Part shown: positions 1-37,258 of the stretch, in pieces | Numbering within the stretch: the first letter of the stretch is position 1 | How the letters are laid out: every line of letters begins with the position of its first letter | Origin: a virus | DNA length: 37,258 nucleotides | Strand: one strand, 5' to 3' | Virus record (IMG/VR): IMGVR_UViG_3300005854_000008 | Span: 1 to 37,258 of that record | The notes under the pieces: generated by a model | Told to the model about the DNA's origin: nothing | Databases searched by the model: none | The model's input: the letters and a program-made list of their open reading frames with translations, nothing else | Program-made: the position numbers and the translations under genes

Positions 1-706
1 TGAGAATTTTTCAATTTTAGCAGATGCTTTTGTAAATGATGATCCGACAACTGGAATAATAAAAAATGCTGACACTGTAGATGGTTTTCATGCAAGTCTC
101 ACTCCAGCTCCAAATACGATAGTGCCTTTGGATGCAAACGGGGTTTTGGATCTAAGTGTAAGTTATGTAAAAAGTAGTGTTTATACTTTAAGAAGAGTTG
201 ATTTGACGAATGCGACAAGTGATTATGAATTGCAGGTTGGAGAGGAGGCGATAATATGGTTTACGAATGCTACGAGTGTGCCTCTGAAAATTGCGACACA
301 GAGCGGAACTTATTATGAATGTCATTTGATTTGTAGTAATGTAGGAGGAACTTCAGGAGGAGTAATTGGTCCTATCTATCTTAATCCAAATAATACGACT
401 TATAGCAATGCTTTTATATATGTTGATATTTATAGAAACACTTCTGGTTTTGGCTCGGAAAGAGGGACTCATTCAGCTTTTAGATGTGGCTTGGCATTTT
501 CAAATGTTACTATGTTTATAACAAATTTTACTCAATACAAAGGTATAAAAGGAATTTATAATGTATATGGAATAGCAGAAAGCCACCCAATTTCAGTCCT
601 TTTTTCTACAGACTGGCGAGATACGACAACACGTTGGACTTCATTAGGAACAATAACTTTTCCGCAATCAACATCGGGCTATATCTTAATCAGGAGGTTA
701 GCATAA
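1..706 (+). CDS. Tail fibre protein, copy 1 (5' end missing)
   Basis: This is the C-terminal part of a receptor-binding tail fibre; the frame is open from base 2 and the start lies outside the window. The first ~75 residues closely match residues ~24-98 of the complete copy at 35839-36684, including the motif NADTVDGFHAS followed by TPAPNTIVPL (here with Leu in place of His), which is common in phage tail fibres just before the variable distal part. The middle and C-terminal parts differ strongly between the copies, but both end in RRLA. The stop overlaps the start of the chaperone gene (TAATG), so the two are probably translationally coupled. Tail-fibre identity is from recalled family motifs; the receptor is unknown. 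Confidence 0.8.
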   Translation, partial: ENFSILADAFVNDDPTTGIIKNADTVDGFHASLTPAPNTIVPLDANGVLDLSVSYVKSSVYTLRRVDLTNATSDYELQVGEEAIIWFTNATSVPLKIATQSGTYYECHLICSNVGGTSGGVIGPIYLNPNNTTYSNAFIYVDIYRNTSGFGSERGTHSAFRCGLAFSNVTMFITNFTQYKGIKGIYNVYGIAESHPISVLFSTDWRDTTTRWTSLGTITFPQSTSGYILIRRLA

Positions 707-1137
707 TGAAGGTATGGGTATACATACATCCAGAACTTAATATTCTTTGTTGTGCTTTATTGAAAGAAAATGTGCCTGAAGGAGTGCAAGCGGTAGAACT
801 TGAAGTAGAAAGTCCTGATGATGTGGTTTATGATGGAACTCAGATAAGATTGAAGACAGAGACAGAGAAATTTGCAGAAGAAAAACAGAGAAAATTTTTA
901 GAACTGAAAAGTTATGTAGCATCTTTACTTGCTCCGTCTGATTATGTGATTACGAAAATAGCTGAAGCTCAACTGCAGAATAATATTGAAGAAGTTCAAA
1001 CGTTAAAACAGAAGTATGCACAGCAATTACAAAGAAGAGAAGCAATTAGAATTTGGAATGAACAAATGAAACAGGCGATAGAAAATGCGACAAGTTTGGA
1101 AGAGTTGAGAAAAATAGTGATTGAATTTAAAGATTAG
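706..1137 (+). CDS. Tail fibre assembly chaperone-like protein, copy 1
   Basis: A 143-residue protein, about 80% identical by eye to the copy at 36684-37115. The second half (LLAPTDYVITKIAEAQ-like segment, then KQKYA..LQRREAIR.WNEQMK) resembles small tail-fibre assembly proteins of the XkdW/DUF4376 kind, which sit directly after fibre genes and help fold or attach the fibre. I place the start at ATG 706, not at an upstream in-frame start at 634, because AGGAGG lies just before it and both copies agree. The N-terminus carries a Cys-Cys pair (ILCCALL). Function is inferred from position and motif. Confidence 0.65.
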   Translation: MKVWVYIHPELNILCCALLKENVPEGVQAVELEVESPDDVVYDGTQIRLKTETEKFAEEKQRKFLELKSYVASLLAPSDYVITKIAEAQLQNNIEEVQTLKQKYAQQLQRREAIRIWNEQMKQAIENATSLEELRKIVIEFKD

Positions 1138-1150
1138 GGGGTGTTGTTAA

Positions 1151-1306
1151 ATGCCTGAGAAGCTTGATCGTTGTGTGCGAAAAGTGATGCGTAAGGGATA
1201 TACCAAGCAGGAAGCATATGCGATATGAGCAAAGTCTACTGGCTGGGTCAGGGGACCTGGCGGTAGATGGATAAATAAAAAAGCAAAAAAGAGGAAGAAG
1301 AAATGA
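1151..1306 (+). CDS. 51-residue protein with in-frame UGA (candidate selenoprotein), copy 1
   Basis: Starting at ATG 1151 behind GGGGGTG, the frame reads 25 codons ending in AYAI, then TGA at 1226-1228. It continues open for 25 more codons (AKSTGWVRGPGGRW, then a Lys/Arg-rich tail) and stops at TGA 1304-1306, which overlaps the ATG of the next gene (ATGA). The second copy at 37129 has the same UGA. The three base differences between the copies lie before the UGA and are all synonymous; the shared bases after it are identical. From memory, small phage proteins with an AYAIC or NPYAVC motif carry Cys at this position, so UGA would read as Sec or, less likely, Cys or Trp. Cys8 could pair with residue 26. 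UGA serves as an ordinary stop elsewhere in the genome (for example 9861-9863), so recoding would be local. A short 25-residue product or a decaying gene cannot be ruled out. Function unknown. Confidence 0.6.
1235..1267 (+). promoter_or_regulatory. SECIS-like hairpin just after the in-frame UGA
   Basis: Six bases after the UGA the RNA can fold into a 33-nt hairpin. Outer stem: 1235-1239 with 1263-1267 (UCUAC/GUAGA), then U1240-G1262. G1241 is bulged. Inner stem: 1242-1249 with 1254-1261, eight pairs including two G-U. The apical loop is AGGG (1250-1253). Bacterial SECIS elements lie directly after the Sec UGA inside the coding region; as I recall, the loop begins roughly 16-37 nt downstream and has a G in its first two positions. 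This hairpin meets both. Folding was done by hand. Confidence 0.55.
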
Positions 1307-1578
1307 GTTCAGAAACAGTTGTTTATTTGTTAGTTGCTGGGTTAATTGGTATTTTGTTCAAAATAGTGTGGGACTGGTTGGTTGGGTTAAAAAAGAATAA
1401 CAATATGCGGGAGATTTGTCGACAGCGATTTGAAATGTTTGACGACGAAATTTGTAGATTATATGAGCGATTAGATAAAATTGAAGAAAAATTGGAAGTG
1501 GCGTTGGAAAATCTAAACAGAAAGATAGATGAAAAATTTGAGTTGTTAATCAAAATGTTAACTCAAAATCGGTCGTAA
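1303..1578 (+). CDS. Small membrane protein with coiled coil (holin or lysis accessory candidate)
   Basis: A 91-residue protein with one N-terminal membrane segment (residues ~5-28, VVYLLVAGLIGILFKIVW) and a charged helical C-terminal part with heptad-like spacing (residues ~40-85). It opens the lysis-type cluster and begins with ATGA overlapping the end of the UGA gene. Single-pass proteins with a coiled coil occur among phage holin accessory proteins, but the sequence alone does not say whether this is a holin. Confidence 0.6.
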   Translation: MSSETVVYLLVAGLIGILFKIVWDWLVGLKKNNNMREICRQRFEMFDDEICRLYERLDKIEEKLEVALENLNRKIDEKFELLIKMLTQNRS

Positions 1579-1590
1579 GGAGGTGATAAG

Positions 1591-1860
1591 ATGAACGAGT
1601 ATTGGAAACAGTTTGGATGGCACTGGATTATTATTTTTCTTGGGTTAATGTTTTTTGTTACGGGAGTTATTGGATTATTTTATGAACCATTTCAGTTTGT
1701 GTTTAAAAAGATTTTTCTTTTGTCTTTGTGGTATGTGTTTGCCTATTTGACAAGACTTATTAGGATAGGTCACATAGATTGGGAGAGCGATGAGTGGGCT
1801 AAGAGGGTGTATTATATTGCTATTTTGCTTGGTAGTGCTTGGATTGTGGCAAACGGCTAA
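1591..1860 (+). CDS. Putative holin
   Basis: An 89-residue, very hydrophobic protein with likely membrane segments at residues ~12-32, ~38-56 and ~70-86, preceded by AAGGAGGTG. Its last 71 bases overlap, in another frame, the signal peptide of the lysozyme-like gene at 1790. Holin followed by endolysin is a usual phage order; identity rests on size, hydrophobicity and position. Confidence 0.55.
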   Translation: MNEYWKQFGWHWIIIFLGLMFFVTGVIGLFYEPFQFVFKKIFLLSLWYVFAYLTRLIRIGHIDWESDEWAKRVYYIAILLGSAWIVANG

Positions 1861-2413
1861 AGCTTTTGAGTGTAGAAAGTTATTACCGCAAGTAAAACAA
1901 GCTTCAGAATTTATATTGGGGTTGAATTATCCTTATTGGTATAATTTGGGACAGATTGAAGCGGAAACAAATTGTCGATGGTTGACTTCTTTAGATGGAT
2001 GGGGTTCAGTTGGGTATGCTCAGTTGACTGAAAGATTTTTGCCGTGGCTGAGTAAGAAATTTCCGAATTGGAAGGTCAAGGGGCATATGGATCATTTTTT
2101 GGCTCAAGCTTATTTGATTAAGCAGTTGTTAAATCAAGCGAGTTGCAAGAAGCTTTGGAATGTGTATCAGTGTTACAATCGGTCTTGTTGGAAGGTCAAT
2201 AGGGAAGCAAAGCAAGCTGATTGTGTATGGGAGAAGGCTTTTGAGTTGTGCAATGAGCGGTATGTTGAGAACATTTGTGTTTGGAAACGGGATGGGAAGT
2301 GTTTGCAGTGGCGAACAAATTGTGACATAAATTACAATTACGGTTACAAAGTTTGGAAAAATGGGATAAAATATCGAAGCGGAATGATTGAAACGACTTA
2401 TCGTTATTGGTAG
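1790..2413 (+). CDS. Secreted lytic transglycosylase-like endolysin
   Basis: A 207-residue protein with an N-terminal signal sequence (residues ~1-26, hydrophobic core IILLFCLVVLGLW). The mature part resembles a soluble lytic transglycosylase core: QIEAETNC gives a likely catalytic Glu (E57 or E59), followed about 15 residues later by WGSVGYAQLT, like the usual G-x-x-G-x-x-Q segment. It would cleave peptidoglycan after export. It is unusually Cys-rich (KCxx-type clusters and many single Cys), suggesting disulfides formed outside the cytoplasm. The start at 1790 follows GGGAG and overlaps the holin gene. The family match is by eye and distant. Confidence 0.6.
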   Translation: MSGLRGCIILLFCLVVLGLWQTAKAFECRKLLPQVKQASEFILGLNYPYWYNLGQIEAETNCRWLTSLDGWGSVGYAQLTERFLPWLSKKFPNWKVKGHMDHFLAQAYLIKQLLNQASCKKLWNVYQCYNRSCWKVNREAKQADCVWEKAFELCNERYVENICVWKRDGKCLQWRTNCDINYNYGYKVWKNGIKYRSGMIETTYRYW

Positions 2414-2417
2414 GGCA

Positions 2418-2738
2418 ATGAGAAATTACATGTGGGTTTTGATTGTTTTGGGGTTGTTGGTTTTGGTGTTTGTTATGGGGGTTGTTTTGTGGTTTGAGAA
2501 GAAGGATAACGCTATTTTGAAGCAAGCTATAGAACAGCAAGAGCAAATAATTAAGAAAAAAGAAGAGCAGATACAGTTGTTGCAGGAGCAGTTAGAAGCG
2601 TTAAGGAAAGAGCAAGTTTTGAAGGAAAAGCGGATTGTAATTTTGAAGCAAAAACGTGAGCAAGTGCAGAAGCCTCAAACGGTTAAAGATTTAGTAAAAG
2701 CTTTTAAGGAACTTGGTTATGATGCAAGGGTTAAGTAA
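2418..2738 (+). CDS. Spanin-like membrane coiled-coil protein
   Basis: A 106-residue protein with an N-terminal membrane anchor (residues ~4-24) and a long Gln/Glu/Lys-rich coiled coil (residues ~30-85). This layout fits an inner-membrane spanin (Rz-like) or another lysis coiled-coil protein. I chose ATG 2418; an in-frame TTG at 2388 is possible but would overlap the lysozyme gene. The next gene overlaps its 3' end in another frame, as Rz1 genes often do, but that product shows no lipoprotein signal. Confidence 0.5.
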   Translation: MRNYMWVLIVLGLLVLVFVMGVVLWFEKKDNAILKQAIEQQEQIIKKKEEQIQLLQEQLEALRKEQVLKEKRIVILKQKREQVQKPQTVKDLVKAFKELGYDARVK

Positions 2739-2928
2739 ATGTTTTAATTGTAACAATATAAGAGTTTCAGAGAAAATGGGTAGGATTATTGATGGGAATT
2801 GGGTTGATGATTGGCGAGTTTGGCAGACAGAAGCTTGGGGTAAGTGGGTATGTAGTGTAAAGTGTTATTGGGAGGTGATTGGAGAGTATGATCGAAGTTA
2901 TACAGAGGATTGTGATTTGCTTGATTAG
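2719..2928 (+). CDS. Small protein with paired cysteines (zinc-ribbon-like)
   Basis: A roughly 69-residue protein. CFNC near the N-terminus and CSVKC in the second half could form a four-Cys zinc site, and it is rich in Trp. ATG 2719, eight bases after AAGGA, is the likely start, overlapping the preceding spanin-like gene; ATG 2722 is an alternative. Its own 3' end overlaps the next gene by 41 bases. Function unknown. Confidence 0.5.
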   Translation: MMQGLSKCFNCNNIRVSEKMGRIIDGNWVDDWRVWQTEAWGKWVCSVKCYWEVIGEYDRSYTEDCDLLD

Positions 2929-3280
2929 TTGTTTTTTAGTTGTTTGTCTAATAAGCTTATCAAATGTTTATGCGGTTGAAATTTGTTTTTCTGAAGAGCA
3001 AGCTCGACAGATAGTCGTTGAGCTGAAGCAAAAACGAATATTGGAGCAAGAAGTTCGGGAGTATGAAGCTTTGGTCGAGAATTTGAAGAAGCAAAATGAA
3101 GTGCTGAGAGAGCAAAATAGGTTGTTGAAAGAGCAAATCGAGCTTTACAAAAATCAGAAACAACTATATGAGACGGCGTTGAAGGAGTGTGAGAGGAAGC
3201 AAAAGGTTGGTTTGTTTGAGAAAGGGAAGTGGTTTGGGCTTGGTATTTTGGTAAGTATTTTGTTTGGAGTGTTTAAGTAG
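2888..3280 (+). CDS. Envelope coiled-coil protein with signal sequence and C-terminal membrane segment
   Basis: About 130 residues from ATG 2888 (GGAGGTG lies upstream). It has a signal-like segment (residues ~6-30, ending near VYA), a coiled coil (residues ~45-100, LREQNRLLKEQIELYKNQ) and a C-terminal membrane segment (GLGILVSILFGVF). Proteins of this pattern occur in phage lysis and tail regions, possibly with a spanin-like or envelope-tethering role. The specific function is not clear. Confidence 0.55.
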   Translation: MIEVIQRIVICLISCFLVVCLISLSNVYAVEICFSEEQARQIVVELKQKRILEQEVREYEALVENLKKQNEVLREQNRLLKEQIELYKNQKQLYETALKECERKQKVGLFEKGKWFGLGILVSILFGVFK

Positions 3281-3589
3281 ATGCAGATTGTAACGCCGTT
3301 AAAGGAAGCGGTTGTTCTGGTCAAAGGTTCTTTTAGCGGTCGGATTGACAAAGTCTTTTCGACACAGGTCTATAAATATGGATATTTACTTTATGATATC
3401 AAAGGGCAAGCAACGGTAACGGTCTATTTGGGTTGGGACAATGTAAATTGGATTCAGGCTTATTTTCGAACGATAAACAATTCTTCTGGTTGGCAAGTGA
3501 TTGAATTAGTAGGGCTGTCAGTCAGAATAGTGATTGATGCGAATTTGCAGGAAGGAAGTTTTATTACGTTCGTTCGGTCTTCAATCTAG
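3281..3589 (+). CDS. Hypothetical beta-rich protein at the end of the lysis/tail unit
   Basis: A 102-residue soluble protein whose ATG directly follows the previous stop. Alternating hydrophobic residues suggest beta strands, with several Trp and Tyr. It is the last gene of the rightward unit and its 3' end overlaps the convergent ATP-grasp-like gene by 9 bases. A small virion or tail accessory protein is possible; I do not recognise a family. Confidence 0.5.
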   Translation: MQIVTPLKEAVVLVKGSFSGRIDKVFSTQVYKYGYLLYDIKGQATVTVYLGWDNVNWIQAYFRTINNSSGWQVIELVGLSVRIVIDANLQEGSFITFVRSSI

Positions 3590-4804
3590 TTCGAGAATTT
3601 CGAGCATTTTTTGGAAGTTTTCGTAGTTTTGTCTCAAAGTATCGTATTCAATTTTAAGGTCTGGAGCTTCGATTGTTTTTTCGATTTCTTCTATTGTTTT
3701 TTCGAGCTCTTCGTAGTTTACTAAGGAGTTTGAGTATAGCACGATGCAACCAACGGTTGGATAGTTTTTGATGGCGTAGAATGTGAGGTCTTTTTGGTTT
3801 TTAGGTTTGTAATAAGTTTGAAGAGCGATGAAGTGTTCGAAAACGTATTCATCTTTGAAAGTTATTGGCACGAAAGTTTGATCAGCTAATGGTAGAGAAA
3901 TTGGTATGACGTAAATGTATTCAGCTTTTGGAATAAGTGGGACATTGTTTCTAATGGCTTGGTAAACGTTAGAATAAAATTTTAAGTAAGCAGTTCCAAG
4001 GGGTAAAGCAAGTCTCATACAGATGTCGATCATATATGGTTCGGGGTCTTCTTTGACTTTGATTTCTTCGGTTGAAAAGAAGCCTACGTATTTCATTTGT
4101 TGAAGTATGAAGTCGCATGCTCGAAGATTGATAGCCCAGGGTTTCATGAGAATTTCTTCTTTGTTTTTTACGATTTTAGCAATGTATGTGTTTTTGCTTT
4201 GCTCGATGCCTATTGTGAAAGGAACTTCGATGCCATTTCCGAAACAGATGCAGTCTATTCCAAATTCGATTTCGATGTCAGTCAGAATTTCTTCTTGATA
4301 ATATTCAATTTCTTTTGCGAATTGTCCTGCAGTTTGGATGAGCTTTTGTTTGTAAAATTCAAGTTCGTATTGATTTCTGATCATAGTGCTTTCAAAAGAG
4401 TTTCTGTAGACAGGGTCCACTTTAGTAATTGCTGGGTAACTTAATTTATCGAAATTGACGATCTTGTAGTTTGGGACCTTGGGCATCAATTGTTTTTGGA
4501 ACAAGCGATTGTTTTCAAGACGAGCTTCTACACCAGCTCCGAAGACTTCAATGTTGAGTTGTTTGAATAGTTCGATGATGAAACCGAAGTAGCATTCAAG
4601 AGTTATGACTTTGTCGATACGGCTTAAGACTTCACGAGGCAAATCTGTGAGCACGTAGACATTGGGAATGTTTCGTCCAAATGCAAGATCTTCCATGTCA
4701 GGGAATGCACTGATAAAGTCAGCAAAGACATAGACTTCTTCGTGTTTAGCGAATTCTTCAATGTATCCGCAGTCCATTCCAGTTGTAAGCCACAATACAG
4801 CCAT
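3581..4804 (-). CDS. ATP-grasp-like ligase
   Basis: A 407-residue protein. The N-terminal ~100 residues look like a Rossmann-type pre-ATP-grasp domain. The middle and C-terminal parts carry ATP-grasp-like features: VEARLENNRLFQKQLM then a short hydrophobic segment (lid/entry region), IEIEFGIDCICFGNG (central strand pair), and EDPEPYMIDICMRLALP, resembling the usual E-x-N-x-R metal-binding strand. ATP-grasp enzymes join a carboxylate to an amine or thiol through an acyl phosphate. The metal-binding Asn of the usual motif appears replaced, so activity is uncertain. The gene lies in its own two-gene leftward operon, between lysis and terminase genes, and its start overlaps the partner's stop (TAATG). 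Substrate unknown. Confidence 0.5.
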   Translation of the reverse strand: MAVLWLTTGMDCGYIEEFAKHEEVYVFADFISAFPDMEDLAFGRNIPNVYVLTDLPREVLSRIDKVITLECYFGFIIELFKQLNIEVFGAGVEARLENNRLFQKQLMPKVPNYKIVNFDKLSYPAITKVDPVYRNSFESTMIRNQYELEFYKQKLIQTAGQFAKEIEYYQEEILTDIEIEFGIDCICFGNGIEVPFTIGIEQSKNTYIAKIVKNKEEILMKPWAINLRACDFILQQMKYVGFFSTEEIKVKEDPEPYMIDICMRLALPLGTAYLKFYSNVYQAIRNNVPLIPKAEYIYVIPISLPLADQTFVPITFKDEYVFEHFIALQTYYKPKNQKDLTFYAIKNYPTVGCIVLYSNSLVNYEELEKTIEEIEKTIEAPDLKIEYDTLRQNYENFQKMLEILELD

Positions 4805-5238
4805 TATACTACTCCTTCGTAGAAAAATTTGACGCTTTCTTTGTAATCGTTGATAAGCAAATCAGTAAATGGTGTTAATTCGTCTTTGATAACTTTGAAC
4901 TTGCGTAAGAGATTGATAATGTAATTGTATTCAAAAAAGTTTAGACGACCAAAGCCGAGGTAATAAGTTTTGTTTCCATCTCTGAGTTTGAAAGATAGAC
5001 AGAATGGTTTGTAAGGGTCTTGTAAGATTTCAATACGATGTTTGTTATCTCGAATGAATTCGGCTATTGCTAAGAGGTAGTCATCGTTGTCTGAGCGTAG
5101 AATGATGATGTTGCCTTCTTTAAGACCGATTATCATATTTTTGTATTTGATGATAGCACGAGGTTGTTTGATGTTGTGAAAGTCGGATGCTTCTACCAAC
5201 TCTGGGATTGACTTTGCTTGTATAATTTGCCTATCCAT
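4804..5238 (-). CDS. Hypothetical partner of the ATP-grasp-like protein
   Basis: A 144-residue soluble protein starting at ATG 5238 (MDRQIIQAKS). A longer frame from TTG 5265 would include the promoter -10 box and is unlikely. The start is only about two bases past the expected transcription start, so the message is nearly leaderless. It is translationally coupled to the ATP-grasp-like gene and may supply the substrate or target peptide for it; that is inference only. No known domain recognised. Confidence 0.6.
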   Translation of the reverse strand: MDRQIIQAKSIPELVEASDFHNIKQPRAIIKYKNMIIGLKEGNIIILRSDNDDYLLAIAEFIRDNKHRIEILQDPYKPFCLSFKLRDGNKTYYLGFGRLNFFEYNYIINLLRKFKVIKDELTPFTDLLINDYKESVKFFYEGVV

Positions 5239-5246
5239 CAATTTAA

Positions 5247-5275
5247 AAGATACACTTGTTTTCAAAGAAAGTCAA
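5247..5275 (-). promoter_or_regulatory. Leftward promoter of the ATP-grasp operon
   Basis: On the minus strand, TTGACT (5270-5275) and TATCTT (5247-5252) are 17 bases apart. The expected start of transcription is almost at ATG 5238. The element overlaps the rightward terminase promoter, whose -35 box (5256-5261) lies inside its spacer, so polymerase should not occupy both at once. Confidence 0.6.
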
Positions 5276-5283
5276 GCTATAAT
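5256..5283 (+). promoter_or_regulatory. Rightward promoter of the head/virion operon
   Basis: TTGTTT (5256-5261), 16-base spacer, TATAAT (5278-5283). The terminase ATG at 5293 is 10 bases past the -10 box, with no ribosome-binding site between, so the message would be leaderless or nearly so. It interleaves with the leftward promoter. Confidence 0.55.
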
Positions 5284-5292
5284 TTTAATGAA

Positions 5293-6750
5293 ATGTTACA
5301 ATTATCGTTAACGGCGATTCAAGAAAAGCTGTGGAATTTGTTTTTTAATTCGGACTACCGCTGGATTGTATCCGTTGGTGGTAAAGGTTCAGGAAAAACT
5401 CAGCTTGCGATTTTCATTTTGTATGAGCTTTTGACGAACGAAAAGTATCGGGGCTCTCGAGTCCTTATTGCTCGTGAAAGTTTGAGAGATCTTCGTAACA
5501 CTCTTGTTGCTGGTCTTGAGCGATTGCTATCGGAAAATCCTTACCTTAGATCGATGATCACTTCGAATCTAAACTTGCAGGTCATAAAGAACGAGGCTAC
5601 AGACGTTGAGATTTATTATTTGTCGCTTAACGAGCGGAATGCTCAGTATAAATCTGTGTTGTCGTATGAGTTTAATGTAATAATTATTGATGAGGTCGAT
5701 AGAATCAGCAGAGAGGCTTTTATCGAGGTAAGCGAGAGGTATAGGTTAGTGCATGATTTTTCGAGGGGTATGGTGATTCTTAACCCGTGTTCACAAGAGC
5801 ATTGGGTTTACAAGGAGTTTGTCGAGAAGAAGCGTGAGGATGTTTGCATAGTTCGTTCTTCGACTTATGACAATTACTTGATTACTCGCATTAACAAAAG
5901 CGACTGGGAGCAGATGGTTCCGTATACATACAACAACAAAGAATATCGAGTGAGCAACAATATTCGGTATGAAAAGCTTTACGAGGTTGGGAACGTAGTA
6001 ATTGCTAAGCGGTTCAATGTATCGCATTCGTTCATTACTGAAATGGAAATGAAACCCTTTGGGTATCGAAAAATCATGCTCGAAGGAGAGTGGGGGGCGT
6101 TTGATTATGGCGGTGGGTTGTTTGAAGATGTGTTCAACGAGCAGAACATTATAACGATTGATAACAAATTGATTGACATCACATTTGACTATACGCTTTA
6201 TTGTGGAGTTGATTTTGGTATACGGAATTCAGCGTATGTGTTGGTAGGGGTTGATTATCTTGATAGGATTGTAATTTTAGATGATTACATTTCAGAGAAT
6301 CAACCGCTTCGAGTTTTCATTGAGTATATGCTTGAACGTTTTAAAAAGAAATTTAACATCAAGCGACCGCAGTCGATAATTTATGTTGGGGACATTGCTG
6401 GTAAAAACAGAGAGATTTATGACGGGTATGATTTGTTCACGAAGCTAAGGAAAGATTACGGGCTTGTTTTCCGTGGAAATCGTGTGAAAGTGGTTGAGAG
6501 TATAGCGATGATAAAGGATTTGTTGGAGAAAAAGAAGCTTTTAGTGAGCGATCAGGCTCATAGGTCTTTAGAAGGATTTTTAGGCAAATTTCAAGCTGAC
6601 AGTCATGGAAATTACAAAAAAGACGGGTTTTATGAGCATTTACTCGATGCAATACGGTATGTGGTGTTTGAAATATACAAACAGATGAAACCTCAGAAAA
6701 GTAAGTATTTGAAGACGCCTATTTATGTTTTCCCTGCCAGTCGTTTTTAA
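5293..6750 (+). CDS. terL: Terminase large subunit (packaging ATPase-nuclease)
   Basis: A 485-residue terminase that would cut and pump DNA into the procapsid. ATPase: Walker A GGKGSGKT (residues ~29-36) and Walker B VIIIDEVDR (~129-137). Nuclease: GVDFGIRNSAY (~305), YVGDIAGKNR (~362) and HLLDAIRY (~449) supply the usual three acidic clusters of the RNase H-like domain. ATG 5293 is chosen because the longer frame from 5218 runs back through the promoter. No small terminase gene is recognisable next to it. The 3' end overlaps the following nuclease gene by 26 bases. Confidence 0.92.
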   Translation: MLQLSLTAIQEKLWNLFFNSDYRWIVSVGGKGSGKTQLAIFILYELLTNEKYRGSRVLIARESLRDLRNTLVAGLERLLSENPYLRSMITSNLNLQVIKNEATDVEIYYLSLNERNAQYKSVLSYEFNVIIIDEVDRISREAFIEVSERYRLVHDFSRGMVILNPCSQEHWVYKEFVEKKREDVCIVRSSTYDNYLITRINKSDWEQMVPYTYNNKEYRVSNNIRYEKLYEVGNVVIAKRFNVSHSFITEMEMKPFGYRKIMLEGEWGAFDYGGGLFEDVFNEQNIITIDNKLIDITFDYTLYCGVDFGIRNSAYVLVGVDYLDRIVILDDYISENQPLRVFIEYMLERFKKKFNIKRPQSIIYVGDIAGKNREIYDGYDLFTKLRKDYGLVFRGNRVKVVESIAMIKDLLEKKKLLVSDQAHRSLEGFLGKFQADSHGNYKKDGFYEHLLDAIRYVVFEIYKQMKPQKSKYLKTPIYVFPASRF

Positions 6751-7117
6751 GTTAAAATTACCGAGAAATAAGGTTCTTCGGATTGAACGTGACATTAATA
6801 TGTTTTTGAAAAAATTTGTTTTTATCAAAGCGTTTAAATTATATTGTCCTGTGTTAAGAGGATTACCAGATTTTTTAGTTATTCAAGCAAGGTTTGGTTT
6901 ACCAGCGGGTTTTTATGAAGTCAAAAATTGGAATAAGCAATTGACTAAGTATCAAGTTAAAATGTTGAATATTTTGAGTTTAGCGTTTAATTGTATAGTT
7001 GTGCAGTATAATAAAAAAGAACATTGTTTGTATTTTTATAAGTGGGAACCTCTTGACAACAAAAACGGAATGTTATATAATGATAAACGAGTGGGGGTAA
7101 GGTATGGATTTGAATAA
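6725..7117 (+). CDS. VRR-NUC-like PD-(D/E)XK nuclease
   Basis: A 130-residue protein with the compact nuclease signature LRGLPDFLVIQ (acidic residue D) then, about 15 residues on, GFYEVKNWNKQLTKYQVKML (E-x-K followed by the Q helix). This matches stand-alone VRR-NUC/Holliday-junction-resolvase-like phage enzymes, which may resolve branched DNA before or during packaging. It sits between terminase and head genes and overlaps both neighbours. Confidence 0.7.
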   Translation: MFSLPVVFKLKLPRNKVLRIERDINMFLKKFVFIKAFKLYCPVLRGLPDFLVIQARFGLPAGFYEVKNWNKQLTKYQVKMLNILSLAFNCIVVQYNKKEHCLYFYKWEPLDNKNGMLYNDKRVGVRYGFE

Positions 7118-7763
7118 GATTTTTGAGTGGTTAAGGCAACCAGTAAGACTTGACGAATCAGAAGCTGAAAATATACAGACTCAATCTACAAACGAAGAAT
7201 TAGTGCAAACACAACTTCAAGAAGAGTCTAAACAACAAACACAGCAGATGCAACAACAGCAGATACAAAATCAACAAGAGCAAAAACAGATGGATGCAGA
7301 TTTTCCTGGGATAGAGTATTTGACCAATGCGGATTTACATGATATCAATGTTGGTAGGCAAAGATTTATAGCGAAATATGCGAACTTTGAAAATTTAAAC
7401 AATTTACTTCAAACAATTGAGCCGATTGCTTATAGACAATATGTGTTAGACATTCAGGCTGGTAGAAAGCAGGGAGATTATTACGCTTATCTTGAACGAG
7501 CAAAAGATTTAACGTATGAGGCGACAAAAACTTTAGTAGACCAGTTAAGAAGGTTACAGCAGTATAATCCGTATTACATACCGACCAGACAACAGAGTAA
7601 AAGACCATACACGATAAAAGATTTGATGCGTGATTACAAGAAAGCTTTACCTTATGTCACAACGAAATATCATATGATTTACCATATGGACGATCAGACC
7701 GTTGATCGGGGTAGATTAGATTTATCTACTCCGAGCGGTCTGCCAATAGAACAACAACAATAA
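7104..7763 (+). CDS. Gln-rich protein upstream of capsid gene (scaffold candidate)
   Basis: A 219-residue protein. Residues ~20-65 are very rich in Gln with acidic residues and probably disordered; the remainder is mostly helical and Tyr/Gln-rich. Its place just before the major capsid gene is where scaffolding proteins are usually found, but no scaffold family motif is recognised. The start at 7104 overlaps the nuclease gene by 14 bases. Confidence 0.6.
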   Translation: MDLNKIFEWLRQPVRLDESEAENIQTQSTNEELVQTQLQEESKQQTQQMQQQQIQNQQEQKQMDADFPGIEYLTNADLHDINVGRQRFIAKYANFENLNNLLQTIEPIAYRQYVLDIQAGRKQGDYYAYLERAKDLTYEATKTLVDQLRRLQQYNPYYIPTRQQSKRPYTIKDLMRDYKKALPYVTTKYHMIYHMDDQTVDRGRLDLSTPSGLPIEQQQ

Positions 7764-7782
7764 CAAAAAGGAGGGATGAAGT

Positions 7783-8889
7783 ATGGCTGATTTATTTTGG
7801 GGAGATTTAGGGCAAGAAGGTGGGACGATATCACCAACTAACTTTTTTGACACTTCTGATGCACGAGCTGTTATAAGGACTGAATTATCTCGGGACTTAT
7901 GGAAGATTACGTTTGTTCACTCGAATTTTAGGCGGTATGTAGACAAGATTACTGGTTTTACTGAGAAGATGTCTGACAAATTTATGGTTCCGAAGGATTT
8001 ATTCAGACCTGAGGATGCTCTTTGGGATGAAGTAGGAGAGTTTGAAGCTTTACCTGATTTCAATTTGAATTTTGGTAGGTTTTTGATTCAGATTGCGGAA
8101 CGTGGTAAGCAATTTAGGCATACTGAAAGAGCTGATTTATTCTCTTTTGTTGATATTGGGGGGTTAGCGAGAGAGAAGTTTAGTCAGATTGCTGTAGCAT
8201 CAATTGAAAGAGACTTGTTAATGAATGCTTTTGTTTATCTTGATGTTTTAGGGATTGCTCAGGCTAATGGTGAAGTGTATTATGACACAGGTAAATCTCT
8301 GGCTCCGACAAAATCATTCATGAGAGACGTTGATGGTATTTTTACTCCAATAACAATTTCTCAGGTTGTTTATAATACAACAGCTGGAACGATTGAAGGG
8401 GAAACACCAGAACCTTTGACAATGTCTCATATTCTTAGGTTTGCTCAGATTTTACACGATTTAAACGTTCCTTCTTACACTGGTGATGGGTATGGGACTT
8501 ATTTAGTCATAATTAACAAACAAGCTGAAAATAGGTTATTAACTGATCCTGTGTTCTTGCAGGCTGTGACTTTCTCTGGTGATGTGGAGAAACTTTACAA
8601 AGGTTATATTGGTTCATTTTATGGTCAAGAGTTTGTGCGTGATGAGGGTAAATATATTGACAAGTTCATTTGTGGTTTAAATCCTGTGTTAAGAGGCAAA
8701 GCTATTTGTATTTTCTTAGGTAAGCAACCTGTTGTTGAGGCTGTAGTTAGACCTGAGGCTATTTATGAGGAGAAGCCGATAGATTATGGTCGTTATAGGG
8801 GGATGGCTATTCGGACTTATAGAGGAGAAAGCCCGACTTGGTTTTCTGTGGAAGGTCAACCAGTTGGAGGTATTTTGGTAGGAACTTAA
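7783..8889 (+). CDS. Major capsid protein
   Basis: A 368-residue protein behind a strong AAGGAGGG site. Size, position after the scaffold candidate and before the connector-like gene, and overall composition support a HK97-fold-type major capsid protein. The N-terminal region (TRTELSRDLWK-like helix, residues ~25-45) and the C-terminal beta-rich part fit. No catalytic motifs are visible. This identity is by synteny and general character, not by a decisive motif. Confidence 0.7.
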   Translation: MADLFWGDLGQEGGTISPTNFFDTSDARAVIRTELSRDLWKITFVHSNFRRYVDKITGFTEKMSDKFMVPKDLFRPEDALWDEVGEFEALPDFNLNFGRFLIQIAERGKQFRHTERADLFSFVDIGGLAREKFSQIAVASIERDLLMNAFVYLDVLGIAQANGEVYYDTGKSLAPTKSFMRDVDGIFTPITISQVVYNTTAGTIEGETPEPLTMSHILRFAQILHDLNVPSYTGDGYGTYLVIINKQAENRLLTDPVFLQAVTFSGDVEKLYKGYIGSFYGQEFVRDEGKYIDKFICGLNPVLRGKAICIFLGKQPVVEAVVRPEAIYEEKPIDYGRYRGMAIRTYRGESPTWFSVEGQPVGGILVGT

Positions 8890-8902
8890 TAACAAATATG
8901 CG

Positions 8903-9541
8903 ATGTGGAACTCAAATGATGAGTATATTCAACACATCTTAAAGTTTGCGGGGGTTCCTTACGAGGAGCCCCTGTCTTTATCAACTTTTTACAATTCAGT
9001 TTATAAACCCCTTTTTCAGGAAGCAGTTTTAGAGATTCAAAAATTTGTCAATTTTTCTTTTATGCGAAAGGAAGAGGAATTTGTTCTACCAGCGGGGCAA
9101 TCATCTATTAATTTGAACACAAAGAATATTAAATTCATTCAAGCGATTTTTCCGAAGGGTAGTAACAAGGTTTTGGAAGGGTTTGAATATGCGAAGTATG
9201 CTGGGTCTTTGCGAGTAGGCAATCCGACGGCTTATTATTTTGATGATAGTTCAATGACGATTTATTTTAATGCGACACCTGTTGTTGATATAGTTTATCG
9301 ACTAATTTATTACGAGTATGATTTAGATAGTGATCCGCATCCAGTATTGAATGAAGCACCAGAAGTGTTAAAATATTTGTATCTTGCTAAGCTTTATTTG
9401 CATTTGGGAGAGTATGATAAGTATGAGAATGCGTATCAGAAGTTCGTAACGTTGTGTAGACTTGAAGATGGGTTAGAGAAAATAAAGAAAACACGGACGA
9501 CTTTGTTTAAGATGAGACATGGATATGAGGGTTGGTGGTAG
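8903..9541 (+). CDS. Head-tail connector / gatekeeper-like protein
   Basis: A 212-residue protein. The N-terminal half has helices with long hydrophobic stretches (VYKPLFQEAVLEIQKFVNF), and the C-terminal half is helical with many Tyr (EVLKYLYLAKLYLHLGEYDKY). This pattern is like podovirus tail-tube or adaptor proteins (P22 gp4/T7 gp11 type) that dock under the portal. It follows the capsid gene by 13 bases and overlaps the next gene by 23. The assignment is tentative. Confidence 0.45.
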   Translation: MWNSNDEYIQHILKFAGVPYEEPLSLSTFYNSVYKPLFQEAVLEIQKFVNFSFMRKEEEFVLPAGQSSINLNTKNIKFIQAIFPKGSNKVLEGFEYAKYAGSLRVGNPTAYYFDDSSMTIYFNATPVVDIVYRLIYYEYDLDSDPHPVLNEAPEVLKYLYLAKLYLHLGEYDKYENAYQKFVTLCRLEDGLEKIKKTRTTLFKMRHGYEGWW

Positions 9542-9863
9542 TTTGAGAGATTATATTACCAAGGAAGAGCTTGATCGTTATTTTGCTAAATCTGAATGTG
9601 ACAAGTTATACATAAAGAATTTGATTGCCACGGATTGGGGTTTTGCAAGTTGGGACGTTGATGAAGACGGGTATTTATTTGTTTTATCTTGTTATGGAGA
9701 TGGAAAATTGTGGAAAGAGTTTTTTGTAAGTTTAGCGAAACAGTTGAAGTTAAAAGGGATAAGATTTGTAACAAGAAGGAATCCTGAAGCGTGGAAAAGG
9801 TTGTATAAAGATTGTGAAATTGTTTTAGACGAATATGTATTAAAATATGAGTTAAAGGAGTGA
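9519..9863 (+). CDS. Small hypothetical virion-region protein
   Basis: A 114-residue soluble protein with a central segment KGIRFVTRRNPEAWKRLYKD that I recall from small proteins found beside connector genes of podovirus-like phages. It ends in TGA, showing UGA acts as a normal stop here. It overlaps the connector-like gene. Function unknown. Confidence 0.55.
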   Translation: MDMRVGGSLRDYITKEELDRYFAKSECDKLYIKNLIATDWGFASWDVDEDGYLFVLSCYGDGKLWKEFFVSLAKQLKLKGIRFVTRRNPEAWKRLYKDCEIVLDEYVLKYELKE

Positions 9864-9867
9864 TAAA

Positions 9868-10659
9868 ATGGGTAGAAGAAGAACAAGAACAAGGGTTAGA
9901 TATAGAATTCCACCAGAGGTTTCGGCTCTTCAAAGAACGATAGTAAATGAATTACAGGCATTAAGACCGTTAGCTGAGTCAGCTGTTCCAAGAATTCAAG
10001 GGGCAATACAACAATTTATTGAGCAATATCAAGATTGGTTAGCACGAGCACCGTTATATTTTGATGAAGCTCAACGGCGATTGACTGAAATTGTAGAAGA
10101 ACCAATTAGACAAAGACTTACAGATCAGTATGAAGAAGCACGAAGGCGGACGAAAGAGTTATCTCAAGAAGTTTTACAAGATGCGATAAGGAATACGATA
10201 AGAAGATTAGCATTACAGGGGTTGATTAGTCAAACGGCGGGCACTCAAGCAATGGCTGAGCAGTTTAGACAGTATGAATATGAACCGTTGCAAAGATTAA
10301 TTGAAGTAGAAGCAGAAGCTAAAAGAAAATTGCAAGAGCAGATGTTAAGAGAAAGGGCTAATATAGAAGCGACACGTTTAAATTTTCAGTTATCATTACC
10401 AAATATATATCGAGAAATTATGCAAGCACAACAACAGTATGCACTTACACCGTTTGAATTAAGAAGAGCTTTGCTTGGAACATTAACGAGTTCGGCGGGA
10501 GTAGTTCAGCAATTGAGTCCAGCATCAGTTACGTATACGACAAGAGGGGGGCTTCATCCGCTTTTAGGAACTGCATTAAGTATAATTGGAAGTTTAGGAG
10601 CAAGTAGATTAATTGGACGACAATTTCCTTTAAGATTAAAAGGAAGGAGGAGGAAATAA
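9868..10659 (+). CDS. Internal virion protein candidate (helical)
   Basis: A 263-residue, Arg/Gln/Glu-rich protein, strongly helical through residues ~15-190, with a hydrophobic C-terminal segment (LLGTALSIIGSLGAS) before an Arg-rich tail. The layout (long amphipathic helices, one membrane-like segment) recalls ejected core proteins of T7-like phages, which form a conduit in the cell envelope. It has a good AAGGAGTG site. Homology not established. Confidence 0.5.
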   Translation: MGRRRTRTRVRYRIPPEVSALQRTIVNELQALRPLAESAVPRIQGAIQQFIEQYQDWLARAPLYFDEAQRRLTEIVEEPIRQRLTDQYEEARRRTKELSQEVLQDAIRNTIRRLALQGLISQTAGTQAMAEQFRQYEYEPLQRLIEVEAEAKRKLQEQMLRERANIEATRLNFQLSLPNIYREIMQAQQQYALTPFELRRALLGTLTSSAGVVQQLSPASVTYTTRGGLHPLLGTALSIIGSLGASRLIGRQFPLRLKGRRRK

Positions 10660-10660
10660 A

Positions 10661-11380
10661 ATGGCAACTCAAATATTAGATCCTATATCTTTGTTGATGC
10701 TTGCAAATGCTCAAATGTTTAGTCGGAATTTGTGGGAAACAAATGTAGAGAGACCGACTATAACGGATGTGGCAAGGTTAGCGTCGCACAGGGCAAGTCC
10801 TTATGGAACGATAACGATTGAACAACCTCAGATGTCTTGGGATGAATTTATACAGGCTGTAATTATTCCAGTAGTTTCGGACTTTTTTGTAGCAAGAGAG
10901 TTAAGTAAACCTGTTTTAGATGATAGGATTGTCAGACGATTAAGGAAACAAATTCCTGATTTAGATAGATATTTACAAAAAGATGAAAAAACGGACGGGT
11001 ATAGATTTATAGATGTAGATAATGCTCCTGAAATGGTTAAAGAAATATATAACAAAGTTAAAGAAATTGAAGAAGCACGGCAAAGATTATTACGGAATCC
11101 GAGGAATTTTTTGAGACCTGGGACTTTGTCTTTATTGATGCAAAATCCGATTATTACGAGCACGGTATTTGATGTTGCGGGACAGATTGAGAGAGGTATT
11201 AGAGCGGGTAAGAAGAAAGAAGCGATGCGAAAAATTGCTTCTAAGACGTTGCAGGGCTTAGGGCTTAAGGAAGAAGAGTTAGAAGTATTAAATTGGGAAG
11301 ATTTTCAAATGTTGATGCCGTTTATTCTTGTAAATTTATTTAGTAATCTTAAGCCAAAGGTTACAAGTGAGGTAAGATAA
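10661..11380 (+). CDS. Hypothetical structural-region protein
   Basis: A 239-residue protein behind AAGGAGGAGG. Mixed helical composition with no recognised motif; a C-terminal hydrophobic stretch (QMLMPFILVNLFSNL). Its stop overlaps the next start by one base (TAATG). From its position it is probably a virion component delivered with the internal core proteins. Confidence 0.5.
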   Translation: MATQILDPISLLMLANAQMFSRNLWETNVERPTITDVARLASHRASPYGTITIEQPQMSWDEFIQAVIIPVVSDFFVARELSKPVLDDRIVRRLRKQIPDLDRYLQKDEKTDGYRFIDVDNAPEMVKEIYNKVKEIEEARQRLLRNPRNFLRPGTLSLLMQNPIITSTVFDVAGQIERGIRAGKKKEAMRKIASKTLQGLGLKEEELEVLNWEDFQMLMPFILVNLFSNLKPKVTSEVR

Positions 11381-12402
11381 TGCAAGTAATAGGCACTCCT
11401 TACAATAGAGCGTATTCAGAAATAATGCGTTTGGAAAGAGAGAAATTGCGTAAAGAGATAGAAAAATTTTTGCAAACTTACGCAGAACAAAAACGTTTAC
11501 AACAAGAACAATCAGTAAAATCACAAACCGAACCAAAAATAGCAAAAAGAACGACTCAAAAAGTCACTACGACACAGCAACTGACAGAACGAGACTTACT
11601 AAACTTTGTCGTTAAAGAAATCAAAGATATCTACGAAGGAAAAAAAAGTCTGTATGACAGCAAGTTATTTGAAGACATAAAGAATGAGCAAGAAAAGATA
11701 CGAACGGATTTACAAAATACTTTGCAAGAATATAACAACAAAATAAAAGAGCTTGCTGATTTTACACAAAAGTTCAATGATGCACATAGTAAGATGATTG
11801 GTTTATTTGCGTTGTTACTTGGGAAGAGTGATTTGATGAGACATACAAATGAACATTTGTTTGACAAGATGAGAGAATTGATTTTGTATTATCCTGTTGA
11901 TGTTGTTCCTTTGGCAATGAAGAATTTGATTGTAGGTTATTTTGCGGGGAAACAAGCGGGTATAGATACGGATGGTATGAGCGTGGGGGAGTTAATAGTA
12001 ATGGGAGAGAATCCTGAAATTGTAGCGAAGCTGTCGCCGAAAAGTGTAGAGTTTTTGGGTCAATTGATAGAAGTTATGCCTCAAATTTTTCAAATGAAAG
12101 TTGCTCCGTATAGGATAATGCTTGATAAGTTACAGAATGAAGCAAAAATTTTAGAAACAAGACAAACGCATTTGGAGCAGATGTTATTAAGATCAGAACA
12201 AAATGCATTAAGACGGTTACAGTTGTTAGAGATGTTGCTTAATTATCTCTTGACAGCGAAAACTAAGAAAGAAATAGCGAAATTGCAAGCAGAAACAAAA
12301 ATAAAAGTGGCAGAGATGAAAAAACAAGAAAAAGAAGAAAAATCGTTTCAATTTGTAAGACCAGAAGATAGAAAACAAATAGAAGAACTTGCAGGGAAAT
12401 AA
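11380..12402 (+). CDS. Coiled-coil virion-region protein
   Basis: A 340-residue protein. Residues ~15-75 are Lys/Gln/Thr-rich and probably flexible; ~80-150 form a long coiled coil; the middle has a hydrophobic helix (MIGLFALLLGKS) and the C-terminal third is coiled again, with a charged tail. It is coupled to the previous gene and precedes the 1437-residue protein, fitting an internal core or conduit role. No known family recognised. Confidence 0.5.
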   Translation: MQVIGTPYNRAYSEIMRLEREKLRKEIEKFLQTYAEQKRLQQEQSVKSQTEPKIAKRTTQKVTTTQQLTERDLLNFVVKEIKDIYEGKKSLYDSKLFEDIKNEQEKIRTDLQNTLQEYNNKIKELADFTQKFNDAHSKMIGLFALLLGKSDLMRHTNEHLFDKMRELILYYPVDVVPLAMKNLIVGYFAGKQAGIDTDGMSVGELIVMGENPEIVAKLSPKSVEFLGQLIEVMPQIFQMKVAPYRIMLDKLQNEAKILETRQTHLEQMLLRSEQNALRRLQLLEMLLNYLLTAKTKKEIAKLQAETKIKVAEMKKQEKEEKSFQFVRPEDRKQIEELAGK

Positions 12403-12410
12403 AATCAATT

Positions 12411-15400
12411 ATGGGTTTAACAGACATTCTTCATGATTTGCGGGTTAAGTTTTTTGGTTACAATGAAAATGATGTATATAATTTTCTTGCGTATCCGAAA
12501 AAATCTGAACTGAACAAGCTTTTAAGAGACAAAAAGTCAAGAGAGCAATTCTTTTCTACAGTTGAGCGTATAGCTCAAAAAAAAGGTTTAGATTCAGTCA
12601 AAACTTTAGAAGCGGTATCAAGGTATATATTACAAAAAGCAAAGGACAATGGTTTATTCACTTCGGAGATCATTACAGCTCCTCGTTTACAGGATTATGA
12701 AATGATCATAGGCATTGACGAGCTTGGTAGGTATGCGTTTGGTGAAAAAGATCTTGGAATGGGATTTGTTCGAGTGTTAGAAGCTTTAGATGTTGGCAAG
12801 AGAATGAAGAAAAAAGATCGTGACAAGTTTGTTACTAATGTAAGAAATACGTTGTTCATAGCGTATCAAGTTGACAAGACAATTGAGCGGATTGAGAAAG
12901 CGTTAGATACAGCAAGTGATTTGTCGTTAGTTTTAGGACTAGGTGGATTAGCGACAAAAGGGGCGTTATGGTTAGGTAGAAGAGTCTTAAAAAATGTAAC
13001 TAAAGATATATTAACAAGATCGATGCTTGTCAGAGTTGCAAATAATGTTGCGTCATTTGGAATTGTAGCGGGGGATATAGCGTTTGCTGGGAGTGAATTA
13101 GGAAAAGCGACATTAAACACGGTAGCCAAGGGATTACCGTTGACATATTCACTGGACCATTTGATTTTAAGTGGTATTTCTTTGGCAGGATTTTTAGGAG
13201 CAAAAACAAAAAGAGTGCAAGAAGCTATTCAAAAGATTGAGGGGGTTCCTCACACGACAGTAGACGATGTTAGAAGGAAAATAATTGAGAATCAACTTCC
13301 TATACCTGGGTATGATTTGAATCTTACGACGGATGAAGCGTCCAAAATGTTCGTTTCTCAGATAAGAAAGTATCTTGAAAGCAAAGCGGGTAAAAAATTG
13401 TCTTTAGAGAATTTAGAAAGTATGAATGTTTTAATGGCACGGTTGCTTGGTAGTTTTGCGGAACAATGGAAAGTCAATACATTACTTGTGTCTGATGCTT
13501 TTGTTAATCCGCATAAGTATACGCATAAAATTCATGAGGTCTATGAAACAGTAAAAAACTTCATAATCACGAACAAAGAGGATTTTTTGGCTTTAATAGA
13601 TAAACTTCCTGAAGAACGTTTTGCTTTTGTCGCTTCAAAGCCTGAATTGTTCGAGTTTTTCTACATGAATACGTCCAAAGTTTTTTTAGACAGAATAAGG
13701 TTCTTGTTGAAAGAAATCAAGGAAAACGAAATCATTGACAAAAGAAAACTATATATACGACTGAAAGAAACTGATATAGAAGTGCGAGCTGAAGAAGCAT
13801 ACATGTGGGATTTCGAAAATCTGATCAATTATTACGTCTGGAATACAATAAAAAATGGTAAGCTGTCAGTAGGAGTCGAATTTGTTTTGAAAGAAAGCGA
13901 CAATGTAGAGAAAGTATTAAGAGAATATTATCTGCCTACGATTTACATTCCTACCTCAGACTATCGTAAAATATTAGTTGTCTCGATTAAAGAAGGGGAT
14001 GAAGAAAAAGAAATTTTAGTTGATGTTCCAGCAGTGTTAGTAGGGGCTCTCGGGGAAAAATTCAAAGGAGATTTGACGCAAATTCATCTTTTTTTACGAC
14101 GTTATGTAGCTGAAGTCAAAGGATTAGATTTAAAACAAGTAAAAAATATTCTTGTCATCTACGATCCAGTAAGTCAACTATTTCCTTCGACAGTTATTCG
14201 TAAGTTAGGTCTTAATAAACTGAGAATTTTAGACGATTGGTTAAACATTTTTCCTGATGAAGAATTAAAAGAAATAGGATTGCGTAAGGATAAAGCCACG
14301 AAATTACTTGAATTCGGAAAAAACATATCCGAGGCGTTCAATCAATTTTCTATTCGTCAGCAAAGAATTCAAGCTGAGAACATGCTAAAAGAAATCAGAG
14401 CCATATTAAAAGAACTATTAGGATATGATCCGAAAGATAAAGTCCGAACTGAAACCTTAATCAAAGAAGCATTAAAAGAAGCTCAAACTAGCGACAATCC
14501 TGCTTTACAAGATGCGGTTTACGTGCTTTCAGAGCAAGTTAAGCGACTTAAGCCATTAGTAAAAGACCTTAAAGCAAAATTTACAGATCCTAAAAAAGCC
14601 AGTCTTGCTGAAAAATTAATACAAAACTTTCAACGTGTTGAAACTATAATTGAAAAATTAAGCAAAAATCCAATTGAAGAAGTAAGAAAAAAAGTGATTG
14701 ATTTAATTTATCAAGAAAAAGACCCACGATTTCTTAGAAAATACGGTTCTGGCTTCGTTGATGTAAAAATGCTTTATGAATTGGATCCTGAGTTGGCGTT
14801 TGATTATTTAGCTCGAGCTTATACTAGACCTTGGACCTCTGATAAGAGATGGTTGTTAAGTTTTGTGAGACGAACTGAGGAAAGATTGTTTACAGATCCA
14901 TTTTTGAAAGACACAGACTTTGTCAAAACTTTAGAGCTTATTAGGGATTACCAAGGAAGAGAGACAGCAAGGAGCAAATGGCTTCAAGTAATAGGAACTC
15001 TTTCGAAGATATATACTTGGATGCTACCACGAGTTGCGATAGGAGCTGGTATTCAGTTATTCAATACTATATCACAGCGATATCCAAGTTTTAGATTTTT
15101 CCAAGCCCCATTTGAAACAATAAAAGACATAATAACAACTCCAGAGCTTCGAAGATTTTTGTATAGTCAAATCAAAGAAGAGTTACACGAGGATAATTAC
15201 TTGTCATTCTGGGTTAGAGCAATTGAACCATTTATACAGACAATTTTCTACAACGAATTACTTAAGAATCCTCAATTTAGAAAAGAAGTGCTACAAGATT
15301 TTGGTCATATAGTAAAAGGCGAATTTACTCCTGTAGATGCAAAATTATTAGCTGAGCACTTAACAAATTTAATTAACAGTCCTGCTGCTATTTCTCCATT

Positions 15401-16724
15401 TATGGGGACGACACTTGGTATATTAGCTTATATACAAAGTTGGTTCCCCTATGTAGTTGCTCCTTTCCAAATTGCAGTTCATTCACTTGCTAAAAGTTTG
15501 ACTTCATCTAAACATGCTATGAATTTCTTTAAACATTTGTTAATTGGTTCAACTATTTTACCTGCGACAGTTACTCAGTTTAGTGGTGTGACAGACACAA
15601 TTAAACAAGCTTATGAAGGTTTGTCAGTAATTTATCACACAATGGCTTCGATTATTACAGGAGATCCTGAACCAATTCAGTCATATCTTGAGGAACAAGA
15701 ACCTGTTTTAGCTTCGATATGGAAATCATTGTTTAGTAATTTAACCAATATACCACGAGATGAATTGACAGGTAGACTATTTCACGATTTAGGTTTGTTA
15801 TTAGCATTACACGGTGATGAAGTTGCATGGCAATATGTGAGAGCAGGACTTGACTTTTTGGCAAGACATTTAGATTTGGCAAATAAAAACTTATTCTCAC
15901 CTGGATCGGTAAGCACATCATTTGAAGTCACAGTGCCTATAATTAACACAGCTTTGAAGATAATTAACAACTTAACTGTTTATGAAAAAGAGCAACCGCA
16001 ATTAGCAGGTAAGACTTTGTTAGAAACGATAATGCAAACTATGCCAATTGCTAAAAACATTCGAGCAGGAATTTTACATGAACTAACTCAATACGGCAGA
16101 ATAAACGAAGATAGCGTGCTGAGATATTTCGATGATGAATATTTAACAACTGCTACAGGTCTCAGCTACTTCTTAGGAGTAATGCTTAAACATACAGTAA
16201 CAACAGCAAAGATATTTGATACGTTATTTTTGGGAGGACTTGGTGAGGCTGTAGCTCGAGTATTTACTGGTGAAGAAAGAAAAATGCTTTTCCTTCCTAA
16301 AGTAACCGATGCAAAAAGTTACAGACTCAAAATTTTAGGCAACGAAGAATATGTCTTACGGTCACTTAAGCAAATTGAGGACCCACATACGAAAAAAAAT
16401 GTCTTGTTAAGATTTGCTAACATAATGGACAATTATTTTGACGAAAAGAAAATCAAAAAGACAGATAGAACTCCTGAAGAAGAAATTAACATGTTCAAAA
16501 GCTATTTGACTTTCTTAACTTACGATCCGAGCATTCTAGACGACACAGAACTTGACTACATGATCCAAGTTGCAAATAAATCAGCCTACTACTTCAAACT
16601 TAAGTATGGTCTCGATGAGAAAGACTTGCATCATTTCTTAGCCAAAGCTTTAGACGAACTCAAGATTCGAAGAAAACTTAGAGGACAGTTGCTTCCCCCT
16701 GAAACGGAATCTCAGGGTTCTTAA
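12411..16724 (+). CDS. Giant (1437-residue) internal virion / ejection protein candidate
   Basis: The largest gene in the window. Hydrophobic helices lie at residues ~170-225 (LSLVLGLGGLATKGALWLG, then VASFGIVAGDIAFAG) and near the middle of the C-terminal half (MGTTLGILAYIQSWFPYVVA). Much of the rest is charged alpha helix. Very large helical proteins after head genes in short-tailed phages are usually internal core proteins ejected into the host envelope (compare T7 gp16). No transglycosylase or protease motif could be seen. Its 3' end overlaps the convergent polymerase gene by 47 bases. Confidence 0.55.
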   Translation: MGLTDILHDLRVKFFGYNENDVYNFLAYPKKSELNKLLRDKKSREQFFSTVERIAQKKGLDSVKTLEAVSRYILQKAKDNGLFTSEIITAPRLQDYEMIIGIDELGRYAFGEKDLGMGFVRVLEALDVGKRMKKKDRDKFVTNVRNTLFIAYQVDKTIERIEKALDTASDLSLVLGLGGLATKGALWLGRRVLKNVTKDILTRSMLVRVANNVASFGIVAGDIAFAGSELGKATLNTVAKGLPLTYSLDHLILSGISLAGFLGAKTKRVQEAIQKIEGVPHTTVDDVRRKIIENQLPIPGYDLNLTTDEASKMFVSQIRKYLESKAGKKLSLENLESMNVLMARLLGSFAEQWKVNTLLVSDAFVNPHKYTHKIHEVYETVKNFIITNKEDFLALIDKLPEERFAFVASKPELFEFFYMNTSKVFLDRIRFLLKEIKENEIIDKRKLYIRLKETDIEVRAEEAYMWDFENLINYYVWNTIKNGKLSVGVEFVLKESDNVEKVLREYYLPTIYIPTSDYRKILVVSIKEGDEEKEILVDVPAVLVGALGEKFKGDLTQIHLFLRRYVAEVKGLDLKQVKNILVIYDPVSQLFPSTVIRKLGLNKLRILDDWLNIFPDEELKEIGLRKDKATKLLEFGKNISEAFNQFSIRQQRIQAENMLKEIRAILKELLGYDPKDKVRTETLIKEALKEAQTSDNPALQDAVYVLSEQVKRLKPLVKDLKAKFTDPKKASLAEKLIQNFQRVETIIEKLSKNPIEEVRKKVIDLIYQEKDPRFLRKYGSGFVDVKMLYELDPELAFDYLARAYTRPWTSDKRWLLSFVRRTEERLFTDPFLKDTDFVKTLELIRDYQGRETARSKWLQVIGTLSKIYTWMLPRVAIGAGIQLFNTISQRYPSFRFFQAPFETIKDIITTPELRRFLYSQIKEELHEDNYLSFWVRAIEPFIQTIFYNELLKNPQFRKEVLQDFGHIVKGEFTPVDAKLLAEHLTNLINSPAAISPFMGTTLGILAYIQSWFPYVVAPFQIAVHSLAKSLTSSKHAMNFFKHLLIGSTILPATVTQFSGVTDTIKQAYEGLSVIYHTMASIITGDPEPIQSYLEEQEPVLASIWKSLFSNLTNIPRDELTGRLFHDLGLLLALHGDEVAWQYVRAGLDFLARHLDLANKNLFSPGSVSTSFEVTVPIINTALKIINNLTVYEKEQPQLAGKTLLETIMQTMPIAKNIRAGILHELTQYGRINEDSVLRYFDDEYLTTATGLSYFLGVMLKHTVTTAKIFDTLFLGGLGEAVARVFTGEERKMLFLPKVTDAKSYRLKILGNEEYVLRSLKQIEDPHTKKNVLLRFANIMDNYFDEKKIKKTDRTPEEEINMFKSYLTFLTYDPSILDDTELDYMIQVANKSAYYFKLKYGLDEKDLHHFLAKALDELKIRRKLRGQLLPPETESQGS

Positions 16725-18276
16725 ATAAATAGGTCCACATTTCAGCTCCAGCCTCATCTAAGGTTTTGATATATTCTTGAGCTTCTTCTTCGCTTTCACA
16801 TTCGATCTGTATTTCATCATGAATAAGGTTAACAATTTTGGCATTCGGATATTTTTTAGTAAACAAAACTACAGTTCCCTTGAGTAATTCAGCTCCTGTT
16901 CCTTGGATAGGGAAATTTAGGGCTATGTTTAAATGTTCAGTATAACGACTACGACGAAGAACAGTGCTAATAACAATAGAGCCAGCTTTAAGTGCATTCA
17001 TAGTCGATTGAATATGCTCAGCAACTCGTCGATGATAAGACATCCATTTTGCTCGCAAAAACTTCGTCTCTTCATATGTCAACAGTATATTTGCTTCATA
17101 AAGAAGTTGTTGCAAAGTTTGAACTGATGCTCCGTAAATTAAAGCAAAATTAAACTGTTTTGCAATTTGTCGCTCTTCTTTAGTAATCTGATCAATAGGC
17201 TTGTCAAAAAGAATCGATGCAGTCTTGCTATGTAGATCCTCATTGTTTCGATAAGCTACGATAAAGGTTGGAATGTAATAGATTTGCCCAGCAAGTCTAA
17301 GCTCAATCTGAGAGAAATCATACTTCAAAAATGGGCTCTTGTAAAAAAGATGCCGTAGATGCCGTGGTATGTTTAAAAGATTTGAATTCGAGCAAGAAAG
17401 CCGTCCCGTAATGGCTCCGCAAACATCGTAGTGTCCATACAACCGACCCGATGCTCCCTTTTCCATCCATTCCTCAAGGTAAGAAATTTCATCTTGTTGC
17501 TTCTTTAACGCTAAGATGTCATGAATGCACTGTTTCAAACGTTCATCTTTAGTTGTAAATAAATGATATAATAGAGTCTGCTTTTGAGCATCAGGTAGAT
17601 TAAGCTTGTTCTTGACCTGTATAGGAGAAAAAGGATTGAACTGATATGTTTTCTGAAAAGCAATCAAATTTTGATTGAAAACAGGTTTCTTTTCCCGTAA
17701 CAACTTAGCCACTTCGTCAATGTTAATTGGAACCCCTCGCTTCTGAATTTGCAACAGCCGAATTAAAAACGCTTTGTCTAAAACGTAAACGGGCTTAAAC
17801 TTTTGATGGTTTGCAATTGTATGCTTATACAACAGCTCAGTCGCATTCAAATCTTCAACCAAATAGTCTCTCAACTGATTATTTGATAACTTTAGTCCTT
17901 TTTCAAGACTTTTCCTTATCTGGTTCTTGTTCGTTTTGTATTCATACAGATTGAAGAATTTGCAGAGATTTTCAAGACCGAATGAACCTTTCTCAGGTTG
18001 TGTAATGTTATATTCGACTTGGTATGCTTTCATGAACAAATAAGTGTCGTTGAAACAATCTCTATTTGGCGGAATGAAATCAATAACCGAAAAATCATAA
18101 AACAAATTGTGCCCTACAATTACATAACCATTGTTGATTAAATCAGTTAAAAATTGTTTTATTTTTTCAACATCATCAAAGTAAAAATACTTACCGTCAA
18201 TTTTCACGCCAGCAAGCAATAGCTTACCATATAGACCCTGAGTTTCAGTATCAAAAATTGCTATCTTTCGCATCAT
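16678..18276 (-). CDS. polA: Family-A DNA polymerase with 3'-5' exonuclease
   Basis: A 532-residue replicative polymerase lacking the 5'-3' nuclease domain. Exonuclease: IAIFDTETQG (Asp and Glu of motif I), VGHNLFYDFSVID (motif II), DYLVEDLNAT (motif III). Polymerase: TGRLSCSNSNLLNIPR, motif A YDFSQIELRLAG, motif B RQIAKQFNFALIYG, motif C LIHDEIQIEC. The O helix carries Phe at the position that selects against dideoxynucleotides (Tyr in T7). ATG 18276 follows AAGGAGAACA; the longer frame from 18363 overlaps the upstream gene and lacks such a site. It is the last gene of the leftward replication unit. Confidence 0.95.
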   Translation of the reverse strand: MMRKIAIFDTETQGLYGKLLLAGVKIDGKYFYFDDVEKIKQFLTDLINNGYVIVGHNLFYDFSVIDFIPPNRDCFNDTYLFMKAYQVEYNITQPEKGSFGLENLCKFFNLYEYKTNKNQIRKSLEKGLKLSNNQLRDYLVEDLNATELLYKHTIANHQKFKPVYVLDKAFLIRLLQIQKRGVPINIDEVAKLLREKKPVFNQNLIAFQKTYQFNPFSPIQVKNKLNLPDAQKQTLLYHLFTTKDERLKQCIHDILALKKQQDEISYLEEWMEKGASGRLYGHYDVCGAITGRLSCSNSNLLNIPRHLRHLFYKSPFLKYDFSQIELRLAGQIYYIPTFIVAYRNNEDLHSKTASILFDKPIDQITKEERQIAKQFNFALIYGASVQTLQQLLYEANILLTYEETKFLRAKWMSYHRRVAEHIQSTMNALKAGSIVISTVLRRSRYTEHLNIALNFPIQGTGAELLKGTVVLFTKKYPNAKIVNLIHDEIQIECESEEEAQEYIKTLDEAGAEMWTYLFKNPEIPFQGEATVL

Positions 18277-18442
18277 TGTTCTCCTTAGGTTGAAATTTTT
18301 CGCAAGCAGGAAGTAAAGGATGTATCTCTTGTTTTTCATCTTCAAAAGTGCATCGCCAATCAAATCGTTTAATTTTCTTTGAAAACTTACAGTCTATACA
18401 TTTTTTCTTTGTCATCAACTTAACTAACTCCTGTAAAGTCAT
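18251..18442 (-). CDS. Small cysteine-containing protein between primase and polymerase
   Basis: A 63-residue protein with CIDC near the N-terminus and two more Cys (RWRCTF-like and PACEKF segments), a plausible four-Cys metal site. It has a good GGAGGGATG ribosome site and overlaps the start of the polymerase gene by 26 bases, suggesting coupling. It could be a replication accessory protein; no family recognised. Confidence 0.55.
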   Translation of the reverse strand: MTLQELVKLMTKKKCIDCKFSKKIKRFDWRCTFEDEKQEIHPLLPACEKFQPKENNDAKDSNF

Positions 18443-18454
18443 ACCACATCCCTC

Positions 18455-21337
18455 CTATTGCCATTTATCAGCTATTTCGTCTAATTCTTTCTCAGTTGAG
18501 TAACGAAATTCTTGCTTAATCAAATCAATAAAGTCATACCCAGCAAACCGTAAATACTGCAAAAACTTCTGAAATTCTTTCGGAAAATGAACTATAAAAT
18601 TGTTTATCGTGTCCTTATGATATGGATCTTGCAAAATGAATTTCATTGGATTTCCCTTAACAATAACAAGCCAAAACGGATTTAAATTCGGCTGTGAAAT
18701 CCAATCTTGCTTGTAAATCTTTGTCAAAAAATTGTAAAATAAGTGCAACTCGCCATTGTAAATCGCCGTATGTTCTATCGCAATTATACGATCAATATAC
18801 TTGTCCCCTTGAGCTTTGATTGTAGAAAGCAAATCATTAAACGTAATAAAATCAATTTCCCTATCAAAAATGGATGGCTCAAGAATTGTATACTCCTTAA
18901 ATTTCGGAGCAACTAAAATATGCAACAACTGCTTAAAGTAAAAATCAGCTTTTTCTTTGTCATACAACTTGTGAAGCATAAAGTCAAAAATGAACAAAGT
19001 CTTAAGTAGCGGGTCATAATCATAAACAGCATAATCAACATGTTTATACGTTCCCTGCTGAATCAACTTATAAAGTTCATCTTCATAAGGTATAAAAATT
19101 TCCTGATACAACTCAAAACCCCAACCCCAGTTGTCTACAAGCTGAATGAGATATTCTCTGTAGAAATTTTCAATCTTCTCAACATACTGTGGATCACGAT
19201 ATCCAATGTTAAACGTAATCAAACGACGCCACATACCTTCAATTGTCATAAACGGAATGTAATACTTAGTCTCCATTGTAAATAAACAAGGCATAATAAT
19301 CTCTGTCGCTCGAGAAAATTGAATATTAGCTTTGCTAATTCTTCTGTTTGCCAAATCGTGAACTAATTGTCTCATATATTTGATGTCTCGTTCATCGTTA
19401 ACGATAAAATCATCGCCCGTGAATGGAGACCGAAGGTAAGGTAGCCGTCTATTCATAAAAGCACTTGTAATATCATGTGCATGTAAAGTAAAGAAATGTT
19501 CCATCTTACGGAAGAAAACATTGTATAACTTCAAAACAGAAGTTTTACCACATCCAGTAGAACCAATCAAAATAAAAATCGGATTCATGCTAAAACAATC
19601 ATATCGTCTCAAAAAGAAAATCGATACCAAAGCAAGCCAACAACCAAGCTTAAAAACAAAATATTCATCAGACAATTTGTATAAAATCTGATTAATCACT
19701 TGTTTAAACACTTGATAACTACCGCTCGTCTCAAGATAGAAGTTCGAAAAAGGATGATCTTCAAGCGATGCTGTAATAAAATTTCTCAATCTGATAATTG
19801 ATAAAGACTCGGAATAATGCTTAAAACCTAACATGTTCGGCTCAATGATTGTCGGTATCTCGCGATAGAAAAACGTAAGCAAATCTTTATACCGCTTCTT
19901 GTCCGAAACAGAAAGCATCTCAGCCTCAGTAAAACCTTTGTCATAATTCATTTTCACAATAAATTCATCAATCTTGTTCGTCCCCGCTACAATAATTTTA
20001 GCTTTACTCACATTTTCACTCTCAATTTTGTTAATCGCAAACCAAAGTGGATAGAAAAATCTACAAACATACTTCAACTCTAATCCATCCGCTTCGCCAT
20101 CTTTTTTAATCGGAACTCGACTGAAATACATCTTGTCAACAACCTCAAACCCATCAGGAAGCGTAAAAGTCGGCATAATAGGAAGTATAACTTTGTTAAA
20201 TTTAGGACAAGTCGGAGGGCAACCAAACTCACGATTAAATCTACGACACGACCAGAAAATTAACGGAAAGTTTCTTTTAACAAACCAATCAAAAAACTTT
20301 TTCGTCTTTTCTCTTGCTTTATGAGGGGGTTCTTTCTTGTATAAACTTGCATTATCTAACAACTCCTGTAAAACCTTGCCTCGCTCTTCTTCGTTTTTGC
20401 TAAAGTATTGATACAACAAATAATAAAACCAAATCGCAATTTTCCATTCAACATAACTATGCGTATCCCACGTGCTTAAAATCTGATTCATCACAGGACA
20501 AAAAGTCTCCGTATACTTCTTGACCGATTTGACATCATATAAAGCATGATACAAAGTCGTTACATAATCATTGTCAAAATCAATCTGATTGTTCAGAATT
20601 TTGTTCAATTCCTCATCTGACGATTTGTCATCAAGTGAAATCACTTTCGAATACAAGTCCCAAAAACTGTCATACCAAATACCCTCGTAAATAACAATAC
20701 CGTCTGCCCGTGTGTAAAATCCTTGAAGCGGTATGAGCTTGTCAAGATGCACATGGGGCAACTCTTTTTCAATAAGTTGTTTAACCTGATTAAAAAACGT
20801 AGAAAGAAACATGTTAAAAGTCGAAAATAGAACATTGTCCTCCTTAATCAAATACTTTTTGCTAAGCCACAGAAAATGATAACCCTTCGTCGTCTTAACT
20901 ACGTAAGTTACCGTATAATTGTGTGCATTCAAAAGTTCAATAATCTGTTTACAATCTTGCTCCGTAATGTCATCAATATCTACAACCATCAAGAAAAATG
21001 TATCTTCAAGCGTCGACCAAGAAGGATAATCTGTATAAAATCCCGTAGAAACCCTGAGCTTGATGTTATAGGGTTTGATTTTTCGCTTTGTAAAGAAAGC
21101 AAAAAGATAGTTCAAATAGTGATTATACAAGAATGGTTTCGGTGCTTGGAAAATTTTCTTCTCACCCGATGCTGTCTCAACAAACAAATAAAGATTTGCC
21201 AAATCCGAATGATACCGCTGATACTGATGGAATATCTTAGCAAATAAAATGTTCTCATGCACAAAAATAGTGTCCTGAAAGTATTCCACTGTGCGAGTAA
21301 GTATAGCATCAATAACTTCCTGAATCTGTTCATTCAT
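18455..21337 (-). CDS. Primase-helicase (AEP primase plus SF3/D5-like ATPase)
   Basis: A 960-residue replication protein. The N-terminal part resembles archaeo-eukaryotic primases: MVVDIDDIT (residues ~118-126, metal-binding Asp pair), KTTKGYHFLW (~148-157, His motif) and HLDKLIPLQGFYTRADG (~200, Asp and Arg). A Cys-rich segment near residue 370 (CRRFNREFGCPPTC) may bind zinc. The C-terminal part has Walker A GSTGCGKTS (~592) and a following acidic segment FTGDDFIVND that may serve as Walker B. It would prime and unwind DNA for the phage polymerase. The ATG at 21337 overlaps the stop of the upstream helicase gene. Confidence 0.85.
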   Translation of the reverse strand: MNEQIQEVIDAILTRTVEYFQDTIFVHENILFAKIFHQYQRYHSDLANLYLFVETASGEKKIFQAPKPFLYNHYLNYLFAFFTKRKIKPYNIKLRVSTGFYTDYPSWSTLEDTFFLMVVDIDDITEQDCKQIIELLNAHNYTVTYVVKTTKGYHFLWLSKKYLIKEDNVLFSTFNMFLSTFFNQVKQLIEKELPHVHLDKLIPLQGFYTRADGIVIYEGIWYDSFWDLYSKVISLDDKSSDEELNKILNNQIDFDNDYVTTLYHALYDVKSVKKYTETFCPVMNQILSTWDTHSYVEWKIAIWFYYLLYQYFSKNEEERGKVLQELLDNASLYKKEPPHKAREKTKKFFDWFVKRNFPLIFWSCRRFNREFGCPPTCPKFNKVILPIMPTFTLPDGFEVVDKMYFSRVPIKKDGEADGLELKYVCRFFYPLWFAINKIESENVSKAKIIVAGTNKIDEFIVKMNYDKGFTEAEMLSVSDKKRYKDLLTFFYREIPTIIEPNMLGFKHYSESLSIIRLRNFITASLEDHPFSNFYLETSGSYQVFKQVINQILYKLSDEYFVFKLGCWLALVSIFFLRRYDCFSMNPIFILIGSTGCGKTSVLKLYNVFFRKMEHFFTLHAHDITSAFMNRRLPYLRSPFTGDDFIVNDERDIKYMRQLVHDLANRRISKANIQFSRATEIIMPCLFTMETKYYIPFMTIEGMWRRLITFNIGYRDPQYVEKIENFYREYLIQLVDNWGWGFELYQEIFIPYEDELYKLIQQGTYKHVDYAVYDYDPLLKTLFIFDFMLHKLYDKEKADFYFKQLLHILVAPKFKEYTILEPSIFDREIDFITFNDLLSTIKAQGDKYIDRIIAIEHTAIYNGELHLFYNFLTKIYKQDWISQPNLNPFWLVIVKGNPMKFILQDPYHKDTINNFIVHFPKEFQKFLQYLRFAGYDFIDLIKQEFRYSTEKELDEIADKWQ

Positions 21338-22487
21338 CACTCAAACTTCCTTTCCGTTTCAATTCTTCCAAAACATCTCCTTTTCGCTTAAGTATCTTCC
21401 AAACTTTCGCATCAATACCTTTCTTGTCCATCAACCGTAGTAAGTAAACTTTATCTTCCTGTCCAAATCGCCAAACTCGACTTAACGCTTGCTCATAAAC
21501 CCGCCACGCTAAAGGTAAACAAAGAAAAATTATATTCTTATACCCCGTCAAATTAATTCCCTCGGAAATACAATAGGTCGCTAAAATCGGTTTGTCAAAA
21601 TTTTTTATCGCATACTCAAGATCTTTCTTGTCTTGACCCGTCACAAAATAAACATTCTTTCTGCCCAACTTTTTTACAATCAAATTTAACGGCTCAATGA
21701 AATAACCGAACACAACTGTTTGCGGATTGTCCTGTATAAAATCAATCACATAATCAATCTTGTCCTTAAGCATCGCACTTTTCCGATACTCAAACATGAA
21801 AGCCTGTAAAACATTCGTTACATCAACATCTTTTTTGTCAATCAAATACTTACCCGAAGTAAACCACTTCTCATCCTCTATCAAACTCGGAAGCTCTACA
21901 ATGTCAGCCCTCTTAACAAAATCAACATAGGGCAAAACATAATGCTCAATAAACTTCTGTTTGACTCCAGGTAAAAAATCAATAATGTAATAAAACATTC
22001 CATCAATCCGAAAAAACGCATTCTTATACTGAGTGAACGACAACTGATTGAAAGGATGATCAGGTCGTAAAATTCTAAGCTGTGAATAGTAATCCTCAGG
22101 CTTTTCAAACGGAGTTCCACTTAACATTACTTTATAAGTCTTTGTAAAAATCTTCATAACAAGTTTCGTAATTTGAGCACGAATACTTTTCAACTTGTGA
22201 GCCTCATCAAAAATAACTAAGTTCCAAAACGCTCGCCTTAAAATTTTAGGATGATGTAAACGAAAACTATCATAACTTACAACTTCAAAATTATTTAACT
22301 TTATATTCCACTTCTCAATTTCCTGATACCATACTTGTTTGACTGAAGCAGGACACATAATAAGCACATTTCGAAAATTCTCCGCTATTTTCAATGCTGT
22401 TAGTGTCTTGCCCGTTCCCGTCTCCCACGCTAAATAAGAATAACCATTGAATTTTTCGACCGCTCTTTGCTGATGAGGAAGTAACAT
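21330..22487 (-). CDS. SNF2-type superfamily 2 helicase
   Basis: A 385-residue helicase/translocase: LLPHQQRAVEKF (Q-like motif), Walker A WETGTGKT, LIMCPASVKQVWYQEIEKW (motif Ia), Walker B VIFDEAHKLKS, LSGTPFEKPED (motif III), and in the second domain TYCISEGINLTGY and YEQALSRVWRFGQED (motifs V and VI with the Arg finger). Compact SNF2-like helicases occur in phage replication/recombination modules. ATG 22487 is preferred over TTG 22499, being two bases after the upstream stop with AAGGA before it. Confidence 0.9.
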   Translation of the reverse strand: MLLPHQQRAVEKFNGYSYLAWETGTGKTLTALKIAENFRNVLIMCPASVKQVWYQEIEKWNIKLNNFEVVSYDSFRLHHPKILRRAFWNLVIFDEAHKLKSIRAQITKLVMKIFTKTYKVMLSGTPFEKPEDYYSQLRILRPDHPFNQLSFTQYKNAFFRIDGMFYYIIDFLPGVKQKFIEHYVLPYVDFVKRADIVELPSLIEDEKWFTSGKYLIDKKDVDVTNVLQAFMFEYRKSAMLKDKIDYVIDFIQDNPQTVVFGYFIEPLNLIVKKLGRKNVYFVTGQDKKDLEYAIKNFDKPILATYCISEGINLTGYKNIIFLCLPLAWRVYEQALSRVWRFGQEDKVYLLRLMDKKGIDAKVWKILKRKGDVLEELKRKGSLSDE

Positions 22488-22489
22488 CT

Positions 22490-23383
22490 CTAAAGCCAAA
22501 TCCTTTTCACAGGTCTATATTCGACATACTGCTTCTTAATTTCCTCTGGAATATTGTAAAATGCCCGTTGATATTCTGTTATTTTAATTATTTTATCACC
22601 AATTCGATAAGTTCCCGCATCCCAATTCTTGAGCTCCTCCTTAATTTCCTTCTCAAGCTGTTCATATTGCTTAAGCTTTGCTTTAATTGCATAGTAAATC
22701 TCAAGTTTTTTCATAAATTCAGGACTTACCTCTACAGTTCGAATGGTTGTTTTCGTCTCTTCAGGATAGCATCTATCAAAAAACGGGCACGCTCTGCACA
22801 AGTCATGTTGCTCAATCGGCTTCGGCAAAGTTCCTTTTTGAATATGCTCTTTTACGTGAATCGCTCTCTCCTTGATCTCCTCTATGACCGCTTCGTCTCT
22901 TTCTACATCAAAAAAGTAATCTTCACCAGTCCTTCGATCAATCACATAGAAAATCCCATAGTCTCTTTGCAAAAGTAACATGTAAGTTTGCATTTGGTAA
23001 TAATACTTTTTAGTTAATTTGTTGCTTTCATAAATACCAAAGTCATCTAAAATGTTTTCGCTTGCCGTGCTCTTAATTTCAATGAAATCTCCACTTTCAA
23101 GAATAACATCAACAACTCCTTTTACATCAAGTTCCTCACTTATAACAGGCAGTTGATAAGCCTTCACAGGAACAATCTTCAGCAGTCTTTTTAAAGCAAC
23201 CTCTTCAAACTCGGAACCAACATCAAAGTATTTCTTAGCTTGCTTGATCGGTAACGGAACTTGCCTCATCAAAACTAGTCGTCTTTCGCAAGGATGCCAC
23301 ACTTCTGTAGCAGGGGTATGCCGAGGACAATAAACTTCTTTTTCACCAACTTCAAACAGTTGCCTCAAATCTTTTGCTTTCAT
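22490..23383 (-). CDS. Cas4/RecB-like iron-sulfur exonuclease
   Basis: A 297-residue nuclease. VKGVVDVILESGDFIEIKST contains the D and E-x-K of the PD-(D/E)XK core, and YYYQMQTYMLLL supplies the downstream Q motif. Cysteines before the core (VYCPRHT, WHPCERR) and CRACPFFDRCYPE after it could bind a 4Fe-4S cluster, as in Cas4 and AddB-type nucleases. It would process DNA ends for the neighbouring annealing protein. Start 23383 follows AAGGAGGTTG. Confidence 0.85.
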   Translation of the reverse strand: MKAKDLRQLFEVGEKEVYCPRHTPATEVWHPCERRLVLMRQVPLPIKQAKKYFDVGSEFEEVALKRLLKIVPVKAYQLPVISEELDVKGVVDVILESGDFIEIKSTASENILDDFGIYESNKLTKKYYYQMQTYMLLLQRDYGIFYVIDRRTGEDYFFDVERDEAVIEEIKERAIHVKEHIQKGTLPKPIEQHDLCRACPFFDRCYPEETKTTIRTVEVSPEFMKKLEIYYAIKAKLKQYEQLEKEIKEELKNWDAGTYRIGDKIIKITEYQRAFYNIPEEIKKQYVEYRPVKRIWL

Positions 23384-23858
23384 GTTCAACCTCCTTCAAA
23401 ATTTTCGAAGTCTGAAGTAATTGCAAAAGTAAAGGCTCGACCCTACGATCAACATAAACCCCAAATGGAGTAAAATAAACCCGAACATTCCTATAAGTTA
23501 ACCTACTTACTAATGAACCAAATAGACGCTTCTTAAAAATACTCGGTAAATGTCCGACTCTATCATTTAGCCAATCCTTGATGAACAAATATTTTTGCTT
23601 TAGAAAAGCATACTTCCAAATGTTGTATCGCCAGAACAACTCCTCATTGCTCCAACTTTTAACTGGATCTTCCAAATACTTCCGCCATTCATCCCAGCCT
23701 AAATAGACGATTCCCTTAACCCTCAACATTTCAGCTTTTGATGTCTTTAATGCTACAAAGCACCCACAACCGTAGTGTTGATAACCAAGTAGATACCCTT
23801 GCTTTAGTGCTTTAAGCCGTGCTCTTTTCCAATCTCTACAACCTATTCTCGTATACAT
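23352..23858 (-). CDS. Hypothetical protein in the recombination cluster
   Basis: A 168-residue basic protein, rich in Trp, Tyr and Lys/Arg. The N-terminal part includes CGCF near residue 32. The C-terminal part has TYRNVRVYFTPFGVYVDRRVE. Basic charge and location between a nuclease and an annealing-protein candidate suggest nucleic-acid binding, but I recognise no family. It overlaps the nuclease gene by 32 bases. Confidence 0.6.
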   Translation of the reverse strand: MYTRIGCRDWKRARLKALKQGYLLGYQHYGCGCFVALKTSKAEMLRVKGIVYLGWDEWRKYLEDPVKSWSNEELFWRYNIWKYAFLKQKYLFIKDWLNDRVGHLPSIFKKRLFGSLVSRLTYRNVRVYFTPFGVYVDRRVEPLLLQLLQTSKILKEVEHESKRFEATV

Positions 23859-23859
23859 G

Positions 23860-24330
23860 TTACTTCAGAACTTCCTCAATCGGTTTATTTGGTTGCTTCT
23901 CAAAAAGTTCCTTAATCACTGTATTGATAACAGCTCCAAGGCAAATTTCCGTTGCCCGCTTCATAGCCCTAGTTTCTGCCTTGGTTAATAAATTATGCAA
24001 ATTCTCAATCCCTTTTAATTCAGCCCGCTCACAAACCCCTACTCCTTCTCCACGTCGTATAATCCCATTCGGAAAAACAACTTCAAGTTCAACTTTCACA
24101 AGAGCATAATCTTCAGTAATTTCTTTTTCAACAATCTTAAAATTATACCCTACAGGTAAACTGCTGAGTAAATTAAGAATCCCGTCTCTTTTGATTTCAA
24201 TAATCTCACCGAGTTTTGTTTTGATTTTAGCAAAATCAGTTGGTTTAAGAACTTGCCTTGCAATCTGGACGATTTTTTCAGCCGTAGTCAGCTCTCTTCT
24301 TTCTTCAATAAGCTGGACCTCTGCCATCAT
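23860..24330 (-). CDS. Single-strand annealing protein candidate (ERF/Rad52-like)
   Basis: A 156-residue protein. The central beta-rich part (YALVKVELEVVFPNGIIRRGEGVG) and the following helix HNLLTKAETRAMKRATEICLG resemble the conserved region of phage annealing proteins, in which a Lys-Ala-x-T-R-A-x-K-R-A helix follows a beta sheet. Together with the adjacent Cas4-like nuclease and SNF2 helicase it would make a recombination set. It starts at ATG 24330 with AGGAGGTGGGGC before it and overlaps the upstream stop (ATGA). Family match by memory only. Confidence 0.55.
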   Translation of the reverse strand: MMAEVQLIEERRELTTAEKIVQIARQVLKPTDFAKIKTKLGEIIEIKRDGILNLLSSLPVGYNFKIVEKEITEDYALVKVELEVVFPNGIIRRGEGVGVCERAELKGIENLHNLLTKAETRAMKRATEICLGAVINTVIKELFEKQPNKPIEEVLK

Positions 24331-24689
24331 GCCCCACCTCCTCTATCGTTGTTTGCTGTTATTTCATCAAGTAAACTAAAAAATTCTTCCTTAGTCATTT
24401 TATCTGAATTGTTTGCAAAAAATCGACTTAACAAGATATACACCGCATATTCTTCTTTGATTAACTTTGAAAACACATCATCATCATGAAACAAAACCCA
24501 CAAAGCTAATTGCTCAGCCTTTATACTTTCAATAAGACCACATACCTTCCAAATCTTCTGAGCCTCAGTCATCTCATCTGAACAAAGTTCCCTATAAAAC
24601 AACTCAAACGTTTCCTTCCAACAGTTTACTAAATCTTTAAAATTCCTCATTTTAACCGCTTCTCTCAACCGAGTTAACTCTTCCCTCAT
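24327..24689 (-). CDS. Hypothetical early protein
   Basis: A 120-residue helical, acidic protein, ending in a Gly-rich tail. It has the strong AGGAGGTTGGGG site typical of this cluster and overlaps the start of the annealing-protein gene by four bases. It may bind or regulate its neighbour; no domain recognised. Confidence 0.6.
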   Translation of the reverse strand: MREELTRLREAVKMRNFKDLVNCWKETFELFYRELCSDEMTEAQKIWKVCGLIESIKAEQLALWVLFHDDDVFSKLIKEEYAVYILLSRFFANNSDKMTKEEFFSLLDEITANNDRGGGA

Positions 24690-24714
24690 AACCCCAACCT
24701 CCTCTTTTAAATTT

Positions 24715-25029
24715 TTAACTATTCACAAGATCCCATAAACCTTCTTTAACCAAATCGGCTACAGACCGACCAGTCAACTCGCTAATTTTTGAAAGTTTCT
24801 GATATTTTTCTTTGTCTATTGAAGTGCCCAATCTCAAAACATTCTTTGACCGCTTCCACAACGCATTAGAACCATTTTCTACAGTTAAATACTTTGAATA
24901 CTTCTTATACACATGCTCCATTGCACGATCAATTAAACTCGCTAAACTTTCACCAGTCCTGTTCAAATGACTTACAATCTTCCACTGCAACGAAGGACTA
25001 AGCCTAAAAACAAAGTTTCTTCTTTTCAT
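24715..25029 (-). CDS. Double ribbon-helix-helix DNA-binding protein
   Basis: A 104-residue protein with two similar halves: FVFRLSPSLQWKIVSHLNRT then ESLASLIDRAME, and LRLGTSIDKEKYQKLSKISE then RSVADLVKEGLW. Each reads as a short basic beta strand followed by two helices, the ribbon-helix-helix fold seen in MetJ/Arc-type repressors. As the first gene after a consensus promoter, it may regulate the replication operon. ATG 25029 sits behind AAGGAGGTG; GTG 25038 is less likely. Confidence 0.7.
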   Translation of the reverse strand: MKRRNFVFRLSPSLQWKIVSHLNRTGESLASLIDRAMEHVYKKYSKYLTVENGSNALWKRSKNVLRLGTSIDKEKYQKLSKISELTGRSVADLVKEGLWDLVNS

Positions 25030-25231
25030 CTTTTTCACCTCCTTTTAATTTAATTATAACACATTTTTGAATTTTGTCAAGCCCCTCTTTTCTCATCTTG
25101 TTCTTTTCGTTTTCAATCAAACACATGTTCTCTTCACATCTGAACGGTTCGCTTCTTTTTCTTGTCGACTCAATGCCTCTCAGAACCTTGTCCAATCCGC
25201 TCAATTCCTCTCTTGTCCATTTCCCTTCCAT
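25004..25231 (-). CDS. Doubtful small ORF spanning the replication promoter
   Basis: A 75-codon frame starting at ATG 25231 right after a TGA, with GGAAAGGAGGAG before it. The first ~50 codons look coding-like (MEGKWTREELSGLDKVLRGI), but the later part runs through the promoter and the next gene's ribosome site. It might be a truncated gene whose end has been overtaken by the promoter, or a chance frame in purine-rich sequence. Confidence 0.3.
   Translation of the reverse strand: MEGKWTREELSGLDKVLRGIESTRKRSEPFRCEENMCLIENEKNKMRKEGLDKIQKCVIIKLKGGEKDEKKKLCF
25053..25080 (-). promoter_or_regulatory. Consensus leftward promoter for the replication operon
   Basis: Minus-strand TTGACA (25075-25080), 16-base spacer ending in TGT, and TATAAT (25053-25058), giving also an extended -10 (TGTTATAAT). 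A strong ribosome site and ATG 25029 follow. The bases just before the -10 (ATGTGT) are shared with the promoter of the gene at 29551. Confidence 0.8.
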
Positions 25232-25464
25232 TCACCACTCCTCCTTTCCTATTCCCTTCCAGTCCTCTCTCCTCACATCCATCTGCTTATCAACTCTCGT
25301 CCTTTCCCTATCATATCAACTCGTTACCAGTCAGATCCCTCTCCTTGCTGATCAAATAATTTCTTTTCATTTTCTTCTCTGATCCATTCCCCCTCCTTTC
25401 CTTTTATCTATTCTAATCATCTCAGCTTCTCTCAACTCCTTTTCCTATTTCTTTCTGTTAACAT
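25232..25464 (-). other. Chain of coupled micro-ORFs in a purine-rich stretch
   Basis: This gap holds no normal gene. Its minus strand is very purine-rich and contains five tiny frames: 25464-25432 (10 codons), 25420-25367 (17), 25370-25311 (19), 25314-25273 (13) and 25276-25232 (14, GTG start). From the second on, each stop overlaps or touches the next start (ATGA, ATGA, GTGA, TGAATG), leading into the ORF at 25231. All end in TGA. They could be real coupled microproteins, a decayed gene, or chance, since ATGA is common in such sequence. Confidence 0.25.
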
Positions 25465-25488
25465 CACATTCCTATTCTTCTCGTCTCT

Positions 25489-26247
25489 TCACATTTCCTT
25501 TGCTTCTTTTTTAATTGTTATTACTTTCTTTTTTACATCATTCATCCGCTCAAACTCTACAATCTTAAACCGTCCATACTTCGCTCCCCGCCATCCACTT
25601 TTCCCCCAAACCTCTCCTCTTGCAAAAATATCTAAAACTTGCTTATCCGTAAGCTTCCCAGCGTAAACTTTCACTACAAACTCCTGCTCAAGTGGTAAAT
25701 CCAACATCTCAGACCATACAATTGTCACAATATACTGTCCATGTGCCCACGACCGTAAAGACCGTGAAAGCAAACTATCAGGCTCCTTGATCGGCTCACC
25801 GTTCCTTTTGTAAAGAATAAAGAAATCTCTTCGATAATCCCCCGTCTCCTCAACGGGGCAAATATCCACATATTTTGAAATCTGATTTTTCAATGCTCCA
25901 GAAAAATATTGCAAAGCAACTTCTTTCATAAAACCTTTAATTTGATAATGCAGATCAGCCAGATAACCCTCGCTAGTCCTTGCAAAGATTTGAAGCCTAC
26001 TCTTTTGCTCTTCCTCGCTGATCCTCATCTCCTCTTTCATTTCCAAGTCCACTTTCAATCTCTCAATTTCTTTTTCAATAAGCATTTTTTGTTCCTCGTT
26101 TTTTAACCGCTTTAGTTGCCTCTCAAGTTTCTCAAGCTCCTTCTCAGCCTTCTTAAGAATATACTGCTGAGCCAAATCAGATGCGGGGTTCAAAGCTAAA
26201 ACGGGAGTTAAATAACTAATCCGAACATAATACCTATCGATTTGCAT
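25489..26247 (-). CDS. Conserved phage protein of unknown function (RAMP-like C-terminus)
   Basis: A 252-residue protein: an N-terminal beta segment (VRISYLTPVLALNPAS), a charged coiled coil (~residues 28-85), a segment YLADLHYQIKGFMKEVALQY, and the C-terminal WGKSGWRGAKYGRFKIVEFE. I recall similarly organised hypothetical proteins in Firmicutes phages (a PVLGTNP-like start, a YQIKGFFKEA-like middle and a GRF.v..fe end). The GRF-type end recalls RAMP-fold proteins, but this is not established. ATG 26247, not GTG 26256, follows the GGAGGTGGGGGCT site. Confidence 0.65.
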   Translation of the reverse strand: MQIDRYYVRISYLTPVLALNPASDLAQQYILKKAEKELEKLERQLKRLKNEEQKMLIEKEIERLKVDLEMKEEMRISEEEQKSRLQIFARTSEGYLADLHYQIKGFMKEVALQYFSGALKNQISKYVDICPVEETGDYRRDFFILYKRNGEPIKEPDSLLSRSLRSWAHGQYIVTIVWSEMLDLPLEQEFVVKVYAGKLTDKQVLDIFARGEVWGKSGWRGAKYGRFKIVEFERMNDVKKKVITIKKEAKEM

Positions 26248-26269
26248 AGCCCCCACCTCCTTTAAGTTT

Positions 26270-26758
26270 TTAGTTTAACATATTTTTTATCTTTTCTAGC
26301 ACAATGTCAAGAGCACTAAACCAACTTGCTACAAATTCAGCATTTTCACCAAATAGAAAGAACAAAATCGAATCCCGCATGACCTCTACCCCATGTCGCT
26401 CAGCTATCATTTGCATGTATTCAATAAACTGCCTTTCAAACTTTTCAACTACTATACTCTTTTTAGCCCGCTGTAATTCCTCAGGTAATAACCCAACAAG
26501 TAAAAGAAACCATAGACTTTCAGAATGCTTTACCTCAATAAAATACATCATGCACAATCTTACAAGTAACGCTAAAAACTCTTCATCCGTCAACTTATTC
26601 CTATCTTTAAAATATTTGATAATCGGCTCAAAACACGCATGCTCAAACGACCTTGCGGAATGATTAAAACCAAAATTTTGTAAAATTTCTAAAACTTTCT
26701 GAGCGTCAACATTTTCAAACTTTTTGATTGCTTGAGATACAAGCTCCTTATCAACCAT
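26270..26758 (-). CDS. Hypothetical early protein beside AcrIII-1
   Basis: A 162-residue, mostly helical protein with no known motif (one HSARSFEHACFEPI segment). It shares the cluster's repeated leader, CTCAAAGGAGGTGGGGTTATG. Located between AcrIII-1 and another early gene, it is a candidate anti-defence or host-takeover protein by position only. Confidence 0.65.
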   Translation of the reverse strand: MVDKELVSQAIKKFENVDAQKVLEILQNFGFNHSARSFEHACFEPIIKYFKDRNKLTDEEFLALLVRLCMMYFIEVKHSESLWFLLLVGLLPEELQRAKKSIVVEKFERQFIEYMQMIAERHGVEVMRDSILFFLFGENAEFVASWFSALDIVLEKIKNMLN

Positions 26759-26783
26759 AACCCCACCTCCTTTGAGTTTTATT

Positions 26784-27116
26784 TTAACTAACCATGCTCA
26801 AGACAAATTCATATTCGAGTTGCCTTAGTTCCTCTTCGGTCAATACTCGACCCTCAGGTAATCGTGTCTTCAAAACAAAATGAATCGCCATGTCTCCTTG
26901 CCTTAGTTTGACCGCAATCCGATTGTAAGGAATGTCTATCTTCAAAAGCTCACTCAGGAGCCTTGCCGTAGATTCATGACCTACCGCTGAGATAAATTTT
27001 GACTCTAATAAAAGTTCCCTTGCTTCCTTCAGTCCAATTTTTCTCAATAACACAGTATAACTATACCGCTCTTCAAAATCAACTGGAATAATCAACGAAT
27101 TAAGCACATAAAGCAT
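26784..27116 (-). CDS. acrIII-1: AcrIII-1 anti-CRISPR ring nuclease (DUF1874)
   Basis: A 110-residue protein matching the DUF1874 pattern throughout: MLYVLNSLIIP at the start, FISAVGHESTARLLSELLK in the middle, IPYNRIAVKLRQGD, and TRLPEGRVLTEEEL near the end. Members degrade cyclic tetra-adenylate (cA4), the second messenger made by type III CRISPR effectors, and so block Csm6/Can-type defence. The active-site His is at residue 47, Arg at 66 and 85 and Glu at 88, the positions I recall for the SIRV1 enzyme. It implies hosts with a cA4-signalling type III CRISPR system. It lies in an early operon, so it would be made soon after infection. Confidence 0.9.
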   Translation of the reverse strand: MLYVLNSLIIPVDFEERYSYTVLLRKIGLKEARELLLESKFISAVGHESTARLLSELLKIDIPYNRIAVKLRQGDMAIHFVLKTRLPEGRVLTEEELRQLEYEFVLSMVS

Positions 27117-27131
27117 AATCTCACCTCCTTT

Positions 27132-27344
27132 TTAGTTTGCTTCATTGTCTATAATTTTTACTTCATAATTTAATTTCACAATAAATTCTATTCCTTCATC
27201 TATACAATCAAGCTCATTTTCATTGACTTTTTTTACATCCCAATCTATAAAATGTTCACAAGGATTCTCGACCTCAAAAAACTCACTACAAACTACACAA
27301 TAATAAAAGATACGGTTCTTACAAACCAATCCCTTTACTATCAT
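27132..27344 (-). CDS. Small protein with likely zinc site
   Basis: A 70-residue acidic protein; CxxC (VVCSEFF preceded by YYC) and CEHF could bind zinc. It follows a GGAGAGGG site and precedes AcrIII-1 by 15 bases. Function unknown; a host-interaction role is possible from position. Confidence 0.55.
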   Translation of the reverse strand: MIVKGLVCKNRIFYYCVVCSEFFEVENPCEHFIDWDVKKVNENELDCIDEGIEFIVKLNYEVKIIDNEAN

Positions 27345-27359
27345 GTTCCCTCTCCTTGC

Positions 27360-27488
27360 TTATTTTTTAATTAATCGCTTTATCTTCCGCCAAAGTTTCC
27401 ACAAAAAATTCGGTTGCTTTAGTTCTCTCCTTTTTAAAAACATCAACCGATTATTTAGCAAAACAGTAATATACCTAGGCTCTGCCAT
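27360..27488 (-). CDS. 42-residue basic microprotein
   Basis: ATG 27488 lies two bases after the stop of the upstream gene, whose last codons (AAAAGGAGGGGGTAA) form its ribosome site. The product begins MAEPRYITVLLNN and ends in a strongly basic Lys/Arg/Trp tail, so it could bind nucleic acid or membranes. Tight packing and a strong site support a real gene. Its start resembles that of the 20-residue ORF at 27749 (MAESRF). Confidence 0.6.
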   Translation of the reverse strand: MAEPRYITVLLNNRLMFLKRRELKQPNFLWKLWRKIKRLIKK

Positions 27489-27490
27489 CG

Positions 27491-27676
27491 TTACCCCCTC
27501 CTTTTAGATTTTATTCTAAGTTTTTTGAAAACCAAATTCCTGATTTGATCTTCAGACCAACCACGCCATAGTTGCCTACCCTTTTCAGTAAACAAAAGCT
27601 CAAATAAACATCCTTCTTCAATCGCTCGCTCAATAATCTGCTCAAGACACGATTCAGGAAAAGCTCGATTTGCCAT
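27491..27676 (-). CDS. Small basic hypothetical protein
   Basis: A 61-residue protein, helical, with a central Trp-rich segment (RQLWRGWSEDQ) and a basic C-terminus (KSKRRG) that doubles as the next gene's ribosome-binding site. TGAGGTA precedes its ATG. Function unknown. Confidence 0.6.
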   Translation of the reverse strand: MANRAFPESCLEQIIERAIEEGCLFELLFTEKGRQLWRGWSEDQIRNLVFKKLRIKSKRRG

Positions 27677-27686
27677 AGTTTTACCT

Positions 27687-27749
27687 CAGTTGATTTTTGC
27701 TAAAGTTGTATTATAATATTTTTGAAGCGTTAAATCTACTCTCCGCCAT
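27687..27749 (-). CDS. 20-residue micro-ORF
   Basis: ATG 27749 sits behind a strong GGAGGCGGGGTT site of the same kind as its neighbours, giving 20 codons (MAESRFNASKYY then NTTLAKIN) and a TGA that runs into the next gene's ribosome site. The start MAESRF resembles MAEPRY at 27488, so it may be a microprotein, a leader peptide, or the remnant of a duplicate gene. Confidence 0.4.
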
Positions 27750-27772
27750 AACCCCGCCTCCTCTATCCTGAG

Positions 27773-27795
27773 CCCCGCACCGTTGAGGTGCGGGG
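27773..27795. promoter_or_regulatory. Strong GC hairpin between early genes
   Basis: CCCCGCACC (27773-27781) pairs perfectly with GGTGCGGGG (27787-27795) around a 5-base loop. There is no T-run on either side in either direction, so it is not a standard intrinsic terminator. It lies just after the 385-residue gene and before the micro-ORF in the leftward message, and could limit readthrough, block exonucleases or mark a processing site. Confidence 0.6.
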
Positions 27796-27802
27796 TCTAA
27801 AA

Positions 27803-28960
27803 TTAGTCATGACTCGAAACAAAGGTTAAACATACATACTCATTCTTAGAAGACAACTCTAAAATTCCATGCTCAGGATGAAAGATTTTGATTGTAGAAT
27901 TAGTATCTATCGGTTGCAAAATGTTATTTTCTAACTTAGCATTTTCAAAAGTAATTTTGTTAAACTGTTCAGCTCTTGCATAATTAAATTCTTCAGATAA
28001 AACTTCAAAATAAGAACTATCAATCGGCACAAATAAGATATCTCCTAATCTGTAATCCAAAAAAACATCAAGCAATTTATTCAAGAAACGATAATCACGA
28101 TGCACAGTCATTGAAAGTTGCCGATGCAAAATCTCTTTATACTGTTCATAACCAACAATATTGAAACAACAAGGACTATACTCTTTTATATAGTAAACAA
28201 CAGCTTTGTTTTGTTTTTCATCATAAGAATAAATTATAGACAAAGTCTTCGTTAATCGTATCTCAACTCGGTTTGAAAACTCATATTTAATATAGTTCAA
28301 TTTTTTCGGTATCTTGAATTCAATATCTTTCAGCTTAAACACAGAAGTAAAACAATTAGCAAACTCTGTAATTGTCGCATTATGAGGTAATACAATTGTC
28401 CGAGATCTTTTATATGCTTTAAATAAAGGTAATAAATCAGCAAACTCAGGATAGAACTCGACATCTTTAATATCAACATCAATAAATAATCTGTATTTTC
28501 TAACAAGATTGGCTCTTAGTAACTTCACAATTGTGGGAATGTCAGTTGCCTGTATTAAGTATTCAGGTTTTTTCTTTAATTCTTCAATTTTAATCTTCAA
28601 ATCATCATCTAGCTCGACTGTCCGAGGTAACGGATAAAAATCGTCCCATCCTCCACAAGTCACATGGTTATAAATCCTAAACTTTTTAGAATAGAATGTC
28701 CTTGCTCCAGACATTCCCCAATAAATTGTTTCCCAGTCATCTACCAAGTCGTGAATAATTGAACCTTTTTCAGAATTTCCGAAACCATCAATAATTAAAT
28801 ACTTTCGAGAACCTAAAATAACTTCAAAAACTACCCAAAACCCAGACCGATGCCTACGATTTTGACATTCCGCTATAGTTTTGCAATAACGACAATAAAA
28901 AGATTTCAAAACAGGTCTTATTACAAGATCATTACCATCAATTTTAGCTACCCTGAGCAT
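27803..28960 (-). CDS. Hypothetical 385-residue early protein
   Basis: The largest early gene of unknown function. Near the N-terminus, FYCRYCKTIAEC offers a CxxC...C metal-binding site; a C/W/G-rich part follows (HVTCGGWDDFYPLPR). The second half mixes strands and helices with CC near residue 270. It has the cluster's strong GGAGGTGGGGTT site. No known nuclease, kinase or ligase motif could be identified. By position it may act on host defence or transcription. Confidence 0.65.
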   Translation of the reverse strand: MLRVAKIDGNDLVIRPVLKSFYCRYCKTIAECQNRRHRSGFWVVFEVILGSRKYLIIDGFGNSEKGSIIHDLVDDWETIYWGMSGARTFYSKKFRIYNHVTCGGWDDFYPLPRTVELDDDLKIKIEELKKKPEYLIQATDIPTIVKLLRANLVRKYRLFIDVDIKDVEFYPEFADLLPLFKAYKRSRTIVLPHNATITEFANCFTSVFKLKDIEFKIPKKLNYIKYEFSNRVEIRLTKTLSIIYSYDEKQNKAVVYYIKEYSPCCFNIVGYEQYKEILHRQLSMTVHRDYRFLNKLLDVFLDYRLGDILFVPIDSSYFEVLSEEFNYARAEQFNKITFENAKLENNILQPIDTNSTIKIFHPEHGILELSSKNEYVCLTFVSSHD

Positions 28961-28994
28961 AACCCCACCTCCTTAAGTTTTTTTTTAAATACAC

Positions 28995-29327
28995 TTAATA
29001 ATAAAGCTTCTTCAGTTCTTCTCTTCTTGTTTCTGAAACTTTCATCGCTAATTCTTTCACATAATTTAAAAGCTCTTCATCTAATCTTAGTTTTTCTTCA
29101 TACGATAAACTATCATAAAACTCATCACCATCAAAAATCGTAGACAACCACGACCCCCAAGACCATCCCCACGACCTCTCAGGGGACCTTATATATCGCT
29201 GAAATACTAAATAAGCACATTCTTCTTTTGAATAATTCGTCCATTGTTCATAAGGCAATACGTTTAAGACTAATTTTTCAAACCATTCCTCAATTGTAAG
29301 TTTGTCCTTAATTGTAAATTTGACCAT
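28995..29327 (-). CDS. Hypothetical early protein
   Basis: A 110-residue acidic, helical protein with a Trp/Ser/Gly segment (SWGWSWGSWL). ATG 29327, behind GGAGGTGGTGGCT, is preferred over GTG 29336. Function unknown. Confidence 0.6.
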   Translation of the reverse strand: MVKFTIKDKLTIEEWFEKLVLNVLPYEQWTNYSKEECAYLVFQRYIRSPERSWGWSWGSWLSTIFDGDEFYDSLSYEEKLRLDEELLNYVKELAMKVSETRREELKKLYY

Positions 29328-29359
29328 AGCCACCACCTCCTTTTTGGTTTTTTTCTACA

Positions 29360-29551
29360 CTATAAGCTAATACATTTTTTTAAATTGTCAAGATTTTTAT
29401 CAAATTCGATTTCAATTTCTTTCTTTTTATAAGCTTCTAGACATTCTTCAATAAATTCTTGAAGTGTTTTTTCATCAAAAAACATAATTTCTAAACTTAT
29501 GAATTTCTTCTCCAAATCCATGTCTTTAATCTTAATTTTCGCTACCTTCAT
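29360..29551 (-). CDS. First leftward early gene, hypothetical
   Basis: A 63-residue, Lys/Glu-rich helical protein (MKVAKIKIKDMDLEKKF). It is the first gene after the origin-like region, 35 bases downstream of a good promoter, with AAGGGGGT before its start. Possible early regulator; no family recognised. Confidence 0.6.
   Translation of the reverse strand: MKVAKIKIKDMDLEKKFISLEIMFFDEKTLQEFIEECLEAYKKKEIEIEFDKNLDNLKKCISL
29364..29391 (-). promoter_or_regulatory. Weak leftward promoter candidate
   Basis: Minus-strand TTGACA (29386-29391), 16 bases, then TAGCTT (29364-29369). The ATGTAT before the -10 resembles the ATGTGT of the two other early promoters, but the -10 box is poor. Confidence 0.35.
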
Positions 29552-29585
29552 AACCCTTACCCCCTTCTTTGTTTTTCTACATACA

Positions 29586-29613
29586 AAGATAACACATATT
29601 TTTAAAATGTCAA
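29586..29613 (-). promoter_or_regulatory. Early leftward promoter
   Basis: Minus-strand TTGACA (29608-29613), a 16-base spacer ending in ATGTGT, and TATCTT (29586-29591). The same spacing and ATGTGT are found in the promoter at 25053. It would drive the whole early/replication unit. Confidence 0.7.
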
Positions 29614-29665
29614 GTATCCCCTGTAAACTAGATTTTTCAAGCCTTGCAAGACATTAAATTTTAGA

Positions 29666-29779
29666 TTAAACCCATAACCAAACTCATAAACCCTAAACCC
29701 ATAAATCCAGACCTATAAACCTAGACCCAAATCTAGATCCAGATCTATAAACTTAAACCCATATTCATAAACCTAAACT
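29666..29779. repeat. Degenerate TAAACCC-type repeats
   Basis: About 115 bases contain at least eight irregular copies of a TAAACC(C/T) motif (such as CATAAACCCTAAACCCATAA), with CTAGA/AGATC words between. The arrangement is telomere-like in look only. It lies at the left side of the origin-like region and may be a protein-binding or unwinding element. Confidence 0.5.
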
Positions 29780-29834
29780 TGATTTCGAAACTCAACTACA
29801 AAAATATAATACAAAATTGAAAAATGTATGAATA

Positions 29835-29850
29835 AATAATACGTATTATT
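29835..29850. repeat. Perfect 16-bp palindrome
   Basis: AATAATACGTATTATT is a perfect palindrome centred on CG, between the TAAACCC repeats and the large inverted repeat. A dimeric regulator could bind it. Confidence 0.5.
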
Positions 29851-29871
29851 AATTTGTAATTCGTAGCACGA

Positions 29872-30066
29872 TTAGAATTGTTATTAATTTAGAATAATTC
29901 TAAGGAAGGTGAGTTAATGAAAAATGATTTTTCGAGAAAATTTTTTTTTAGAAAAACCCTTGTTAACATTTGTTAACGACCCTTGTAAAAAATTTTTTTA
30001 TAGCCGATTTTCATTTTTCATTAACTCACCGACTTTAGAATAATTCTAAATTAAAAATCATTCTAA
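29872..30066. repeat. 56-bp inverted repeat with two 7-1-7 palindromes
   Basis: Left arm 29872-29927 and right arm 30011-30066 match in reverse at 50 of 56 positions by hand, around an 83-base centre holding two GTTAAC sites (29962 and 29972) and runs of A and T. Each arm contains TTAGAATAATTCTAA (29889-29903 and 30035-30049), a 7-1-7 palindrome with the layout of Fur/PerR boxes, and at its outer end the related TTAGAATTGTT-like word 17 bases away. Each arm also carries GGTGAGTTAATGAAAAATGA facing inward; on the left this opens a 19-codon frame (29917-29976). No target duplication flanks it. Confidence 0.75.
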
Positions 30067-30233
30067 CATACATCCATCCCTGCTAAGTCTCGTCAGTCAA
30101 GCCTCACAAGCCACGCCATTTCTTTCTATTCTTGATTAATTTATAGATTTTTATTTTTTTCAATTTATAAACTATTCAATATTGAACTTTTCATTCGTAA
30201 TCCGTTAACAATTTTGTTTAATTTTCGATAAAT

Positions 30234-30327
30234 CGATAAGTATCGTTGTTTATAAATTTAAAAGTTTATTTCTTTACTAAACAAATTTGTTTATAAATTT
30301 ACTTGTTTACTTAACGATAAGCGTTAA
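30234..30327. repeat. Paired small palindromes with CGATAAG core
   Basis: CGATAAGTATCG (30234-30245) and TTAACGATAAGCGTTAA (30311-30327) are short palindromes sharing CGATAAG, separated by AT-rich sequence containing two copies of TTGTTTATAAATTTA (30246 and 30288). The stretch could be a melting or initiator-binding element beside the 17-bp array. Confidence 0.45.
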
Positions 30328-30369
30328 GTTTTGTGATAAATAAATAAATTTATCGATTTTTCAACAATT

Positions 30370-30743
30370 GGTTAGAATTGTTTTAAGTTGCGAATTGTTT
30401 CAAGGTTAGAATTGTTTTAAGTTACGGACTGTTACAAGGTTAAAATTGTTTTGAATTACGAATCAATGTGGGGTTAAAATTGTTTTAAATTACGAATTGT
30501 TGCAAGATCAAAATTGTTTCGGGCTACAAAAAGATTTCAGTTCGGAATTTTTTTGATTTACGAATTGATTTGGGTTTGGAATGATTTGTAAGTCGGTATA
30601 TTTGTAAATTTATAAATTATTTAAGGAAAAAATGGTTTGGTAGTTGAAAAGATTGTTAGATTGTAAAAATTTTAAATTGATAGGCGATTTGGTTTCAAAA
30701 TGGTTTGTGGGTTAGAATTGTTTTAAATTAAGAACCGTTTTGT
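30370..30743. repeat. Array of 22 in-phase 17-bp repeats (putative origin iterons)
   Basis: The consensus GGTTAGAATTGTTTTAA recurs every 17 bp, with odd units closer to it and even units reading GTTACGAATTGTTNCAA, so a 34-bp period is also seen. Best copies start at 30370, 30404, 30438, 30472 and 30710. The copy at 30710 lies exactly 340 bp after the first; units from 30608 to 30709 are degenerate (about 9-11 matches of 17). The same motif is present at both ends of the 56-bp inverted repeat. Tandem binding sites in a gene-free region beside the early promoters fit a replication origin. Confidence 0.75.
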
Positions 30744-30759
30744 TTTGAAAATTTTTGCA

Positions 30760-30838
30760 GGGTCGGATTGTGAAAAGCCCCAGAGGGGGTCGGCGCCCCT
30801 CGTGGCTAGTTCACCCAGGGGGTCGGGGTATGGGGTCA
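30760..30838. other. GC-rich patch with repeated GGGGTCGG
   Basis: In otherwise very AT-rich DNA, GGGTCGG occurs at 30760, 30787 and 30820 and GGGTC at 30833. GAGGGG (30783-30788) pairs with CCCCTC (30796-30801) around a 7-base loop, and the end has three G-runs within 18 bases. It is just upstream of the methyltransferase promoter. It may be a protein-binding site, a structured origin element or a packaging-related site. Confidence 0.5.
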
Positions 30839-30842
30839 TTGA

Positions 30843-30870
30843 TTGAAAAGTTTATAAATTGATTTATAAT
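30843..30870 (+). promoter_or_regulatory. Promoter of the methyltransferase gene
   Basis: TTGAAA (30843-30848), 16-base spacer, TATAAT (30865-30870). ATG 30880 starts nine bases after the -10 box with no ribosome site, so the message would be essentially leaderless. Confidence 0.6.
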
Positions 30871-30879
30871 GTTTTTAAT

Positions 30880-31368
30880 ATGTTACCTAAACGAAAAGTT
30901 TATAGTGATGATTTTCAAACACCGTGTTGGGTAATTGAGTATTTAGTTCCTTATTTAAAAAAAGAATGGATAATTTGGGAGTGTGCGATGGGTAAAGGAA
31001 ATTTAGTTAGGGCTTTAGAACAAAGAGGATTTAAAGTAATTGGGACAGACATTAAAGATGGTTATGACTTTTTAAAGTGGACACCAAAAAGATTTGATTG
31101 TATAGTAACGAATCCTCCGTATTCGTTGAAAAATGAATTTTTAGAAAGATGTTATGAATTAGGGAAACCTTTTGCATTATTGTTACCATTAACAGCATTA
31201 GAAACTGAACGAAGGCAGAGATTATTTAAGAAATATGGTGTTGAAATAATTGTTTTACCAAAAAGAGTAAATTTTGAAACGCCAAGTGGGAAAGGTTCGG
31301 GTAGTTGGTTCCCTGTGGGTTGGTTTACAAATTGGTTAGGAATTGGTAAGCAATTGATTTTTGTTTAA
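30880..31368 (+). CDS. DNA adenine (or N4-cytosine) methyltransferase
   Basis: A 162-residue single-domain amino-methyltransferase: WECAMGKGNLVRAL (SAM-binding motif I, residues ~33-46), FKVIGTDIKDGYDF (acidic loop) and CIVTNPPYSLK (catalytic NPPY, residues 78-81). It would use SAM to methylate phage or origin DNA against host restriction or for replication control. No separate target-recognition domain is visible. Start 30880 is preferred to TTG 30859, which lies before the promoter -10 box. Confidence 0.85.
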   Translation: MLPKRKVYSDDFQTPCWVIEYLVPYLKKEWIIWECAMGKGNLVRALEQRGFKVIGTDIKDGYDFLKWTPKRFDCIVTNPPYSLKNEFLERCYELGKPFALLLPLTALETERRQRLFKKYGVEIIVLPKRVNFETPSGKGSGSWFPVGWFTNWLGIGKQLIFV

Positions 31369-31385
31369 AGGGTAGGTTTTATTTG

Positions 31386-31610
31386 ATGGGTCGTATTGAT
31401 AGGTCTGGAAGGGAGAATAATATAAGCAAGGTTGTTGATGAATTTATTGATGAGTTATTAGAAGGTGTTCGTAGTGAGATAAGGGACATATTACATGAGG
31501 TTGAGCTTCGTCGTCGGAGCTGGTTAGTTCCATGGTATGTGCATAAATTTTTAGATGATTTAGTGATGCGATTGAGTTTATTATTGGACAGGTTGGGTCG
31601 TAAGTTGTGA
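31386..31610 (+). CDS. Small helical protein downstream of the methyltransferase
   Basis: A 74-residue Arg- and Leu-rich helical protein with alternating charges. It ends in TGA and overlaps the convergent gene by 30 bases. It could bind DNA or partner the methyltransferase; unknown. Confidence 0.55.
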   Translation: MGRIDRSGRENNISKVVDEFIDELLEGVRSEIRDILHEVELRRRSWLVPWYVHKFLDDLVMRLSLLLDRLGRKL

Positions 31611-32015
31611 GGTTTGAGATTTGATTTCATGTTTGATTTGTTCGAGGTCTAATTTATTGATGATGAAAAGGAGAAGGTCTTTTGGGTTGATCTGGTAGGT
31701 TTCTTGGATGTAGTTTAAAAGTTCGAGTGTGATTTTAAGGTCTTCGTTAATTGGTTTAAGTTTAGATTGTTCGAGTGTGTGTAAGGATTGAGTTCGTTCG
31801 ATTAGGTTGACGAGTTTTTCTTTGAAGGAGATAATTTGGTTCAAGTTTTGTAGAGCGAGGTTTAGTTCGGCGTCATCATAGGCAAGTTCCTTTGCTCGGA
31901 TTGCGAAGATATGTTCGAGTTCTTGGCAAGCTTTGAGTAGAGCGGTAAGGATTTTAGGGTCGAGGAGTTCTGGATTTATTTGGTCAAGGGTTATTGGTTG
32001 TTTAGTCTTCTTCAT
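31581..32015 (-). CDS. Portal-linked helical protein (scaffold or chaperone candidate)
   Basis: A 144-residue, almost wholly helical Leu/Gln/Lys-rich protein. Its start overlaps the end of the portal gene by 14 bases, so it is probably co-translated with the portal and may assist portal or head assembly. No known family recognised. Confidence 0.6.
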   Translation of the reverse strand: MKKTKQPITLDQINPELLDPKILTALLKACQELEHIFAIRAKELAYDDAELNLALQNLNQIISFKEKLVNLIERTQSLHTLEQSKLKPINEDLKITLELLNYIQETYQINPKDLLLFIINKLDLEQIKHEIKSQTSQLTTQPVQ

Positions 32016-33708
32016 AGGGTTTTTGAGGAATTTGGATACCTGTGAGTTGAGTCAGAAGTTGAGGTATATCGACATTTTCCATGGATGGATGTTTGATAAG
32101 TTTAGGTATGAGTTTGAGAAGTTCGACGATTTGTTCTTGTTGTTCTTGTTGTAGTTGAGTGGTTTGATAAGCTTGGATGAGTTGAGCGAGTTTGTTGACT
32201 TGAATGATATCTGGTGGTAAGTCAAGGTTATAGAGGATTTCGTGGATGAGTTTTTCGATGTTGAGGATAGGTAGAAGTCCAAGTTGTCCGAAGAGTTCAA
32301 GAAGAGTCATAATTTTTTCAAGACGTTCGCTTTTTTGGACAACTGAAGTAAAACCACGAATTTTGAATTTGACTTGAGAAAGGATGTCGTCTGGTGTGAC
32401 AGTTGAAAGAAAGAGTATTTCTTCAGTAGTAAGGATTTGTTGTAAGTTGGGAGCTTCGTATTTGAGGATGTAGTAAAGTAGTTTGGTTAAGAGTTGAGAA
32501 ATGAAGACTGTTTCTAAGCGTTCGATGAAGATGGCTAAGGTCATTTGAGTTTGGTGGGTTTTAAGAGCGACTTCTCTTGCGGTGATACGAGAGCGAGAAG
32601 ATGGAAGACCCATAATGAATTCGGTAATTGCAGAAATGTTGGTGGCTTCGTTTTGGATTAGGTTACGGATTGGTAAAGCATTGGGGTCAAAGTTTGCAAG
32701 TTTGATTGGTCTAATTGCTTGAACATCACCACCGCCACGAGTATAAAAAATCTTCCAAGGTCTTAATTCATCAGCTAAGCTGTCTTCATCGACAAGGGTT
32801 GTATCGATTTCAAAACCAAGGGTTAAATTGACGAGGGCACTATCTAAGATAGCACGGGTTAGAATGGTATCTTGGACATAGTAGGGGTAAACAAGGTCAG
32901 CAAAGGAAACTTGCGTGTTGATGCCATATAAGAATTCAACGACAAATGGAGTAATTTTGTCGGGCATTATTTCAGCGGTGATGAGTTTTTGTTTATTAAG
33001 CACGATGTAAAGATGTGGAGTGATTATATCATCGGGTAGAAAGATAATACCGTAAAATTTATCAATTCTGACGAGACGGTCGTTGTAGAGTTTTTGTAAA
33101 TATGTAAAGACGGTGTGCTCGGGGTCTTCTTGAGGAACAATGTAAGGTTTAATTTGGTCATAAGTTAGGTTGTATCTTCGGATGGCTTCTGGGATGGGGA
33201 GGTATTCGGTAAGGCAGATGTAATTTAGGTCTGGAGTGATTTTGGAATGAAGTGGGTTAACAACTTGGAGGTCAATGCGTTTTAGGTCTTCGTTGTATGT
33301 GATGTAAAGAAAGCCGTAACCTGAAAGAAGGCTGTAGTAAAGAATTTTGGACAAAGCATCTTTGACGTTGAGGACTTTAATGTAATGTTGAAGAATTTTG
33401 GTTAATAGGACTTGGAGATGTTCATTATCGGTATCGACTGTGAAAAGATTTTCGAAAGCTTTTTCAAGGAATGAGCGAAGGTAGAAGTATGCGAAGAAGA
33501 CTTTTTGGTAGAACATTGATGATTTGAATTTTGATTGCCATGGGTATGGTGGGTCGGGGATATTTGTTTCGCCGTTTAATTCTTGCATATAGCGGATAAG
33601 AGAGATTAGACGGCGAGCGTAAGCACTTTCGATGGCGTTGATTTTGCTTAAAACGTAAGGCTCGACGTCGGACAAGTTGTAAAGTTTGTTGTTGATTGAT
33701 AAAATCAT
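32002..33708 (-). CDS. Portal protein
   Basis: A 568-residue protein. Supporting features are the length, a helical N-terminal part with PYPWQSKFKSSMFYQKVFF, and the segment LYYSLLSGYGFLYITYNED followed by LQVVNPLHSKITPD, typical of portal wing domains; a long helix near residues ~370-440 and a C-terminal coiled part (QAYQTTQLQQEQQEQIVELL) complete the pattern. It would form the dodecameric ring through which DNA enters. ATG 33708 follows AGAGGT. Unusually, it lies on the strand opposite the terminase and capsid genes. Confidence 0.8.
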   Translation of the reverse strand: MILSINNKLYNLSDVEPYVLSKINAIESAYARRLISLIRYMQELNGETNIPDPPYPWQSKFKSSMFYQKVFFAYFYLRSFLEKAFENLFTVDTDNEHLQVLLTKILQHYIKVLNVKDALSKILYYSLLSGYGFLYITYNEDLKRIDLQVVNPLHSKITPDLNYICLTEYLPIPEAIRRYNLTYDQIKPYIVPQEDPEHTVFTYLQKLYNDRLVRIDKFYGIIFLPDDIITPHLYIVLNKQKLITAEIMPDKITPFVVEFLYGINTQVSFADLVYPYYVQDTILTRAILDSALVNLTLGFEIDTTLVDEDSLADELRPWKIFYTRGGGDVQAIRPIKLANFDPNALPIRNLIQNEATNISAITEFIMGLPSSRSRITAREVALKTHQTQMTLAIFIERLETVFISQLLTKLLYYILKYEAPNLQQILTTEEILFLSTVTPDDILSQVKFKIRGFTSVVQKSERLEKIMTLLELFGQLGLLPILNIEKLIHEILYNLDLPPDIIQVNKLAQLIQAYQTTQLQQEQQEQIVELLKLIPKLIKHPSMENVDIPQLLTQLTGIQIPQKPYEED

Positions 33709-33718
33709 TTTAGACCTC

Positions 33719-33747
33719 TTGTTAAATGTTGTTAAGTTTATTATAAT
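33719..33747 (+). promoter_or_regulatory. Rightward promoter of the tail unit
   Basis: TTGTTA (33719-33724), 17-base spacer, TATAAT (33742-33747). The -10 box is part of the palindrome ATTATAAT (33740-33747), also used by the leftward portal promoter. Confidence 0.6.
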
Positions 33748-33768
33748 ACGGATTGGGAAAGGTTGCAA
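33740..33768 (-). promoter_or_regulatory. Leftward promoter of the portal unit
   Basis: Minus-strand TTGCAA (33763-33768), 17-base spacer and TATAAT (33740-33745), sharing the palindrome ATTATAAT with the opposite promoter. Expected leader about 25 bases with AGAGGT before ATG 33708. Confidence 0.6.
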
Positions 33769-33770
33769 GT

Positions 33771-34349
33771 ATGTTGTATACGAAGCATCGTAAAATTAAG
33801 CTGATTGATGCAAAAAAAACTTGGGGAGAATTTGAAACTTGGCGAGATTTTGGTGAGACTTGGGGAGATTATTTAGTTGAAGATCCACATTATCAATTTG
33901 TTTGGTTGCGGGTTCCATTTAAAACAACAAATGTTTTGAAAAATGTTAAGTGGATTGGTTATGAAGGGTTGAGAGGTTATTTGACTGAATTAATGTCTGA
34001 AAGTTTTTATAGACGATGGGGTTGGGTAAAATGGACTGAGATTTTTGGAGAAAAGATTTTAGCGAATGCGTCTGATTTAATTATTTTTGGTGTTAACACA
34101 AATATTGTTTTGGGAACTTATTTGCGGATAAAAAAATTATTTGATTTGACTGCGGTTGGATTGCAAATTGGTTCTGTGGTAATATTTGAAAATAGTTTTG
34201 TGTGGAAAGTTTTAAGTGTAATTAGTTGTCAAGTAAGCGATAAATTAAGTTTTGAATGCAATGTGTTTGAAAGTTATAGATGGGAATTATTTGAAACTTG
34301 GGGAGATTTTCCGAACGATAGATGGGCTCCGTTATGGTCAACAACATAA
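33771..34349 (+). CDS. Tail-region protein with repeated WG segments
   Basis: A 192-residue protein. The N-terminus repeats TWGEF/TWRDF/TWGDY, and FETWGDFPNDRWAPL at the C-terminus echoes it, so Trp-Gly segments cap a mixed beta core. ATG 33771 follows GGGAAAGG; TTG 33753 is less likely. As first gene of the tail unit it may be a tail-tube, completion or fibre-attachment protein; no clear family. Confidence 0.55.
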   Translation: MLYTKHRKIKLIDAKKTWGEFETWRDFGETWGDYLVEDPHYQFVWLRVPFKTTNVLKNVKWIGYEGLRGYLTELMSESFYRRWGWVKWTEIFGEKILANASDLIIFGVNTNIVLGTYLRIKKLFDLTAVGLQIGSVVIFENSFVWKVLSVISCQVSDKLSFECNVFESYRWELFETWGDFPNDRWAPLWSTT

Positions 34350-35467
34350 ATGGTAATTGTGTGGCAGTTAATATAAAACAAGGAGAATTATTATTTGAAA
34401 CGCCGATTATCATTGATAAAATTGATTTGTTTGGTCATGTAATTGAAATTACCGATTGTGTGACAAGCGATAAATGTATTGGAATTTACGATAGAGTTGG
34501 ACAGAGGGTTGTTTATGTTGATATTGAAACAAAAGTGGTATTTGAGCATAGTGAGTATGTTGATGTAGTTGGTTTATTAGCTCATAAAGAACAGTTGTTT
34601 GTTGTAAGAAACAGTGCAATTGATAAAATTGTGCGAAATGTAAAAGAAAGTAAAAGTTATTCAGAACGAAATTTTATTGGTATTGCTTTGTATAATCCTT
34701 TTTCGGTTGTGTTTCTTGAATATAAAGATGTGCCGACTGTTCAGTTTTATAGTTTACAAGAAGTTCTTGAGTTAGGAGATTTGTTACCGACAACGTTTAT
34801 GAGTGTTTATGTTCCGTCGGTATTTTATGAGTATCATAATTTGCTTGTTAAAGACGGTTTGATTTGGGTAAGAGGTCGAAATGGCTTAGTAGGGTTGAGT
34901 TTACGAGTTATTGGTAGTGCGGGTATCTTGTTTGAAGTTGAAGCGTTTTACAATTCGTTTAAGGAAGTATTTAGAGACAAGCAAATTGACAGATGGCATT
35001 TTCAGAAATTTCTAAATCACAAAGTTTTTATGTTCAGTCATGAAGAAACGGGTAGGCTTATGTTTTTAGTTGATGACGATGTGTATTTTGGGGATGTAAC
35101 GATTTTTGTAGATAGGGAATGGTTTTTTGATGTTGTGGACAAAATGCTTTATCGATATAGGTTCACAGATGAGCCAGCGACTTATTCGTATGATAAGTGT
35201 TATGTTAATTTGTTGTTTGATTTTGGATGTTTGCAAAGGTTTCGTGGGTTTTGTTATGATGTGAAAAAATGTAGAACGAGCACGATTGTGTTTAACGTAG
35301 TTGCAAATTATCGTGGGGATGAACGGTCATTAACGTTTCATTTACCCCTTGACGAACACAATTTCCGTTGTAATTTATATGGAGAAGAATTTAGTTTGGT
35401 ATGGTATTTGCCGATTGCAACGAAGATGAAGATTACCAAAATTAATTTTGAAGAGGTAAACAAATGA
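34322..35467 (+). CDS. Tail protein of unknown function
   Basis: A 381-residue, mostly beta-rich protein (many V, Y, F, few long helices). It overlaps the previous gene by 28 bases and the following start (ATGA). Six Cys are spread through the C-terminal third. Its place before the fibre genes suggests a baseplate-like or spike component. An alternative start is ATG 34334. Confidence 0.55.
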   Translation: MGSVMVNNINGNCVAVNIKQGELLFETPIIIDKIDLFGHVIEITDCVTSDKCIGIYDRVGQRVVYVDIETKVVFEHSEYVDVVGLLAHKEQLFVVRNSAIDKIVRNVKESKSYSERNFIGIALYNPFSVVFLEYKDVPTVQFYSLQEVLELGDLLPTTFMSVYVPSVFYEYHNLLVKDGLIWVRGRNGLVGLSLRVIGSAGILFEVEAFYNSFKEVFRDKQIDRWHFQKFLNHKVFMFSHEETGRLMFLVDDDVYFGDVTIFVDREWFFDVVDKMLYRYRFTDEPATYSYDKCYVNLLFDFGCLQRFRGFCYDVKKCRTSTIVFNVVANYRGDERSLTFHLPLDEHNFRCNLYGEEFSLVWYLPIATKMKITKINFEEVNK

Positions 35468-35823
35468 GCGTAGTTTATAGAAAAGGTGCAGATTTGATAG
35501 TTCAATCTTTTAATGGAACCCAAATTGGTCTATTTGATGTGAACAAAAATGAGTTATCTGGCGGTGGTTATAGTAGGCAAACCTTTCCTGGGTTTGTTTT
35601 TGTAAATGAAGATGCGAATTATTTTTACTATGTAAATTCGAATACGATTTTGTTTCCTGTAGCGACATCAAATTGGGTTGATGTGTATTATATTGGTTTA
35701 TTTTCAGACGGACAACTTGCTTTGTTAGTTTCTTTGCCAAATCCAGCGACTATACGGGCAGGTCAGCAGTTGATATTTTTTGCGGGAATGATTGAAATTC
35801 GAATACCTAAACAAATGGCTTAA
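35464..35823 (+). CDS. Tail fibre-associated beta protein
   Basis: A 119-residue protein with the pattern GGGYSRQT, ILFPVATSNWVDVYYIGLF, then LLVSL and IRAGQQLIFFAGMIEIRI. I recall this arrangement from small phage proteins encoded beside tail fibres (phage-tail 'YxRQ...FP.at..W' proteins), which probably attach to the fibre or host cell. It precedes the fibre gene by 15 bases. Confidence 0.6.
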   Translation: MSVVYRKGADLIVQSFNGTQIGLFDVNKNELSGGGYSRQTFPGFVFVNEDANYFYYVNSNTILFPVATSNWVDVYYIGLFSDGQLALLVSLPNPATIRAGQQLIFFAGMIEIRIPKQMA

Positions 35824-35838
35824 AAGAGGGAGTAGGGA

Positions 35839-36684
35839 ATGCCGTATACAAAAAATCCGATAGTTTATCCAAGTGGTTTTGTAAGTGTTGATGTGGCGAA
35901 AGTTAATGAGAATTTTTCAATTTTAGCAGATGCTTTTGTAAATGATGACCCGACAACTGGAATAGTAAAAAATGCTGACACTGTAGATGGTTTTCATGCA
36001 AGTCACACTCCAGCTCCGAATACGATAGTGCCTCTTAATGCAAATGGAATTTTAGATTTGAGTGCGAGTTATGTGAGGAGTAATGTTTATACCTTTAGAA
36101 GAGTTGATTTAACAGAGGCGACAAGTGATTATGAGTTGCAAGTTGGAGAGGAGGCGTATTATATTTGGAATACGGTTTCAAGATTAACTCTTCCATTGAG
36201 GATACGTGTAAGTGGGATTTTATATCAATTAATTGTTGTTGCTCCAAGAAGTTCAGGGTTTATAAATTTAGAGCTGTTTCCTAATAATACTTCTTATACG
36301 AATGCTTTTGAAAGATATAGTATGTATCCAAGTTCTATTGGATATTTAACAGGAGCATGGCTTGGTTATTCTTATGATGATGGATATTATTTAGTAACAT
36401 CTTCTGGATCTTCTAATGTTTTTGTTTGGGAAAGAGCTGTTCAACATAGAATTTTATATCCTTCTATTATTGGTGGAGGGATGCTAATTTCGTGTTTACA
36501 AACAATGAGACAAAATAAAGGAGAGATGCACTATGCGATGATACATGCTTCGTCAAATTATCCTAGGTATATACAAGGAACTAATAGGTGGAATGATATT
36601 GCGGTGGATTGGATATCGTTAGGAAGTTTAGTAGCGTCTGCACAGAATGGAACTATTACAGTTTTTGTTAGGAGGTTAGCATAA
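35839..36684 (+). CDS. Tail fibre protein, copy 2 (complete)
   Basis: A 281-residue fibre. The N-terminal ~100 residues are nearly identical to copy 1 and include NADTVDGFHAS then TPAPNTIVPL, probably the shaft that attaches to the virion. The rest is diverged, rich in Ser, Tyr and Gly, and would bind the host receptor. It ends in RRLA and overlaps the chaperone start (TAATG). GAGGGAG precedes the start. Confidence 0.8.
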   Translation: MPYTKNPIVYPSGFVSVDVAKVNENFSILADAFVNDDPTTGIVKNADTVDGFHASHTPAPNTIVPLNANGILDLSASYVRSNVYTFRRVDLTEATSDYELQVGEEAYYIWNTVSRLTLPLRIRVSGILYQLIVVAPRSSGFINLELFPNNTSYTNAFERYSMYPSSIGYLTGAWLGYSYDDGYYLVTSSGSSNVFVWERAVQHRILYPSIIGGGMLISCLQTMRQNKGEMHYAMIHASSNYPRYIQGTNRWNDIAVDWISLGSLVASAQNGTITVFVRRLA

Positions 36685-37115
36685 TGAAGGTATGGGCATA
36701 TATACATCCAGAACTTAATATTCTTTGTTGTGCTTTATTGAAAGAAAGTGTGCCAGAAGGAGTTCAAGCGGTAGAACTTGAGGTAGAAAATCCTGATGAT
36801 GTTGTGCTTGATAATGGGCGAATTAGGTTAAAGACAGAAGCGGAGAAGGTTGTAGAAGAAAAGCAGAAAAAACTTGCAGAACTGAAGAATTATGTAGCGA
36901 ATTTACTTGCCCCGACTGATTATGTGATTACGAAGATAACTGAAGCTCAAATACAGAATGATATTGAGGAAGTCAAAATGTTAAGACAGAAATATGCAGT
37001 GCAATTGCAAAGGAGGGAAGCAATAAGACAATGGAATGAGCAGATGAAGCAAACGATAAAAAATGCAACAAGTTTGGAAGAATTGAGAAAGATAGTGATT
37101 GAATTTAGAGATTAG
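36684..37115 (+). CDS. Tail fibre assembly chaperone-like protein, copy 2
   Basis: A 143-residue paralogue of the protein at 706-1137, with substitutions spread along its length, mostly conservative. Shares LLAPTDYVITKI and REAIRQWNEQMKQ. AGGAGG lies just before the start. Probably folds or attaches the fibre encoded just upstream, which would explain why the pair was duplicated together. Confidence 0.65.
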   Translation: MKVWAYIHPELNILCCALLKESVPEGVQAVELEVENPDDVVLDNGRIRLKTEAEKVVEEKQKKLAELKNYVANLLAPTDYVITKITEAQIQNDIEEVKMLRQKYAVQLQRREAIRQWNEQMKQTIKNATSLEELRKIVIEFRD

Positions 37116-37128
37116 GGGGTGTTGTTAA

Positions 37129-37258
37129 ATGCCTGAGAAGCTTGATCGTTGTGTGCGAAAAGTGATGCGAAAAGGCTATACCAAGCAGGAAGCATATGCG
37201 ATATGAGCAAAGTCTACTGGCTGGGTCAGGGGACCTGGCGGTAGATGGATAAATAAAA
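37129..37258 (+). CDS. 51-residue protein with in-frame UGA, copy 2 (cut by window end)
   Basis: The same frame as at 1151: 25 codons, TGA at 37204-37206, then 17 complete codons before the window stops. It differs from copy 1 at three bases, all before the UGA and all synonymous; the last 82 bases are identical. The downstream hairpin is at 37213-37245. Having the UGA and frame in both copies argues against a sequencing error or a fresh mutation. Confidence 0.6.

Follow-up and report, generated by a model that had tools for sequence, protein, structure and literature searches.

We find that a 51-codon gene of an uncultivated hot-spring phage genome very probably encodes a selenoprotein, in which an in-frame UGA at codon 26 would be read as selenocysteine (Sec). 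The window, that is, the whole stretch of DNA that was analysed, comprises 37,258 bases with 35.5% GC. Judged from sequence comparison, UGA and Cys exchange at codon 26 among relatives, the RNA just downstream has the geometry of a bacterial SECIS (bSECIS) hairpin, this hairpin is under selection specifically in the UGA forms, and coding is conserved on both sides of the UGA. An earlier note had proposed that the host SelB machinery reads this codon as Sec, and the exchange, the bSECIS fit and the UGA-specific selection strongly support it. The decoding by host Sec machinery is what we infer.

A short gene with an in-frame UGA

The features on which the argument turns are these:

1151–1306, + strand: predicted selenoprotein gene, 51 codons, MPEKLDRCVRKVMRKGYTKQEAYAI-U-AKSTGWVRGPGGRWINKKAKKRKKK, stop UGA; assigned from Cys/UGA homologues at codon 26
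1226–1228, + strand: codon 26, an in-frame UGA predicted to encode Sec; 7 contigs carry the UGA, and the remaining homologues have Cys
1234–1268, + strand: bSECIS-type hairpin, stem 1234–1249 / 1254–1268, bulged G at 1242, apical loop AGGG at 1250–1253

In the window, positions 1151–1306 read MPEKLDRCVRKVMRKGYTKQEAYAI-UGA-AKSTGWVRGPGGRWINKKAKKRKKK-UGA. The letters bear out the earlier description of a UGA at codon 26 followed by 25 more codons up to a UGA that overlaps the next ATG: the terminal TGA lies at 1304–1306 and the ATG of the next gene at 1303. UGA ends 7 of the 47 likely genes of the window (TAA 29, TAG 11), fewer than the "many" claimed before; the count still speaks against a changed code, and genome-wide reassignment of UGA was rejected on this ground.

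The gene occurs a second time near the other end of the contig:

37129–37258, + strand: second, truncated gene copy that retains UGA and hairpin; from sequence comparison, probably this locus in another strain

Comparing the copies agreed with what had been reported of them, namely a retained UGA, three synonymous changes and 82 unchanged terminal bases. They differ only at gene bases 42, 45 and 48 (codons 14–16, all synonymous), and the final 82 bases are identical. Both copies sit in contig ends of about 1.35 kb that are ~88% identical to each other, and near-complete relatives have one copy each. Probably, then, the second copy is this locus in a variant from the population, lying at the ends of a genome that is circularly permuted or redundant. 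We therefore rejected it as an independent gene or as independent evidence. The overlap at ~88% identity runs between 1–1280 and 35907–37258, with a non-matching stretch within the tail-fibre gene; the contig may have been assembled from two strain variants of a genome that is circularly permuted or redundant, or else the tail-fibre module may be duplicated.

Cysteine or UGA at codon 26

A protein search of 2.9 million viral contigs returned 21 relatives, and searching by pattern for the UGA form gave six contigs, of which two had come up in the protein search as well. Counting the window, UGA stands at codon 26 in seven contigs from five metagenomes, including Yellowstone Washburn (YNP-WB) and Lower Culex Basin (YNP-LCB-003), spring names that are read from the metagenome codes (PMC9723716). 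A profile search gave 80 loci: five known UGA forms and 75 with Cys at that site (a motif count gave 70, inspection by eye the other 5). No homologue ending at codon 26 or carrying a residue other than Cys or UGA was seen among those found, so that the tabulation (75 Cys homologues, 7 UGA contigs) came out as predicted. Cys8 is invariant in a 16-row alignment. Downstream of the UGA, AKSTGWVRG.GG.W is kept in seven diverged genomes and is near-identical to the Cys forms.

The gene family had no match in Rfam, Pfam or PHROGs, nor did the gene match any of the annotated phage records. A six-frame scan for UGA/Cys exchange returned many antisense shadows, and filtering left this family as the sole credible unanimous exchange. 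Two further scans gave spurious matches: GTDB genomes yielded two to the UGA form, both by chance and in unrelated sequence, and a search of viral contigs for a thioredoxin-type WCGPU motif yielded one, which was false.

The hairpin and the bSECIS model

Folding of the window RNA gave a hairpin of 15 pairs with one bulged G, at -20.1 kcal/mol (z -4.4), and none of 200 dinucleotide shuffles was as stable. The hairpin with a single bulge and an AGGG loop is thus present as the earlier note had it, with 15 pairs in the folded model instead of the 14 given there. Published bSECIS constraints are a loop of 3–9 nt, an upper stem of 4–16 bp, a minimum free energy of at most -7.5 kcal/mol, a G within the first two loop positions and a UGA-to-loop distance of 16–37 nt (PMC13188914). 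The window hairpin lies within all of these bounds: its loop is AGGG, its uninterrupted upper stem has 7 bp, the loop starts 21 nt downstream of the UGA, and the energy is that given above. The hairpin test proposed earlier thus came out as predicted.

The conserved core of the hairpin comprises 11 pairs; two of the lower pairs are lost in many sequences. Six pairs vary on one side only with pairing kept (G-C/G-U or A-U/G-U); no two-sided, doubly compensating change was seen among the compared sequences. The minimum-energy fold of one UGA form (L025/L040) is a different structure.

Selection on the RNA in the UGA forms

We scored synonymous divergence as the fraction of same-residue codon pairs that differ synonymously. 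In the UGA forms it was 0.11 at codons 30–38, under the hairpin, versus 0.39 elsewhere (permutation p 0.003); in four close Cys forms it was 0.31 and 0.30, respectively. We also compared each gene with 1000 recoded versions of the same peptide drawn from the phage's own codon usage. For each of the seven UGA forms at most 2 of the 1000 synonymous recodings folded as stably, and by the same null five Cys forms without the motif folded no better than chance. Among 2.9 million IMG/VR viral contigs, the hairpin motif GGNTGGGTCAGGGGAYCYGGCGGTA is limited to six UGA contigs and one Cys form, L005. A covariance model scored the UGA forms at 80–86 bits, L005 at 77.5 and other Cys forms at 36.5 at most; since the model was built from the seven UGA forms, these match by construction, and the informative part is the gap to the Cys forms. 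As read from these alignments and folds, RNA-level selection keeps the hairpin in the UGA forms only.

Probable switching between UGA and Cys

The exceptional Cys form, L005 (6001–6147), has UGU at codon 26 next to a whole, intact SECIS-like hairpin, and has probably reverted from Sec to Cys only recently, leaving a fossil SECIS behind. Leftover SECIS elements are known in Cys homologues such as Mannheimia FdhA and a Desulfitobacterium HesB-like protein (PMC1794560). L005 likewise keeps its hairpin beside a Cys codon, and differs from those cases in being a phage gene (PMC1794560).

Among closely related phages the site alternates between UGA and Cys, and one sample (3300005860) holds both forms, L003 with UGA and L063 with Cys. 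In a tree of three downstream lysis-region proteins from twelve close relatives the UGA forms were not grouped. The best tree needs five UGA/Cys changes; its support is low, which leaves some room for a single origin of the UGA form. Repeated UGA/Cys switching, or recombination, is likely on this pattern.

Other readings of the UGA

A stop codon followed by a hairpin, with the frame continuing intact, is also the anatomy of programmed readthrough signals. In that case a near-cognate tRNA would decode the UGA with the hairpin as stimulator and place Trp, Cys or some other residue at position 26, and the gene would also yield a short form of 25 residues. The homologues, however, always have Cys at the site and never Trp or Arg, the hairpin fits the bSECIS model down to the loop G and the 21-nt spacing, and the UGA itself is kept in 7 of 7 contigs, neither UAG nor UAA being seen at codon 26 among the homologues found. 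We regard readthrough as improbable.

Cys in the homologues would itself be expected if the UGA were read as Cys, through a reassigned code or a tRNA-Cys with a UCA anticodon, and UGA-reading Cys tRNAs do occur in some bacteria. Against this stand the use of UGA as terminator in the 7 of 47 genes noted above, the finding of no other unanimous sense-frame UGA/Cys exchange among the genes of the examined phage loci, and the failure to find tRNA genes in the window or in the loci of 14 relatives; moreover, a UGA-specific hairpin would be purposeless. Such a reading is very unlikely. That the UGA is a true stop or a disabling mutation, leaving a pseudogene or a 25-residue peptide, we give hardly any chance: the standard code indeed gives no ORF across the UGA, but the frame stays open beyond it with the downstream motif kept in seven diverged genomes, and a pseudogene would not preserve both hairpin and protein.

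The reading as Sec would work as follows. During infection a host ribosome would reach the UGA at codon 26, and the hairpin, its loop 21 nt downstream, would recruit host SelB with Sec-tRNA(Sec). Selenocysteine would then be inserted at the site where most relatives have Cys, and translation would run on to the next UGA to give a 51-residue protein.

The phage and its likely host

A search of 15 phage records returned no tRNA-Sec above the family cut-off, and no selB was seen in the window. With no phage tRNA-Sec found, the host must supply the Sec machinery. The window matches Conch37, the "Aquificae Conch Spring virus", in length (37,258 bp) and GC content (35.5%), a match of size and composition rather than of letters (PMC7689252, Table 2). 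Conch37 is an uncultivated genome from Conch Spring, Yellowstone, of the proposed genus "Pyrovirus" (PMC7689252), and the agreement in both figures with this published member places the window in that genus. Its terminase and PolA are 44% and 34% identical, respectively, to those of a 41,208-bp contig (L008) that we take, from its length, to be the phage GBS41. The non-coding region at 29850–30760, between divergent gene blocks, contains 17/34-bp repeats and a 56-nt inverted repeat, and is a probable replication origin; repeats in this intergenic region were also noted for Conch37 (PMC7689252).

GBS41 has CRISPR matches in Thermocrinis jamiesonii, and Conch37 matches no CRISPR spacer of the tested Aquificae (PMC7689252), so that the host of Conch37 has to be deduced from its relatives. 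tRNA-Sec is present in Aquifex, Hydrogenivirga, Hydrogenobacter, Thermocrinis ruber and T. albus, and is absent from Hydrogenobaculum, the exception among the Aquificaceae examined, and from Sulfurihydrogenibium (PMC4227106). A Sec-proficient member of the Aquificaceae such as Thermocrinis is thus the likely host, its sel genes being deduced from the published tRNA-Sec survey. The survey and the CRISPR link of GBS41 make this step likely rather than established, given that no spacer matches Conch37.

Genomic context and predicted role

Two of the genes downstream of the UGA gene are these:

1303–1578, + strand: downstream gene, 91 aa, one membrane segment and a coiled coil, holin-like; it begins within the last bases of the UGA gene
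1790–2413, + strand: probable lytic transglycosylase, 207 aa, lysis cassette; family assigned indirectly

The first is called holin-like from its position and features, and a Pfam search with the 207-aa protein gave no match. In 12 of 12 close relatives the UGA/Cys gene lies immediately 5' of the holin-like gene and the probable lytic transglycosylase.

An AlphaFold2 model of the UGA-gene product (pLDDT 87.5) has helices at residues 3–14 and 19–30, which suggests a two-helix hairpin, and ends in a basic tail after a short pair of strands. PDB sequence and fold searches returned no convincing relative. From the helix positions, rather than from inspected coordinates, Cys8 and Sec26 should face each other across the helical hairpin, and these invariant chalcogen positions may form a selenenylsulfide or redox pair.

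Three distant phage proteins (L112, L117 and L124) carry the N-terminal motif ...LxxCV...AYAIC (codons 1–30) in fusion with DUF2213, and in L113 the motif is weakly joined to a Mu-like prophage I protease domain. Because the gene just precedes lysis genes and its N-terminal domain is fused elsewhere to prohead-protease-like proteins, a late function is probable for the protein, either in virion assembly or in lysis, and the fusions point to head assembly as an additional role. Our tentative suggestion is a small late protein that is selenenylsulfide-stabilised or redox-sensitive.

The small ...LxxCV...AYAIC domain is itself widespread in phages and has two conserved Cys; no Pfam entry was found for it. 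In another phage group (L086, L092 and L096–L102) it is followed by a region that resembles a nucleotidyltransferase and that reads ...TGSMSNFNYTDYSDLDVHLLLD... in the relative L012.

Comparison with known systems

We found no phage selenoprotein in a literature search that covered 5.39 million open papers. Phages and viruses likewise go unmentioned in a 2026 review of prokaryotic selenoproteomes, and the word "selenocysteine" does not occur in the text of the Conch37 paper (PMC7689252). As UGA is annotated as a stop in phage genomes, phage selenoproteins would go unseen. We think it likely that this is the first bacteriophage selenoprotein family: phage-specific, apparently non-enzymatic and about 50 residues long, with Sec/Cys switching, a SECIS that tracks the UGA, and only Sec-making hosts. 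A virus would here be taking advantage of a host trait that is costly and patchily distributed, and the prediction is that UGA-form phages are confined to Sec-proficient Aquificaceae. The closely similar genes offer a natural Sec/Cys exchange series for asking why Sec is used, and some 50 residues with a single hairpin make an easy test substrate.

The closest comparison is within the family. A 44-aa protein of the "Pyrovirus" GBS41 (L008), probably BFVD A0A823A9C6 from its length and identity, has the same motif, ...AYAICSTSTGW, and a matching predicted fold (TM 0.76–0.87); it carries Cys where the window has the predicted Sec, and no hairpin. As in bacterial bSECIS selenoprotein genes (formate dehydrogenase, glutaredoxin-like and DsrE-like), the UGA aligns with Cys, and the hairpin lies just downstream of it inside the coding region, within the 16–37 nt spacing (PMC13188914). 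Unlike bacterial selenoproteins, the product is phage-encoded, only about 50 residues long, adjoins lysis genes and has no known redox fold or enzyme family. The known viral selenoproteins are the glutathione peroxidases of the poxviruses molluscum contagiosum and fowlpox, likewise virus-encoded and dependent on host Sec machinery (PMC8310308). Those, however, are captured host enzymes of eukaryotic viruses with a eukaryotic SECIS, whereas here a bacterial-type SECIS would serve a phage-specific family.

Follow-up and report, generated by a model that had tools for sequence, protein, structure and literature searches.

A small phage gene with an in-frame UGA, most likely encoding a selenoprotein, at the head of a lysis cassette

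Selenoproteins are known from cells and from a few animal viruses (PMC8310308; see also PMC9402790). In bacterial selenoproteins of the formate dehydrogenase type, a UGA that corresponds to Cys in homologues is followed by an in-frame hairpin, the bSECIS. According to PMC13188914, this hairpin has a loop of 3–9 nt with G in the first two positions, a stem of 4–16 bp, a distance of 16–37 nt from the UGA and an MFE of −7.5 or lower. Selenocysteine (Sec) occurs in oxidoreductase active sites, and Cys forms of cellular selenoprotein families with remnant SECIS structures have been reported (PMC1794560). Among phages, the Basilisk-like Bacillus phages have been linked to selenocysteine by a tRNA-SeC gene, with no selenoprotein described in the accessible part of PMC6145125. 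No phage selenoprotein was found in the open-access literature searched, a body that lacks bioRxiv preprints altogether and the majority of subscription papers.

The small gene presented here resembles the genes of bacterial selenoproteins in its UGA with Cys homologues, its in-frame downstream hairpin, and the loop size, G position and spacing of that hairpin, as well as in the SECIS remnant kept by one Cys form. It differs from them in being carried by phages, in belonging to a family that was not found described, and in a decoding machinery that would be that of the host. It shares with the Basilisk-like phages the association with selenocysteine, but it is a UGA gene that is found here and not a tRNA. 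Sec decoding works by a known mechanism; what appears to be new is that a phage makes use of it, and does so in an undescribed family.

The DNA analyzed, hereafter the window, is a whole IMG/VR virus record (IMGVR_UViG_3300005854_000008; 37,258 nt), whose terminase and portal genes indicate a tailed phage. It can be compared to Pyrovirus (TOSV, TGBSV/GBS41), viruses predicted to infect Aquificae (PMC7689252). The likeness includes the hot-spring source of the relatives, a GC content of about 35%, an antiholin-holin-lysin cassette, and a PolA-type polymerase gene that has genes for an SNF2-like helicase and a Cas4/RecB-like nuclease next to it. Some of the relatives come from Yellowstone springs, their IMG samples appearing in PMC7380581 and PMC9723716. 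The window PolA differs in being a stand-alone protein of 561 aa, whereas that of Pyrovirus belongs to a polyprotein of about 1600 aa. It is 34% identical to that of the related record G004, where the match lies within a 1565-aa frame; G004 carries a Cys form of the small gene. The stand-alone PolA, a 961-aa protein, the SNF2-like helicase and the Cas4/RecB-like nuclease occupy positions 16678–23389 on the minus strand and look like the replication block of Pyrovirus, except that the polymerase is separated from the polyprotein. Elsewhere, the AT-rich intergenic segment 29872–30756, with a 17-nt-phased array of direct repeats and a 56-nt inverted repeat (88%), is a possible replication origin.

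The same gene order, fibre-like, chaperone-like, UGA gene, is found at both ends of the window on the plus strand, as had been noted in an earlier, sequence-only reading. At the start (copy A), the fibre-like gene (2..706) is cut at its 5′ end by the contig start and is followed by the chaperone-like gene (706..1137) and the small UGA gene (1151..1306). The latter is complete, with 51 codons if the UGA is read through, and ends with its own TGA (1304–1306), which overlaps the next ATG. At the end (copy B), a complete fibre-like gene (35839..36684) and a chaperone-like gene (36684..37115) precede a small gene (37129..37258) of which the contig end leaves 43 codons. The in-frame UGA is codon 26, at 1226..1228 in copy A and 37204..37206 in copy B. 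A 23-nt probe across it had two matches in the window and none in 100 shuffles. The product is basic, with about 46–51 residues.

Some phage host-range modules combine a tail fibre with a chaperone. The pair of genes upstream of the small gene is similar in that the start of the fibre is conserved and its end divergent, the chaperone is adjacent and the borders recombine. It differs in that the names were given from position and look, without a family match, and in that the small gene lies outside the swapped block. Neither the fibre-like nor the chaperone-like gene has a confident Pfam or PHROG match; compared specifically with chaperone families, the latter gave no PHROG at E 0.1 and no Pfam above the cut-off, and its protein has no match in INPHARED.

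A codon comparison of A with B, including the count of synonymous and nonsynonymous changes that had been proposed, bore out the ranking of the UGA gene as the most conserved part of the cassette. The small genes are 97.7% identical in nucleotides and 100% in amino acids over 43 codons, with 3 synonymous and 0 nonsynonymous differences (pS 0.11). The chaperone-like genes are 84% identical in nucleotides and 81% in amino acids (pS 0.40); the fibre-like genes are 89% identical in nucleotides at their start and 47% over the remainder.

The view that the cassette is duplicated inside one genome was not confirmed, as A and B are the two ends of one contig and the relatives are single-copy. The small gene is present in 20 of the 42 related records searched, once in each; the chaperone is present in 27 of the 42, once in all but a 129-kb record. 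The first nucleotides of the contig (1..42) are exactly those of 35907–35948, and its last 82 nt (37177..37258) exactly those of 1199–1280. A and B are almost 100% identical at either border, and their identity drops to about 40% in the fibre. The matches of the contig ends and this fall from border to fibre point to A and B being probably two alleles of one locus. From the offsets of the matching ends, the window would close into a circle of about 35,906 nt if allele A is taken, or 35,978 nt with allele B. The phage genome would then map circularly, at about 35.9 kb, and both alleles of the locus would be present in the sample. The assembler would have begun in allele A, made one turn of the circle and ended in allele B where the alleles turn identical. 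Fibre and chaperone would form a swapped host-range module, with the small gene at its conserved downstream border.

Related records tend to break at the same place. Contig ends lie within 1.1 kb of the chaperone in 11 of 27 cases, against 4.2 expected (P 0.0007). In the sister record G014 (40,536 nt, PolA 83% identical to that of the window), the fibre is split, with its start at one contig end (1–398; L110 1–398) and its body at the other (39671–40536; L111 1272–2137). The two ends share an exact overlap of 106 nt inside the fibre gene, although this could be one of the internal repeats of the fibre, and joining them restores one open fibre frame. This is what is expected of one circular locus broken at that point. 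No strain contig bridging the junction was found in a scan of viral contigs, a set from which near-identical records may be missing. The TOSV genome is a circle of 37,256 bp, and related genomes failed to circularize, possibly owing to population heterogeneity (PMC7689252).

A true tandem duplication, in which one genome holds two fibre-chaperone-UGA cassettes as a host-range pair and gene conversion keeps the UGA genes alike, would account for both copies being open and for the purely synonymous differences between the small genes, and adjacent cassettes on a circular genome would also land at two contig ends. It is nevertheless unlikely, since none of the 20 records with the gene has two of them, since only chance would place the two contig ends both within the repeated unit, and since G014 closes through one fibre gene. 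If A and B are alleles of a single locus, this is a warning that a viral metagenome contig whose ends differ can look as if it carried a duplicated cassette.

The near identity of the two small genes had been ascribed to strong constraint or recent gene conversion. Strong constraint was rejected as the cause, as the small genes of relatives diverge at similar chaperone identity: where chaperones are 80–87% identical in nucleotides, the small genes are 70–94% identical, against 97.6% for A and B. Among 66 pairs, A and B have the highest small-gene identity while ranking third for the chaperone, which argues for recombination of alleles. As judged from these comparisons of sequence, the identity of A and B is best read as an effect of allele recombination and not of unusual constraint. 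The proposal thus stands in its second half, altered to recombining alleles of a single locus, and falls in its first.

A link of the small gene to fibre function or virion assembly, which had also been suggested, is unsupported, as co-occurrence is patchy and divergence is not correlated with that of the fibre or chaperone. When the trio was looked for in relatives, 33 records, many of them fragments, had the chaperone or the small gene: 14 had both, 13 the chaperone only and 6 the small gene only. In 2 of the 14 records with both, no more than about 50 nt separates the small gene from the chaperone; in the others the distance is 220 nt to 2.2 kb. Small-gene similarity shows no correlation with that of the fibre (r −0.01) or the chaperone (r 0.15, Mantel p 0.15), and a weak one with that of antiholin, holin and lysin (r 0.28–0.34, p about 0.02). 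Relatives with a small gene unlinked to fibres, and conversion that explains its identity, had been named beforehand as observations that would speak against the link, and both were largely made.

Downstream of copy A lie an antiholin-like membrane gene (1303..1578), which has a start codon overlapping the small gene's stop and is named by analogy to the cassette in PMC7689252, a gene called holin-like by position (1591..1860), a lytic transglycosylase-like endolysin (1790..2413; phrog_669 endolysin, E 2e-4) and an Rz-like spanin (2418..2738; phrog_89, E 2.8e-7), all on the plus strand. The antiholin-like gene directly follows the small gene in all 14 loci compared, which are those of the close family and of the window, and is itself followed by the holin-like gene and then, wherever the contig extends that far, by the lysin. 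Of 13 close forms, 11 end the small gene with a TGA that overlaps the start of the following gene; in most relatives the overlap that couples the two genes reads ATGA or GTGA. The antiholin gene was not detected in six more distant forms (L006, L007, L008, L010, L012 and L013). Linkage to the fibre was rejected on this synteny together with the lacking correlation. By gene order, the small gene opens the lysis cassette and is no companion of the fibre.

Codon 26 is UGA in the window and in six related records (G001, G002, G010, G014, G015 and G020), and Cys (TGT or TGC) in the other 14 of 20. In 18 diverse phage sequences, position 8 is always Cys and position 26 always Cys or UGA. The two forms are found within one sample, 3300005860 (L003 with UGA, L024 with Cys). 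They are mixed on the tree of lysis genes, which requires at least 4 changes, a number as low as that in 143 of 500 shuffles. Downstream of the UGA, a pN/pS of 0.09–0.13 indicates purifying selection and continued coding.

A SECIS-like hairpin follows the UGA on the plus strand, at 1234..1268 in copy A (loop AGGG at 1250–1253, 21 nt after the UGA) and, with the same sequence, at 37212..37246 in copy B (loop 37228–37231; match to hairpin model R1 at 37204–37256, 79.8 bits). In copy A its MFE is −20.1 kcal/mol (z −4.56). All seven UGA forms have an 11-pair stem, a 4-nt AGGG loop with G in second position, a spacing of 21 nt and a core MFE of −10.1 or lower, values within the bSECIS rules given in PMC13188914. 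The hairpin sequence occurs in seven viral contigs, each time in the small UGA gene, and outside the small gene nothing scored above 18 bits with R1. No SECIS match was returned by Rfam. None of the 11 stem pairs is changed on both sides, so strict covariation is absent.

The hairpin goes largely with the UGA forms. When each was compared with 2000 synonymous shuffles, 0 to 13 shuffles folded as well in the UGA forms (0 for copy A), against 367 to 1728 in five close Cys forms; the z values were −2.8 to −4.8 and +1.1 to −0.9, respectively. This Cys set comprised six forms, the five and L005. In a pair-conservation test with 10 Cys forms, 77 of 77 stem pair cells were kept in the UGA forms as opposed to 52.7% of 110 in the Cys forms, where the stem is broken in nine of the 10, L005 being the exception. 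L012, L013, L069 and L071 were left out of the latter test. L069 and L071 are near-identical; loci L049, L054, L055, L061, L062 and L064–L083 belong to records for which other loci already stand in the counts. The pair score of the Cys rows exceeded that of most shuffles (20 of 500 as high), which may be due to the presence of L005 among the rows. L005 combines a TGT Cys codon with an intact SECIS-like hairpin (5076–5128, 75 bits with R1), and is likely to have undergone a recent Sec-to-Cys change.

From the exchange of UGA and Cys, the conserved hairpin and the purifying selection after the UGA, the small gene is most likely a phage-encoded selenoprotein gene. The joint reading, one locus of a circular genome with two alleles and a small gene that encodes a selenoprotein, is given a probability of roughly 0.8. 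The host ribosome would meet the UGA at codon 26, the downstream hairpin would bind host SelB carrying Sec-tRNA, and selenocysteine would be inserted in place of termination. Its expression would start the lysis operon and be coupled to that of the antiholin-like gene. Sec decoding, as well as the host, the redox role and any lysis effect considered below, is what we infer. If true, a conserved phage gene depends on selenium decoding by the host, and the closely related Sec and Cys phages that share springs form a natural experiment on viral selenocysteine use; UGA genes of phages are missed by standard annotation.

A stable hairpin after a stop codon can promote read-through, and such a hairpin sits after this stop. 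It could stall the ribosome so that a near-cognate tRNA (Trp, Cys or Arg) yields a fraction of long product without selenium, which would agree with no Sec machinery having been found in the phage records. This is quite unlikely, as the stop is UGA in all seven cases and the sense alternative Cys in all 14 records, as spacing, loop and stem lie within the bSECIS rules, and as loss of the hairpin accompanies Cys in nine of 10 forms. That UGA is a real stop, leaving a 25-residue peptide and a decaying remainder, is how annotation under code 11 would end the gene; it is very improbable given the low pN/pS after the UGA, the conserved stop further on, with its coupling to the gene behind it, and the intact frame common to seven divergent genomes. 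A phage code with UGA as sense, such as table 4, would fit one in-frame UGA in a conserved gene but is close to nil in probability and was rejected, because TGA terminates 8 of the 45 chosen window ORFs and usually the small gene itself, which indicates the standard code, and among the other conserved genes of the window none has a TGA interrupting its true frame.

Sec decoding requires SelA, SelB, SelD and tRNA-Sec in the cell. For the selenoprotein, decoding must fall to the host, as SelB was found in none of the seven UGA records (some of them fragments) and no tRNA gene in the window and 11 loci. The machinery is probably that of an Aquificota host. tRNA-Sec is reported to be present in Aquificaceae except Hydrogenobaculum and absent from Hydrogenothermaceae (PMC4227106), and GBS41 has been linked by CRISPR to Thermocrinis (PMC7689252). 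A point against Sec decoding is that G004, likely GBS41, has a host family with tRNA-Sec and yet carries a Cys form. A host search of GTDB contigs gave one weak match, in Bacillus sp. FJAT-26390 (27 residues, 48%; L084 6001–6081).

The protein is predicted to fold as a helical hairpin with helices 3–14 and 19–30 (pLDDT 91.6). Antiparallel pairing of the helices would let residues 8 and 26 face each other, and Cys8 and Sec26 probably form a thiol-selenol redox pair in this model, which is the simplest reading because Sec occurs in oxidoreductase active sites. It is a tentative and rather doubtful extension that this C8/U26 redox hairpin, toggling between Sec and Cys when the phages change between hosts that can and cannot decode Sec, tunes the timing of lysis to the redox or selenium state. 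The protein has no match in INPHARED, none in the PDB by sequence or, at E 0.001, by fold, and none in Pfam or PHROG, likewise for distant members beyond the L014 fusion. A Foldseek search of viral models returned one match, a 44-aa protein 72% identical (E 3e-6). In L014 (5001–5291), the start MPEKLDRCV...AYAIC forms the N-terminal part of a protein that looks like a head maturation protease of phages (phrog_12864), so that the domain also occurs in fused form.
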